Positions 1-54,912 of a stretch of DNA of 54,912 nt are shown here, piece by piece. The stretch is taken from contig NZ_PDNW01000023.1 in assembly GCF_002849655.1 (NCBI RefSeq), positions 1 to 54,912 on the forward strand, in the 5' to 3' direction. Under the pieces are notes generated by a model. That model was not told where the DNA came from. It made no database searches and saw nothing but the letters and a program-made list of their open reading frames with translations. The first letter of the stretch is position 1, and each line of letters begins with the position of its first letter. The DNA is from Pollutimonas subterranea (GTDB lineage: Bacteria > Pseudomonadota > Gammaproteobacteria > Burkholderiales > Burkholderiaceae_B). A program made the translations under genes and the position numbers.

Positions 1-196
1 GTAGGGGAAATTGCGTCCGCAGCGCTGAAAATCTCCTCCAACGCCGCCCCCAAGCAGACCGGCGCAGCACTCGGTCAGATCAAGGCGCAAAAATCACTCC
101 CGCAAGCCTCATGGTGAAAAGTCCGGGCTAGAGGCACTAAGTCAAAGCGCTGACGGCTACACGCTTAATGAGCTGTGCCAGGCACTGGGACGCAAC

Positions 197-862
197 GTGA
201 ATGAGTTGTTCCGCATGGTGGTCACATTGCAGCGGCGGGGATTCATCCAGGCCGATCAGAACGATCGCTATACGTTGACGTTGAAGATGTTTCAGCTGGC
301 GCATCGCCAGCAGCCAATAAAGTCACTGGTGGGCGCATCGCTGCCGTTGCTGCACGAACTGGCCGAGCGTGCGCGGCAATCCTGCCACTTGTCCATCTTT
401 CAGAACGGGCGTGTCGTTGTCATTGCCCAAGTCGATAGTCCGGAGCGCTGGTCCTTCGGCTTGAAAATCGGCGTGGTGATGGGACTGACCGATACGTCAT
501 CGGGCCATGTTTTGCTGGCCTACCAGGACGAGATAGAGCGCACCCGCATGCTCAGCAGCCATATCAGGGTGGAAGGTGAACTGAATATGGATCCGGGTCA
601 GCTATTTGCCCTGCTCAAGGAGGTGCGCGTCAAGGGCTACGCCTCGATGCCCAGCATCCAGATAGACGGCATCACGAACATTGCATTTCCTGTACGCAGC
701 ATAGGAGGACGCGTGGTGGCTGCCATTAACGTCCCCCATATCGCCAGGATCGACGGCACACCCCGCCCCGATATCGAGCAGATCAAGGAAATCATGGGTA
801 ATGTCTGCACGCGGCTCTCCGCGCGCATCGGTTTCGATCCTTACTGGGTAGAGCCGGCTTAG
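197..862 (+). CDS. IclR family transcriptional regulator, N-terminus damaged or start unclear
   Basis: The protein (221 aa from a GTG at 197) carries the tail of an IclR-type helix-turn-helix (about residues 1-30) followed by the effector-binding IclR domain. Landmarks are LLHELAERARQSCHLS, the TSSGHVLLA segment and the FPVRSIGGRVVAAINV strand. IclR proteins are dimeric DNA-binding regulators that sense small acids or aromatics. The reading frame stays open upstream to position 29 and encodes the first half of the HTH (LEALSQSADGYTLNELC), yet contains no ATG, GTG or TTG before 197. A start at 197 would cut the HTH in two. A different frame ending at the TAG at 129-131 could supply the missing N-terminus if one base is gained or lost near 126-130. 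The gene is therefore either frameshifted or begins outside the window. The family call is firm; intactness is doubtful. Confidence 0.72.
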   Translation: MNELFRMVVTLQRRGFIQADQNDRYTLTLKMFQLAHRQQPIKSLVGASLPLLHELAERARQSCHLSIFQNGRVVVIAQVDSPERWSFGLKIGVVMGLTDTSSGHVLLAYQDEIERTRMLSSHIRVEGELNMDPGQLFALLKEVRVKGYASMPSIQIDGITNIAFPVRSIGGRVVAAINVPHIARIDGTPRPDIEQIKEIMGNVCTRLSARIGFDPYWVEPA

Positions 863-1200
863 TCGCGCCCATTGCTGTCATTGACCGCCTGATGCTTGCG
901 CTGCACGTTATAGGGCGTCAGCACAGCATGGCACACTAGATCCAGGGTCGGCCGCACGTCACCGGCCTTGTCCTGATACACCTTGGGCGTGAGGCTGCCC
1001 GACATTGCTACCGAATCGCCATCATCCAGAGCCAGAAGCGCGGCCTGCACCTTCTCGTCGAAAGCGATTACGTTGCATAACAGGGTATCGCCATTGCCCG
1101 CCATCACCTTGACCTTCGCGGTCGTGTAGCTGTCGCCTGTTTTTCCTGTGCCTTGCTTGGGCGCGCCGTAAAGCCTGCCTGCCGTGAGTGCGTCGATCAT
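859..1200 (-). CDS. Single-stranded DNA-binding (SSB-like) OB-fold protein
   Basis: This 113-aa protein begins MIDALTAGRLYGAPKQ and continues with a pattern typical of short SSB-like OB-fold proteins found on plasmids, phages and integrated elements: a basic strand, KVKVMAGNGDTLLCNVIAFD, then a segment with DGDSVAMSGSLTPKVYQDKAG. It should bind single-stranded DNA. It lacks the long acidic-tipped C-terminal tail of the housekeeping SSB, so it is unlikely to be the main replication SSB. The ATG at 1200 is preceded by GGAAG at normal spacing. Its 3' end overlaps the end of the IclR gene by 4 bp in convergent orientation. With no replication genes around it, it may be the remnant of a mobile element (inference). 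Confidence 0.7.
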   Translation of the reverse strand: MIDALTAGRLYGAPKQGTGKTGDSYTTAKVKVMAGNGDTLLCNVIAFDEKVQAALLALDDGDSVAMSGSLTPKVYQDKAGDVRPTLDLVCHAVLTPYNVQRKHQAVNDSNGRD

Positions 1201-1342
1201 TTATGTTGCTTCCATCATCAATAGCTGGCCAAATTCGGCTGGGTCGGTCGTCAGACTGCTATTAGAATGCATTTGCGGCTCGCTTGCATGCCGACATGGA
1301 CCGTTCAGCACTCCAACACCCGCCAACGAGAGGTATGCCGGA

Positions 1343-2494
1343 ATGAAGCCAGGCTTGACCATATGGGCCTTATCAGGAGGAGCCGCCGTATCCGTGGGCT
1401 TCGCACGTTTCGGTTATGCCCTTATCCTGCCTGCGATGCAGGCCGACCTGGAACTGAATTACGCACAGGCTGGCTGGCTGAATACCGCCAATTCCCTGGG
1501 CTATTTGCTGGGCGCCTTGCTGACCATTCTGTTTGTCGCCAGACTGGGCAACCGCATCCTTTTTGCGGGCGGTTTGGTTCTGACCACCGTTACCCTACTG
1601 GGTACCGGCATGACGCAAGATTTTCAATGGCTAACGCTGTTTCGATTTCTCGCGGGATTCGGTGCAGCGGGCGCTTTCATCTGCGGCGGCGTGCTGTCGG
1701 GCGTGCTCGGGACGCGTGCCATTGTCATATTCTTCAGTGGCGGAGGCTTGGGAATGCTGCTTACCGGCGCAGTGCTTCCCTGGCTATTCTACGAAACAGG
1801 GGCCAGCGCCTGGCCTTGGGCATGGCTGGTCATCGGCGCCGTGTGTGTTCCTTTATCGATTGCAGCCGTTACGGCTTGCGCCACAATTCAGGAGCCATCC
1901 TCACCGACCACATCGACACGCTGGCCATGGCGGCATTGCGCCGCTGAATTTATCGCTTATTTCTTTTTTGGGCTGGGCTACATTGCCTACATGACGTTCA
2001 TTGTTGCCTGGGTCAAACATCACACGGCGGACCCGTCACGCCTGGCCGGCACCACGTCAATAATGTGGATACTCCTGGGTGCGATGACCCTGGTAGCCCC
2101 TATTGTCTGGCGCAGTGTATTCAACGGACGTCGCGACGGCATACCCATGGCCTTGGCCCTGCTCGTACTGGCGTCAGGTGCAGCGCTGCCTTTGCTCTTG
2201 TCCAATCTGATCGGAACGTGGCTTTCTGCATTGCTGGTAGGCGCCAGCGTGTTCATGGTGCCCTCGGCGGTCACGGGATTCGTGAAGACAAATTTGCCAC
2301 CACGCGCCTGGGGCAATGCGCTGGCGGTCGCCACAAGCCTTTTCGCCCTCGGGCAGACTATCGGACCGGTTGCCTGCGGCTGGATCAGCGACCTGACCGG
2401 CTCGCTATCGAGCGGCCTCGCCGCTTCGGCCGGAATGCTGTTTTTGGCGGCGCTGCTGGCCCTATGCCAGAAACCCTTGCCGCCATTGAGCTGA
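1343..2494 (+). CDS. MFS transporter, YbfB/YjiJ type
   Basis: This 383-aa inner-membrane protein has about twelve hydrophobic segments and opens with MKPGLTIWALSGGAAVSVGF, followed by ARFGYALILPAMQADL. That opening (a small-residue first helix, then ARFGY and LP.M) is characteristic of the YbfB/YjiJ branch of the major facilitator superfamily, whose substrates are mostly unknown. The start at 1343 is preferred over an upstream in-frame codon because GAGAGG lies about 8 nt before it and the first membrane helix follows at once; the upstream extension is not membrane-like. It ends 10 bp from the stop of the convergent small gene at 2504. The adjacent IclR regulator might control it, but the sequence does not show this. 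Confidence 0.85.
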   Translation: MKPGLTIWALSGGAAVSVGFARFGYALILPAMQADLELNYAQAGWLNTANSLGYLLGALLTILFVARLGNRILFAGGLVLTTVTLLGTGMTQDFQWLTLFRFLAGFGAAGAFICGGVLSGVLGTRAIVIFFSGGGLGMLLTGAVLPWLFYETGASAWPWAWLVIGAVCVPLSIAAVTACATIQEPSSPTTSTRWPWRHCAAEFIAYFFFGLGYIAYMTFIVAWVKHHTADPSRLAGTTSIMWILLGAMTLVAPIVWRSVFNGRRDGIPMALALLVLASGAALPLLLSNLIGTWLSALLVGASVFMVPSAVTGFVKTNLPPRAWGNALAVATSLFALGQTIGPVACGWISDLTGSLSSGLAASAGMLFLAALLALCQKPLPPLS

Positions 2495-2503
2495 CATTTC
2501 CGA

Positions 2504-2734
2504 CTACACCTGCTCCACAAGTTGAAATTCAACATCGCTTCCAGAGTTGCAACGCCCGTTCAGGGACCATCGGTGCCATTCTGTTGCGACGGCACGCTGA
2601 TCGAAGACGAGCACATACCCCAGACAATTGACTTCCTCCGACTCAACCGCGGTGGTAATCTCGGTGATAAAAGCGAGCCTGCCACCATTGGTTCGGTATA
2701 TGCCGATTCCGTTAACGATCTGCGGAGCATTCAA
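2504..2734 (-). CDS. Small conserved-looking hypothetical protein, TTG start
   Basis: This 76-aa protein reads from a TTG at 2734 with GGAGGG at 2747-2742 on the minus strand, seven bases upstream. It contains IGIYRTNGGRLAFITEI and a C-terminal TEWHRWSLNGRCNS segment, which resembles small soluble proteins of unknown function seen in proteobacteria. The frame continues upstream to 2917 without an ATG, but the ribosome binding site decides for the shorter form. No signal peptide or membrane segment is visible. It converges with the MFS gene. I cannot assign a function. Confidence 0.5.
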   Translation of the reverse strand: MNAPQIVNGIGIYRTNGGRLAFITEITTAVESEEVNCLGYVLVFDQRAVATEWHRWSLNGRCNSGSDVEFQLVEQV

Positions 2735-2869
2735 GGAAACACCCTCCTTTTCTAGGGGGCCAGTGTGAACAAAAGGGATCTGCGTCTGCCTGGGAACATG
2801 GTAGAGATGCTGAATAAAACGCCGAATACCGTCAATGGGCCGAATAGCTTCCCCACTTATTTCAATCCT

Positions 2870-2897
2870 CTTGAAATCCCCGGGTTTGCACTTATAT
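2870..2897 (+). promoter_or_regulatory. Candidate sigma-32 (heat-shock) promoter for the hsp20 pair
   Basis: CTTGAAA at 2870-2876 is an exact match to the sigma-32 -35 element. After 14 nt it is followed by CTTATAT at 2891-2897, a weak match to the CCCCATnT -10 element. It points at the two Hsp20 genes and would leave a 5' untranslated region of roughly 95 nt. The position and the nature of the downstream genes support the call; the -10 element is the weak point. Confidence 0.5.
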
Positions 2898-3000
2898 CGC
2901 AAACAGGCGGGTAGCAAGCTCTCCCGTTTCCACAGTCTGTCATTAGCCGAGCGCCGAGCAGATTCCGAGGCGTGCGGCCCGTTACAAGGAGGCTACGTCC

Positions 3001-3444
3001 ATGAGAAGTTCTTATTTGCAAACCGACCTCTTGAGCGAGTTCGACCGCCTACAGCAACAGGTGGCTTCGCTTTTTGGCGGCTTTCCTTCAAGCATACGTT
3101 CGGACCGCTATGGGTCATTCCCCAAGCTCAACGTAGGCACGACTGACGACGCCATCGAGATCGTCGCTTTCGTACCCGGCGTAAAGTCTGATCAGATCGA
3201 TGTCTCGATTGATAAAGGTCTATTGACCATCAGTGGCGAGCGCCAGGCCTTGTTCGCCAACGAAGAGAGCGATGACGCCCGGCGCTATGCGCAGGAACGC
3301 TATGCCGGTTCGTTTCGCCGCACCATCGAGCTGCCCGCGAACGCCAATCCCGAGCAGGTCACGGCGCGCTGCTCGAATGGGTGCCTGATGGTGACCGTCG
3401 CCAAACATGAGGCGTCCAAACCGCGCGCTATTACTGTTCAATAA
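3001..3444 (+). CDS. Small heat-shock protein, Hsp20 family
   Basis: This 147-aa alpha-crystallin-type chaperone should hold unfolding proteins in the cytoplasm for later refolding. The N-terminal arm (LLSEFDRLQQQVASLFGGF) is followed by the alpha-crystallin domain: PKLNVGTTDDAIEIVAFVPG, then IDVSIDKGLLTISGER, then the FRRTIELPANANPEQVTA strand and the NGCLMVTVAK segment, where NGxLxVxxxK is the usual family signature. The start is set by AAGGAGG about nine bases upstream. A second hsp20 gene follows 16 bp after the stop, so the two probably form an operon under the upstream heat-shock-like promoter. Confidence 0.93.
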   Translation: MRSSYLQTDLLSEFDRLQQQVASLFGGFPSSIRSDRYGSFPKLNVGTTDDAIEIVAFVPGVKSDQIDVSIDKGLLTISGERQALFANEESDDARRYAQERYAGSFRRTIELPANANPEQVTARCSNGCLMVTVAKHEASKPRAITVQ

Positions 3445-3460
3445 ACACGGAGGAAAGATC

Positions 3461-3871
3461 ATGAACGACATCAGCAGCAATGCTTTGCAGCGCAGTCAAG
3501 CTCAGGTTGCCCCTCGCCAGGGCGGCCAAGCGGCTCGGCCCCTGACACTCACACCGGCCGTCGATGTAGAGGAAAACAGCCACGGTATTACGCTGTGGCT
3601 GGACATGCCGGCTGTACCAAAAGAAAAGCTGGAGATCGAGGTCCACGACGACAATTTGCGCATCCAGGGTGAAGCTGTCGTTCCGACACCTGAGAACCTG
3701 CAGCTCAAGTACGCGGAAGTCAGGGAGTCGCGCTTTGCCCGCAGCTTTACTCTGGCCCCCGACCTGGATACGTCGCGGATCGACGCCAATCTACAGGATG
3801 GCGTGCTGAGAGTGACGATACCGCGGCGTGAAGAAGCGCGGCCCCGGCGTATCGAAGTACAGGCCGGCTAA
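3461..3871 (+). CDS. Small heat-shock protein, Hsp20 family (second copy)
   Basis: This 136-aa Hsp20 protein differs from its upstream neighbour but has the same architecture. A Gln/Arg-rich N-terminal arm leads to the alpha-crystallin domain starting LTPAVDVEENSHGITLWLDM, then KLEIEVHDDNLRIQGEA, then ESRFARSFTLAPDLD and the signature NLQDGVLRVTIPR. Tandem Hsp20 pairs of this kind often co-assemble (family knowledge; not shown here). The ATG at 3461 has GGAGGAAAG just upstream. A T-run terminator hairpin follows about 45 bp after the stop. Confidence 0.93.
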   Translation: MNDISSNALQRSQAQVAPRQGGQAARPLTLTPAVDVEENSHGITLWLDMPAVPKEKLEIEVHDDNLRIQGEAVVPTPENLQLKYAEVRESRFARSFTLAPDLDTSRIDANLQDGVLRVTIPRREEARPRRIEVQAG

Positions 3872-3914
3872 GCGTCAAGCGCCGGCGGAAGCCTTGGGGC
3901 TCCCAGGCGGACTG

Positions 3915-3958
3915 CACCCCAAAAGTTGGACACCCATCCAGCCTTTGGGGTGTTTTTT
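3915..3958 (+). terminator. Intrinsic terminator after the hsp20 pair
   Basis: CACCCCAAA at 3915-3923 pairs with TTTGGGGTG at 3944-3952 and is followed by six T residues, giving a rho-independent terminator with a long loop. The left arm and loop (ACCCCAAAAGTTGGACAC) also look like the terminal inverted repeat of an IS3-family element, so the hairpin may derive from an old insertion sequence end. No transposase is present. Confidence 0.65.
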
Positions 3959-4045
3959 ATGAGCCACCTGGATGGCGTTGGGCATGCCATATGCATGCGC
4001 CGGTTGAATGCATGCCAGGGCCAATTGCTGATACAGGGAAATAAA

Positions 4046-4228
4046 ATGACTCGATCCGACCGTAAAACCGACCAAGACAACAGCCAACAAGACGCCAAGG
4101 GCGAAAAAGCGACTCAGTTTGATGGAAACCCGAATCCGCAGGGCGCTCCATCGTCGCCCTTGAAACCCAAGGACGACACTCCTTTTTTTCTTGAAAAAAC
4201 CAGCGGACCGGAAAAAGAGAAAAAGTAA
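4046..4228 (+). CDS. Small disordered hydrophilic protein
   Basis: This 60-aa protein starts at the ATG at 4046 with AGGGAA upstream. It is almost entirely charged, polar or Pro-rich, with no hydrophobic core. Its second half contains PNPQGAPSSPLKPKDDTP followed by L-x-K-x-S. The same pattern (NPAGVPTSP, DDTP, L-x-K-x-S) appears in the protein at 5856-6083, so the two are probably paralogues. Such Glu/Lys/Pro-rich small proteins are often stress-induced in related genomes, but no function can be assigned. It converges on the lipoprotein gene at 4317, separated by a long palindrome. Confidence 0.6.
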   Translation: MTRSDRKTDQDNSQQDAKGEKATQFDGNPNPQGAPSSPLKPKDDTPFFLEKTSGPEKEKK

Positions 4229-4255
4229 AGCGCCATCCGACGCCTTTACCTCACA

Positions 4256-4290
4256 GTAGCAAGTGGGGCGCGCCGCGCCCCACTTGCTAC
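4256..4290. terminator. Perfect 17-bp inverted repeat between convergent genes
   Basis: A 17-base arm beginning GTAGCAAGTGGGG pairs perfectly with its complement across a single central C (4256-4290). It lies between the stop of the + strand gene at 4228 and the stop of the - strand gene at 4317. There is no T-run on either side, so it is a terminator-like or transcript-stabilising hairpin rather than a textbook intrinsic terminator. Confidence 0.55.
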
Positions 4291-4316
4291 CGCCCATGAG
4301 TATCCGCCATCTGACG

Positions 4317-4508
4317 TTATTTTTGTGCGTCTCTTGCCGCAGCTTGAATCTTGTCGCCCGCCTTCTCGATCTGGGCGCCGGCATTACTAATGGACTGGTC
4401 GACCGCTTTCCCGGCTTTCTCGGCCGGACCTTCTTCGGGTTGGCAGCCTGCCAACCCGAATGACAACATGCCTGCCAAAATTACCGCGCTACTCTTGCGT
4501 TTGATCAT
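4317..4508 (-). CDS. Small entericidin-like lipoprotein
   Basis: This 63-aa protein has a basic start (MIKRKSS), a short hydrophobic stretch and a lipobox LAGC with Cys at residue 22, so it should be lipidated and membrane-anchored. The mature part (EKAGKAVDQSISNAGAQIEK and on to AAARDAQK) is an amphipathic Ala/Lys/Glu helix like entericidin-type and other small envelope lipoproteins. The role is unknown; proteins of this type are often induced by stress or in stationary phase. Confidence 0.75.
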   Translation of the reverse strand: MIKRKSSAVILAGMLSFGLAGCQPEEGPAEKAGKAVDQSISNAGAQIEKAGDKIQAAARDAQK

Positions 4509-4591
4509 TCGTATCTCTTTTAACTCGTTTATGAATTCGTTATGGCTAACTTTCGTGGCATCGCCGCAAAGGTGGACGAGCCCTCGAACAG

Positions 4592-4894
4592 CTACATTCC
4601 AATCGACTTTTTAATCTGAACGTTCTGGGCGGCGATAAGCTGTTCGAACTCCTCAGTTGAATCTGAGCCCAGTTCCAGCAGCATGATGAAACTGTCTTTC
4701 CCCATTGCCTTGGTCACACCGGCGATCGCCCGATATTTGGCAATCTCGCGCAGTTCACTGACGCTTTTCCCGGCGGCCTGTGCGTCCTGCTCAGTAATGG
4801 CATCCACCTCACGCATCAAATCAGGATTGCGTTCAAAAAACCGCTGCTTGCCACGAGCCACTGCTGTTTTGATCTTGTTGGATTCATCGTTCAT
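4592..4894 (-). CDS. Hypothetical 100-aa helical protein
   Basis: This is a mostly alpha-helical, soluble protein starting MNDESNKIKTAVARGKQRFF. The middle (KSVSELREIAKYRAIAGVTK) and the end (STEEFEQLIAAQNVQIKKSI) look like packed amphipathic helices. There is no signal peptide or recognisable motif. The ATG at 4894 has only a weak upstream purine run. It lies in the zone of small stress-type genes; function unknown. Confidence 0.55.
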   Translation of the reverse strand: MNDESNKIKTAVARGKQRFFERNPDLMREVDAITEQDAQAAGKSVSELREIAKYRAIAGVTKAMGKDSFIMLLELGSDSTEEFEQLIAAQNVQIKKSIGM

Positions 4895-4999
4895 TGTTCT
4901 AGTCCTGTCTATGGTGCCACGACGCTTGATGCTATTCGGCGACGTTGCGATCGCGCCTCATCGTACACGCTACGGAGCGACAGATAGATCTGCCGTGTC

Positions 5000-5149
5000 T
5001 TAGCAGTTGCCCTTCTTGGCCTGCCCCGGCGGACAGAAGCCACCCCGGTCGCCTCCATGCGGGTCAACAACAACTGATCCAGACGGCGTATAGACAGCGC
5101 ACGCGGACAGAATGGAAACCGTAAAGGCAAGCAAGGCAATCAACTTCAT
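5000..5149 (-). CDS. Very small lipoprotein ending in a Cys-containing PPGQAKKGNC tail
   Basis: This is a 49-aa protein. It begins MKLIALLAFTVSILSACA, a signal peptide with lipobox LSAC (Cys at residue 17). The mature part of about 33 residues is rich in Gly and Val and ends GGFCPPGQAKKGNC. Small secreted proteins with an FCPPGQAKKG-type tail recur in Burkholderiales (recalled, not checked). The convincing signal and lipobox make this frame much more credible than the overlapping longer frame in the same stretch. Function unknown. Confidence 0.6.
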   Translation of the reverse strand: MKLIALLAFTVSILSACAVYTPSGSVVVDPHGGDRGGFCPPGQAKKGNC

Positions 5150-5340
5150 AGGTATCTCAAAAAGTGGGTTCGACTGGGATTCTAGTCACTTCTGCAAAGC
5201 CGGACCTTACAAAACGTAACTTGGTGACGGACCCATTGCCCACGTCAGGCACACCAGTTGCTAGACACAGATTGTCAGAAGCTTGGCCGCTCGACGCTGA
5301 GCATTTTGAAACGCAACCTTTAAAAGTGAGAGCAACACCT

Positions 5341-5712
5341 ATGACCATCGCAAATACAATATCAAAGCACCTTCTTATTTCCGCTTTTGTATTGGGGGCA
5401 GGCATGAGTTCATCTGCATGGGCCCAATCGACATCCGCAGCCGATGCCAAAGCCCAATATAAGGCGGACATGCAAAAGTGCGAAACCATGAAAGGCAATG
5501 ACCAGGATGTCTGCGAGAAAGCGGCCGAAGCCCGCCGGGACTCCGCTAAAGCCGATCAAAAGGCCAATAAAGAATCCGCAGAAGCACAACATGATGCGGC
5601 AAAGACGAAGCGAGACTCGGCTTATGACGTTGCGAAAGAAAAATGCGACGCCATGTCCGGCGATGCAAAGGACCAATGTATTGCACAAGCCAAAACCCAG
5701 CATGGCAAGTAA
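5341..5712 (+). CDS. Secreted, charged helical protein, TolA-like low complexity
   Basis: This 123-aa protein has a clear signal peptide (MTIANTISKHLLISAFVLGA, on to AWA-QS near residue 30). The mature part is a long Ala/Lys/Asp/Glu-rich helix with paired cysteines in two repeats: KADMQKCETMKGNDQDVCEK near the start and EKCDAMSGDAKDQCIAQAK near the end. This pattern is widespread in Burkholderiales and often labelled 'TolA-like' because of composition only. It is probably periplasmic with two internal disulfides (inference). The ATG at 5341 is chosen because the signal peptide starts there. A UUCG-loop terminator follows. Confidence 0.75.
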   Translation: MTIANTISKHLLISAFVLGAGMSSSAWAQSTSAADAKAQYKADMQKCETMKGNDQDVCEKAAEARRDSAKADQKANKESAEAQHDAAKTKRDSAYDVAKEKCDAMSGDAKDQCIAQAKTQHGK

Positions 5713-5741
5713 CCTTACAGAGCGTTGAACCACTAGCCATC

Positions 5742-5764
5742 ATGCCCTCTTCGGAGGGCATTTC
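5742..5764 (+). terminator. UUCG-loop intrinsic terminator
   Basis: ATGCCCTC and GAGGGCAT pair around a TTCG tetraloop (5742-5761), followed by a short T stretch. The C(UUCG)G loop is exceptionally stable. It ends the transcript of the secreted helical protein. A near-copy lies at 7919. Confidence 0.75.
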
Positions 5765-5855
5765 TGTGCCCGGTGCCGCAGGCACATTGCTTGCCCTACA
5801 AAAGCGTGGAGGCCGTTCAGCCGAACTGGCCAGGTGATGCTTATGAAGGAACAAC

Positions 5856-6083
5856 ATGACACAGGAACAGAAACCAGTTACCCCTTTGCAAAGAGATCAG
5901 AAACAAGCAACGGACAGCACCCAGGATGAACTAAATCCGAGTTCGGAATTGGGATTAAAGTCGCCGGTGAAGGAATCGGAACGCTCCGGCGAAAGCAAGA
6001 CAAATCCGGCTGGAGTACCTACCTCACCTAATAGGGATGACACTCCAAGGCCGCTAGGAAAAGAATCTCGCAACGACCAATAA
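5856..6083 (+). CDS. Small disordered hydrophilic protein, paralogue of the one at 4046
   Basis: This 75-aa protein is predicted to be disordered, starting MTQEQKPVTPLQRDQKQATD and rich in Ser, Glu, Lys and Pro. GAAGGAAC lies just upstream of the ATG at 5856. Near the C-terminus it has NPAGVPTSPNRDDTPRPLGK followed by ES, matching the pattern in the protein at 4046-4228. The shared tail suggests a common family. Function unknown. Confidence 0.6.
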   Translation: MTQEQKPVTPLQRDQKQATDSTQDELNPSSELGLKSPVKESERSGESKTNPAGVPTSPNRDDTPRPLGKESRNDQ

Positions 6084-6128
6084 CGTATCCGCAAAGCCAT
6101 GCCGAGCGTCCAGGCTGCGGGACTACAT

Positions 6129-6160
6129 CGGGGACATGGATCAAATGATCCTTGTCCCCG
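6129..6160. terminator. Hairpin after the small disordered protein gene
   Basis: CGGGGACA at 6129-6136 pairs with TGTCCCCG at 6153-6160. Inside, after one T/T mismatch, GGATCA pairs with TGATCC around a two-base loop. There is no T-run, so it is a strong structural element but only a possible terminator. The remaining stretch to 6264 shows no convincing gene. Confidence 0.45.
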
Positions 6161-6264
6161 TAGAACTATCGCAACCTATAAAGACGAGCTTGTCACGTTT
6201 CTCAACGCGCAAATTCTGAACGATTTCCAATATATCAACCGCTAGCACGAGTGCTTTCTTTTGA

Positions 6265-6429
6265 TTAGCCATGCCGGTGCTTTTGCCTTGGCTCCGCCGC
6301 TGGCAAGTCGCTAACTGAAGGCTGGACAGGCGCAGTGTTTAATTCTTGGCCTCCTCCGCTCAACCAAAGCGCACGGCGCACGGCTTGGGATTTTAATGAT
6401 GGAGCGATGTCAAGTGCTGGTGGTGCCAT
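6265..6429 (-). CDS. Short hypothetical protein with a strong ribosome binding site
   Basis: This is a 54-aa reading frame on the minus strand from the ATG at 6429, with AAGGAGA six to seven bases upstream, one of the best ribosome binding sites in this part of the window. The product begins MAPPALDIAPSLKSQAVRR, has a short hydrophobic patch ALWLSGGG and a Pro/Gln-rich end. It fills part of the otherwise empty 500-bp stretch between 6083 and 6601. No family is recognised. Confidence 0.4.
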   Translation of the reverse strand: MAPPALDIAPSLKSQAVRRALWLSGGGQELNTAPVQPSVSDLPAAEPRQKHRHG

Positions 6430-6600
6430 AACGTTCTCCTTCGAAGCCCATTATTGAGACTCCACCGTACCAACGGCAGGCTGGCACTGCAATCGCGTTT
6501 GCTCGTAATTACAATTGATATACTTTTTCACTTCAACGGGCGTAAGCCATCATCGGGGCGCTCGCCTCTCAAGCCCACCTATTCCGGGGGACACTATTCC

Positions 6601-7143
6601 ATGGATGGTACAGTCTCGGGTGGACGACGCGTTTCGGCATCCTGCGTAACCGACGGTCCAGCGGGCTATGTAAAAGTGACCAGGCTTCTATTCTGTTTGA
6701 TTCTTGCCTCGACCTCCGGCAGCGCGGCCGGACAGATCTGTACGATCTCTTCGGTACTTGATGGAGACAGCCTACGCGTGCACTGCTCTCAGCAGGAAGA
6801 GATGACCCAAGTCAGGCTTGCGCAGATCGATGCGCCCGAACTTCGCCAGGAACATGGCAAAGCGTCTCGCAGTTTTTTGAGGTTCATTTGCCCAGTGGGC
6901 ATGAAGGTCCGAATCGAAAGTCGCGGACAGGGTCAGCATAAGCACACATTAGGTACCGTAATTTGCAATGAGATCAACGCGAATATCGCAATGGTAATGG
7001 CCGGCCATGCCTGGGCTTATAGCCGCTACTCACCCGCAACGAAAATGCACAAGTTACAAGACAAGGCGCGAGCAAACCATACGGGGCTGTGGCGCCGCCC
7101 AGATCCCGTCGCGCCGTGGGAGTTCAGGAAGATGGGTCGATAA
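6601..7143 (+). CDS. Secreted thermonuclease (SNase-like) family protein, altered active site
   Basis: The protein is 180 aa from the ATG at 6601, with GGGGGA upstream; a GTG at 6676 would place the start directly at the signal peptide. A hydrophobic export segment (residues 27-43, LLFCLILASTSG) is followed by the staphylococcal-nuclease OB fold: calcium-site DGD at 54-56, VRLAQIDAPE at 71-80 (equivalents of SNase R35, D40 and E43) and the C-terminal GHAWAYSRYS segment. SNase-type enzymes cleave DNA and RNA outside the cell or in the periplasm. The usual Y-G-R motif carrying the second catalytic arginine (SNase R87) reads HKH here, with His115 at the Arg position, so activity may be weak or changed. 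Assignment to the family is firm. Confidence 0.8.
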   Translation: MDGTVSGGRRVSASCVTDGPAGYVKVTRLLFCLILASTSGSAAGQICTISSVLDGDSLRVHCSQQEEMTQVRLAQIDAPELRQEHGKASRSFLRFICPVGMKVRIESRGQGQHKHTLGTVICNEINANIAMVMAGHAWAYSRYSPATKMHKLQDKARANHTGLWRRPDPVAPWEFRKMGR

Positions 7144-7202
7144 GGCGCAGACGCAACTGGCGGATGGGCGCACTCCTACGGACAAGGGCGGCGCGTGCCG
7201 CC

Positions 7203-7403
7203 TCAAGGCAACGAGTCGATGTATTCCTTCGTCCAACGGACCCCCTCTTCAATTGCTGCATCAACAGATTTAGAGCGGTCGAAACCGCCTCGATTGATGG
7301 TATCGCCGTCGATCTTCAAGCCAAAGCCATGGCCCCCACCCGCCAGATCCGTCGAAATGATTTCTACGGTGTGCCCCTTGTATTCAAACGTGTTCTTGCT
7401 CAT
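7203..7403 (-). CDS. Hypothetical 66-aa protein
   Basis: This small acidic protein starts MSKNTFEYKGHTVEIISTD with an ACGGAG-type ribosome binding site about nine bases upstream. The pattern of short beta strands (FEYKGHTVEI, HGFGLKIDGDTI) followed by a helix (VDAAIEEGVRWTKEYIDSL) suggests a compact beta-alpha domain. No catalytic motif is seen. The roughly 270 bp between this gene and 7677 shows no convincing gene. Confidence 0.55.
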   Translation of the reverse strand: MSKNTFEYKGHTVEIISTDLAGGGHGFGLKIDGDTINRGGFDRSKSVDAAIEEGVRWTKEYIDSLP

Positions 7404-7676
7404 TGCTGCTCCGTTTCTGTCTCGACTACGACAACACTCAATAAGCCGCTACATCTAGGCCTGCACCTTGTCCTGTGCGGCCTCGAGCTCCGTCAAATCA
7501 TTGATGCCAGTCATAGTCACTTCTGCGAAACATAAGGTGAGCATCTGACGTGCCCAAATGAAGTCCATCTCGAAAAACCGGGTCGGCCATGGACTTTATG
7601 GCTCGGGCACATGGCTTGCTTCATGTCTTTGAGCACCGGAAATCCGGTTCGATGAACGCGAGTAAGGAGTACTGAT

Positions 7677-7907
7677 ATGGATAGCGATCGTATTAAAGGC
7701 GCGGGAAAAGAAATTAAGGGTAATGTGAAGGAAGCCTTCGGTGAGGTTACCGGCGACCGAAGCACGGAACTCGAGGGCAAAGCCGATCAGGCTGCCGGAA
7801 AGATTCAACGTAAGTACGGTGAAGCCAAAGACGATGTGCGGGACGCGCTTGACGAGGCGGACGACGCCAATAACCTCAACGATCCAGCAGCCCGACCACG
7901 GCCGTAG
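7677..7907 (+). CDS. CsbD-like stress protein
   Basis: This is a 76-aa protein of the CsbD/UPF0337 family: MDSDRIKGAGKEIKGNVKEA, then FGEVTGDRSTELEGKADQAA, then GKIQRKYGEAKDD, which is the family consensus (D-x-IKG, G-x-KE, TGD-x-x-LE-x-KG-AxQ-x-x-G-x-x-Q). Members are abundant small hydrophilic proteins induced by general stress in many bacteria, with unknown molecular function. The start has AAGGAG nine bases upstream. A Pro-rich tail extends beyond the usual domain. A terminator follows at once. Confidence 0.93.
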   Translation: MDSDRIKGAGKEIKGNVKEAFGEVTGDRSTELEGKADQAAGKIQRKYGEAKDDVRDALDEADDANNLNDPAARPRP

Positions 7908-7918
7908 CAGTCAGGACA

Positions 7919-7938
7919 AGCCCTCTTCGGAGGGCTTT
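7919..7938 (+). terminator. UUCG-loop intrinsic terminator after csbD-like gene
   Basis: AGCCCTC and GAGGGCT pair around a TTCG loop (7919-7936), followed by TTAT. It is nearly identical to the terminator at 5742 and lies 12 bp after the CsbD-like stop codon. Confidence 0.8.
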
Positions 7939-7964
7939 ATCTCGACCTTCCCAAGGAGGATGGC

Positions 7965-8486
7965 ATGGACACGCCAACGCCCGGTTTAGCGAGAGAAGAC
8001 ATTCGCAAGTATTTACACAGAATCTGCGAAGAGGCTAAGGACTTGATGCAGGCCTATGACCCGCAGTTGGTGCTAGATTGGACAGATGCCAACTTGGCCG
8101 ACGGCGCCGCCTTCCAGGCAGATATCCGCATTCAGAAAGACGGCGCCCATACGGGCAGCGTAGCTATGACGCTCGAGAAGAACGACATACTGCAACTAGG
8201 CGGACTCTTTGGCACACTCGCGAGCAAGAATAGTATTGCCGACTATTCGCTCGATGTAAAAATCAAGGACGTCGTCTCGCATGGCACTGATGCCGCAACC
8301 GTGAAAGCCACATGGCATGAGCACATCGTGTTCCAACCTCCCTCTGAGGCAGGCCAGGATAAGAAAATCCGGGTTATTGTCGACATGGAAGCCGACTGCT
8401 GTCATTTGCTCTTACGCGAGGACGGCCGCCTTAGCATTGGCTTGACGCTTTGCTCTGGTGAAGCCCGCGTGTTGAATTCCGATTAA
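7965..8486 (+). CDS. Hypothetical 173-aa protein
   Basis: This soluble protein starts MDTPTPGLAREDIRKYLHRI behind a good AAGGAGG site. An N-terminal helical stretch is followed by alternating strands (FQADIRIQKDG, GSVAMTLEKNDILQL, YSLDVKIKDVVSHG, KIRVIVDMEADCCHLLL), suggesting a mainly beta domain. There is no signal peptide, membrane segment or recognisable motif. The CsbD terminator lies between it and the previous gene, so it has its own promoter or depends on read-through. Function unknown. Confidence 0.65.
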   Translation: MDTPTPGLAREDIRKYLHRICEEAKDLMQAYDPQLVLDWTDANLADGAAFQADIRIQKDGAHTGSVAMTLEKNDILQLGGLFGTLASKNSIADYSLDVKIKDVVSHGTDAATVKATWHEHIVFQPPSEAGQDKKIRVIVDMEADCCHLLLREDGRLSIGLTLCSGEARVLNSD

Positions 8487-8710
8487 CGCAAGATCCACAC
8501 GCCCTTGCAGATCTGCGCCTCCATGCAATATCTGCGTTCTAAGACCTGGTCAATTCCGTGCAACTCGCCGTAATCGCGCCGCGGATGTAGATGGGGATGC
8601 GGACTCGGCGAATCCGACTGCGTGTGGAAACGTAAAAAGTCTGGCGTCGCGGCTGCATCTCCATGGTATGTTGTGGAGTCCCAAGACAACACCTTACCGA
8701 TGGACGCGGC

Positions 8711-8941
8711 ATGGAAGACGACTACGCATTTGCTCTACAAATACTCGATCAACTAAACGGTGTCGAGGAATTCGACGCCGCGTACTACCAACAGCGCTCA
8801 GATAGAATCGGCGATATTGCGGATCGGCAAGGGTTGGAACCTGAAAAGGTCTTCGCTGTTTTGGTAGACGCTATCCGCATAGACATCAAAGAGCATCCCA
8901 ACCAGGAACGTTTGCACTATCTCCTCAGTAAGGACACGTAG
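8711..8941 (+). CDS. Hypothetical 76-aa protein
   Basis: This acidic helical protein begins MEDDYAFALQILDQLNGVEE and ends NQERLHYLLSKDT. An in-frame start further upstream is possible, but the residues it adds look non-coding. No motif is recognised. It is followed by an inverted repeat at 8965-8984 that could serve its end as well as transcripts from the other strand. Confidence 0.5.
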   Translation: MEDDYAFALQILDQLNGVEEFDAAYYQQRSDRIGDIADRQGLEPEKVFAVLVDAIRIDIKEHPNQERLHYLLSKDT

Positions 8942-8962
8942 CTCGCTCCGGCGCATAAACGC

Positions 8963-8984
8963 AAAAACCCGCAATGGCGGGTTT
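8963..8984. terminator. Hairpin terminator downstream of tRNA-Lys (and of the + strand gene)
   Basis: AAACCCGC and GCGGGTTT pair around AATG (8965-8984). Read on the minus strand the stem is followed by five T residues (8967-8963), typical of an intrinsic terminator for leftward transcripts. Read rightward it has only a short TTT. Confidence 0.6.
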
Positions 8985-9027
8985 CGGTTCCAAAAGGCAG
9001 TGGCCATGTCAGGGATCCCCCACCAAC

Positions 9028-9055
9028 AAAAAGGCCAACTCCGAAGAATTGGCCT
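9028..9055 (-). terminator. Intrinsic terminator of the tRNA-Lys transcript
   Basis: On the minus strand AGGCCAA and TTGGCCT pair around a short loop (9055-9032) and run into five T residues ending at 9028. It lies 17 bp beyond the 3' end of the tRNA gene. Together with the hairpin at 8963 this forms a double terminator. Confidence 0.75.
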
Positions 9056-9071
9056 AAGTGCTTGATATTAC

Positions 9072-9147
9072 TGGTGGGCTGTGGGCGGCTCGAACGCCCG
9101 ACCTACGGATTAAGAGTCCGCTGCTCTACCAACTGAGCTAACAGCCC
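9072..9147 (-). tRNA. tRNA-Lys (anticodon CUU)
   Basis: The minus strand reads GGGCTGT...ACAGCCC as the 7-bp acceptor stem, TAGCTCAGTTGGTAGAGCA for the D arm, GCGGA-CTCTTAA-TCCGT for the anticodon arm (anticodon CTT) and CGGGCGTTCGAGCCGCCC for the T arm. The discriminator A and a genome-encoded CCA close the 76-nt gene. It lies just downstream of purB. tRNA genes are common integration sites, but I found no copy of its 3' end in the accessory zone to the left. Confidence 0.97.
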
Positions 9148-9203
9148 GTGTCCTGCAAAGAAAAAGATTCTACCGCGAAAATTGGCGGCGTGCCAGCATA
9201 GGA

Positions 9204-10586
<1,383 letters not shown>

Positions 10587-10623
10587 TCACGTAAAGGAAA
10601 ATTAGGTCGAATTCTAGCATTCG

Positions 10624-10644
10624 CGTTCAGCCGCAGGCTGAACG
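10624..10644. other. Short perfect hairpin in the purB / GST intergenic region
   Basis: CGTTCAGCC and GGCTGAACG pair around GCA. It lies 44 bp upstream of the purB start codon, so it could be in the purB leader or serve as a protein-binding site. It does not match the PurR operator consensus. The rest of this 250-bp gap holds the extended -10 element at 10793. Confidence 0.35.
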
Positions 10645-10792
10645 GATGTGGACAGTGGTAAACGCGCATAGAGAGTTACCCGTGTTCCGTCAATGCTATT
10701 GAGCCGAATGCGCATATAAACGACACATTCCCGGCGGGATCGTAACAGCGCCCGTTTTGTCCCTGTTTAGCGGGGAATAAGCAATCGTATCC

Positions 10793-10801
10793 TGCTATAC
10801 T
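10793..10801 (+). promoter_or_regulatory. Extended -10 promoter element for the GST gene
   Basis: TGCTATACT contains an extended -10 (TG-n-TATACT) 30 bp before the start codon of the glutathione transferase gene. No good -35 is seen at 16-18 bp, as is common with extended -10 promoters. Confidence 0.4.
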
Positions 10802-10830
10802 TTTTTTGCCCGCAACTCTCGAACTTTGAC

Positions 10831-11445
10831 ATGAAATTAATTGGTTCGTTAACTAGTCCTTACGTGCGCAAAGTGCGTGTCGTCATGGCAGAAAAAAAAC
10901 TTGATTACGACTTTGTTCTTGAAAATGTGTGGGCCGACGACACACAAATACAGGCACATAATCCTTTAGGTAAGGTGCCCTGTCTAATCATGGAAGACTC
11001 GGGCAGTCTTTTCGACTCGCGCGTTATCGTAGAATACCTCGACACACTCTCGCCGGTAGGTCGCCTGATTCCGCAGCAAAGTCGCGACCGTGCCGCCACA
11101 AAGTGCTGGGAAGCCATTGGTGACGGCGTGCTCGATGCCGCTATTGCCATCCATATAGAAACGCATCGCCGGCCAGCCGAGCTGCGCAGCGAAGATTGGG
11201 TTTCGCGGCAGTACCAAAAAATATCGGTAGCCCTGGAATCCATGGATAAAAGCCTGGACGATCAGCCATTCTGCATGGGCGTCAATTTCAGCCTGGCCGA
11301 TGTCGCGGTAGGCTGCGCCCTCGGTTATCTCGACCTGCGTTTCCCGCAACTGGACTGGCGTGCGGACCACAGCAATTTGCAGCGCCTCGATGAAAAGCTG
11401 CAAAGCCGCCCTTCGTTCGTCAGCACATTGCCGCCGCAGGGCTGA
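10831..11445 (+). CDS. Glutathione S-transferase family protein
   Basis: This 204-aa protein has a thioredoxin-fold N-terminal domain (MKLIGSLTSPYVRKVRVVMA, with the catalytic-type Ser in SPYVRKVR; then NPLGKVPCLIMEDSG with the cis-Pro glutathione site and LFDSRVIVEYLD). It is followed by an all-helical C-terminal domain (FSLADVAVGCALGYLD). Enzymes of this kind conjugate or reduce substrates with glutathione in the cytosol; the specific substrate cannot be told. A gene of this type beside purB is frequent in Bordetella relatives. It is followed by a hairpin shared with the convergent TauE gene. Confidence 0.9.
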   Translation: MKLIGSLTSPYVRKVRVVMAEKKLDYDFVLENVWADDTQIQAHNPLGKVPCLIMEDSGSLFDSRVIVEYLDTLSPVGRLIPQQSRDRAATKCWEAIGDGVLDAAIAIHIETHRRPAELRSEDWVSRQYQKISVALESMDKSLDDQPFCMGVNFSLADVAVGCALGYLDLRFPQLDWRADHSNLQRLDEKLQSRPSFVSTLPPQG

Positions 11446-11497
11446 TAAAGCCCCTGCAACAGCCGCTGCCAGGCGGCCTCAAGCGACACGATGAGAC

Positions 11498-11524
11498 GAC
11501 AGGACGCGGGCTACGCGTCCTGTC
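11498..11524. terminator. Bidirectional hairpin between GST and TauE genes
   Basis: GACAGGACGCG and CGCGTCCTGTC (11 bp) pair around five bases. It lies between two convergent genes and ends three bases before the TauE stop codon. There is no long T-run, so it is a probable but not classical terminator. Confidence 0.55.
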
Positions 11525-11526
11525 GA

Positions 11527-12345
11527 TCAAGCCGAAAATCCTTTATATGCCTCGAACAACATGTATGCCGCTAGCACGAACAGCAGGCAGGCAAACACGC
11601 GCTTCAAGGTGGTCACCGGCAGGCGATGCGCGCAGCGAGCGCCATACGGAGCCGTCAGCACGCTCATGGCCGACAAAACGATAAGTGCAGGCCAGAAAAT
11701 ATAGCCCAGCATTCCATCATGCCCTTGCGCTTCGGAAAAGCCCGAATAGATATAGCCGGCGCTATTGGCCACCGCAATGAAGAAACCCAAGGCCGCCGAC
11801 GTCGCTACCGCGTTATGCACCAGCACATTGCTGCGCGTCATGAACGGCACCGATAAAAAGCCACCGCCCGCTCCCAGCAGGCCCGAGGCGAAACCGATTC
11901 CCACGCCCACACTGGCAGTCGCAGCCTTGCCCGGCATGGTCCTTCCGACGACAGGCGGCTTGCCACTGAGCATTTTCACGCCGGAATAGGCGACAAAAAT
12001 CCCGAATATCACAGCCAGCCAGGTTGCGCTAATGTAGGAGAACACCGCTCCGCCCGACAAAAGGCCACCGACTATCATGCCCGGCGCCATGATCCAGACA
12101 ATATCCCAGCGTATGGCGCCCTTGGCATGGTGTGCGCGCATGCTGGAAATCGACGTAAAGATAATGGTGGTCATGGACGTGGCAATTGCCGCGTGCACAA
12201 TCAAGTCGTCAGGTACGCCGTAAAAGGGAAAGAGCATCGTGAGAAATGGTACGAGTATCATTCCGCCCCCTATTCCCAACAATCCGGCAGCAAAGCCCAC
12301 CGCAGCGCCTAGACAAGCCAGGCTGACAATAAAGACCGGATCCAT
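11527..12345 (-). CDS. TauE/SafE family sulfite/organic-acid exporter
   Basis: This is a 272-aa membrane protein with about eight helices. It opens MDPVFIVSLACLGAAVGFAA and has the two related halves of the TauE/SafE (DUF81) family, each with a Gly-rich loop: GLLGIGGGMILVPFL in the first half and GLLGAGGGFLSVPFM in the second. Members export sulfite, sulfoacetate or other small anions, but the substrate here is not known. The start at 12345 is chosen because AAGG lies five bases upstream and the first helix follows; a longer frame to 12414 would add a second hydrophobic stretch overlapping the mnmA end. Six base pairs separate the longer frame from mnmA. Confidence 0.85.
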   Translation of the reverse strand: MDPVFIVSLACLGAAVGFAAGLLGIGGGMILVPFLTMLFPFYGVPDDLIVHAAIATSMTTIIFTSISSMRAHHAKGAIRWDIVWIMAPGMIVGGLLSGGAVFSYISATWLAVIFGIFVAYSGVKMLSGKPPVVGRTMPGKAATASVGVGIGFASGLLGAGGGFLSVPFMTRSNVLVHNAVATSAALGFFIAVANSAGYIYSGFSEAQGHDGMLGYIFWPALIVLSAMSVLTAPYGARCAHRLPVTTLKRVFACLLFVLAAYMLFEAYKGFSA

Positions 12346-12419
12346 ATAAACCTTGAAAAGAAAAGCAGATGAAACAAAGAAAATGAAGGTAACTGCGGCC
12401 GATTTACGGTGCATCTGGG

Positions 12420-13535
12420 CTAAACGATGATGCCGCCTCCAAGGCAGACATCACCGGAATACAGCACAGCCGATTGACCGGGTGTGACCGCCCACTGGTC
12501 CTGTTCGAACGATAGCGTAAAGTCACCGTCCCGGGCCTCGGCCAGGACACACGACGCATCGGTTTGCCGATAGCGGGTCTTGGCGGCATAGGAGCCGGGC
12601 TCCGGTGCGCAGCCGGCGACCCAGCTGGCGTCCTGCGCCTGAAGCGACTGGCCCAGCAGCCACGGATGATCATGCCCCTGCACGACATAAAGCGTGTTGT
12701 GCGGAATGTCTTTGCGAGCAGTAAACCAGGCGTCGGCAGTGCCATCGTCACGCTGGCGCCCCTTGATACCGCCTATGCCCAGGCCTTTGCGCTGACCCAG
12801 GGTGTAGAACGCCAGTCCCTGGTGCTCACCCACCACGGTACCCTCAGGGGTCTTGATGGGACCGGGCTTGGTGGGAAGGTAGCGGTTCAGGAATTCGCGA
12901 AAAGGACGCTCGCCGATAAAGCAAATGCCAGTGGAGTCTTTTTTGGCCGCGTTCGGCAACTCAAGGGCTTGAGCCATGCGCCGCACTTCGGTCTTGGGAA
13001 TTTCACCCAATGGGAAAAGCGTCTTGGCAAGCTGGGCCTGGTTCAGGCGGTGCAGGAAATAGCTTTGATCTTTGGTATGGTCCAGCGCCTTGAGCAATTG
13101 ATGCTGCGGGCCGGCTTCGGTCTGGACGGTGCGCACACGCGCGTAATGGCCGGTGGCAATATGCTCGGCGCCCAACGACATCGCGTGGTCGAGAAAGGCT
13201 TTGAACTTGATTTCGGCATTGCACAGGACGTCGGGATTAGGCGTGCGGCCCGCCGAATATTCGCGCAGGAAATCCGCGAACACGCGGTCTTTATATTCCG
13301 CGGCAAAATTCACCGCCTCGATGTCGACACCGATCAGGTCGGCGACGCTGGCCGCATCCAGCCAGTCCTGGCGGGTTGAACAGTACTCGGAGTCGTCATC
13401 GTCCTCCCAGTTTTTCATGAACAGCCCGACTACGTCATAGCCTTGTTCTTTCAACAGCCATGCGGTCACCGAGGAATCGACGCCCCCGGACATACCCACC
13501 ACGACGCGCCCTTTTGATGCAGATAGTTTAGCCAT
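12420..13535 (-). CDS. mnmA: tRNA-specific 2-thiouridylase MnmA
   Basis: This 371-aa enzyme puts sulfur on U34 of tRNA-Lys, -Glu and -Gln. The PP-loop GMSGGVDSS lies at residues 14-22, with NWEDDDD after it. The first catalytic Cys lies in [14 protein letters not shown] and the second in [15 protein letters not shown]. The C-terminal beta-barrel begins near [20 protein letters not shown]. Length and all key residues fit the family. It lies 26 bp from glcF and upstream of the TauE gene on the same strand. Confidence 0.97.
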
Positions 13536-13561
13536 GCAGGTATTTTAGACGGTTCTGCCGC

Positions 13562-14812
13562 TTACGAGAGCGAGTCGGCGGGACCGGTTTCCAGGGCATC
13601 ATCGACGATTTCAATCCAGTGCCGCACGGGTGTAGCCGTACCGCTTTGCAGGTGAGTAATGCAACCGATGTTGGACGAAATGATGCACGAGGGCTCTGCT
13701 GCCTGTATGGCGCTTAGCTTGCGGTTACGCAGCGATTGCGCCAGCTCCGGCTGGGTAACGGAATACGTGCCCGCCGATCCACAGCACAGGTGTGATTCCG
13801 CGAAAGGCTGCAGCGTGAATCCCAGGTCGATCAGCATGCGCTCACTGACACCACGCAAGCCTTGCCAATGCTGAAGCGTGCATGGCGGGTGGAAGGCGAC
13901 CGGCGCGGGCGCCGCTTTCATGAGCTGGCGCAGCGCACTGGCATGGGGCGCGACGAGCTCGGCGACATCGCGGACCTTATCCACTAATCGTAGGGCCTTG
14001 ACCACGTAGTCGCGATCGTGGCGCAGATGGTGCGCATATTCCCTGACCATGGCACCGCAACCCGACGCGTTCATGACAATGGCCTCTGCCTCGCCGCTGT
14101 CGATCAGGGGCAGCCAGGCGTCGATGTTCGCCCGCATCTGGTCGAGTGCCGCTTCCTGGGCATCGAGATGAAAGTTGATGGCGCCGCAGCAGCCCGCGCC
14201 CGGCACGACCCGGGTGCCTATTCCCAGCGCGTCGAGCACTCGTATGGTGGCCGCGTCTATGGTCGGCATCATGGCGGGTTGAACACATCCGGACAGCATC
14301 AGCACCTGCCTCGGATGCCGGCCGCCGTTGACGGGGAGCGTGCCAACCGGCCGGGTACGGGGTATTTTGTTCTTGAGTATCTCGGGAAGTGCGGGACGCA
14401 GCAAGCGGCCCAGCTTCATTGCCGGACCGAACAAGGGCGAGTTCAAGGTATGCCGCAATACGGCGCGAGTGAACCGTTGGCCAAAAGGCCGTTGCACTTG
14501 CTGGTCGACCATATTCCGGCCGATATCGACCAGCGCGCCGTACTCCACACCCGAAGGACAGGTGGTTTCGCAGTTGCGACAGGTCAGGCAGCGGTCAAGG
14601 TGCTCCTGGGTTGCCTGGGTCGGCTCCACGCCTTCGAGCACCTGCTTCATCAGGTAAATGCGCCCGCGCGGGCTGTCGCGCTCATCGCCCAGTATCTGAT
14701 AAGTCGGACAGGTGGCCAGGCAGAAACCGCAGTGTACGCAACGGCGCAGGATTTCGTCGGCCTCTTGGCCTTGATCGGTATCACGCACCCAGGATGCCAG
14801 ATTAGTTTGCAT
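13562..14812 (-). CDS. glcF: Glycolate oxidase iron-sulfur subunit GlcF
   Basis: This 416-aa subunit passes electrons from the GlcD/GlcE flavin subunits to the respiratory chain. Two 4Fe-4S motifs lie in the N-terminal part: CVHCGFCLATCP from residue 25 and CLTCRNCETTCPSG near residue 74. Two CCG domains follow, with GAGCCGAINF and SHLCCGSAGTYS. The protein is peripheral to the inner membrane. It is the last gene of glcD-glcE-glcF, nine bases after glcE, and mnmA follows on the same strand. Confidence 0.95.
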   Translation of the reverse strand: MQTNLASWVRDTDQGQEADEILRRCVHCGFCLATCPTYQILGDERDSPRGRIYLMKQVLEGVEPTQATQEHLDRCLTCRNCETTCPSGVEYGALVDIGRNMVDQQVQRPFGQRFTRAVLRHTLNSPLFGPAMKLGRLLRPALPEILKNKIPRTRPVGTLPVNGGRHPRQVLMLSGCVQPAMMPTIDAATIRVLDALGIGTRVVPGAGCCGAINFHLDAQEAALDQMRANIDAWLPLIDSGEAEAIVMNASGCGAMVREYAHHLRHDRDYVVKALRLVDKVRDVAELVAPHASALRQLMKAAPAPVAFHPPCTLQHWQGLRGVSERMLIDLGFTLQPFAESHLCCGSAGTYSVTQPELAQSLRNRKLSAIQAAEPSCIISSNIGCITHLQSGTATPVRHWIEIVDDALETGPADSLS

Positions 14813-14821
14813 GATTGAATC

Positions 14822-15928
14822 TCAGAAGTCGGAGAACAGGCGTTTTGGATTGAAAATACCCACCGGATCGATTTCCTGCTTGAGGCGCAGGCTGATGTTC
14901 TTGACGGCCGGTGCCACAGGATGAAATACGCTCAGATCGGCTGGCTTGGAGTCGTAGCGATACAGCGTCGCATGGCCGCCCAGGCGGGCTACCGTGCTGC
15001 GCAATTCGTGTCCGGCCTCTATGCCCGACAACCACCGCAGGCCGCCGTTCCATTCGATCAGGGTATTGCCCAGATTAAGGGCCGGCGTATGGGGCGGCAA
15101 TGCCACCCGCCACAAGGGGCGACCCTGGAAAAAGGAATGCGTCTGGTCCCGTAGACTGTTCCAGAACGCCGGAGCGCTGGTGGCGTCCATCAGCTGACCA
15201 CCCAGCCTCGTCGCGGCGTTTTGGACAGCCGGCTCGCTTCCCGACAAACGGACATGCAGCAGTCCCGCCCCGCCGCCTTGACTGGCGCACCAGCTTGTTG
15301 CCGATATCGGTAGAGGCTGGCTACGCCATTGCGTGAACAGGCCCAGCGCCCCGGCCTCGTCGATGTCGAAGACCAGTGTTCTTTCCTGAAACGGCTTGGG
15401 GGCCACCTTGATCGAGACCTCGATCAGTGCGCCAAAAATACCCATTGAACCGGCCAGCAAGCGCGAGACGTCATAGCCGGCAACATTCTTCATGACTTCG
15501 CCGCCGAACGACAATACGCTGCCTGAAGAGTCAAGCAACTTGGCCCCAAGGACAAAATCGCGGACGCTGCCGGCGGCCATGCGGCGCGGTCCCGAGAGCC
15601 CGCTGGCGATACAGCCCCCAATGGTCGAGGCGGCGCCGAAACGCGGCGGCTCGAAGGCCAACATTTGATTCTGCTCGTCCAGGGTGCTTTCGATATCGCT
15701 GAGCAGCGTACCGGTGCGAGCTGTGATGACCAGCTCGGACGGCTGATAATTGACCACGCCATGGTAGGCCGAAAGCTCAAGCACTGCCGTGTCGCTGATG
15801 GTGTCGCGATCGCCGGGCTCGCCGTAGAAACTTTTGGTCCCGCCACCCTGTATGCAGACGGGGCGCTCTCCCGCACGGGCGGTCATGACTTGCTGACAAA
15901 GTTCGGATAAAACGAAATTCATGATCAA
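14822..15928 (-). CDS. glcE: Glycolate oxidase FAD-binding subunit GlcE
   Basis: This 368-aa protein has a short PCMH-type FAD-binding domain: VCIQGGGTKSFYG, then YQPSELVITARTGTLLSDIE, then FGAASTIGGCIASGLSGP with the FAD pyrophosphate contacts. The C-terminal region is that of GlcE. It forms the GlcDEF complex, which oxidises glycolate (and often D-lactate) to glyoxylate. A second Met two codons in is an equally good start. It begins three bases after glcD stops, so translation is probably coupled. Confidence 0.94.
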   Translation of the reverse strand: MIMNFVLSELCQQVMTARAGERPVCIQGGGTKSFYGEPGDRDTISDTAVLELSAYHGVVNYQPSELVITARTGTLLSDIESTLDEQNQMLAFEPPRFGAASTIGGCIASGLSGPRRMAAGSVRDFVLGAKLLDSSGSVLSFGGEVMKNVAGYDVSRLLAGSMGIFGALIEVSIKVAPKPFQERTLVFDIDEAGALGLFTQWRSQPLPISATSWCASQGGGAGLLHVRLSGSEPAVQNAATRLGGQLMDATSAPAFWNSLRDQTHSFFQGRPLWRVALPPHTPALNLGNTLIEWNGGLRWLSGIEAGHELRSTVARLGGHATLYRYDSKPADLSVFHPVAPAVKNISLRLKQEIDPVGIFNPKRLFSDF

Positions 15929-15931
15929 TTC

Positions 15932-17425
15932 TTAAAAACGGGGCAAGTCGGAAAAGCGGATCTGGCCGCTATGCACGTGCATCTTGCCGTACTCGGCGCA
16001 GCGCGCAAGCACGGGGATGACCTTGTCCGGGTTCAGCAGGCCGTAGGGGTCGAACCCCCTTTTCAAGGCGGAAAAGAAATCCAGTTCTTCGCGCGTGAAC
16101 TGTATGCACATCTGATCGATTTTCTCTATGCCGACACCGTGCTCTCCGGTCACCGTCCCGCCCACCTCGACGCACAACTCGAGAATGGCCGCCCCGAATT
16201 TTTCGGCGCGCTCCACGTCGCCGGGCTGGTTGGAATCGAACATGATCAATGGATGAAGATTACCGTCTCCAGCATGGAACACATTGGCGCAGCGCAAGCT
16301 GTACTCATCTTCCATTTGCTCGATCGCACCGAGCACGCGCCCTAGGTGGCGACGCGGAATCGTTCCATCCATGCAATAGTAATCCGGCGAAACGCGACCG
16401 GCCGCGGGAAATGCGTTCTTGCGTCCGGCCCAGAACAACAAACGCTCGTCTTCCGATCCCGACACCTGCAAGCGGGTCGCGCCGGCGAGGCGAAAAACCT
16501 GTTCCATGCGGGCCACTTCGTCGCTGACTTCCTCGGCGGTGCCGTCCGACTCACAAAGAAGGATTGCCGCCGCATCAAGGTCGTAGCCCGCCTTGACGAA
16601 GGGCTCAACCATATGCACGGCACGCTTGTCCATCATTTCAAGTCCGGCTGGAATGATGCCGCCGGCAATGATATTGGTCACCGCCAGGCTGGCTGCGTCG
16701 ACACTGGCGAAGCTGGCCATGATGACCTGCGCACAAGACGGCTTGGGAATCAAGCGTACCGTGACCTCGGTCACGATGCCCAGCATGCCTTCGGAACCAA
16801 TGAAGGCGGCCAGCAGGTCGAGCCCGGGGCTATCGGGCGCGCCCGAACCCAATTCGACCACCTCGCCATCGATGGTGATCATGCGAACCTGCAATACGTT
16901 GTGTATGGTCAGTCCATACTTCAGGCAGTGGACGCCGCCGGAATTTTCAGCGATGTTTCCGCCTATGGAACAGGCAATCTGGCTGGACGGATCGGGGGCG
17001 TAATACAGGCCATACGGAGCGGCCGCTTCGGAAATGGCCAGGTTGCGCACGCCCGGCTCGACAATGGCAGTGGCCGACTCCAGGTCAATTTTCTTGATCC
17101 GGTTCAGCTTGGCCAAGCCCAGCAGTATGCCTTGCGCATGCGGCATGGCGCCACCCGACAGGCCGGTTCCGGCTCCGCGCGCCACAATGGGAATATTGAA
17201 CGCCTTGCAGGCCTGCAATACGGCAATGACCTGCGCTTCGGTTTCGGGCAGCACGACCACCGGCGGCAGGCAACGATACAGCGACAAGCCATCACACTCG
17301 TAAGGGCGGGTGTCCTCGACCTTGGACAGAATGCAATGATCGGGAACATCAGCCTTCAGCCGCGCAAGCAGACCTGCAAAATCCGGCGCCGGATTCGGCC
17401 CCGAACTCATCGTCGTATCGTTCAT
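15932..17425 (-). CDS. glcD: Glycolate oxidase catalytic subunit GlcD
   Basis: This 497-aa FAD-linked oxidase has the PCMH FAD-binding domain with IPIVARGAGTGLSGGAMP, then YAPDPSSQIACSIGGNIAEN. The FAD-oxidase C-terminal domain has NVFHAGDGNLHPLIMFD and TVTGEHGVGIEK, whose histidines lie at the active site. It oxidises glycolate to glyoxylate. It is followed directly by glcE and glcF. A perfect palindrome with core GGTATACC lies 24 bp upstream of its start codon. No glcC-type regulator is adjacent. Confidence 0.95.
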   Translation of the reverse strand: MNDTTMSSGPNPAPDFAGLLARLKADVPDHCILSKVEDTRPYECDGLSLYRCLPPVVVLPETEAQVIAVLQACKAFNIPIVARGAGTGLSGGAMPHAQGILLGLAKLNRIKKIDLESATAIVEPGVRNLAISEAAAPYGLYYAPDPSSQIACSIGGNIAENSGGVHCLKYGLTIHNVLQVRMITIDGEVVELGSGAPDSPGLDLLAAFIGSEGMLGIVTEVTVRLIPKPSCAQVIMASFASVDAASLAVTNIIAGGIIPAGLEMMDKRAVHMVEPFVKAGYDLDAAAILLCESDGTAEEVSDEVARMEQVFRLAGATRLQVSGSEDERLLFWAGRKNAFPAAGRVSPDYYCMDGTIPRRHLGRVLGAIEQMEDEYSLRCANVFHAGDGNLHPLIMFDSNQPGDVERAEKFGAAILELCVEVGGTVTGEHGVGIEKIDQMCIQFTREELDFFSALKRGFDPYGLLNPDKVIPVLARCAEYGKMHVHSGQIRFSDLPRF

Positions 17426-17449
17426 TGTCTCGCTTCTTTATATTTTTAG

Positions 17450-17461
17450 ACGGTATACCGT
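17450..17461. promoter_or_regulatory. GGTATACC palindrome upstream of glcD, possible GntR/FCD operator
   Basis: ACGGTATACCGT is a perfect 12-bp palindrome in the 44-bp gap before glcD. It fits the GntR/FadR-type operator pattern (nGTnnnACn) and shares the GGTATAC core with two sites beside the gntR gene at 50878. Which regulator binds, if any, is inference. Confidence 0.4.
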
Positions 17462-17469
17462 AGTTGACG

Positions 17470-18882
17470 CTAGGATTGTGGAATAATCTTCCCGGGATTC
17501 AGGATATCGTTCGGATCGAACGCTCTTTTCAGGCTGGCCATGAGGTCAAGCGCATCACGCCCATGCTCGGCAGCCATGAATTCCATTTTATGCAAACCAA
17601 CGCCGTGCTCTCCGGTGCACGTGCCGTCCATGTCGATCGCCCGCTGGACCAGTCTGTGATTCAACTGTTCGGATTCTTCCCATTCCTGGGGATTTTCGGA
17701 GTCCAGCAGCATAAGGACGTGGAAATTCCCGTCGCCCACATGTCCGACGATGGTATAGGGAAAGCTGGCCTGATCCAGTTCGGCCGCCGTTTGGGACACG
17801 CACTCGGCCAGGCGGGAAATGGGAACACACACGTCGGTGGTACTGGCGCGACAGCCGGGACGCAATTGCAAGCCCGCAAAATAGGCGTTATGGCGCGCTG
17901 TCCATAAGCGACTTCGATCCTCGGGCTGTTCGGCCCACTGAAAATCCATTCCGCCGTTATCGCGCGTAATGTCCTGCACGATTTCCGCCTGCTCTTTGAC
18001 TCCCGCAGGGCTTCCGTGGAATTCGAACAACAGCAGCGGCGATTCCTTGAGGTCGAGCTTGCTGTAGGCATTGGTGGCCTTGACCGCCGCCGTATCCATG
18101 AATTCGACCCGTGCCACCGGCACACCCATCTGTATGATTTCGATGACGCTTTGCACCGCCGCACCGAGCGTGCTGAAATTGCATATCGCGGCCGAAATGG
18201 CTTCCGGCTGGGGGTACAAACGAATAGTGACTTCCGTGATTATGCCCAGCGTGCCTTCGCTTCCTACAAAAATGCGCGTCAGGTCGTAACCCGCGGACGA
18301 TTTGCGCGCCCGGTTGGCCGTTTCAATGATGCGCCCATCGGCGGTGACGACCTTCAGCGACATGACGTTTTCACGCATGGTGCCGTAACGCACTGCATTC
18401 GTTCCCGAGGCGCGCGTGGCCGCCATGCCGCCCAAGCTTGCATCCGCGCCTGGATCAATGGGGAAAAACAGGCCAGTGTCGCGAATTTCGTCGTTGAGCT
18501 GCTTGCGGGTCACGCCCGCCTGGACCGTCGCGGTGAAGTCTTCCGCGTGGACCGCCACCACTTTATTCATACCGGAGAGGTCAAGGCTGATGCCGCCCTG
18601 AATGGCCAGCAAATGACCCTCCAGCGATGAACCGACGCCATAAGGAATAAGAGGAACCTTATGCTGATTGCAATGGCGTGCCACCCAAGCGACCTCTTCC
18701 GTGGTTAGCGCAAACACCACACCATCCGGCAACATCGGCGGATAAGGAGACTCGTCGCGCCCATGGTGCTCGCATACCGCGTGCGCGGTGGAAAACCGGG
18801 AACCGAAACGTTCCGCGAGCGTATCGAGAAACCCAGTTGGAATCGCGCGACGCAGACTCTGCGCTAAAGCGGGGGCGTTCAT
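17470..18882 (-). CDS. FAD-linked 2-hydroxyacid (D-lactate-type) dehydrogenase
   Basis: This 470-aa protein is of the GlcD / mitochondrial-type D-lactate dehydrogenase family. FAD-binding segments are VPLIPYGVGSSLEGHLLAIQ and FFPIDPGADASLGGMAATRA; the C-terminal active-site segments are TIVGHVGDGNFHVLMLLD and GTCTGEHGVGLHKMEFM. It most resembles D-lactate dehydrogenase (cytochrome acceptor) rather than GlcD, lacking the GlcD-specific IARGAGTGLSG. It should oxidise D-lactate or a related 2-hydroxy acid to the 2-oxo acid. AAGGAG precedes the start. It lies between aroG and glcDEF on the same strand, with 50-bp and 44-bp gaps. Confidence 0.88.
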   Translation of the reverse strand: MNAPALAQSLRRAIPTGFLDTLAERFGSRFSTAHAVCEHHGRDESPYPPMLPDGVVFALTTEEVAWVARHCNQHKVPLIPYGVGSSLEGHLLAIQGGISLDLSGMNKVVAVHAEDFTATVQAGVTRKQLNDEIRDTGLFFPIDPGADASLGGMAATRASGTNAVRYGTMRENVMSLKVVTADGRIIETANRARKSSAGYDLTRIFVGSEGTLGIITEVTIRLYPQPEAISAAICNFSTLGAAVQSVIEIIQMGVPVARVEFMDTAAVKATNAYSKLDLKESPLLLFEFHGSPAGVKEQAEIVQDITRDNGGMDFQWAEQPEDRSRLWTARHNAYFAGLQLRPGCRASTTDVCVPISRLAECVSQTAAELDQASFPYTIVGHVGDGNFHVLMLLDSENPQEWEESEQLNHRLVQRAIDMDGTCTGEHGVGLHKMEFMAAEHGRDALDLMASLKRAFDPNDILNPGKIIPQS

Positions 18883-18933
18883 GCATAACTCCTTATACTT
18901 CGCCGGTGTGTTGACAAATCAATACTACGACTT

Positions 18934-20049
18934 TTAAGCATGGCTGCCGATCAGGGCATTTGCCGATTGCGCCAGTACGTCTCGCCGTCCCGCCAGAACC
19001 TGCCGCCTTGCCTTCACGGCCTGCGACAAGCGTTCGAGAACCTTCACGGAAGCGTCCCAGTCAATGCAGCCGTCGGTAATGCTCTGACCGTAGACCAGCG
19101 GCTGTCCGTCCACCAGGTCCTGACGCCCGCCCACTAGGTGGCTCTCTACCATGACACCGAAAATGCGCTCGTCGCCCGCTTCGAGTTGAACGGAAACATC
19201 ATCGATCACCAAAGGCTGGTTCAAGTAGTTTTTATTGCTATTGGCATGGCTTGCGTCGACCATGATGCGCGCGCGTAAACCGGCTTTGCCCAGCGTTTGG
19301 CACGCGGCCTCGACGTTGGCCGCATCATAGTTGGGGTTTTTCCCGCCGCGCAGGATGACATGGCAGTCATCGTTGCCTACCGTGGACACAATCGCCGAAT
19401 GGCCGCCCTTGGTCACCGAAAGGAAATGGTGCGGCTGGGAAGCCGCCTTGATGGCGTCGATGGCGATCTTGATATTGCCATCAGTGCCGTTCTTGAAACC
19501 CACCGGGCATGAAAGCCCCGACGCCAGCTCCCTGTGGACCTGGCTTTCTGTGGTGCGCGCACCGATCGCACCCCAGGAAACCAGGTCGGCAATGTATTGC
19601 GGCGTGATCATGTCGAGAAATTCGCAACCGGCGGGGATGCCCATCTGGTTGACATCTATCAGCAACTCGCGCGCGGTACGCAGGCCCTGGTTGATGTTGA
19701 AGCTGCCATCCAGTCCGGGATCATTGATAAGGCCTTTCCAGCCCACGGTGGTGCGCGGCTTTTCAAAGTAGACGCGCATGATGATTTCGAGCTCGCCCTT
19801 GAAACGTTCCCGCTGTTCCACCAGGCGCTTGGCATAGTCCAGCGCGCCGGCCGTGTTGTGGATGGAGCACGGTCCAATTACAACGGCCAGTCTATCGTCC
19901 GACCCTTGCAGGATATTGTGCACGGCGTGGCGTGCGCCGTAGACGGTTGCCGAGATCTCGGTGGTGCAAGGGAACTCGCGCATAACATGTGCCGGAGGAC
20001 TGAGCTCCTTGATTTCCCGAATGCGTAAATCGTCAGTATTGTGGGTCAC
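18934..20049 (-). CDS. aroG: 3-deoxy-7-phosphoheptulonate (DAHP) synthase, AroG type
   Basis: This 371-aa class-I (AroFGH type) enzyme joins phosphoenolpyruvate and erythrose 4-phosphate in the first step of aromatic amino-acid synthesis. Signature segments are DRLAVVIGPCSIHNTAGALDY and MRVYFEKPRTTVGWKGLIND, then GFKNGTDGNIKIAIDA and HAN-type metal-site residues in MVDASHANSNK. Length fits the family. The start has CTGGAG upstream. The gene is preceded by a complete-looking attenuator: a Phe/Tyr-rich leader peptide, an antiterminator segment and a T-run terminator (20090-20227), so expression is probably controlled by charged tRNA-Phe (and perhaps tRNA-Tyr). Confidence 0.96.
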   Translation of the reverse strand: MTHNTDDLRIREIKELSPPAHVMREFPCTTEISATVYGARHAVHNILQGSDDRLAVVIGPCSIHNTAGALDYAKRLVEQRERFKGELEIIMRVYFEKPRTTVGWKGLINDPGLDGSFNINQGLRTARELLIDVNQMGIPAGCEFLDMITPQYIADLVSWGAIGARTTESQVHRELASGLSCPVGFKNGTDGNIKIAIDAIKAASQPHHFLSVTKGGHSAIVSTVGNDDCHVILRGGKNPNYDAANVEAACQTLGKAGLRARIMVDASHANSNKNYLNQPLVIDDVSVQLEAGDERIFGVMVESHLVGGRQDLVDGQPLVYGQSITDGCIDWDASVKVLERLSQAVKARRQVLAGRRDVLAQSANALIGSHA

Positions 20050-20089
20050 TGCTTAACTCCAGAGTAATTGCCAACTTCGCAAGCGGTAC

Positions 20090-20118
20090 AAAAAAAGCCG
20101 CCTAGCGTCGCTGGCGGC
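20090..20118 (-). terminator. Attenuator terminator in the aroG leader
   Basis: On the minus strand GCCGCC (20118-20113) pairs with GGCGGC (20102-20097), with further pairing of AGC/GCT inside, and runs into seven T residues (20096-20090). It lies about 40 bp before the aroG start codon and 23 bp after the leader-peptide stop. Its 5' arm (CCGCCAGCG, 20117-20109) can instead pair with CGCTGGTGG at 20175-20167, giving a 9-bp antiterminator with one G-U pair. Confidence 0.85.
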
Positions 20119-20140
20119 TTTTTGGGAATTTGCTTCTTTT

Positions 20141-20227
20141 TTACTGCGTACAACGCTTCCCTTCCTCCACCAGCGGCTTTGGAAAACTAAAAAAATAAAA
20201 GAAAAAGTAGGAGGAAGCGCGAGACAT
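20141..20227 (-). CDS. aroG leader peptide (28 aa, Phe/Tyr-rich)
   Basis: ATG at 20227 opens a 28-codon frame ending TAA at 20141. It contains SYFFFYFFSFP: seven Phe and two Tyr within eleven codons, much like the E. coli PheL run. The codons directly after (PLVEE) contain the antiterminator segment CGCTGGTGG (20175-20167). When charged tRNA-Phe is scarce, a ribosome stalled in the Phe run would leave that segment free to pair with the terminator arm, letting transcription continue into aroG. The ATG lies at the position where transcription would begin from the promoter at 20234-20263, so the leader may be translated leaderless. The peptide itself is probably not functional. Confidence 0.8.
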   Translation of the reverse strand: MSRASSYFFFYFFSFPKPLVEEGKRCTQ

Positions 20228-20233
20228 GTTCAG

Positions 20234-20263
20234 ACTCTAGCACAGAGTCCTACCACCTGCCAA
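20234..20263 (-). promoter_or_regulatory. Candidate sigma-70 promoter of the aroG leader
   Basis: On the minus strand TTGGCA (20263-20258, five of six matches to TTGACA) and TAGAGT (20239-20234, four of six to TATAAT) are 18 bp apart. Transcription would begin six to seven bases further, at or next to the leader-peptide ATG at 20227. Confidence 0.5.
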
Positions 20264-20350
20264 TCAAAAATTCATATGGATTTCGCCGCTTTAGTCATGC
20301 CCTCATACAATAATTGATTTGAGATGAAATGATTTTGTAGTGTATGATTT

Positions 20351-20380
20351 TTGCAGCTATCGTTTCCAGACGAATAGATA
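20351..20380 (+). promoter_or_regulatory. Weak candidate sigma-70 promoter for ehuBCDA
   Basis: TTGCAG (20351-20356) and TAGATA (20375-20380) are 18 bp apart and point at ehuB 49 bp downstream. The match is moderate only; osmotic control of this operon might need other elements not recognised here. Confidence 0.35.
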
Positions 20381-20428
20381 TAGCGGCGAGTCCTCGTCAT
20401 ACATCCGTCTAATAAACAGGACATGCAC

Positions 20429-21283
20429 ATGAAAAATAAAACCACCACCCTATGCACACTGGCCGCGGCGCTGCTCACGGCCGCGGCAACTCAAGCGTCG
20501 GCCGCCACCCTCGCCGAGGTCAAGGAACGCGGCTACATCCGTGTAGCAGTCGCCAATGAGATTCCCTACGGCTACATGGACATGAGCGGCGAAGCCAAGG
20601 GCGCGGGCCCGGATGTCGCCAAGCATGTCATGAAGCAACTGGGTATCGACGAGATCAAGTGGGTCACCACCAATTTCGGTTCGCTGATTCCCGGCTTACG
20701 TGCAAACCGCTTCGATATGGTGGCCGCTGAAATGGCTATTCTTCCGCAACGATGCAAAGAGGTTCTATTCTCGGAACCGAACAGTTCGTATGGCGAGGGA
20801 CTGCTGGTGGCCAAGGGAAATCCTGACGACATCCACACCTTCGAGGCATTTTCCAAGAACGACAAGAAAATTGCCATCATGGCCGGCGCCGACCAGCTTG
20901 AAATGCTCCAGGCCCTGGGCGTACCTTCCAATCGCATGGTCACCATATCGAACAATGCGGACGCCATTTCCACCGTCGCCACGGGCCGTGCAAGCGCTTA
21001 TGCCGCCACAAGCCTGACAGTCAGCGAGCTGGCCGGAAAAAGCGATAAAGTCGAACCGGCAAAGAACTTTACCGATCCCGTGATTGACGGTGAGCCCGCA
21101 CGCAGCTGGGGCGCGTTCACCTTTACCCAGGATTCACAGGACCTGCGTGATGCGGTGAGTGCCGAACTGGCAAAGTTCAAGAAAACGGACGGCTGGCAAA
21201 CAATCATGTCGAACTATGGTTTCAGCCCAACCGATGCGAAAGAATCTTCCAGCAAGACCACTGAGCAGCTGTGCGCCGGTTAA
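20429..21283 (+). CDS. ehuB: Ectoine/hydroxyectoine ABC transporter substrate-binding protein EhuB
   Basis: This is a 284-aa periplasmic binding protein of the polar-amino-acid (SBP family 3) type. The signal peptide covers roughly residues 1-25 (KTTTLCTLAAALLTAAATQA, then SAA). The mature start LAEVKERGYIRVAVANEIPY leads into the bilobed domain with GYMDMSGEAKGAGPDVAKHV. This resembles EhuB of the ectoine importer. The second of two ATGs is chosen because ACAGGA lies seven bases upstream. It is followed by two permease genes and an ATPase gene, and the operon converges on the ectoine synthesis genes, which supports the substrate. Confidence 0.88.
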   Translation: MKNKTTTLCTLAAALLTAAATQASAATLAEVKERGYIRVAVANEIPYGYMDMSGEAKGAGPDVAKHVMKQLGIDEIKWVTTNFGSLIPGLRANRFDMVAAEMAILPQRCKEVLFSEPNSSYGEGLLVAKGNPDDIHTFEAFSKNDKKIAIMAGADQLEMLQALGVPSNRMVTISNNADAISTVATGRASAYAATSLTVSELAGKSDKVEPAKNFTDPVIDGEPARSWGAFTFTQDSQDLRDAVSAELAKFKKTDGWQTIMSNYGFSPTDAKESSSKTTEQLCAG

Positions 21284-21326
21284 GCGGCACCCTTTCCTTT
21301 CTTGAAGAAATTGGATCGAAACCCTG

Positions 21327-21998
21327 ATGGAATGGCTCAGTTACAGCAAGCCGCTGCTTGAAGGCGCCTGGGTGACCGTACAGCTGACGCTGTATTCCAC
21401 CGTGCTAGGCGCCTTCTTTTCATTTGCGTTCGGCATTGGAAAACTATCCAGGAACTGGCTGGCCAAGGGGATTTCGATTTTCTTTATCGAAATCTTCCGC
21501 GGCACGTCGCTGCTTGTACAGCTCTTCTGGCTCTATTTCGCCCTGCCGATACTGGGCCAGGCCATCGGCATAGACCTGCGCCTGCCGCCTGTGGTGGCGG
21601 GCACATTGGCCCTTGCGCTCAACATCGGGGCCTATGGCGCTGAAGTCGTGCGAGGCGCCATCCAGGCGGTACCTCATTCGCAGCATGAAGCGGCGAAAGC
21701 CCTGGACTTCACTCCGCGCCAGACCTTGTGGCGCATTTTGCTGCCGCAAGCGGTTCCGGAGATGATGCCCAGCTTTGGTAATCTTGCCGTACAGAACCTG
21801 AAAGACACGGCCCTCGTTTCCCTGATCAGTTTGGGCGACCTGGCTTTTCGAGCCGAACAAATCCGGAATTTCACCCAGGACAGCACCACCATCTATACGC
21901 TGCTGCTGTTCATGTACTTCGGCATGGCATTGGTCTTGACCGCCATCATGAAATTGCTGGAGCGCTCGGTCGGGCGCTGGCGTTCGGGGAGGGCCTGA
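21327..21998 (+). CDS. ehuC: Ectoine/hydroxyectoine ABC transporter permease EhuC
   Basis: This 223-aa inner-membrane permease of the His/Glu-type amino-acid family has about five helices. The EAA loop that touches the ATPase reads HEAAKALDFTPRQTLWRILL, and FIEIFRGTSLLVQLFWLYF is the typical early segment. It pairs with EhuD to form the channel. It begins 43 bp after ehuB and ends two bases before ehuD. Confidence 0.88.
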   Translation: MEWLSYSKPLLEGAWVTVQLTLYSTVLGAFFSFAFGIGKLSRNWLAKGISIFFIEIFRGTSLLVQLFWLYFALPILGQAIGIDLRLPPVVAGTLALALNIGAYGAEVVRGAIQAVPHSQHEAAKALDFTPRQTLWRILLPQAVPEMMPSFGNLAVQNLKDTALVSLISLGDLAFRAEQIRNFTQDSTTIYTLLLFMYFGMALVLTAIMKLLERSVGRWRSGRA

Positions 21999-22000
21999 CC

Positions 22001-22693
22001 ATGCTTTTTGGCATAGAGTGGGACACCACCAATAACTGGCTGTTCGCCGGCTCCATACTGCCCATACTGCTCAAGGGCCTGGTCATTACCATCCAGGCGA
22101 CCGTTTTGGGTTTTGCAGTGGCCGCCGTGCTTGGCCTGGTACTGGCCGCACTGAAATCGGCGCGGCTGCGCATCATATCGTGGCCGGCCCGCCTGATTAC
22201 CGAGTTCATTCGCGACACGCCGCTATTGATCCAGCTGTTTTTCCTTTACTACGTGCTGCCGGAATACGGTATTGTGCTGCCGGCATTCCTGACGGGAGCA
22301 CTTGCCCTGGGCGTTCAGTACAGCGCCTACATGTCGGAAGTGTACCGGGCCGGCATCGAGTCGGTGTCCCGAGGACAAACGGAAGCGGCCCGCGCGCTGG
22401 ACCTATCCGCATTCCGGACTTTTTTCTTCATTATTGTGCCGCAAGCCATTCCCCGTATCGTACCGGCCCTGGGCAACTACCTGGTGTCCATCATGAAGGA
22501 TGTGCCCGTATTGTCGGTCGTGTCGGTCCTTGAAATGCTGAACGTGGCCAAGATTATCGGCGACCGGACCTTCAACTACCTGATTCCCCTCTCGATGGTG
22601 GGCGGCTTGTATCTCGTGCTCACCTTGTTTGCCTCGGGTGCCATACGATACCTGGATACCCGCCTGCCCAAGCAAGGACTGCCCCTGCGATGA
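22001..22693 (+). CDS. ehuD: Ectoine/hydroxyectoine ABC transporter permease EhuD
   Basis: This 230-aa inner-membrane permease is homologous to EhuC: LITEFIRDTPLLIQLFFLYY as the family segment and QTEAARALDLSAFRTFFFII as the EAA loop. It forms the heterodimeric pore with EhuC. Its end overlaps the ehuA start by 4 bp, so the two are translationally coupled. Confidence 0.88.
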   Translation: MLFGIEWDTTNNWLFAGSILPILLKGLVITIQATVLGFAVAAVLGLVLAALKSARLRIISWPARLITEFIRDTPLLIQLFFLYYVLPEYGIVLPAFLTGALALGVQYSAYMSEVYRAGIESVSRGQTEAARALDLSAFRTFFFIIVPQAIPRIVPALGNYLVSIMKDVPVLSVVSVLEMLNVAKIIGDRTFNYLIPLSMVGGLYLVLTLFASGAIRYLDTRLPKQGLPLR

Positions 22694-23466
22694 ATGAACC
22701 GATTATAAAATTCGACAATGTCGTCAAACGCTTTGGCGACATCACCGTGCTGGACTCCCTGGATTTCCAGGTTCAGAAAGGTGAAAAAGTCACCATTATC
22801 GGCCCATCCGGGTCGGGTAAATCTACAGTGCTGCGCATCCTGATGACGCTGGAAGCCATCAATGAGGGCGTCATACACGTGGCCGGCAAGCCGCTCTGGC
22901 ACGAGTACAAGGACGATAAGCTGGTACCCGCCAGCGAAGGCCACCTGCGCGAGATGCGCAAGGAAATGGGCATGGTGTTCCAGCAGTTCAACCTGTTTCC
23001 GCACATGACGGTACGCCGCAACGTGACCGAAGCGCCTGTGCAAGTGCTTGGCCTGTCCAAAGCCGAAGCCAACCAGCGCGCCGAAGAATACCTTGACCTG
23101 GTGGGCCTGTCCGATCAGGCGGACAAATTCCCCAGGCAGTTGTCGGGAGGACAGCAACAAAGGGTCGGCATCGCTCGCGCGCTGGCCATGCGTCCAAACA
23201 TCATGCTGTTTGATGAGCCTACGTCTTCCCTGGACCCTGAGCTGGTCGGCGAAGTGCTGACAGTTATCCAGCGTCTGGCCGAAGAGCATGACTTGACGAT
23301 GCTGCTTGTGACACACGAAATGCAGTTCGCCAAGCAAATTTCCGACCGTGTTTGTTTTTTTGACAAAGGCAAGATTGTGGAAGAAGGTCCACCGGAAGTC
23401 CTGTATACCAGCCCCAAAGAAGAACGGACCCGCGAATTCCTGAAAAATTTCATTAATCAGGAATAA
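22690..23466 (+). CDS. ehuA: Ectoine/hydroxyectoine ABC transporter ATPase EhuA
   Basis: This 258-aa ATPase has Walker A GPSGSGKST at residues 38-46, the Q-loop MGMVFQQFNLFPHM, the ABC signature LSGGQQQRVGIARAL, Walker B IMLFDEPTSSLDPE and the switch His in LLVTHEMQFAKQ. It energises uptake of ectoines through EhuC/EhuD. It is the last gene of ehuBCDA, and a bidirectional terminator separates it from ectD. No ectoine-breakdown (eut/doe) genes follow, so import is probably for osmoprotection. Confidence 0.9.
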   Translation: MNEPIIKFDNVVKRFGDITVLDSLDFQVQKGEKVTIIGPSGSGKSTVLRILMTLEAINEGVIHVAGKPLWHEYKDDKLVPASEGHLREMRKEMGMVFQQFNLFPHMTVRRNVTEAPVQVLGLSKAEANQRAEEYLDLVGLSDQADKFPRQLSGGQQQRVGIARALAMRPNIMLFDEPTSSLDPELVGEVLTVIQRLAEEHDLTMLLVTHEMQFAKQISDRVCFFDKGKIVEEGPPEVLYTSPKEERTREFLKNFINQE

Positions 23467-23480
23467 GATGGGTCCGACGC

Positions 23481-23506
23481 TAAAGGCCGCCTTTTGGCGG
23501 CCTTTA
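23481..23506. terminator. Bidirectional terminator between ehuA and ectD
   Basis: TAAAGGCCGCC and GGCGGCCTTTA, 11 bp each, pair around TTTT. It serves the two convergent operons ehuBCDA and ectABCD. Confidence 0.85.
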
Positions 23507-23508
23507 CG

Positions 23509-24432
23509 CTAGGCCAGTGCCAAGGGCGCTTCTTGTGGAACCAGGGCGGAGAAGTCGCGGCGCGCGGCAATATGCTCGGGCCGGGGCTTCAGCCCATGCA
23601 TCGGGGCGCCCAATGCATTCTCGGTACTGTTGTACACCATGAAAACATTGGCACGAGGCCATGGCGAAATATTGCCATTGGATCCATGCATGGTATTGCA
23701 GTCAAAAAAGACGACCGATCCGGCCTTTGCCATCATGGGCTTGATGCCGCCTTGCTCGACCAGCAATTGCAGGCTCAACGGATCAGGCACACCATACTCC
23801 TGCTTCTTGAGCGATTTCTTGTAGTGGTCGTCAGGCGTCTGGCCCTGGCAGGACACGAACTGCTGATGTGAGCTCGGTACCAGCATAAGCGGACCGTTGC
23901 AGGCATTGTTGTCGCTCAGCAATACTGAACAACTCAGCGCCCGCATCCGTGGCATGCCGTCTTCGACGTGCCAGGTTTCGAAATCGGAATGCCAGTAGAA
24001 CTCCTTGCCTTTGAAGCCGGGTTTCATGTTGGCACGCGATTGGTGCATATAGACTTCCGAACCCAGAATCTGGCGCGCCACATTGATCAAACGGGGATCA
24101 CGGGCAAGATTCCCAAGCATATCGCTCAGTTCATGAACCCGGAAGATGGAACGCACTTCGTTGCTACCGGGTTCTGTAATGGATTCCTCCATCGACACGA
24201 TGGAGGAATCGGCGCTCATGCGCTTGACTTCATCCAGCAGAACCTGCGTCTCGGCGTCGCTGAAAATATCTTCGAGCAACAGAAAGCCATCGCGCTCGTA
24301 AGCGGCTATCTGGCTTTCTTCCACGGCGTCGGCATAATTGCCACCTTCATAGACTACTGGATCCTGCCTGGCAATGATCGCCGAACCGCGATCGTTGCGC
24401 GAGGCATACCAGTCTGCAATGGGTTTTCTCAT
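23509..24432 (-). CDS. ectD: Ectoine hydroxylase EctD
   Basis: This 307-aa Fe(II)/2-oxoglutarate dioxygenase converts ectoine to 5-hydroxyectoine. The iron-binding His and Asp lie in FYWHSDFETWHVEDGMPRMR, the second His in FFDCNTMHGSNGNISPWPRA, and ALSCSVLLSDNNACNGPLML is the family core. Length fits EctD (about 300). It follows ectC by 17 bp, the usual ectABC-D order. Confidence 0.96.
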   Translation of the reverse strand: MRKPIADWYASRNDRGSAIIARQDPVVYEGGNYADAVEESQIAAYERDGFLLLEDIFSDAETQVLLDEVKRMSADSSIVSMEESITEPGSNEVRSIFRVHELSDMLGNLARDPRLINVARQILGSEVYMHQSRANMKPGFKGKEFYWHSDFETWHVEDGMPRMRALSCSVLLSDNNACNGPLMLVPSSHQQFVSCQGQTPDDHYKKSLKKQEYGVPDPLSLQLLVEQGGIKPMMAKAGSVVFFDCNTMHGSNGNISPWPRANVFMVYNSTENALGAPMHGLKPRPEHIAARRDFSALVPQEAPLALA

Positions 24433-24449
24433 TTACTACTCCTTAACTT

Positions 24450-24845
24450 TTACGCGGCGCGCGCGTCTGCCGGGTATACCCCTTTCTCGTCATGCACCTC
24501 AAAGCCTGTCAAGGGCGGGTTGAATACACAAATCACTCGCAACGGCTCTTTGCCGCCCCGCAGCCAATGCTCATCATTTTCGTCGAGGGCATAGACGACT
24601 CCAGGACCCAGTGCGTATTTCTTGCCATCGGCTATGGTTTCGATTTCGCCATCCCCTTCTATGCACCATACGGCTTCGAGATGGTTCTGATAGTGGATAT
24701 GCGTTTCAGTACCGGGAAATATCACGGTCTCGTGAAACGAGAAGCCCATGCCGTCCTTTTGCAACAGCACTCGCCTGCTGAGCCAGTTTTCCGTTATGAC
24801 CTCGTGCTCGGTACCTATGACTTCGTTGACATTCCTTACGATCAT
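24450..24845 (-). CDS. ectC: L-ectoine synthase EctC
   Basis: This 131-aa cupin enzyme closes the ring of N-gamma-acetyl-diaminobutyrate to give ectoine. Signature segments are [40 protein letters not shown] with cupin metal ligands, [19 protein letters not shown] and [12 protein letters not shown]. It overlaps the ectB stop by 4 bp. Length and order are standard. Confidence 0.97.
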
Positions 24846-26152
24846 CGCGCTCTACCTCCAAATTTCAATACATGGGCGCTTACGCCCTTTTCTGCCAACA
24901 CTTCGGCAACGCTACGCTCAATGATTTCCAGTCCGCGCGAAAGCAGATCATCTTCTATCGTCAGTGCAGGCAGGACCTTGAGGACTTCATCATGCGCCCC
25001 TGAGGTTTCGATCACGAGGCCATATCCGAATGCCTTCTTTGCCACCTGCGCCGCGACATCGTCATCGGCGGAAGTGATCAGCCCCTGGATGAGGCCACGG
25101 CCGCGCACGCTCAGCCCCGCCATCGGGTAGCTGTGGACCAGGTTCTCCAGCCAGTCGCGCACCAGACCTTCCTTGCGCTGAATTTCTTCGGAAAAAGCCC
25201 CATCGCTCCAATACGTCTCGAGCGCCTGGGATGCGGTAACAAATGCCAGGTTATTGCCACGGAACGTGCCGCTGTGTGCGCCCGGTTTCCATATATCGAG
25301 TTCGGGTTTCATCAGCACGAGCGACATGGGAAGACCGAAGCCCGAGAGGGATTTGGACAATGTGATGATGTCAGGCTGAATGCCTGCCGACTCAAAGCTG
25401 AAAAAGTTGCCGGTCCGGCCGCAACCGACCTGGATATCGTCCACGATCAGCAACATGTCATGTTTTTTGCAAAGCCGCTCAAGCTCCTTCAACCAACGCC
25501 ACGTAGCCACGTTGACACCGCCCTCGCCCTGGACCGTCTCCACGATCACCGCGGCGGGATGGTCCAGGCCGCTGCTGGGATCGTCCAGCATGCGTTCCAG
25601 ATAGGCCATGGTGTTGATGTCGGGTCCCATGTAGCCATCGAAAGGCATGAACGTGGTGTTCGCCAGCGACACGCCCGCCGCATTCCGGAATTTCGAGTTG
25701 GCCGTCACTGCCAGCGATCCGCCACTCACGCCGTGGAAGCCATGCGTGAACGAAATGATGTTCTGCCTGCCCTTGATCTGCCGCGCAAGCTTCAAGGCGG
25801 CTTCGACCGCATTGGTGCCTGTCGGGCCGGTAAACTGCAAGGTGTACTTCCAGTCGCGCGGCTTGAGCAATACGCGATCGACGGTCTCAAGAAAGTGTTT
25901 CTTGGCCGTAGTCGCCATGTCCAGGCCATGAATCAGACCATCGGTATCAAGATATTCGATGACTTTTTTCTTGAATACCGGATTATTGTGCCCGTAGTTC
26001 AACGTCCCTGCACCGCTGAAGAAATCGATGTACTGTTTATCGTCTTCATCAATCAATATGGAGCCGCGTGCTTGCTTGAAGATGACAGGAAACGACCGGA
26101 CGTAGCCCCGCACTTCCGACTCCATCCGGTCAAATATTTTTAAATCCATCAT
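24842..26152 (-). CDS. ectB: Diaminobutyrate--2-oxoglutarate aminotransferase EctB
   Basis: This 436-aa class-III PLP aminotransferase makes L-2,4-diaminobutyrate from aspartate semialdehyde and glutamate. It starts [20 protein letters not shown]; the PLP-binding Lys lies in [39 protein letters not shown] and [18 protein letters not shown] are family segments. AGAGGA eight bases upstream selects the start at 26152 (the next codon is also Met); a longer frame to 26254 is not supported. Confidence 0.96.
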
Positions 26153-26257
26153 GTTTCTTCCTCTCTTTTGGCGAAGCGCCGGGACGAAGCGAAACAATGC
26201 TCCCGCCCTTGGCTGGCGCCTCTGTTTGAAGAATATTGGTGCGTCACGCACCATCGA

Positions 26258-26812
26258 CTACGCAGGCCTGAAAGGGCCTATGCGTATAAGCGGTTCATCG
26301 TCATGCCCATGCATGCCGAATAAATGCCTCTCGAACAACGGCGTCTCGCATGATCGAGCGTCCAGCTGGCGCGCCACGGAGGCGAACAAACTGCGCGATG
26401 CACGGTTATCCGGACCTACCGTTGTTTCGATATATCTGATTTGATTCATGCCGGGTCGCCGCAACAGTCCGTTCAGCATGTACCGGGCCAAGCCTTTGCC
26501 GCGCGCACGTTCGTGTACGGCCACTTGCCAAACGAAAAGTACGTCGGCCCTTCCGGGCGGTACGTAGGCGGACACGAAGCCTTCAATGCCGTCGCTGTCT
26601 TGCGCCACGATGCAGGTATCGCGAAAATGCTCGCTGAGCAGCAGATAGGTATAAAGGGAGTTCAGGTCCAGCGGCGGGCACTGGGACACCAGGTCGTGGA
26701 TGGCTGCCGCATCCCGCTTGCCGGGAGCACGCAAGGTCGAGACGGACTGCAGGGGGATGCCGCCCTTGGCGGCTGATTGAAATAGAGGTATCGAGGTATC
26801 TTGATCGTTCAC
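26258..26812 (-). CDS. ectA: L-2,4-diaminobutyrate acetyltransferase EctA
   Basis: This 184-aa GNAT acetyltransferase acetylates diaminobutyrate on the gamma-amino group. The acetyl-CoA site is [18 protein letters not shown], and [20 protein letters not shown] and [20 protein letters not shown] are EctA hallmarks. It overlaps the end of ectR by 4 bp, so regulator and first enzyme share a transcript. ectB starts about 105 bp downstream. Confidence 0.95.
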
Positions 26813-27348
26813 ACCACCAGTCCCGATTCTGGCGGAACACCGGCTGTCGGCACATCCAGGATGGGCGAGGCAATTTCACCCGGCTGTTCAGCAAGCGCGG
26901 TGCCGTCCGACTCCATGAGGTGGACAATTCGTTCAAGTGACAGCGTGATGGTGGCTTGCTCGAGCTCCGGCAGCGACCTGAGCGCGTCGGACAGTTTCTG
27001 CTGCAAAGGGGACGGCGTGTCAAGTGCCAGTGCACGACCTGCTTCAGTTGCCGACACGAACACGATACGGCGATCTTCGCGCCCGCGCTCGCGCCGAATA
27101 AGGCCTTTGTCTTCCAGGCGGTCAAGAATGCCGACGACGGTACTGGGGCTGACATGGACTTCGCGGCTGATGGCCGTGGCCGTCAGCGGACCGCGCTCGA
27201 TCACGGCGCGCAGGCAAACCAGTTGTGGCGCCGTAATGTTGCTGCAGGCGGCCAACTGACGGGAATGCAGGGCAATCGAACGCGTGATGCGTCGCAATGC
27301 ACGCAAGATACGCAGGTCGAACTGTTGGTCTTCCAATGATTTAGTCAT
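26809..27348 (-). CDS. ectR: MarR-type regulator of ectoine synthesis (EctR)
   Basis: This 179-aa protein has a winged-helix MarR domain: [40 protein letters not shown] with the recognition helix, and [20 protein letters not shown] in the wing. EctR proteins repress ectABC and are relieved under high salt in other bacteria. The start [20 protein letters not shown] at 27348 is chosen because a TTGACA-17-TATCAT promoter and an adjacent palindrome (27361-27414) lie upstream; a longer frame would overlap them. It is the first gene of ectR-ectABCD. Confidence 0.88.
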
Positions 27349-27360
27349 CACACGAAATAG

Positions 27361-27385
27361 TTCTGTTAAATTGATTTCAACAGAA
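27361..27385. promoter_or_regulatory. Palindromic operator, probable EctR binding site
   Basis: TTCTGTT (27361-27367) and AACAGAA (27379-27385) form the ends of a near-perfect palindrome whose middle (AAAT...ATTT) continues the symmetry with one extra base. It starts immediately downstream of the -10 element at 27386-27391, so a bound repressor would cover the transcription start. The size and symmetry fit a MarR dimer site. That EctR binds here is inference. Confidence 0.7.
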
Positions 27386-27414
27386 ATGATATGCGCGCAA
27401 AGCACCTATGTCAA
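27386..27414 (-). promoter_or_regulatory. sigma-70 promoter of ectR-ectABCD
   Basis: On the minus strand TTGACA (27414-27409, perfect -35), a 17-bp spacer and TATCAT (27391-27386, five of six). It drives ectR and the ect operon, with the palindromic operator directly downstream. Confidence 0.8.
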
Positions 27415-27514
27415 CCGTGAATACCCGGGCAAAGTGTCAAAGCGGAGGGTCGGCGCGCCACAAAACAGCAAGACGAACGCCGGGCTGGAACCGACCCTTA
27501 AGGGGAAATTACAG

Positions 27515-28978
27515 CTAAGCCGTGCCGGTGCCGCCCACCGTGAGGCCGTCCATCCGGACGGTCGGCATGCCAACGCCCACCGGAACGCTTTGCCCTTCTT
27601 TTCCGCAAGTTCCCACCCCGGAATCAAGTTGCAAGTCGTTACCGATTAGGCTGACTTGGTTCATGGCGTCGGGGCCATTTCCTATGAGTGTGGCGCCCTT
27701 GACGGGATATGTCACCTTGCCATTCTCGATCATGTACGCTTCGGAAGTGGAGAATACGAACTTGCCACTGGTGATATCAACTTGGCCACCGCCAAAATTC
27801 ACGGCATATAAGCCCTTCTTGACCGATGCGATGATCTCCGCCGGTGGTACTTGCCCAGGCAGCATGAAAGTATTGGTCATGCGCGGCATAGGCAGGTGCG
27901 CATACGATTCGCGTCGTCCATTGCCAGTGACCGGCATTTTCATGAGGCGCGCGTTCATTGAATCTTGCATATACCCTTTCAGGACGCCGTCCTCGATAAG
28001 CACGTTACGTTGCGTGGCATTGCCTTCGTCATCGATGTTCAACGACCCACGCCTGTCGGCCAGTGTTCCGTCGTCGATGACAGTAACGCCCTTGGAAGCC
28101 ACGCGTTCCCCGATGCGCCCCGCAAAAATGCTGGAACCCTTGCGATTGAAGTCGCCCTCGAGTCCGTGGCCCACCGCTTCGTGCAGCAAGATGCCTGGCC
28201 AGCCCGAACCCAGCACGACGGTCATTTCACCCGCCGGCGCCGCCTTGGCATCAAGATTGACGAGCGCTTCGTGGGTGGCGCGTTGCACATAAGAGCGCAA
28301 CACATCGTCGGTGAAATAGGCGAGCCCGCTGCGGCCTCCTCCGCCCCCGTGGCCCATTTCGCGGCGGCCATTGCGCTCGGCGATGACCGTCAGGGAAAGA
28401 CGAACCAGCGGGCGGACATCAGCGGCCAGCCGCCCGTCGCTGCCCGCAACCAGTATGACATCGTACTCGGCGCCCAACCCCGCCATCACCTGGATGATAT
28501 GGGGATCGGCGGCGCGTGCCATGGCTTCGAAACGCTCCAGCAACGCCACCTTGTCGGGTGCCGACAAGGTATTGACAGGGTCGATCGCCGGATAAAGATC
28601 GTGACCTGCAGGAGGATGCCCCGAAATGACTTTTTGGCGTCCCGCCCCTTGGCGGGCAATGGTGCGCACGACACGCGCCGACGACAGGAGCGCGTCGGGC
28701 GATAGTGTGTCGGAATAGGCGAACGCGGTCTTTTCACCGCTGATCGCGCGCACGCCCACGCCTTGCTCGATAGAGAAGCTGCCGGTTTTGACAATACCCT
28801 CTTCAAGGCTCCAGCCTTCACTGCGGGTATATTGAAAATACAGGTCGGCGTAATCGACCTTATGCGTAAATATTTCGCCCAGCGCGCGCGCCATATCGTC
28901 TTCGCTCAGACCCCAAGGATCGAGCAGAACCGATTTCGCGGTGGCCAGGGCACTGAAAGCAGGGTCAACAAGTTTCAT
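27515..28978 (-). CDS. tldD: Metalloprotease TldD
   Basis: This 487-aa subunit of the TldD/TldE zinc peptidase (E. coli: maturation of microcin B17, CcdA turnover). The zinc motif HEAVGH lies at residues 266-271 in [18 protein letters not shown], followed by [15 protein letters not shown]. The C-terminal [20 protein letters not shown] contains the third zinc-ligand Cys region. Length fits. A nitrilase-family gene lies directly upstream on the same strand, a pairing common in beta- and gammaproteobacteria. Confidence 0.95.
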
Positions 28979-29002
28979 AAAAAGTACCGTAACAACGACA
29001 AA

Positions 29003-29821
29003 TTACATCGTTCGATGTTTGAGGGCGGGTAAGGATTCCCGAACGTCGCGCAGATGTTGAAGGTTCATGTCGCCAATGGCGATTCCCGGACCTTCAGCAA
29101 TACTGTCGACAACGTCGCCCCATGGATCAATTAGAACAGAATGGCCCCAGGTGCGGCGACCGTTTTCATGCTTGCCGCCTTGTGCCGCAGCCAACACATA
29201 GCATTGATTCTCAATCGCGCGCGCTCGCAGCAGTACGTCCCAGTGGGCGGACCCTGTCGTATACGTGAAGGCGGCTGGCACCACCATGAGGTTTACCGGC
29301 CCCATGGCCCGGAAAAATTCCGGGAACCGTAAATCGTAACAAATGGAAAGACCCACTTGACCGCAAGGCGCCATGAACGTTTGCGGCGTGTTTTCACCAG
29401 GACGGATGGATACGGACTCGTCGTAGGACTCGGCGCCCTTCCTGTAGCCGAACAAATGGATCTTGTCGTATCGCGCAACACGCGCGCCGGACGGGTCATA
29501 AACCAATGTCGTATTGTAGATGCGGTCAGCCTGGCCGCAATCAAGAGGCAAGGTGCCTCCCACCAGCCAGATACCGTGCATCGAGGCTTGGCTGGACAGA
29601 AACTCCTGAATGGGACCACTACCCAGCGCTTCCTTGATGGCAAGCTTGTCCCGGTCTTTATTTCCCATCAGGCAGAAATACTCTGGCAGCACGATGAGTT
29701 CGGCGCCGTCTTGCACAGCCTGGCCAATCAGTGCCGCCGCCTCATCGAGATTTTGGCCCAGCTGCGTCGACGTAACGGTTTGAATAGCCGCCACGCGTGA
29801 AATATCTTTAGTGGGCACCAT
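29003..29821 (-). CDS. Carbon-nitrogen hydrolase (nitrilase superfamily)
   Basis: This is a 272-aa enzyme with the catalytic triad of the superfamily: Glu in ELIVLPEYFCLMG, Lys in ARYDKIHLFGYRKG and Cys in VGLSICYDLRFPEFFRAMG. It resembles Nit1 / deaminated-glutathione amidases of proteobacteria, which remove damaged glutathione. The start at MVPTKDISRVAAIQT is preferred; a longer frame to 29881 would add an odd hydrophobic lead. It lies 25 bp upstream of tldD, and the divergent hns gene is nearby. Confidence 0.85.
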   Translation of the reverse strand: MVPTKDISRVAAIQTVTSTQLGQNLDEAAALIGQAVQDGAELIVLPEYFCLMGNKDRDKLAIKEALGSGPIQEFLSSQASMHGIWLVGGTLPLDCGQADRIYNTTLVYDPSGARVARYDKIHLFGYRKGAESYDESVSIRPGENTPQTFMAPCGQVGLSICYDLRFPEFFRAMGPVNLMVVPAAFTYTTGSAHWDVLLRARAIENQCYVLAAAQGGKHENGRRTWGHSVLIDPWGDVVDSIAEGPGIAIGDMNLQHLRDVRESLPALKHRTM

Positions 29822-29914
29822 AATGATTATCCAGAATGAAATTAGCGAAGTAATACCAACGCTTTGGTTTATTATGCGCAATAATTAATGTTCACATTCG
29901 ACACAGGAATATTC

Positions 29915-30271
29915 ATGGTCCGCGATACCTATTTATCGGCAAAACAAAAAATAGAAAAAGAAATACAGAAACTGCAGAAACAAGCCCAGGCTTTACAGGT
30001 AAAACAGCGCGGTCCGGCAATCACTTCGATTATCCGTTCGATGCGCGAATATGAGATTACGCCGGAAGAAATTGCAGAGGCCTACAACAAGAAAACCGTA
30101 AAGACCTCCACGCCCAAGCCGACCCCTGCCGCCGCAAAAAACAAACGGCCCGTTCCAGCCAAATACCGGCACCCCGAAACGGGGGCCACGTGGACCGGCC
30201 GCGGCAAAGCGCCGCGCTGGGTAACTGCAGCCGAAGCCGAGGGCCAGGATAGAAGCAACTTTCTTATCTAG
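29915..30271 (+). CDS. H-NS family histone-like nucleoid protein
   Basis: This 118-aa protein has an N-terminal coiled-coil dimerisation region (about 5-35, KQKIEKEIQKLQKQAQAL), a Lys/Pro-rich linker and the C-terminal DNA-binding motif TWTGRGKAPRW at residues 92-102. This is the Burkholderiales H-NS type, which binds AT-rich DNA and silences transferred genes. The ATG at 29915 follows CAGGAA by normal spacing; an earlier in-frame start at 29888 is less likely. Confidence 0.88.
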   Translation: MVRDTYLSAKQKIEKEIQKLQKQAQALQVKQRGPAITSIIRSMREYEITPEEIAEAYNKKTVKTSTPKPTPAAAKNKRPVPAKYRHPETGATWTGRGKAPRWVTAAEAEGQDRSNFLI

Positions 30272-30282
30272 ACAGGGCAAGC

Positions 30283-30930
30283 CTAACGACCACGCTCGTA
30301 GTTCACCTCGCGGACTTGGCCGTTGTTGCCGGGAAAGCCGTCAAACACCGCTTGGGCCAGATAAGGCATGGCCTGCGCAAGATTATCGGTCGTACTAACG
30401 TTGACGGCACTGGATCTATATACTTCAGCGCCGCTGTTTTGATTATCCTTGATAATCACAGTAAGCGTGTTTTTGTACACGTCGACCGGCACGGTATACG
30501 CGGGCGGCGACATATAGATGCCGCCGCCCCATCCTCGATATCCGCCATAATAGCCGCCGAACGCAGGACCAAAGCCCCAGCCGTCCATATAGGGGTCGTA
30601 AGAACGCTGGACCAGCGCGGTACTGACCGGATTGTTGTAGGCAATAGTGACATCGAATCGTGCAGCCTGCCCTGAGCGCGCCTCGACCAGTCCGGTCGGG
30701 CCTATCGATGCGCGAACCATGTCGGCAACCGACTGGAATTCCAGATTGTTGGCCTGGCTTTCAGCGGGCACAATGCGGTAGAACTGGCCTTCCACGTTGG
30801 AGGGCCATTGCTGATAGCTGGTTACCCGGGCCGACAGCGTTGATGCGCATCCTGTCACCAGAAACAGGCTTGCCATGACCGCCCAAAATCGCCATATGGA
30901 TAATTTAGACCGGTGTGAACGATGCCCCAT
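30283..30930 (-). CDS. DUF4136-type lipoprotein
   Basis: This 215-aa protein has a basic N-terminus, a signal segment (IWRFWAVMASLFLVTGC) and lipobox VTGC with Cys near residue 28, so it is lipid-anchored. The mature domain (SYQQWPSNVEGQFYRIVP, then a Gly/Tyr-rich loop GGYYGGYRGWGGGIY and KNTLTVIIKDNQNSGAEVYR) matches DUF4136-like outer-membrane-associated lipoproteins. Function is unknown; envelope location is firm. It converges on hns and is divergent from pepN. Confidence 0.8.
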   Translation of the reverse strand: MGHRSHRSKLSIWRFWAVMASLFLVTGCASTLSARVTSYQQWPSNVEGQFYRIVPAESQANNLEFQSVADMVRASIGPTGLVEARSGQAARFDVTIAYNNPVSTALVQRSYDPYMDGWGFGPAFGGYYGGYRGWGGGIYMSPPAYTVPVDVYKNTLTVIIKDNQNSGAEVYRSSAVNVSTTDNLAQAMPYLAQAVFDGFPGNNGQVREVNYERGR

Positions 30931-31105
30931 GATTTACCCCACATATTTTATTGATCATGACCAGCCCCGACCTTAATTACGGAGAATGGTAGCGTTACCT
31001 TTACTAAGACCACTATGCCAAAACAAAGGTTGCATCGTCGCCTTAAAAAACCGATGCTGTGCAAATACTACAATAGCTCCAACATCGAACAGTGAGTCTA
31101 CAGCC

Positions 31106-33814
31106 ATGCACACCGACACCGTCCCCACCATATCCCGCCACGACTACCAGCCTTATCCCTATCATCTTCCGCGTGTTTCACTCGAATTCGACCTCAACGC
31201 CGCACAAACACGGGTTCATTCACGGCTTGACGTCGAACGCGTTGGTGACGAGAACCAGCCTTTACGTCTCAACGGGCAAGATCTGGTCCTGGAGTCCGTG
31301 GCGCTCGACGGCCGGACGCTGTCGGCCGAGGAATATCAGCTGCAAGACGAAATTCTCACGATTTTTCCCACATCGGCAAGCTTTACGCTGCAAATCACGA
31401 GCCTGTGCAAGCCAGCGGAAAATTCATCCCTGATGGGCTTGTATGTGTCGGGCGACAAGCTCTTCACCCAGTGCGAGGCAGAAGGTTTTCGACGTATCAC
31501 CTGGTTCCCCGATCGTCCTGACGTCATGTCGCGCTATCGTGTCACCCTGCGTGCCGATCCAAAGCAGTACCCGTTGCTGCTGTCTAATGGCAATCTCCTG
31601 GAAGAAGCCGACCTGCCAGACGGCCGCCACGAGGCGGTCTGGGAAGACCCGCACCCTAAACCCAGCTATTTATTTGCACTGGTGGCGGGCGATTTTGCCT
31701 GCCGCGAGCAAGCCATCACGACACAAGGCAAACGCGACGCGCTGCTACAGATATATAGTGACCGCGGCTCCGAGACCAAGACGGAATGGGCGCTGGACTG
31801 TCTGGTAAGGTCGGTTCAATGGGACGAGCAACGCTTCGGACTGGAGCTCGACCTGGATCGCTTCATGGTGGTGGCTGCAAGGGACTTCAACATGGGGGCG
31901 ATGGAAAACAAAGGCCTCAATATCTTCAATTCGGCCTACGTACTCGCCGACAAGGACTCTGCAACCGACTCCGCGTATCGAGCCATCGAAGCCGTGATCG
32001 GACATGAGTATTTTCACAACTGGACCGGCAATCGCGTAACTTGCCGCGACTGGTTCCAGCTATCCTTGAAAGAAGGCCTGACCGTCTTCCGCGACCAGGA
32101 GTTCTCGGCCGATATGCTGGCGCAAGACTTGTCCGGCGCCGAGGCGGCCAGTGCCCGCGCCGTCAAGCGCATTGATGACGTCAGCACGCTGCGCATTGCG
32201 CAGTTTCCCGAAGATGCCGGCCCTATGGCCCACCCGATACGGCCTGAAAGCTATCAGGAAATCGGTAATTTCTACACCGCAACCGTGTATGAAAAAGGCG
32301 CTGAAGTCATACGCATGCAGCACACGATATTGGGAGAAGCCGGGTTCCGCGCCGGTATCGACGAGTATTTCCGCCGCCACGACGGTGCCGCGGTGACCTG
32401 CGATGATTTCGTCAGTGCCATGGAGTCGGTATACATACAGCAGAATCCAGGCAAGGACCTGGATGCCTTCCGCCGTTGGTATAGCCAAGCGGGTACGCCC
32501 CGGGTCAAGGTCGATCTGGATTACAACGCCGAAACCCGGACATGCTCGATTACCTTGGGCCAGCGCAACGAAGCCGTCGGCATCGAGCGGCTGCAATCGC
32601 CGCTATTGCCCAAGCCGCCTCTGCATATTCCCTTTGCCCTGGGCCTGCTGGATCAGCAAGGAAAGGCCATACCCCTCGAGCATGACGGGAAAACCGCCGA
32701 AACGGTACTCCTGGAGCTGACCGAAGAACAGCAAACCTGGGTATTCAGCAACATTCCGCAAAAACCCGTACCCTCGCTGTTGCGCAATTTTTCCGCACCC
32801 GTAATCGTCGACGTCGAACGACAGGAAGCGGACCTCATTCTGCTGGCGCAGCACGATACCGACCCGTTCGCCCGCTGGGAAGCGGTCCAGGAATTGGCAA
32901 CCCGCCAACTGCTGGCCCTGACCAGGTCGGTCGGCGAGGAGCAGCAACCAGAGGTGGATCCGCGCATCATTGAAACGTGGAAACGGCTATTACTCGACGC
33001 CGACCTCAGCGCCGCGTACAAAACGCGGATCCTGAGCCAGCCTACCGAGAAAGAACTGCTGGAGAAAACCAGTCCCATGGACCCGGCTGCGGCGGTAAAG
33101 GCCAGCAGGCACTTGCGTCGGCAACTGGGCGAAGCCCTGGCATCCGACTGGTTATCCGTCTACCGCAACAGTGCCGGCAGCGACGAGCAGTACACGCCGG
33201 ATCCGCTCTCTTCGGGACGCAGGTCCTTGCACAACCTCTGCCTGTATTACCTGATGGCCGCCGGCCACCCCGAGGCGAAGCCGCTGGCCGTCGCTCAGTA
33301 CTACGGCGCGACCAACATGACGGACCGCATGGGCGGCCTCTCGGCACTGGTGCACTTTTCGAACTCGCCCGAGAGCCAGGAAGCGCTGAACCACTTTTAT
33401 GAACAATGGCAACAAGATCCCTTGGTGATCGATAAGTGGTTTGCCTTGCAAGCCTCCGCCCCCGGCACGACAGTCGAGACCATAAAGTCCCTGATGCTGC
33501 ACCCTGCGTTTTCACTGCGCAATCCGAACCGGGCGCGCTCCCTGATCTTCCAGTTCTGCATGAACAATCTGCAGGGCGTGCACACTTCCGAGGGCTATGA
33601 GTTCTGGGCCGATCAAGTCATCGCCCTGGACCAGCTCAATCCGGAAATCGCGGCACGGCTGGCACGGGCTTTCGACAGCTGGGCCCGCTTTACCGCCACG
33701 AACCGTGACGCCATGCAGGCCGGGCTACAACGCATCCAGCAACATCCGACACTGTCGCGCAACGTAAGCGAAATAGTTTCCAAAGCATTGAACATACAGC
33801 AGGAGTACAAATGA
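31106..33814 (+). CDS. pepN: Aminopeptidase N
   Basis: This 902-aa M1 zinc aminopeptidase removes N-terminal residues from peptides in the cytosol. The exopeptidase motif GAMEN lies at 264-268 and the zinc site HEYFH at 300-304 in [20 protein letters not shown], with [17 protein letters not shown] after it. Length fits PepN of gammaproteobacterial/betaproteobacterial type (870-900). The start [20 protein letters not shown] is chosen; a longer frame to 30986 lacks conserved sequence. It overlaps fbp by 4 bp. Confidence 0.96.
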
Positions 33815-34824
33815 AACGCACAACACTGACGCAGTACTTGGTCGAGCAGCAAAGAGAAGAACAGGCAGTTTCAGCGGAAGTCCGCCTGCTTATAGAAACG
33901 GTCTCGCGGGCCTGCAAGGCCATCGGCCATGCAGTCAGCAAAGGCGCCCTGGGCGGCGTTCTGGGCAGCCTCGAAAGCGAAAACGTCCAAGGCGAAGTGC
34001 AAAAGAAACTGGACGTACTGTCCAATGAGATATTGCTGGAGGCCAACGAGTGGGGCGGGCATCTGGCCGCCATGGCGTCAGAGGAAATGGAAACGATACA
34101 CAGGATTCCAAATCGATACCCCAAAGGCGAATACCTGCTCCTGTTCGATCCCCTGGACGGCTCGTCGAACATCGACGTGAACGTGTCCATCGGCACGATT
34201 TTCTCTGTGTTGCACGCCCCGCACCATGCTTCGGGCCGTGACGTGGATGAAGACGATTTCCTGCAACCCGGCGTGCGCCAGGTTGCCGCGGGCTATGCCG
34301 TGTATGGTCCCCAGACGATGCTGGTCCTGACAGTAGGCACAGGCGTCATGGGCTTCACCCTGGATCGCGAAATGGGTTCATGGGTCCTGACCGATCCGAA
34401 CATCACCATTCCCGAGCAAACCGCCGAGTTCGCCATCAATATGTCGAACATGCGTCACTGGGAAGCACCCGTCAAGCGCTATATCGATGATTGCCTGGCC
34501 GGCAAGGGCGGGCCCTTGGGCAAAGACTACAACATGCGATGGATCGCATCCATGGTTGCCGACGTCCACCGCATTCTCACCCGTGGCGGCATCTTCATGT
34601 ACCCCCGGGACGAACGCCCTTCGGGCAAGAACGGCAAGCTGCGCCTGATGTATGAAGCCAACCCCATGAGCTTCATTGTCGAACAGGCCGGCGGGGCTGC
34701 CCACGATGGCAGCCAGCGCATCCTGGATGTGCAGCCCACTACCCTGCATCAGCGCATAGGCGTGGTGCTGGGTTCCAAGGAAGAAGTGGAACGCGTAAGG
34801 CGCTATCACACCGAAGCGTCATGA
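33811..34824 (+). CDS. fbp: Fructose-1,6-bisphosphatase class 1
   Basis: This 337-aa enzyme converts fructose 1,6-bisphosphate to fructose 6-phosphate in gluconeogenesis. The metal/phosphate motif [20 protein letters not shown] lies at about 113-132, and the ARG-type substrate segment includes [19 protein letters not shown]. The length fits class 1. Its ATG overlaps the pepN stop, a frequent pepN-fbp pairing in betaproteobacteria. Two hairpins follow. Confidence 0.96.
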
Positions 34825-34832
34825 GCGTGCGC

Positions 34833-34862
34833 GATGCTGGCCCGGTAAACCGGGCCAGCATC
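34833..34862. terminator. Strong hairpin after fbp
   Basis: GATGCTGGCCCGG and CCGGGCCAGCATC, 13 bp, pair around TAAA. There is no T-run. It starts nine bases after the fbp stop codon. Confidence 0.6.
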
Positions 34863-34886
34863 GCAATCGACATCGCACCGACTAGG

Positions 34887-34909
34887 CCGGACGGCGCAAA
34901 GCCGTCCGG
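34887..34909. terminator. Second hairpin between fbp and the quinone reductase gene
   Basis: CCGGACGGC and GCCGTCCGG pair around five bases. It lies eight bases beyond the stop of the convergent quinone reductase gene and probably serves that end. Confidence 0.55.
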
Positions 34910-34916
34910 TTGCCGT

Positions 34917-35903
34917 TCAATCCAGAGTCAGTATGGTCGCACCGGTGGTCTTGCGGCCCTGGAGTGCTTCCTGGGCCTGGCCGGCGTCTTCCAGCGCGAA
35001 CCGCTGGCCAATGATGATGTCGATTTTCTTTTTGGCTACCAGCCCGAAAAGCTCATCGGACGCCGCCTGCATTTTCTCGAGGGTTGGCACGTGCGTGCCC
35101 AGGGTGGGACGCGTCACATACAGGGAACCCTTGCTGGCCAACAGGCCTAGGTTCACCCCTTCGACCGAACCGGATGCGTTGCCGAAGCTGACCATCAGGC
35201 CGCGCGGCTCCAGGCAATCGAGCGACGTAAGCCATGTATCTTTACCAACGCCATCGTAGACGACCGGCACTTTCTTGCCATTGGTCAGCTCGTTGACGCG
35301 GTCGACGACATTTTCCCGTGAATAGTCGATGACTTCCCATGCACCATGGGATTTCGCCAACGCCGCTTTTTCGGGACTGGATACCGTTCCGATAAGCTTG
35401 ACGCCCAGGGCCTTGGCCCATTGGCATGCAATCAGCCCGACGCCACCGGCGGCGGCATGGAAGAGGATGGTTTCGCCGCCTTGCAGGCGATACGTCTGGC
35501 GAAACAGATACTGCACCGTGAGGCCCTTGAGCATCATGGCGGCCGCCTGTTCGAAATCCACGCCCTTGGGAAGCTTGACGACACGATCGGCGGGTACATT
35601 GCGTGCTTGCGCGTAGGCGCCCAACGGGCTCTGGCCATATGCAACGCGATCGCCAACTTTCAGGTGCTTGACGTCAGCGCCTACCGCCTCGACCACCCCC
35701 GATGCCTCGAAGCCCAAACCGCAGGGCAGCGGATGCTTGTACAGCCCCGTGCGATAGTAGACATCGATGAAATTCAAGCCCACGGCTTTCTGGCGTATAG
35801 TTACCTCATTTTTTTCGGGCGCCGGCACGTCGACCGAAACAAGTTTCAATACTTCCGGGCCACCGTTTTCTTCGATGCGTATAGCTTTGACCTGGTTTTC
35901 CAA
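34917..35903 (-). CDS. NADPH:quinone oxidoreductase (zinc-independent MDR family)
   Basis: This is a 328-aa medium-chain dehydrogenase/reductase of the QOR type. The N-terminal GroES-like fold starts MENQVKAIRIEENGGPEVLK and has LNFIDVYYRTGLYKHPLPCG. The cofactor fold has the Rossmann motif AAAGGVGLIACQWAKALG. The zinc-binding residues of alcohol dehydrogenases are absent, as expected for QOR. It reduces quinones with NADPH, or acts on a related enone; the real substrate is unknown. It is divergent from the DMT transporter gene. Confidence 0.9.
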   Translation of the reverse strand: MENQVKAIRIEENGGPEVLKLVSVDVPAPEKNEVTIRQKAVGLNFIDVYYRTGLYKHPLPCGLGFEASGVVEAVGADVKHLKVGDRVAYGQSPLGAYAQARNVPADRVVKLPKGVDFEQAAAMMLKGLTVQYLFRQTYRLQGGETILFHAAAGGVGLIACQWAKALGVKLIGTVSSPEKAALAKSHGAWEVIDYSRENVVDRVNELTNGKKVPVVYDGVGKDTWLTSLDCLEPRGLMVSFGNASGSVEGVNLGLLASKGSLYVTRPTLGTHVPTLEKMQAASDELFGLVAKKKIDIIIGQRFALEDAGQAQEALQGRKTTGATILTLD

Positions 35904-35982
35904 GACGAACTCCTTAGGTAATAATTTAGGGCGCGATGAGCGCTTAGTTTAAATCCTTATTACAACCCTGTACCTGAAAAAA

Positions 35983-36903
35983 ATGAATCGTCAGAGTGCT
36001 TTATTTGCGATTCATGTCGCCGCCGTTTTATTTGGCCTGACCGGCATATTCGGCGAACTTATCCAGGCCGATGCCATCGTCATTACCGCAGGCCGTGCAA
36101 GCTTTGCGGTCCTCGCGCTGTTCGCCTTCATACGCTACCAGGGCGGCTCCCTGATGCAGGGCTTCAAGCCCCGGAACATCGGGGTCCTGGTCGCCGCAGG
36201 CGCTATGCTGGCCCTGCACTGGGTCACATTCTTCGTAAGCGTAAAGATTGCCGGTGTCGCGGTCGCCACCCTGGGCTTCGCCAGTTTCCCCGCGTTCATC
36301 ACGTTATGCGAATGCCTTTTCTTCAAGGAAAAGGTCAGTACGGCCGAATGGCTGATACTGGCCCTGGTCACACTGGGCCTGGTGCTGGTCACGCCGTCCT
36401 TCGACTTCCAGGATGAAGCGACCGTGGGACTGGCCTGGGCGATTCTGTCGGGTCTGGCCTTTGCCATTTTCACCCTGATCAACCGGCGTGCCGCCGCGCA
36501 CATTCCCGCGCAACAGGTTGCGTGTTGGGAAAACCTGGTCGTGGCGCTGCTTACCCTGCCCTTTTCCTTCCCCGCGATGGCGCAACTGGATGCCATCAAC
36601 TGGTTGTGGATAGCGCTGCTGGGCGTGTTTTGCACCGCCCTGTCGCATTATTTGCTGGTGTCCAGCCTGATGATACTCAAGGCACGCAGCGCGGGCATCG
36701 TGATTGCGCTCGAACCGCTGTACGCCATTTTCTTTGCGGCAATCCTGTTTGCCCAATATCCATCGATCCGGGCGCTGCTGGGGGGATCGCTCATGATAGG
36801 CGCCATCGTATGGTCGGGACTGCGCAAGACCGGCGTCCACGCCGGCAAGCCAATCCCGTCTGGCGAAGACCGGTTGCCAGCGCGCAGGTCCAATCGGGAT
36901 TGA
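35983..36903 (+). CDS. DMT (EamA) family transporter
   Basis: This 306-aa inner-membrane protein has ten hydrophobic helices in two EamA repeats. The first has FAIHVAAVLFGLTGIFGELI; the second has GLAWAILSGLAFAIFTLINR. SAGIVIALEPLYAIFFAAIL is the usual last-repeat segment. It resembles RhaT/EamA exporters of amino acids or metabolites; the substrate is not known. The C-terminal tail is hydrophilic. A hairpin follows, and the next gene converges. Confidence 0.88.
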   Translation: MNRQSALFAIHVAAVLFGLTGIFGELIQADAIVITAGRASFAVLALFAFIRYQGGSLMQGFKPRNIGVLVAAGAMLALHWVTFFVSVKIAGVAVATLGFASFPAFITLCECLFFKEKVSTAEWLILALVTLGLVLVTPSFDFQDEATVGLAWAILSGLAFAIFTLINRRAAAHIPAQQVACWENLVVALLTLPFSFPAMAQLDAINWLWIALLGVFCTALSHYLLVSSLMILKARSAGIVIALEPLYAIFFAAILFAQYPSIRALLGGSLMIGAIVWSGLRKTGVHAGKPIPSGEDRLPARRSNRD

Positions 36904-36928
36904 CCTGCGCCTTTTGCTCGTCCGTGCA

Positions 36929-36954
36929 GCGGGGCGAAGTGCCAGCCGCCCCGC
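36929..36954. terminator. Hairpin between the DMT transporter and dehydrogenase genes
   Basis: GCGGGGCG and CGCCCCGC pair around ten bases between two convergent stop codons. No T-run is present. Confidence 0.45.
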
Positions 36955-36964
36955 CCATACGAGA

Positions 36965-38035
36965 TCAGGACCGCCCGATGGCGTCCGCGACGGCCTGACC
37001 GACTTCCCGGGTGCTGGCACTGCCCTGCATGTCCGGAGTACGTGGGCCGTTTTCCAGAACGGTCTCGATGGCATTGATGACTTCCTGTGCCGCCTCGGGA
37101 TGACCCAGGAAGTCCAGCATCATTGCGCCGCTCCAGATCTGCCCTATAGGATTGGCAATGCCTTTTCCGTAGATATCCGGCGCCGAACCGTGCACCGGCT
37201 CGAATAAAGACGGGAACTTGCGCTCGGGGTTGAGGTTGGCCGATGGAGCTATTCCTATGGTGCCGGTGCAGGCTGGGCCCAGGTCCGAGAGAATGTCCCC
37301 GAACAGGTTCGAGGCAACCACCACATCAAAGCGATCCGGATGCTGCACGAAGTGGGCACAAAGGATATCGATGTGATATTTGTCCCAGCGCACGTCCGGA
37401 TAGTGTTGCGACATTTCCGCCACGCGATCATCCCACCAGGGCATGGAGATAGAGATGCCATTGGATTTGGTTGCCGCCGTCAGGTGCTTGCCCCGCTTCT
37501 GCGCAAGTTCGAAGGCAAACTTCAATACGCGTTCGGCGCCGATGCGGGTGAATACGCTTTCCTGAATCACCACCTCGCGCTGGGTGCCTTCGAACAGACG
37601 CCCGCCGCTGTTGGAGTACTCGCCCTCGGTATTTTCGCGGACGATATAAAAATCGATATCTCCGGGCTTGCGATCGGCCAAGGGAGACTTGACGCCGGGC
37701 ATCAACCGGACTGGCCTCAAGTTGATGTACTGGTCGAATTCGCGACGGAACTTGAACAAGGATTCCCACAGCGCGACGTGATCGGGCACCAGGTCGGGCC
37801 AGCCTATGGCGCCAAAGAAGATGGCTTCGTGCTTGCTCAGGCGCTCTTTCCAGTCTTCAGGCATCATGCGGCCATGCTTTGCGTAGTGATCGCAACTCCA
37901 ATCGAGCTGCTCCCACTCGAAGCGGATACCGTGGCGGGCAGCCACAGCGTCCATGACACGTACTCCCTCCGGCATCACTTCTTTGCCGATTCCATCACCC
38001 GCGATGACTGCGATACTGTGAACGTTCTTGGACAC
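36965..38035 (-). CDS. Tartrate dehydrogenase / D-malate dehydrogenase family (TtuC/DmlA type)
   Basis: This 356-aa member of the isocitrate/isopropylmalate dehydrogenase family has NAD-linked beta-decarboxylating activity. It shows VIAGDGIGKEVMPEGVRVMD, the substrate segment FKFRREFDQYINLRPVRLMP, the YIVRENTEGEYSNSGGR site and the metal/NAD segment FEPVHGSAPDIYGKGIANP. The absence of the LeuB-type glutamate context and the WDRVAEMSQHYPDVRWDK region point to tartrate or D-malate rather than 3-isopropylmalate. It probably gives pyruvate or oxaloglycolate products. It stands alone between a DMT transporter and an ATPase gene. Confidence 0.85.
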   Translation of the reverse strand: MSKNVHSIAVIAGDGIGKEVMPEGVRVMDAVAARHGIRFEWEQLDWSCDHYAKHGRMMPEDWKERLSKHEAIFFGAIGWPDLVPDHVALWESLFKFRREFDQYINLRPVRLMPGVKSPLADRKPGDIDFYIVRENTEGEYSNSGGRLFEGTQREVVIQESVFTRIGAERVLKFAFELAQKRGKHLTAATKSNGISISMPWWDDRVAEMSQHYPDVRWDKYHIDILCAHFVQHPDRFDVVVASNLFGDILSDLGPACTGTIGIAPSANLNPERKFPSLFEPVHGSAPDIYGKGIANPIGQIWSGAMMLDFLGHPEAAQEVINAIETVLENGPRTPDMQGSASTREVGQAVADAIGRS

Positions 38036-38112
38036 CTTGATCTCTCTTATTCAGTTATAAAAAAATGATTATGGCGCCCGTCCTGAGACAGGGCAACCCG
38101 GTACAGCGGGAC

Positions 38113-39618
38113 CTACTTGCGCCCGATGAGCGAACCCAGCACGCCGCGCACCAATTGATTGGCGGCACGCCGCGCAGCACTCTTGAGCGTTGACTGCACG
38201 ATGCCGTCGCGGCGTCCGCCTCGCGGACCCGTGGAGCCGAAAAGAAAATCGTTGACAGTACCCATCAGGCCGCCGTCAGTGCTTGTGGCCTTGCCAGGCT
38301 CGCCGCCGTCTGCGGACACTTCAGCGTCGGCAGGTTTGGAACTGGCGCGCTGGTGCAAAATTTCGTAGGCCGATTCGCGATCAACGATTTGCTCGTATTT
38401 ACCGCCAAGCATGGATGCCGCGCGTACTGCGTGGCGCTCGGGATCGGTAGCCGGGCCTATCCGGCTTCCCGGGGCTAGCATCCATACCCTTTCGGTCGGT
38501 ACAGGCCGGCCTTTGGCATCCAACAGTGAAATCAGGGCCTCGCCTACGCCCAGCTCGGTAATCGCAGCCTCTATATCGAGGCCAGGATTGGGCCGCATGG
38601 TCTGCGCGGCGGTCTTGACGGCTTTCTGATCCCGCGGCGTGAAGGCCCGCAACGCGTGCTGTACGCGATTTCCGAGCTGGCCCAGGACTGCATCGGGAAT
38701 GTCCAGTGGGTTCTGTGTCACGAAGTAGACGCCCACGCCTTTTGATCGCACCAGCCTTACGACCTGCTCGATTTTCTCCAGCAAAGCCTTGGGCGCATCG
38801 TTGAACAGCAAATGGGCCTCGTCAAAAAAGAATACGAACTTGGGTTTTTCGGGATCTCCGACCTCGGGCAAGCCCTCGTACAGGTCGCCGAGCATCCAGA
38901 GCAAAAATACTGCATACAGGCGTGGCGACTGCATGAGTTTGTCGGCCGCCAGGATATTGACGATGCCCTGTCCCTTTTCGTTGACGCGTATCCAGTCGAA
39001 AATATCGAGCATGGGTTCGCCGAAGAAGTTATCGGCCCCCTGCGATTCCAGTCGCAGCAGGCTGCGCTGAATGGCGCCAATGGATGCTGAAGATACGTTG
39101 CCATAGCGGGTGCGTAGTTCGGCCGAACGATCGGCAATATGCTGAAGCATGGCACGCAGGTCTTTCAGGTCGAGAATAAGCTGGCCTTCATCGTCGGCAA
39201 CCTTGAATACCAAGCTAAGAACCCCTTCCTGGGTGTCATTCAGTTCCAGCATGCGGGCCAGGAGCAGCGGGCCCATGTCGGAGACCGTGGCGCGCACCGG
39301 ATGGCCCTGCTCGCCGAAGATATCCCAGAACACCACAGGGCTGCCGCCCCATGCAGGTTCGGGCAAGCCCAGCTTTGCCAGCCGCTCTTGCAACTTGGGA
39401 CTGGATACGCCTGTTTGCGAGATTCCGCTGAGATCACCCTTGACGTCCGCCACGAACACTGCTGTGCCCATGCGCGAGAACGCCTCGGCAAGCAACTGCA
39501 ATGTCACTGTCTTTCCCGTACCGGTCGCGCCCGTGATGCAGCCATGGCGATTGGCCAATTGCGGAAGCAATACTGTATCGGCATTGGCATTTTTAGCAAT
39601 AACAACAGGATCGGCCAT
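38113..39618 (-). CDS. HerA-like / DUF853 (YjgR type) ATPase
   Basis: This is a 501-aa P-loop ATPase with Walker A GATGTGKT at residues 30-37 and Walker [39 protein letters not shown] and [20 protein letters not shown] are HerA/FtsK-like segments typical of E. coli YjgR. The biological role of YjgR is not settled. The start at 39618 ([20 protein letters not shown]) is chosen because GGTGGAAA precedes it and homologues begin there. Confidence 0.9.
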
Positions 39619-39728
39619 TAGTTTTCCACCATTTCGGACAGCGCTAAAAAGAACGCCAAGTGTAATTCGATGCCACTTCCCGTGCACGCGTTAAAATCCC
39701 TTCTTTCTCTTGAATTAAATATCAATTT

Positions 39729-40460
39729 ATGGCCGGTCACAGTAAATGGGCGAACATCCAGCACCGAAAGGGTCGCCAAGATGCCAAACGAGGCAAGCTC
39801 TGGACAAAAATCATTCGCGAAATCACGGTCGCTGCGCGCGCCGGTGGCGCCGACCCTGATTCCAACCCTCGCCTGCGGATGGCCTGGGACAAAGGCATGG
39901 CCGCCAATATGCCCAAAGAGAACATCCAGCGCGCCATCCAGCGCGGCGCCGGTGGAGCCGATGGTGCCAACTACGAGGAAATCCGCTATGAAGGCTATGG
40001 TGTGGGCGGGGCCGCGGTCATTATCGACTGCATGACCGATAATCGCATCCGCACGGTCGCCGATGTGCGCCATGCCCTTAGCAAACATGGCGGCAACCTC
40101 GGCCAGGAAGGCTCAGTGGCTTTTATGTTTCAGCACTGCGGTCAGTTTCTATTCGCTCCGGGAACACCCGAAGAGCAAGTCATGGAAGCCGCGCTTGAGG
40201 CGGGTGCCGAAGACATCCAGACCGATGATGAAGGCATGATCGAAGTCATTTGCGCACCCGCCGACTATGCCGCCGTCAAGACGGCATTCGAACAGGCATC
40301 GCTGGTGCCGGAGGTCCAGGGCGTCATCATGAAGGCCCTAAGCGAAACCGAACTGGCCGGCGAGGACGCCATCAAGATGCAAAAAATGCTGGACGTGCTT
40401 GAAGGCCTGGACGACGTGCAGGAAGTCTTTACCAACGCCGTTCTCGACGAAGCCGACTAA
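39729..40460 (+). CDS. YebC/PmpR family DNA-binding regulator
   Basis: This 243-aa protein has the family opening [20 protein letters not shown] and [20 protein letters not shown], then [19 protein letters not shown]. Members regulate transcription or, in some species, help ribosomes pass proline stretches. It is probably single-gene or leads a transcript into purD, 57 bp downstream. Confidence 0.95.
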
Positions 40461-40517
40461 GGCGCCCGAACGATTCCACCATTCATTTTCAACACGTCTT
40501 ACAGCACAACTCACACT

Positions 40518-41813
40518 ATGAAACTACTTGTAATCGGTGGCGGAGGCCGCGAACACGCCCTGGCCTGGAAATTGGCAAAGTCCGCCCGTGTGGAAACGGT
40601 ATACATCGCCCCGGGCAACGGTGGAACCGCCCGGTCTGAACGATTGCAAAACATACCACTGACCAATGTCGACGAACTCGTTGCATTTGCCCGGAAAGAA
40701 CAGGTTGCGTTTGCGGTAGTCGGCCCGGAGGCGCCTTTGGCGGCCGGGGTGGTCGATGCCTTCCAGGCAGCCGGCTTGAAGATATTCGGACCCACTCAGG
40801 CGGCGGCACAACTTGAAAGCTCCAAAGACTACGCCAAGGCATTCATGGTGCGTCACCATATTCCTACCGCGGCCTACCAAACCTTCACCGATCCCGCCCT
40901 TGCAAAAGCCTATATTGCCGAACAGGGTGCGCCCATCGTGGTCAAGGCCGATGGGCTGGCGGCCGGGAAAGGCGTGGTGGTTGCCGCCACGGCGGACGAA
41001 GCATGCGATGCCGTGGACCAGATGCTGGGCGACGGGTCGCTAGGCGCGGCCGGTGCGCGCGTCGTAATCGAAGAGTGCCTACTCGGCGAGGAAGCCAGCT
41101 TCATCGTCCTGTGCGATGGGCGCAGCGTGCTGCCACTGGCCACCAGCCAGGATCACAAGCGCCTGAAAGACAACGACCTGGGACCCAATACAGGCGGCAT
41201 GGGCGCTTATTCACCGGCCCCGGTCATCAGTGCGGCGCTTCACGATCGCATCATGCGTGAAGTCATCGATCCGACGATCGCCGGCATGGCCAAAGACGGC
41301 ATACCCTATACTGGCTTTCTGTATGCGGGCCTCATGATAGGCAGCGGTCCGGACGCCACGCGTACATTGAAGGTGCTCGAGTTCAATTGCCGCATGGGCG
41401 ATCCCGAAACCCAACCCATCGTGATGCGCATAAAAAGCGATCTGGCCGAGGTATTCGAGCTTGCCGTTGCACAGCGGCTGGACGAAGCCACCATAGACTG
41501 GGATCCGCGCACGGCATTGGGCGTTGTCATGGCGGCCCACAACTACCCGGCGACGCCGCGCAACGGCGATACGATCAGCCGTCTAGCCCCTGACACCCCC
41601 GAATGCATGGTGTTCCATGCGGGGACCGTACTCGATAATGGCATACTGAAAACATCGGGTGGACGGGTGCTGTGCGTAACAGTGCTCGCCGACTCGGTAA
41701 AGTCGGCCCAGGCGGCGGCCTATGCAGCCATTGACCAGACTCACTTCGCCGGACAGCAGTTCCGCAGGGACATCGGATGGCGCGCCATACCGGCCGGGGC
41801 CAGTTCAACATAA
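40518..41813 (+). CDS. purD: Phosphoribosylamine--glycine ligase PurD
   Basis: This 431-aa ATP-grasp enzyme joins phosphoribosylamine and glycine in purine synthesis. It has [20 protein letters not shown], the ATP-grasp segments [20 protein letters not shown] and [19 protein letters not shown], and the metal-binding [19 protein letters not shown]. Length fits. Eleven bases separate its stop from the hemF start. Confidence 0.97.
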
Positions 41814-41823
41814 GGAGTCCGAT

Positions 41824-42729
41824 TTGACCGTTCCGATTTCCGTCGCCTACGACTATTTCCTGGATCTTCAGGCGCGCATCGTTGCAGCCCTCGAGGCCGC
41901 CGACGGTTCCACCTTCGCGGCAGACCAATGGACGCGCGAGGAAGGCGGCGGCGGCTTGTCGCGCTACCTTGAGGGCGGTCCGCTCTTCGAACGCGCAGGG
42001 GTGCTGTTCAGCCATGTACAAGGCAAGACCTTGCCCCCCTCGGCCAGCGCACACCGCAGCGAACTTGCAGGCCGCGCCTGGGAAGCGATGGGTGTCTCAC
42101 TGGTGCTGCACCCCCGCAATCCCTATGTGCCGACCGTGCATATGAATGTCCGCCTTTTCGTTGCGCGCGCCATGCATGATGGGCAAGAGGATGTCTTCTG
42201 GTTCGGCGGCGGACTCGATTTGACTCCGTACTATCCCTTTGATGAAGACGCCCGCCACTTTCATCAAGTCTGCAGCGATGCCCTGGCACCCTTCGGCGCC
42301 GACAAGTATCCCGCCTACAAAAAGTGGTGTGATCAGTATTTCTATTTGAAGCATCGCGACGAAACCCGCGGTGTCGGCGGACTCTTCTTCGATGACCTGA
42401 ATGAAGGCGGCTTCGATCACTGCTTTGCGTTGACGACGTCGGTGGGCAATTGCTTTCTTAATGCCTACATGCCCATCGTAGAGAAACGACAACTCACTCC
42501 TTACACTGACAGACAACGCGAATTCCAGGCCTATCGGCGCGGCCGCTACGTCGAATTCAACCTGGTGTTCGACCGCGGCACACTGTTTGGACTTCAATCG
42601 GGCGGGCGCACGGAATCCATCCTGCTGTCCATGCCGCCCATGGCGGCATGGCGCTACAGTTGGTCGCCAAAAGAAGGAACGCCTGAAGCCGCCCTTTCCA
42701 ACTACTTGCGGCCACGCGAATGGCTTTGA
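41824..42729 (+). CDS. hemF: Coproporphyrinogen III oxidase, oxygen-dependent (HemF), TTG start
   Basis: This 301-aa enzyme oxidatively decarboxylates coproporphyrinogen III to protoporphyrinogen IX in haem synthesis. Family segments are [20 protein letters not shown] and [15 protein letters not shown], then [25 protein letters not shown] at 41812-41818 lies six bases before a TTG at 41824, which gives the family length; no ATG is near. The last 10 bp overlap nadD. Confidence 0.94.
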
Positions 42730-43325
42730 AAAAGACGGGCCTGCTCGGCGGCAGTTTCGATCCTGTGCACCTGGCGCATATCGCCCTGGCTGAAACAGCA
42801 AGAACGGCATTGGCCCTGGACGAGGTCCAGTTGATACCTGCTGCCGATCCGTGGCAGCGCGGCCCCCTGGCAGCCACCGCCGCGCATCGGCTCGCCATGC
42901 TGCACATCGCAACTGCCGGCCATGCACATCTGCATGTCAATCCACTTGAAATCCAACGAGGAGGCCCGACCTATACCATTGATACCTTGCGTGAGCTTCC
43001 CAAGAACGCCGACTATTTCTGGATATTGGGCGCCGATCAGCTTGAAAACTTCTGCTCATGGCAGTATTGGCAGGAAATTGCCAGCCTGGTCACACTCGCG
43101 GTCGCACAACGACCCGGTGCGCGTCTTACCGCGGCCCAGGACCTTATCGAGCATCTGGAAAAGCTGGATCGTCATCTGATCGAACTGCCCTTCGAGCCCA
43201 CGGAAATTTCGGCAACGCTGGTGCGCCAACGACTGGCTCGCGGGGAGTCCACCGATGGACTGCTCGATGTTGCTGTGGCGCAATATATTAAACAAAATGG
43301 GCTCTATCAAGCGCCTGTTGCCTAA
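42720..43325 (+). CDS. nadD: Nicotinate-nucleotide adenylyltransferase NadD
   Basis: This 201-aa enzyme forms nicotinate adenine dinucleotide in NAD synthesis. The nucleotidyltransferase motif [11 protein letters not shown] lies at residues 10-20, and the C-terminal [14 protein letters not shown] contains the second ATP-binding signature. It overlaps hemF by 10 bp, so coupled translation is likely. Confidence 0.95.
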
Positions 43326-43347
43326 CGTCTCACGGTATAGTTCATCC

Positions 43348-43752
43348 ATGGAAATTCAAAAACTGCAACGCCTTGTCATTGACGCCCTTGAAGACGTCAA
43401 AGCACAAGACATCAAAATCTTCAACACCACCCACATAACCGGGTTGTTCGACCGCGTCATCATCACCACGGGCTCGTCCAACCGCCAAACGCGCGCAATC
43501 GCCTCAAGCGTTGCCGACAGCGCCCGTGGCCATAAGATTCCCATCGTCGCCTACGAGGGCGAAGACACAGGTGAATGGGTCCTGGTCGACCTGGGCGACA
43601 TTGTCATTCACTGCATGACTCCGGCAATTCGTCAATACTACAATCTGGAAGAAATCTGGGGTGGCAGGCCGGTCAACGTAAAGCTGTTGCCGCAGTCGAT
43701 GCAGCCCAGCATGCCGGAATCCTTCGACTACGACGACAACGACGAGCAATAA
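43348..43752 (+). CDS. rsfS: Ribosomal silencing factor RsfS
   Basis: This 134-aa protein binds ribosomal protein uL14 and blocks subunit joining when nutrients are low. It has the family core [20 protein letters not shown] and [20 protein letters not shown], then [20 protein letters not shown]. The ATG at 43348 fits homologues. It follows nadD by 22 bp in the usual nadD-rsfS-rlmH order. Confidence 0.95.
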
Positions 43753-43763
43753 CAGGCCTGTCG

Positions 43764-44234
43764 ATGAAACTGATCATCGTCGCGGTGGGAATGCGCATGC
43801 CGGACTGGGTCGAAACCGCCTGGCGCGATTATTCGCGGCGCATGCCTCCCGATTGTGCCCTTGAACTGAAAGAAATCAAACCCGAACCCCGGACATCCGG
43901 GAAAACCCCCGCCCAGATGATGCAGGCGGAAGCGCGCCGTATTGAAGCCGCCATCCCCGCGCACGCCATGCGTATCGCCCTTGACGAACATGGCAAGGAC
44001 CTGGATACCATGGGATTGTCCCGCGAGCTCGAGGGCTGGCGCGGCAGCGGCCAGGACATCGTCTTCCTTATCGGCGGTCCGGATGGGCTCGATGCCACGC
44101 TAAAGCGCAGTTGCACCAGCCGCTTGCGGCTGTCTTCGCTGACACTGCCCCACCCCATGGTTCGTGTCGTATTGGCAGAGCAACTCTATCGTGCGTGGGC
44201 TATCATGACAGGCCATCCCTATCATCGCGCCTGA
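43764..44234 (+). CDS. rlmH: 23S rRNA pseudouridine-1915 N3-methyltransferase RlmH
   Basis: This 156-aa SPOUT-family enzyme methylates pseudouridine 1915 of 23S rRNA. It has [20 protein letters not shown], the SAM-site segment [19 protein letters not shown], and the C-terminal [16 protein letters not shown], a near-invariant ending. Length fits (155-160). It begins 11 bp after rsfS. Confidence 0.97.
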
Positions 44235-44262
44235 CCGGCGCAATAAAGGACTCGTTGCTGTC

Positions 44263-45702
44263 ATGACTAGACGCCGCACTAAAATCGTAGCGACCTTGGG
44301 GCCAGCCAGCTCCAGCCCCGAAAAAATCGAACAACTCATACTCGCCGGCATGGATGTGGCCCGCCTGAACTTCTCACATGGCGAGCCTGACGATCACCGC
44401 AACCGGTCCAGGCTGGTACGCTCGCTGGCAGAGAAACACGGCCGCTATGTCGCCATCATGGGTGATCTGCAAGGGCCCAAGATACGGATTGCACGCTTTG
44501 CCAATTCAAGCGTCACGCTCAAGGCAGGACAGCCGTTCACCTTGTCGAATGCTCATCCAGCCGACGAAGGCGACGAGACCATAGTCGGTATTGACTACCC
44601 CAGCCTCGTCCAGGACTGCCATCCGGGCGACGAACTGCTGCTGGATGATGGACGGGTAGTCCTGATGGTAGAAAACGTCGACGAATATTCGGTGCACACC
44701 GTAGTGACCGTCGGTGGACCTCTCTCCAACAACAAAGGCATCAATCGACGGGGAGGCGGCATTTCGGCCCCCAGCCTTACCGACAAAGACCGTGAAGACA
44801 TCAAGCTGGCGGCCGAACTCGAAATGGATTACGTCGCGGTGTCTTTTCCCCGTTACGGACACGACATCGAAGAAGCGCGCGCACTGGTGGAAGCAGCCGG
44901 CAGCCAGGCCTGGATCATCGCCAAAATCGAACGCGCCGAGGCCGTCGCCGATGATCGCGCGCTGGACGCCATCATCATGGTCAGCGATGGCGTCATGGTG
45001 GCGCGGGGCGACCTGGGGGTCGAGGTGGGCGATGCACGTTTGGTAGGCATTCAGAAACGCATCATCCAGCACGCCCGTACGCATAACAAATTGGTCATCA
45101 CGGCCACACAGATGATGGAATCGATGATCAACAGCCCTCTGCCGACACGCGCGGAAGTGTCGGACGTGGCCAATGCGGTACTCGATTACACCGACGCCGT
45201 GATGCTCTCGGCGGAAAGCGCGTCGGGCCAATATCCGGTCGAAGCGGTGACCGCCATGGCGCGCGTCTGTCTGGGTGCGGAACAAGAACCCACCACCACG
45301 CGTTCACAACACCGGCTAGGGGAAACATTTACACGCTGCGATGAAACCATTGCGCTGGCCACCATGTATGCTGCCAACCATTTCCCCGGCGTCAAGGCCA
45401 TCATCAGCCTTACAGAAAGCGGCCATACCCCTTTGATCATGTCGCGCATACGTTCGGGTGTGCCTATTTATTGCTACACGCGCCATGCCGGCACCCAACG
45501 CCGCGCCGCCCTGTTCCGCGGCGTTTATACCGTGGCCTTCGACGCCGCCCAGATGGACCCTGCGCAGGTCAGCGACGCCGCCATAGAAAAGCTCAAAGAG
45601 CAATCGCTGCTGCAGGAAGGCGACTGGATCATCCTTACCAAGGGCGATTTTTTCAGCAACAGCGGCGGCACCAACGGCATGAAAATACTCAAGGTGAATT
45701 AG
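44263..45702 (+). CDS. pyk: Pyruvate kinase
   Basis: This 479-aa enzyme makes ATP and pyruvate from phosphoenolpyruvate. It has MTRRRTKIVATLGPASSSPE, MDVARLNFSHGEPDDHRNRS, the catalytic-site segment AWIIAKIERAEAVADDRALD, VMVARGDLGVEVG and the ATATQMMESM-type region VITATQMMESMINSPLPTRA. The C-terminal allosteric domain is complete. It lies between rlmH and maf, a place where related genomes usually have rlmH directly followed by maf. Confidence 0.96.
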   Translation: MTRRRTKIVATLGPASSSPEKIEQLILAGMDVARLNFSHGEPDDHRNRSRLVRSLAEKHGRYVAIMGDLQGPKIRIARFANSSVTLKAGQPFTLSNAHPADEGDETIVGIDYPSLVQDCHPGDELLLDDGRVVLMVENVDEYSVHTVVTVGGPLSNNKGINRRGGGISAPSLTDKDREDIKLAAELEMDYVAVSFPRYGHDIEEARALVEAAGSQAWIIAKIERAEAVADDRALDAIIMVSDGVMVARGDLGVEVGDARLVGIQKRIIQHARTHNKLVITATQMMESMINSPLPTRAEVSDVANAVLDYTDAVMLSAESASGQYPVEAVTAMARVCLGAEQEPTTTRSQHRLGETFTRCDETIALATMYAANHFPGVKAIISLTESGHTPLIMSRIRSGVPIYCYTRHAGTQRRAALFRGVYTVAFDAAQMDPAQVSDAAIEKLKEQSLLQEGDWIILTKGDFFSNSGGTNGMKILKVN

Positions 45703-45712
45703 GCGCCCGCCG

Positions 45713-46330
45713 ATGAAACTCCCCACGATTTACCTGGCGTCGGCCAGTCCGCGCCGGCACGAAATCCTGCTGCAGATGGGTGTCAACCACGACATACTCA
45801 CAGTGCCTGCCCCGCAAGGCGAAGACGAACCGCGCCTGGACAACGAAGCGCCGGATGTTTACGTTTGCCGCACTGCACGCGAAAAGGCCATCCGTGCCAG
45901 GCACTGGCTTTCCCGGGAACATGCATCGGGCGCGGCGGACGCCCTGGACGCCAGCCGCCCTGTGTTGTCGGCCGATACCACCGTGATACTGGATAACGAT
46001 ATCCTGGGCAAGCCGGCCAGCCGCGACGATGCCCGGCGTATGCTTGCGTGCCTGTCCGGGCGCACACATACCGTCCATACTGCCGTAGTGCTGGCCTATG
46101 GCGACCAGCTCCTGGAAGATGTATCCATTACACAAGTCCGCTTCAAGTCGCTTTCAGACGCAGAAATAGACGACTACTGTGCGACGGGCGAACCCATGGG
46201 CAAGGCAGGCGCTTACGGCATACAGGGAAAGGCCGCTGTATTTATCGAACACATTTCAGGCAGCTACACAGGTGTCATGGGATTGCCCATTTTCGAAACC
46301 TGGCGGTTGTTGAACCAGGGCTGGTCGTAG
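45713..46330 (+). CDS. Maf family nucleotide pyrophosphatase
   Basis: This 205-aa pyrophosphatase has YLASASPRRHEILLQMGV, the VLSADTTVILDN active-site segment and the C-terminal AYGIQGKAAVFIEHISGSYT with VMGLPIFET. Proteins of this type hydrolyse dTTP, UTP and modified nucleotides (YhdE group). It begins 10 bp after pyk and converges on tctA 17 bp away; no long terminator is visible there. Confidence 0.93.
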   Translation: MKLPTIYLASASPRRHEILLQMGVNHDILTVPAPQGEDEPRLDNEAPDVYVCRTAREKAIRARHWLSREHASGAADALDASRPVLSADTTVILDNDILGKPASRDDARRMLACLSGRTHTVHTAVVLAYGDQLLEDVSITQVRFKSLSDAEIDDYCATGEPMGKAGAYGIQGKAAVFIEHISGSYTGVMGLPIFETWRLLNQGWS

Positions 46331-46347
46331 GCTCCGCCTTGCGGCGG

Positions 46348-47838
46348 CTACCTGCGCACGGTCCGCCACAACCACTGCACCAACGGCCAGAACAGCATGA
46401 TCAAGGCCAGGGTGGTAATAGTGCCCACCAGCGTATTCGACCAGAAAACATGCAAGCCGGTATTGGGTCCCAACATGGACTGCCTGAACGCGTCTTCCAT
46501 GCGATCGCCCAGCACCAGGGCGAGAATCATGGGAGCCAGGGGATAGGAAAGTTTCTTCAGTACATAACCCACCACGCCAAACAGCAGCATGAACCAGACA
46601 TCCAGCATCGCGCTATGGACTGAATAGGCGCCGATCGCACACACCACAATAATGATGGGCGCGACGATCGCAAACGGGATGCGCAGAATGGCGGCGAACA
46701 AGGGCACTGTACTCAGCACGAGAATCAATCCCACGAAATTGCCCAAATACATACTCGCAATAAGCCCCCAGACGAATTCCTTTTGCTCGACGAACAATAG
46801 CGGGCCAGGCTGCAAACCCCAGATCATGAGTCCGCCCAGCAGCACCGCGGCCGTCGCCGAACCGGGAATACCCAGCGCAAGCATGGGCAGCAGCGCGGAA
46901 GTGCCTGAGGCATGGGCGGCAGTCTCGGGGGCAATGACACCCTCGACTTCTCCAGTACCGAACTTGTGTCCGTTGCGCGAAAAACGCTGCGCCAGCCCAT
47001 AACCCATGAACGAGGCGGCCGTTGCGCCGCCGGGCGTGACGCCCATCCAGCAGCCGACGAGTGTGCTGCGTACCAGCGTCGCCCAATATTTCGGCATTGT
47101 CTTCCAGGTCTGCAGCACTACTTTGAGGTTGATCTTGCCGTTCTTGCCTTCAAACCGCAGCCCTTCCTCCATGCTGACCAGAATTTCGCCGATGCCGAAT
47201 AAGCCAATGACGACGACGAGGAAATCGACTCCCCTTAATAATTCCGACCAGCCGAAAGTCATGCGCAAACCACCACTTATGGTGTCCATGCCGATCGCGG
47301 CCAGGCCAAACCCCAGCATCATGGAGATCACCGTCTTGAATGGTGTTTTCTTGTCCGTTCCCACAAAGCTGCAGAAGGTAAGCAGGAACACCGCGAAGAA
47401 CTCGGGAGGGCCGAACCTGAGGGCGAACCGGGACACTAGCGGAGCCAGGAAGGTAATGAGCAACACGCCCGACAGCGCGCCAAAGAACGACCCGGTGAAG
47501 GAAGCAGTCAGCGCAGTACCGGCCTTGCCTTGCTGGGCCAGCGGGTAACCGTCGAAGGTCGTGGCCACCGAGGACGTCTCGCCCGGTATATTGAACAGGA
47601 TCGAGGTAATGGCCCCTGCAAACAAAGAGCCCCAATAGATGCAGGACAGCATGATGATGGCGGAGGTCGGCGGCATGGTGAACGTAAGCGGCAGCAAAAT
47701 CGCCACCCCGTTGGGTCCGCCCAAGCCCGGCAGGACGCCTATGATGACGCCCAGCACCAGCCCGATCACCATCATGCCTATGTTGTACCAGCTAAGGACA
47801 GTTGCAAATCCATGAAGTAAAGCGTTGAGTTCATCCAC
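46348..47838 (-). CDS. tctA: Tripartite tricarboxylate transporter large membrane subunit TctA
   Basis: This 496-aa protein has about eleven to twelve membrane helices. The family segment VIIGVLPGLGGPNGVAILLP lies near the N-terminus, and TPGGATAASFMGYGLAQRFS is the second conserved repeat. It forms the channel of the TctCBA secondary transporter for citrate-like carboxylates. It is the last gene of agt-tctC-tctB-tctA. Confidence 0.94.
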   Translation of the reverse strand: MDELNALLHGFATVLSWYNIGMMVIGLVLGVIIGVLPGLGGPNGVAILLPLTFTMPPTSAIIMLSCIYWGSLFAGAITSILFNIPGETSSVATTFDGYPLAQQGKAGTALTASFTGSFFGALSGVLLITFLAPLVSRFALRFGPPEFFAVFLLTFCSFVGTDKKTPFKTVISMMLGFGLAAIGMDTISGGLRMTFGWSELLRGVDFLVVVIGLFGIGEILVSMEEGLRFEGKNGKINLKVVLQTWKTMPKYWATLVRSTLVGCWMGVTPGGATAASFMGYGLAQRFSRNGHKFGTGEVEGVIAPETAAHASGTSALLPMLALGIPGSATAAVLLGGLMIWGLQPGPLLFVEQKEFVWGLIASMYLGNFVGLILVLSTVPLFAAILRIPFAIVAPIIIVVCAIGAYSVHSAMLDVWFMLLFGVVGYVLKKLSYPLAPMILALVLGDRMEDAFRQSMLGPNTGLHVFWSNTLVGTITTLALIMLFWPLVQWLWRTVRR

Positions 47839-47862
47839 TGGTGAATTCTCCTGCCGTGGGTT

Positions 47863-48378
47863 TCAATAGCCGAGCAGAGCCTCGAGCGGGCCCTTGGGCA
47901 GAGGCACCATGAACTGGATCTCGAACATCCAGAACAGCAGCACATTCACTCCCACGCTGATCAGCACAGTTTTAATCCAGCTGATCTTGCCCAGCACGCG
48001 CATGAACGCCGCGATAAAGAGCGTGGACGCCAGATAAATGCCAAGAAATTGGATGGTCAGCACATAAAGCGCAGTGGGCGCCAGAACCATGAGCACCAGC
48101 CTGAACCGCAGCCAGCTTACAAATATTTCCCGATTGCGCTGCTTGCCGAATAGCGACTTGAGCAGCACAGCCACACTGGCAATACAGAGAATAAGACCAA
48201 TATGAAAAGGGAAATACCCTGACTCGGGTCCATCTTCCGCCCAGTTGGACCCGATACGATGATTGTCTATCATCATGACCACACCGATGACGAAGATGAC
48301 GACTGCAGTTGCCGCATCGATCGCGCTGTGCGACCACCCCCCGCCCGATGGGCCACTGCCTGCTTGCTCATGCTTCAT
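47863..48378 (-). CDS. tctB: Tripartite tricarboxylate transporter small membrane subunit TctB
   Basis: This 171-aa protein has four hydrophobic helices (IDAATAVVIFVIGVVMMIDN, FHIGLILCIASVAVLLKSLF, RLVLMVLAPTALYVLTIQFL and a last one). It lies between tctA and tctC with gaps of 24 and 16 bp. Confidence 0.88.
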   Translation of the reverse strand: MKHEQAGSGPSGGGWSHSAIDAATAVVIFVIGVVMMIDNHRIGSNWAEDGPESGYFPFHIGLILCIASVAVLLKSLFGKQRNREIFVSWLRFRLVLMVLAPTALYVLTIQFLGIYLASTLFIAAFMRVLGKISWIKTVLISVGVNVLLFWMFEIQFMVPLPKGPLEALLGY

Positions 48379-48394
48379 TCAGGGCTTCCTTGGT

Positions 48395-49420
48395 TTATTT
48401 TTTACTGGCCAGGCCCGCTTCCTGCATCAGGGATTTGTGATTGGCTTCGTCCTTCTTCAGGAACTGCACAAAATCGTCGCCGTCGCGGTACTCGCCTTTC
48501 AGCGCCTGCTTGGCCAGATAGTCTTTCCATTCCTGCGTCTGGCTCACCTTCTTGAGCAAATCGGCGTAGTAGGCTACTTGCTCCGGCGTAGTGCCGCCTG
48601 GCAGGAAGAAACCGCGCAGCATCTGGTACTGGACATCGTAGCCTTGCTCTTTGCAGGTCGGGATATCGGCCCAGGATAGGTCCTTGGTGACCTTTTCCTT
48701 GTAGACCATGCGTTCGTTGGAAAAAACGCAAAGGGCAGTTAGTTGGCCGGCTCGCCACTGCGCGATGTTTTCGCTTGGATTATTGACGTTGGAATCGGTG
48801 TGCTTGCCGACCAACTGGGTGGCCGCTTCGCCACCGCTTTTATAGGGCACATAGGTAAACTTGACCCCCGCCGCCTTTTCAAGCGCTACCGTAATGATCT
48901 GGTCTTCGCGCTTGGCGCCGGTCCCACCCATCTTGAACGTTCCCGGCGGGGCCGCTTTCACGGCTTTCAGATAATCAGGCGCTGTCTTGTACCCGGCTTC
49001 AGCATTAGTCCATAATAAAAATTCGTCTTGTGCGATCATGGCGATCGGGTTCAGATCGGTCCAGTTAAACGGAAGGTCGACGGCAATGGGCAAGGTATAG
49101 ATGGCGGAAAAAGCCACCATCAACTTATGCGGATTGCCCTGCGATGCCTTGGTATCCATAATGCCTTCCGCTCCGCTGGCGCCGCCCTTGTTCAATACCA
49201 GGGTGGACTGCTTCATCAGCTTGTGCTTGAGGATGATGCTCTGGATAGTCCGCGCCATTTGGTCGGAAGCGCCGCCCGCACCGGCGGGTACGATGATCTC
49301 GACCGATCGGGTCGGCTCCCAAGCCGCGGCATGGGCCGGGACGATCCCCGCGCCGGCCAGCAACGCCAGCGATGACAGCAGATACAGTTTATTCGGTAGC
49401 CTGCGAGTTGAATGCTTCAT
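48395..49420 (-). CDS. tctC: Tripartite tricarboxylate transporter substrate-binding protein (TctC/Bug family)
   Basis: This 341-aa periplasmic receptor has a signal peptide (LYLLSSLALLAGAGIVPAHA, then A). The mature domain has EPTRSVEIIVPAGAGGASDQ as the first ligand-binding segment and YVPYKSGGEAATQLVGKHTD as the second, typical of Bug receptors that recognise carboxylates by a water-bridged carboxyl group. The ligand here is unknown. Many Bug genes in Bordetella relatives stand alone, but this one is with its own TctBA. Confidence 0.92.
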   Translation of the reverse strand: MKHSTRRLPNKLYLLSSLALLAGAGIVPAHAAAWEPTRSVEIIVPAGAGGASDQMARTIQSIILKHKLMKQSTLVLNKGGASGAEGIMDTKASQGNPHKLMVAFSAIYTLPIAVDLPFNWTDLNPIAMIAQDEFLLWTNAEAGYKTAPDYLKAVKAAPPGTFKMGGTGAKREDQIITVALEKAAGVKFTYVPYKSGGEAATQLVGKHTDSNVNNPSENIAQWRAGQLTALCVFSNERMVYKEKVTKDLSWADIPTCKEQGYDVQYQMLRGFFLPGGTTPEQVAYYADLLKKVSQTQEWKDYLAKQALKGEYRDGDDFVQFLKKDEANHKSLMQEAGLASKK

Positions 49421-49454
49421 TTGTCTCTCCTCCGGTTGGTGCTACGGAAACGGC

Positions 49455-50660
49455 CTATGCTGCCCGCGCCAGTGCCGCCATGCTTGATTGGGTCAGGTAG
49501 TCCATGGCTGCCTGTACTCCACCTTTTTTATGAGGTACTCCAGCAACCTCCAAACCCATTTCGACCCCCGCCAGCGTGCCGCAAAGCGTCAGATCATTCA
49601 TATCACCAAGATGGCCGATACGGAATACTTTGTCGGCCAACTTGCTTAGTCCTTGCCCCAGCGACATATTGAAATGCTGGAGGACGGCTTTACGGAATGC
49701 ATCGGCGCTATGGCCGTCCGGCATGACCACCGCCGTGAGCGCCGAACTGTATTCACTGGGGTTTTGGCAAAGGATTTCCAGGCCCCATGCCCGTACGGCC
49801 CGCCGTGTTGCCTCGCCAAAGCGATCGTGCCGGGCAAAGACGTTGTCCAGGCCTTCGGCAAACAGCATTTCCAGCGCCTCGTGCAAACCGTAAAGCATGT
49901 TCGTGGCCGGCGTATACGGGAAATAGCCCGACGGATTAATGGCCAGCATTTCCTTCCAGTCCCAATATGAACGCGGCAAGGCGGCGGTTTCAGTGGCGGC
50001 CAGCGCCTTGGCGCTGATGGCATTGAAAGACAGGCCAGGCGGCAACATCAGTCCTTTTTGCGATCCGGCGACCGTCACGTCGACCCCCCACTCGTCGTGG
50101 CGGTAATCCATGGAGCCTAAAGAGGAAATGGTATCCACCATGAGCAAGGCCGGATGGCCGCTGCTGTCCATGGCTTTACGCAGGGCCGCAATATTGCTGG
50201 TTACGCCGGTGGCCGTTTCATTGTGCACGCCGCACACGGCCTTGATCTGATGCGCCTTATCGGCCGCCAGACGCGCTTCGATTTGCGCAGGGTCGATGCC
50301 ATGGCGCCAGTCCCCCTCCAGGAACTCGACCTGCAATCCCAGTTTAAGCGCCAATTTTTTCCATAATGTCGCGAAATGGCCGGTTTCCACCATCAGCACG
50401 AGATCACCCGGCGAAAGCGTGTTCACCAGCGCGGCCTCCCAGGCCCCCGTTCCCGAGGAAGGATAGATGACCACGTCCGCTTGGGTCTTGAAGACCTTTT
50501 TCAATCCTCCCAGCACCGACTTGCCCAGCACACCGAATTCGGGTCCACGATGGTCTATCGTGACGTTATCGATGGCGCGCAAAATCCGATCCGGCACATT
50601 GGTCGGCCCAGGAATCTGCAAAAAATGACGGCCGGCGGGATGAGAATGCAACGGAATCAT
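49455..50660 (-). CDS. Serine--glyoxylate-type aminotransferase (class V PLP)
   Basis: This is a 401-aa PLP enzyme. It has HFLQIPGPTNVPDRILRAID, the class-V signature VVIYPSSGTGAWEAALVNTL and the PLP-lysine in VTVAGSQKGLMLPPGLSFNA. It resembles serine--glyoxylate and alanine--glyoxylate aminotransferases, and may use other 2-oxo acids. The start at 50660 has AGGGGC upstream; a longer frame starts with TTG only. It is the first gene of the operon agt-tctCBA, and a GGTATAC site lies 21 bp upstream. Confidence 0.88.
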   Translation of the reverse strand: MIPLHSHPAGRHFLQIPGPTNVPDRILRAIDNVTIDHRGPEFGVLGKSVLGGLKKVFKTQADVVIYPSSGTGAWEAALVNTLSPGDLVLMVETGHFATLWKKLALKLGLQVEFLEGDWRHGIDPAQIEARLAADKAHQIKAVCGVHNETATGVTSNIAALRKAMDSSGHPALLMVDTISSLGSMDYRHDEWGVDVTVAGSQKGLMLPPGLSFNAISAKALAATETAALPRSYWDWKEMLAINPSGYFPYTPATNMLYGLHEALEMLFAEGLDNVFARHDRFGEATRRAVRAWGLEILCQNPSEYSSALTAVVMPDGHSADAFRKAVLQHFNMSLGQGLSKLADKVFRIGHLGDMNDLTLCGTLAGVEMGLEVAGVPHKKGGVQAAMDYLTQSSMAALARAA

Positions 50661-50680
50661 GAATGAGCCCCTACTTGATG

Positions 50681-50690
50681 TGGTATACAA
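50681..50690. promoter_or_regulatory. GGTATAC site upstream of the aminotransferase gene
   Basis: TGGTATACAA followed by AATACA. The same motif, in inverted orientation, occurs beside the divergent gntR gene at 50867-50876. It lies about ten to twenty bases downstream of the likely transcription start for agt-tctCBA, where a repressor would block. Assignment to the GntR protein is inference. Confidence 0.55.
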
Positions 50691-50707
50691 AATACAAATA
50701 TTGGTAA

Positions 50708-50713
50708 ATAATA
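50708..50713 (-). promoter_or_regulatory. -10 element of the agt-tctCBA promoter
   Basis: TATTAT on the minus strand (five of six matches). Seventeen bp upstream TTGCAC gives only a weak -35 (three of six). It would start transcription near 50701. Confidence 0.4.
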
Positions 50714-50729
50714 AGCATCACGTAATCAG

Positions 50730-50755
50730 GGTGCAAGCATAATTTTTGTTGCACC
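50730..50755. promoter_or_regulatory. Inverted repeat in the agt / gntR divergent region
   Basis: GGTGCAA and TTGCACC are separated by 12 bases. It covers the presumed -35 region of the leftward promoter and lies near a TATAAA at 50760 for the rightward direction. It could be a second regulator site. The rest of this 215-bp gap has no gene. Confidence 0.4.
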
Positions 50756-50866
50756 ACACTATAAATCAGCCCGATCTATCAATGGCAAGGCCATATATTG
50801 ATTGAGTTCTCCCGGGTCCAAGTTTGGGGCTCTCACCACCTTTCACTGTCAAAAAACCATGTATTT

Positions 50867-50876
50867 TTGTATACCA
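50867..50876. promoter_or_regulatory. GGTATAC site directly before gntR
   Basis: TTGTATACCA is the inverted copy of the site at 50681-50690, and the flanking TGTATT also matches. It ends one base before the gntR ATG at 50878, suggesting autoregulation by occlusion (inference). Confidence 0.55.
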
Positions 50877-50877
50877 A

Positions 50878-51624
50878 ATGAAAAATGACCTCCACAACTC
50901 TGCCGCCGCTTCAAACTCGCCTGTCGGCGTGTCGGAAGCCGTTGCAGCGTCTGCGGTGGACCGGCGCACCCTGCCCACCGCGGTCGCCGAGCGCCTGCGG
51001 AAAATGATTATCGAAGGCAAGCTCGCAGCCGGTGCGCGTCTGAACGAACGCGCCTTGTGCGACCAGTTGCAGGTTTCACGCACGCCGCTGCGGGAGGCCT
51101 TTCGCTTGCTTTCCGCTGATGGCCTTGTGCAAATCCAGCCTAACCGCGGCGCGCAGGTTATTGCGCTATCGGAAAAAGACGTCCGTGAGAGCTTCGAAGT
51201 AATGGGCGCGCTCGAGGCCTTGTCGGGCGATCTTGCCTGCCGCCGCATCAGCGACCAGGAAATCGCCGAAATCAAGGCGCTTACTTTTGAAATGCAGGCG
51301 TGCCACGCGCGCCGCGACCTTCCCGCCTACTACCACATGAACAGGGAAATTCATGACCGCATCAATGCGGCCGGGCACAACCTCCTGTTGTCGCAGGTGT
51401 ATACGACCATCAACCTGCGCCTGCAAAACTTGCGGTTCCGTTCCAATCTCAATCACGACAAATGGGACGCCGCCATGCGCGAACACATCGACATGGTCGA
51501 CGCCCTGGCAGCGCGTGATGGCGCCCGCCTGGCACTCATCATGCGCAATCACCTGCAACGCAAAGGCGAAACCGTACTTGAAGACTTGAAACTGGCCGCG
51601 TCCCGCAGCCACGACCCGGCTTGA
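50878..51624 (+). CDS. GntR family transcriptional regulator (FCD type)
   Basis: This 248-aa protein has an N-terminal winged HTH (about residues 31-95, LPTAVAERLRKMIIEGKLAA, then DQLQVSRTPLREAFRLLSAD) and a C-terminal FCD effector domain (EVMGALEALSGDLACRRISD, with metal-binding His in NREIHDRINAAGHNLLL). FCD regulators usually sense small organic acids. The ATG at 50878 has no visible Shine-Dalgarno and sits one base after the TTGTATACCA site, so the mRNA may be leaderless or translation may start further in. It is divergent from agt-tctCBA and precedes the dehydrogenase gene by 32 bp. Confidence 0.9.
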   Translation: MKNDLHNSAAASNSPVGVSEAVAASAVDRRTLPTAVAERLRKMIIEGKLAAGARLNERALCDQLQVSRTPLREAFRLLSADGLVQIQPNRGAQVIALSEKDVRESFEVMGALEALSGDLACRRISDQEIAEIKALTFEMQACHARRDLPAYYHMNREIHDRINAAGHNLLLSQVYTTINLRLQNLRFRSNLNHDKWDAAMREHIDMVDALAARDGARLALIMRNHLQRKGETVLEDLKLAASRSHDPA

Positions 51625-51656
51625 CCACGTTAAGCCAGCCATGAATCAGGAATCCG

Positions 51657-54600
51657 ATGAACGCAGCTCTGCCAAAACAAGCCGGCCTTTATTCCAGCGT
51701 GCACCGTAACGATCTCGCGGCCCGCCTCCAACGTGAAGTCGAAGGCGAAGTGTTGTTCGACCAAGGCTCCCGGGGCCGCTATGCGACCGATGCCTCCATC
51801 TACCAGATAGATCCGGTTGGCGTGTTGATTCCCAAATCGATGACTGATGTGCGTACGGCATTAAGCCTTTGCCGCGAACTGGAAATCCCTCTGCTGGCCC
51901 GAGGCGGCGGCACCTCCCAATGCGGTCAGACGGTCGGCGCAGCACTGGTCGTCGACAATAGCAAGTACCTTAACCGTATCGTTGAACTGGACCTCGAGGC
52001 CATGACGGTCACGGTCGAACCAGGAATTGTGCTCGATCACTTGAATGCCCATCTCAAGCCACATGGGGTCTGGTTCCCGGTTGATGTCAGCACCGCGGCG
52101 CAGTGCACGCTGGGAGGCATGGCGGGCAATAATTCCTGTGGCTCGCGCTCGATTGCCTATGGCAATATGGTGCATAACGTGCATAGTATCGACGCCCTTT
52201 TATCCGACGGCACCGAAGGGCTGTTCGGCGATGAAAACACGATGCGCCATGCCGCCCCGCGCGTGGCCGACATTGTTTGCCGCGTGCAAGCCATAGCGCT
52301 GCGCGAGCGGGAACAGATCGAAAACAGAGTGCCCGCCGTCCTGCGTCGGGTCGGTGGCTATAACCTCGATATCTTCTACCCGCAGAATCCCAGGCCTTAT
52401 ACCGATAATGGCAGCGTAAACCTGGCGCACCTGCTGGTAGGAAGCGAAGGCACGCTTGCCTATACCAAGCAGATCACCCTGAAACTGGCGCCGCTGCCCA
52501 CCAGCAAAACCCTGGGCGTGGTTAATTTCCCGACGTTCTACCAAGCCATGGCGTTGACGCAACACATCGTCAAGCTCGGCCCTTGCGCCGTGGAACTGGT
52601 GGACCGCACCATGATCGACCTGGCACGGAGCAACCCGGCCTTCAAGCCGGTTATCGAACAAGCGCTGAGGGGCACGCCGGAAGCCATACTATTGGTTGAA
52701 TTCGCCGGCGAATCATCCGAAGAGCAGGTCCGCAAACTGCACCAGCTGGTAGAGCTGATGGGCGACCTGGGCTTGCCCGGCTCGGTGGTCGAAATGGAAG
52801 GCGCACCAGAACAAAAAGCCCTTTGGGAAGTGCGCAAAGCCGGCCTCAATATCATGATGAGCATGCGCGGCGACGGCAAGCCTGTCTCTTTCATCGAAGA
52901 CTGTGCAGTGCCGCTTGAGCATCTGGCGGAATATACCAGCAGGCTGACGGAAGTTTTTCGCAAGCACGGTACGCGCGGCACCTGGTATGCGCATGCCTCG
53001 GTGGGCACGCTGCATGTCAGGCCCATTCTCGACATGCGGGCCGGCGGCGCCGAAAAAATGCGGGCTATCGCCGTGGAAGCGGCTGCCATGGTGCGCGAAT
53101 ACAAGGGCGCGTTTTCGGGTGAACACGGAGACGGATTGGTGCGCAGCGAATGGGTATCGTGGCAGTTCGGCCCACGCCTGACCAGGGCGTTCGAGGAAAT
53201 CAAGGACCTCTTCGATCCCGATGGGCTCATGAATCCGGGCAAGATCGTGCGATGCAGCAAAATGGACGATACATCGCTGTTCCGTTTCAAACCGGGCTAT
53301 CAGCCGGTGGCCTTCACACCAGCCCTCGACTGGTCGGCATGGAACGTCAGCAGCGATCCCGACACCGATACCATAACCGCGCCGGGAACGGGCGGCGATC
53401 CTGCGGGAGGTTTTGCCAAAGCCATTGAAATGTGCAATAACAATGGCCACTGCCGCAAATTCGATGCAGGCACCATGTGCCCGAGCTACCGCATTACCCG
53501 GGACGAACAGCATTTGACACGTGGACGGGCCAATACACTGCGCCTGGCCCTGTCCGGGCAACTAGGGCCTGATGCGTTCACGTCCGACGAGATGCGTGCC
53601 ACGCTGGATTTATGTGTCAGTTGCAAAGGCTGTAAACGCGATTGCCCTACCGGCGTCGATATGGCCAAGATGAAGATCGAATTCCTGCATCAGTGGCAAC
53701 ACAAGCATGGACTTACGCTTAAGGAAAAACTGGTTGCCACACTGCCGCGCTGGGCCCCGTGGGCAGCCCGCTTTCCTTTCCTGTTCAACTTGCGCGATAC
53801 CCTGCCCGGAGCCGCAGCGCTTACGGAACGATACCTGGGACTCTCCGCGAAGCGGACTCTTCCCAGATGGCGTCGCGATACGTTTCTGCGCCACGCGCCG
53901 ACGACAGAAGCCGACGTGGCGGATGTGGTGCTGTTCGCCGACACCTTCAACAACTACTTCGAGTCTGAAAATGCCCGCGCGGCACACAAAGTACTGCTGG
54001 CCGCCGGCTATCGGGTGCATATCGCCCGCCCGACCCCAGGCGATAACAGTGGAAGCAAGCCTCTCTGTTGCGGCCGCACTTACCTGGCTGCCGGCATGGT
54101 CGACCAGGCCAAAGCCGAGGCACGCCGTGTCATGGAAGCGCTGCAGCCCTTCGTGCGCCGAGGCATACCCATTGTCGGCCTGGAGCCATCCTGCCTGCTT
54201 ACCTTGCGTGACGAATTCCTCGTGATGGGTTTGGGGGACGACGCACAGTTATTGGCGAAGCATGCATTTCTATTCGAAGAATTCCTGGTCCAGGAACATA
54301 AGGCCGGACGGTTGAAGCTTCGGTTGTTGCCCCTGCCCGAGAAACGGGCCCTGTTGCATGGACATTGCCATCAAAAAGCGTTCGACGCCGTCAAGCCCAT
54401 ACAACAGGTGCTGGCGCTTATACCGGACCTGCACGTCGACTTGATCGAATCCAGCTGTTGCGGAATGGCAGGCAGTTTCGGCTATGAAGCCAGTCATTAC
54501 GAGGCGTCCATGCAAATGGCCGAACTGTCACTGTTGCCGGCCATCCGCAAGGCAGGCCACGATACATTGGTAATTGCCGACGGCACCAGTTGTCGCCACC

Positions 54601-54692
54601 AGATTGCCGATGGCACGCGAGCCCAAGGGCCGCGCCGGGCTGAGCATGTCGCTCTGGTGCTGGCGCGCGCACTGGGCGAGCCTAAGCAATAA
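51657..54692 (+). CDS. FAD and 4Fe-4S 2-hydroxyacid dehydrogenase, fused GlcD/GlcF-like (YdiJ/Dld-II type)
   Basis: This 1011-aa fusion has a GlcD-like FAD domain (PLLARGGGTSQCGQTVG near residue 80, then AAQCTLGGMAGNNSCGSR), an FAD-oxidase C-terminal domain with FSGEHGDGLVRSEWVS, two ferredoxin-like motifs (MCNNNGHCRKFDAGTMCPSY near 592 and CVSCKGCKRDCPTGVDMAK near 652) and two CCG domains (KPLCCGRTYLAAG near 801 and ESSCCGMAGSFGYEA near 932). It should oxidise a D-2-hydroxy acid such as D-lactate or 2-hydroxyglutarate and pass electrons to quinone or a cytochrome. It follows gntR and a terminator follows it. Confidence 0.93.
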   Translation: MNAALPKQAGLYSSVHRNDLAARLQREVEGEVLFDQGSRGRYATDASIYQIDPVGVLIPKSMTDVRTALSLCRELEIPLLARGGGTSQCGQTVGAALVVDNSKYLNRIVELDLEAMTVTVEPGIVLDHLNAHLKPHGVWFPVDVSTAAQCTLGGMAGNNSCGSRSIAYGNMVHNVHSIDALLSDGTEGLFGDENTMRHAAPRVADIVCRVQAIALREREQIENRVPAVLRRVGGYNLDIFYPQNPRPYTDNGSVNLAHLLVGSEGTLAYTKQITLKLAPLPTSKTLGVVNFPTFYQAMALTQHIVKLGPCAVELVDRTMIDLARSNPAFKPVIEQALRGTPEAILLVEFAGESSEEQVRKLHQLVELMGDLGLPGSVVEMEGAPEQKALWEVRKAGLNIMMSMRGDGKPVSFIEDCAVPLEHLAEYTSRLTEVFRKHGTRGTWYAHASVGTLHVRPILDMRAGGAEKMRAIAVEAAAMVREYKGAFSGEHGDGLVRSEWVSWQFGPRLTRAFEEIKDLFDPDGLMNPGKIVRCSKMDDTSLFRFKPGYQPVAFTPALDWSAWNVSSDPDTDTITAPGTGGDPAGGFAKAIEMCNNNGHCRKFDAGTMCPSYRITRDEQHLTRGRANTLRLALSGQLGPDAFTSDEMRATLDLCVSCKGCKRDCPTGVDMAKMKIEFLHQWQHKHGLTLKEKLVATLPRWAPWAARFPFLFNLRDTLPGAAALTERYLGLSAKRTLPRWRRDTFLRHAPTTEADVADVVLFADTFNNYFESENARAAHKVLLAAGYRVHIARPTPGDNSGSKPLCCGRTYLAAGMVDQAKAEARRVMEALQPFVRRGIPIVGLEPSCLLTLRDEFLVMGLGDDAQLLAKHAFLFEEFLVQEHKAGRLKLRLLPLPEKRALLHGHCHQKAFDAVKPIQQVLALIPDLHVDLIESSCCGMAGSFGYEASHYEASMQMAELSLLPAIRKAGHDTLVIADGTSCRHQIADGTRAQGPRRAEHVALVLARALGEPKQ

Positions 54693-54766
54693 TGCGAAAC
54701 TCTCATGTCCCGATGGTCGGCGTACGCGGCGCCTGTCCTTAATGATGCGATTGGCGCGCCCAATAC

Positions 54767-54801
54767 AAAAACCCCCGCACGTTTGCACGGGCGGGGGTTT
54801 T
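54767..54801. terminator. Bidirectional terminator between dehydrogenase and 5S rRNA genes
   Basis: AAAACCCCCGC and GCGGGGGTTTT pair around a 12-base loop, with T-runs on both strands. On the minus strand it ends the rRNA operon; on the plus strand it ends gntR-dehydrogenase. Confidence 0.85.
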
Positions 54802-54815
54802 CTTACTGCATAAGA

Positions 54816-54912
54816 GCTTGACGATGACCTACTTTCACAGACGTACGTCCACTATCATCGGCGCAAAGGCGTTTCACGTTCCTGTTCGGGATGGGAAGGA
54901 GTGGGACCACCT
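54816..54912 (-). rRNA. rrf: 5S ribosomal RNA, partial (5' end outside the window)
   Basis: The minus strand contains the 5S core: TGGTCCCACTCC, CCATCCCGAACAGGAACG, TGAAACGCCTTTGCGCCGAT and GTGAAAGTAGGTCATCG, ending near GTCAAGC at 54816. About 17-20 bases of the 5' end are missing. The rest of the rRNA operon should lie to the right of the window. Confidence 0.93.

Follow-up and report, generated by a model that had tools for sequence, protein, structure and literature searches.

How does Pollutimonas subterranea control the entry into its aromatic amino acid pathway? In E. coli, aroG is under TyrR control. No TyrR-type HTH was detected in the P. subterranea genome, the same search being positive in E. 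coli, one of 14 control genomes. This genome (100% complete) has a single AroG match, no match to type II DAHP synthase and nothing over the cut-off for type I-beta DAHP synthase; a sub-threshold match to the latter turned out to be 3-deoxy-8-phosphooctulonate synthase. Since no other DAHP synthase was detected in the genome, the leader analysed here precedes the only entry enzyme found.

Organization of the aroG locus

The analysed window is a stretch of 54,912 nucleotides, contig NZ_PDNW01000023.1 of assembly GCF_002849655.1. On its minus strand, a promoter-like site, a short leader ORF, a terminator and aroG follow one another in this order. The aroG gene (18934-20049, minus strand, GTG start) codes for a type I-alpha DAHP synthase (NCBIfam AroG, 586.4 bits for a cut-off of 568). 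The predicted promoter (20234-20263) consists of TTGGCA, an 18-nt spacer and an extended -10 box (TG before TAGAGT), with 9 of 12 matches, and ends 6 nt before the leader ATG. The 28-codon aromatic frame originally predicted at 20227-20141 was recovered by translation, which gives MSRASSYFFFYFFSFPKPLVEEGKRCTQ followed by the stop codon. Its codons 7-15 (20183-20209) read Tyr Phe Phe Phe Tyr Phe Phe Ser Phe, that is, Phe or Tyr at eight of nine positions, and the peptide has no Trp. Among the 1107 short ORFs (10-60 aa) of the window, only this leader and one other have at least eight F/Y/W within 12 codons.

Segment 2, CGCTGGTGG (20167-20175), is the 5' side of the antiterminator, as indicated by pairing and codon identity. 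It lies within the leader ORF, beginning 7 nt past the last Phe codon, and the ORF, stop included, extends 26 nt beyond it. Segment 3, CCGCCAGCG (20109-20117), serves in pairing and folding both as the 3' side of the antiterminator and as the 5' arm of the terminator. The 9-bp antiterminator of the original prediction, running from 20175-20167 to the terminator 5' arm, was thus confirmed as a duplex of eight Watson-Crick pairs and one G-U. An inner helix was added to it: GGGAA (20157-20161) pairs with TTCCC (20128-20124) in the folded truncated leader, the latter arm (20124-20128) being supported by the folding and the family alignment. A T-run terminator is indeed present where it had been placed (20118-20090), with a slightly longer stem than predicted; the intrinsic terminator, made of segments 3 and 4 and the T run, covers 20090-20123, according to folding and covariation.

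On the plus strand, the divergent neighbours (20423-23466) code for two ABC permeases, one ABC ATPase and a binding protein that is EhuB-like (ectoine/hydroxyectoine); nothing evident ties them to aroG.

Distribution among relatives

The genome-collection scan covered the best 80 of 590 confirmed aroG stretches. An aromatic leader with a terminator was found at 77 of these 80 named loci; together with the rarity of such ORFs in the window, this upholds the earlier claim that the order of the parts is hard to obtain by chance. The three loci without an aromatic leader are L042, L048 and L061, and in the first two no terminator was found either. Bordetella, Achromobacter, Massilia, Xanthomonas, Stenotrophomonas, Devosia, Kaistia and Bradyrhizobium are among the best 80, genera which we take to represent beta-, gamma- and alpha-proteobacteria. 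Two loci titled Mycobacterium (L026) and Melainabacteria (L061) have a proteobacterial-looking aroG, preceded by a leader in L026; contamination or mislabelling is possible. Of 29 further loci of the family, five duplicate leaders already present at named loci. The leader ORF was found at 28 of the 29, and the exception, L106, is cut off by a contig edge. At L110 the leader lies further upstream, yet it is matched by the covariance model described below.

In total, 95 leaders were analysed (47 from the family, 48 from other groups), drawn from 110 loci plus the window after removal of L001 (the window itself), L042, L048, L061, L106, L110 and ten identical sequences, L110 being dropped for a terminator beyond the search range in spite of its match. 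Fifty-four of the 95 aroG leaders, picked for diversity, were used for alignment A2 and covariance model R1. The structure of R1 comprises the terminator and a small hairpin, so that its hits test sequence and terminator, not the antiterminator. R1 scores the window at 129.7 bits, and the genome itself has no other convincing site; a second match (G000:C7, E 0.35) lies behind another gene and is nothing more than a terminator.

R1 matches were found in 194 of 250 family genomes at E 0.01 and AroG in 242, match positions being compared for only some of these genomes; under the strict filters used, the other 56 genomes have no R1 match. At the level of the phylum, 63 of 397 genomes have an R1 match at E 0.001 and 220 have an AroG-type match, 165 of these 220 being without an R1 match before aroG under the same kind of strict filters. 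Among the 63 phylum matches, 55 precede aroG (41 with AroG directly downstream and 14, window included, adjoining the AroG position), and the other eight precede pheA (6) or pheS (2). An example of the pheA/pheS leaders is MKTLSFFFAFFFTFP, within a slightly longer frame. All eight pheA/pheS loci pass as Rfam Phe_leader, so that a model built from aroG leaders only rediscovers known Phe attenuators, a strong positive control for function. As a whole, the conservation check proposed with the original prediction came out in its favour, the aromatic run and the two pairings being found again in relatives inside and outside the family.

Such a distribution also bears on the idea that the terminated short RNA works chiefly in trans, either as a small RNA or by encoding a functional peptide, aroG control being secondary. 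A trans role is reported for the Sinorhizobium meliloti trp leader (PMC7298713 and PMC10117765). The aroG element, however, stays with its gene, all 63 phylum matches lying before aroG, pheA or pheS, and we consider a mainly trans-acting RNA very unlikely. An added trans role of the leader RNA, next to control of aroG in cis, would be compatible with this linkage.

Nine family genomes have two AroG matches. In one of these cases the gene is split; in the other eight, the second copy is 47-59% identical to the AroG of the window. Seven of the nine first matches have an aromatic leader, and two (L168 and L170) do not. No aromatic leader was seen upstream of second copies in several family genomes (L171-L178).

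Two further observations were made on single genomes of the family. In at least one of them, G004, a good extra copy of the aroG leader (L180:1023-1164) stands before an ORF (1209-2036) which starts with a few AroG-like residues and then turns into tRNA thiouridylase MnmA near profile position 91; this ORF is either a chimera or an assembly join. The 0.8-Mb genomes G007, G048, G078, G101 and G121 have kept AroG without a listed R1 match, a pattern that would fit a loss of attenuation in the course of genome reduction.

Leader peptide and codon usage

Forty-three of the 47 family leaders could be anchored in a codon-identity alignment (four could not). Seven of its columns are 88-100% aromatic, and several of these exchange Phe and Tyr, one having 28 F and 15 Y. 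For six codons in or just after segment 2, the identity of codons for the same amino acid is 0.86-1.00, the value in aroG at the same loci being 0.50; a few later leader columns are also high (0.84 and 0.87). The end of the peptide, PLVEEGKR, is largely kept in the family, and it is altered or absent in other groups. Judging from the alignment, the conservation of the leader reads as a constraint on codons and RNA rather than on the peptide.

These data speak to a first rival explanation, in which the nascent leader peptide would arrest the ribosome by sensing a free amino acid, and not through slow codon reading. TnaC is a known case of nascent-chain arrest of this type. The largely conserved peptide end in the family would suit an arrest peptide. 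Against it stand the loss or change of this same end in other groups, the conservation of segment 2 at the nucleotide level, silent sites included, and the F/Y exchange at several aromatic positions, which suits codon reading. Arrest by the nascent peptide is thus highly improbable, and reading of the codons is the probable signal.

The Phe codons of the run are TTT in 194 cases and TTC in 35, the figures for aroG at the 43 family loci being 93 and 228. More generally, the control run (window 20183-20209) prefers TTT and TAT in the 43 family leaders, and aroG of the same loci prefers TTC and TAC. This preference may keep the run unstructured or tune its sensitivity.

Concerning Trp, three of the 47 family leaders have codons within the counted cluster (in L014 and L017 they lie just beyond the run), compared with 31 of the 48 leaders from other groups. 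Of 41 phylum leaders preceding aroG, 36 contain Trp at some point of the peptide. From its codons, we take the element to be an aromatic attenuator, with the Trp codon missing from most leaders of the family. The original prediction had proposed Phe attenuation in this lineage: the attenuator is conserved, but it is not specific to the lineage, and 'Phe attenuation' is, on codon content, too narrow a name, because the leader reads Phe and Tyr, and in many other groups Trp as well.

The leader ORF could also be seen as a T-rich by-product, the hairpin being a plain terminator of upstream transcription. T runs alone do yield Phe codons, yet they do not explain the Tyr and Trp codons, nor an ORF that recurs across many groups with its start, its stop and its F/Y/W run. 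Segment 2 is moreover kept at silent sites, and upstream of the second aroG copies of eight family genomes no aromatic ORF is present (8 of 8; best 3 of 12). A plain terminator with an accidental ORF can hardly be believed in view of these four points.

Predicted promoter and start of the leader transcript

All 47 family leaders have an extended -10 box (TG.TA...T, with 4 or more of 6 matching) whose end lies 6-9 nt upstream of the ATG. Because of this short distance, the leader mRNA is probably leaderless, with a predicted start at the ATG or up to about 3 nt before it (a 5' UTR of 0-3 nt in the window). Twenty purine matches, considered as Shine-Dalgarno candidates in the family leaders, were the AGGA of TAGGAT itself and were discarded. 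In leaders of the Massilia/Duganella type, TATAGT is found farther upstream.

Terminator, antiterminator and putative 1:2 hairpin

The terminator has 94.1% of its alignment cells paired and four pairs changed on both sides, values of which neither is reached by any of 500 shuffles. The antiterminator with its inner helix has 87.6% of cells paired in the 47 family leaders (17 of 500 shuffles are as high), compared with 31.8-57.4% for slid controls; the inner arms reach 81.7%. Within the family alignment, its covariation does not go beyond that of shuffles, because the helix hardly varies there. In the 54 diverse leaders, 81.8% of antiterminator cells are paired vs. 16.7-53.2% in slid versions, and the covariation score is reached by 0 of 500 shuffles; the number of double-changed pairs, equalled or exceeded in 411 of 500 shuffles, does not stand out.

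At the level of single leaders, shuffling of the antiterminator duplex, with the placement of segment 2 corrected, gave p <= 0.05 in 53 of 95 leaders (0.005 for the window). Compared with synonymous recodings, a test in which segment 2 is misplaced in leaders with a late aromatic residue, the antiterminator is among the best 5% in 11 of 95 leaders, and for the window 32 of 300 recodings are as good. The 1:2 hairpin, a candidate anti-antiterminator, does poorly against shuffles on the whole, with p at most 0.05 in 17 of 95 leaders and no excess over shuffles in the other 78 (window 0.37); 60.2% of its cells are paired, and its covariation score is reached by 5 of 500 shuffles and is near that of slid versions. 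In folding, masking segment 1 raised the antiterminator. Folded as a whole, the leader shows no significant gain in stability over shuffles (z -1.15; 24 of 200 do as well), and for this reason the argument is built on the order of the parts, their conservation and the codons rather than on overall stability.

Folding and proposed mechanism

A check proposed with the original prediction was to fold the transcript for mutually exclusive hairpins. Even with a stalled ribosome, the terminator wins at full length in 46 of the 47 family leaders, which calls for a kinetic switch. The expected exclusion does appear in truncated transcripts, where the RNA is cut ahead of the 3' arm of the terminator and a ribosome footprint is assumed. 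With the ribosome in the run, the antiterminator has a probability >0.5 in 47 of 47 family leaders and 40 of 48 others; without ribosome, in 28 of 47 and 14 of 48; with the ribosome at the stop codon, in 36 of 47 and 14 of 48; and with the ribosome on segment 2, in none of the 47 and none of the 48. The preference for the antiterminator in 36 of 47 family leaders when the ribosome is at the stop leaves part of the basal termination unaccounted for. Segments 2 and 3 may be blocked by a ribosome sitting between them, a state that lies outside the folding model.

Taken together, the sequence analysis makes it very probable that a ribosome-mediated transcription attenuator controls aroG. The mechanism is classical attenuation. 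Transcription would begin at the leader ATG or within about 3 nt of it, and a ribosome would trail RNA polymerase along the leader ORF. With scarce charged tRNA-Phe or tRNA-Tyr, this ribosome would halt in codons 7-13, leaving segment 2 free to pair with segment 3 once the latter is made, before segment 4 exists; the 2:3 pairing would prevent the terminator, and aroG would be transcribed. When Phe and Tyr are plentiful, the ribosome would pass through segment 2; segments 3 and 4 would then pair and transcription would stop. A shortage of Phe or Tyr would in this way stall the ribosome and probably switch on the aromatic pathway. The parts, their order and conservation, the nucleotide constraint on segment 2 and the covariation of the terminator are read directly from the sequences, and folding favours the antiterminator with the run masked; from these we infer the start site, the ribosome stalling and the read-through in the cell.

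In a broader reading, to which we give about an even chance, one homologous family outside Rfam would control the aromatic entry enzyme across alpha-, beta- and gamma-proteobacteria through a leaderless leader peptide, its run integrating Phe, Tyr and, in many lineages, Trp, with codon swaps retuning specificity. The attenuator predicts how bacteria with a single DAHP synthase, in which no TyrR-type regulator is detected, would set the flux of their aromatic pathway. It would give the amino-acid attenuators of Rfam one more widespread family and, if leaderless, another example of attenuation that does without a Shine-Dalgarno site. The codon run varies naturally, some leaders having Trp and others not, and this variation allows a direct test of signal choice by attenuators.

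Comparison with known systems

Rfam RF01859 (Phe_leader) scores 32.7 bits on the window, below its gathering cut-off of 55, and no Rfam family was found at its cut-off on 12 aroG loci from several groups, that of the window included. Sub-cut-off matches to RcsR1 and nse_sRNA were set aside as terminator look-alikes, and ten loci from other groups had no Rfam match at E 0.05. A description of this aroG attenuator was not found in searches of an open-access library; the 2004 survey of proteobacterial attenuators (Vitreschak et al.) may list it. Attenuation is listed for aroF in a Shewanella study (PMC2659441).

Among the systems described, the uORFC-13-1 motif is a Phe uORF before aroF, described in PMC8632094 from Acholeplasma and environmental sequences only, with 24 representatives. 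Going by this description, it resembles the aroG leader in having a Phe-coding uORF and a terminator ahead of a DAHP synthase gene. PMC6429828 mentions, among five genomes, two F- and Y-containing uORFs associated with shikimate genes; the aroG leader shares with them the F and Y codons and the linkage to the shikimate pathway. According to PMC7298713 and PMC10117765, the attenuator RNA trpL/rnTrpL of S. meliloti begins at the trpL ATG. The leader peptide would stand at the 5' end of the RNA in both systems, as reported there and as predicted for the aroG leader, whereas the target of trpL is trpE.

The closest counterpart in Rfam is Phe_leader itself, with which the aroG leaders have in common a Phe-rich leader ORF, mutually exclusive hairpins and a GC-rich terminator, and the recovery of eight Phe_leader elements by R1 suggests, short of proof, a common descent of the two. 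They differ in their target, which is aroG here and not pheA or pheS, in the codons read, which in the aroG leader are Phe and Tyr (and often Trp), and in the position of the ORF, which here crosses segment 2.
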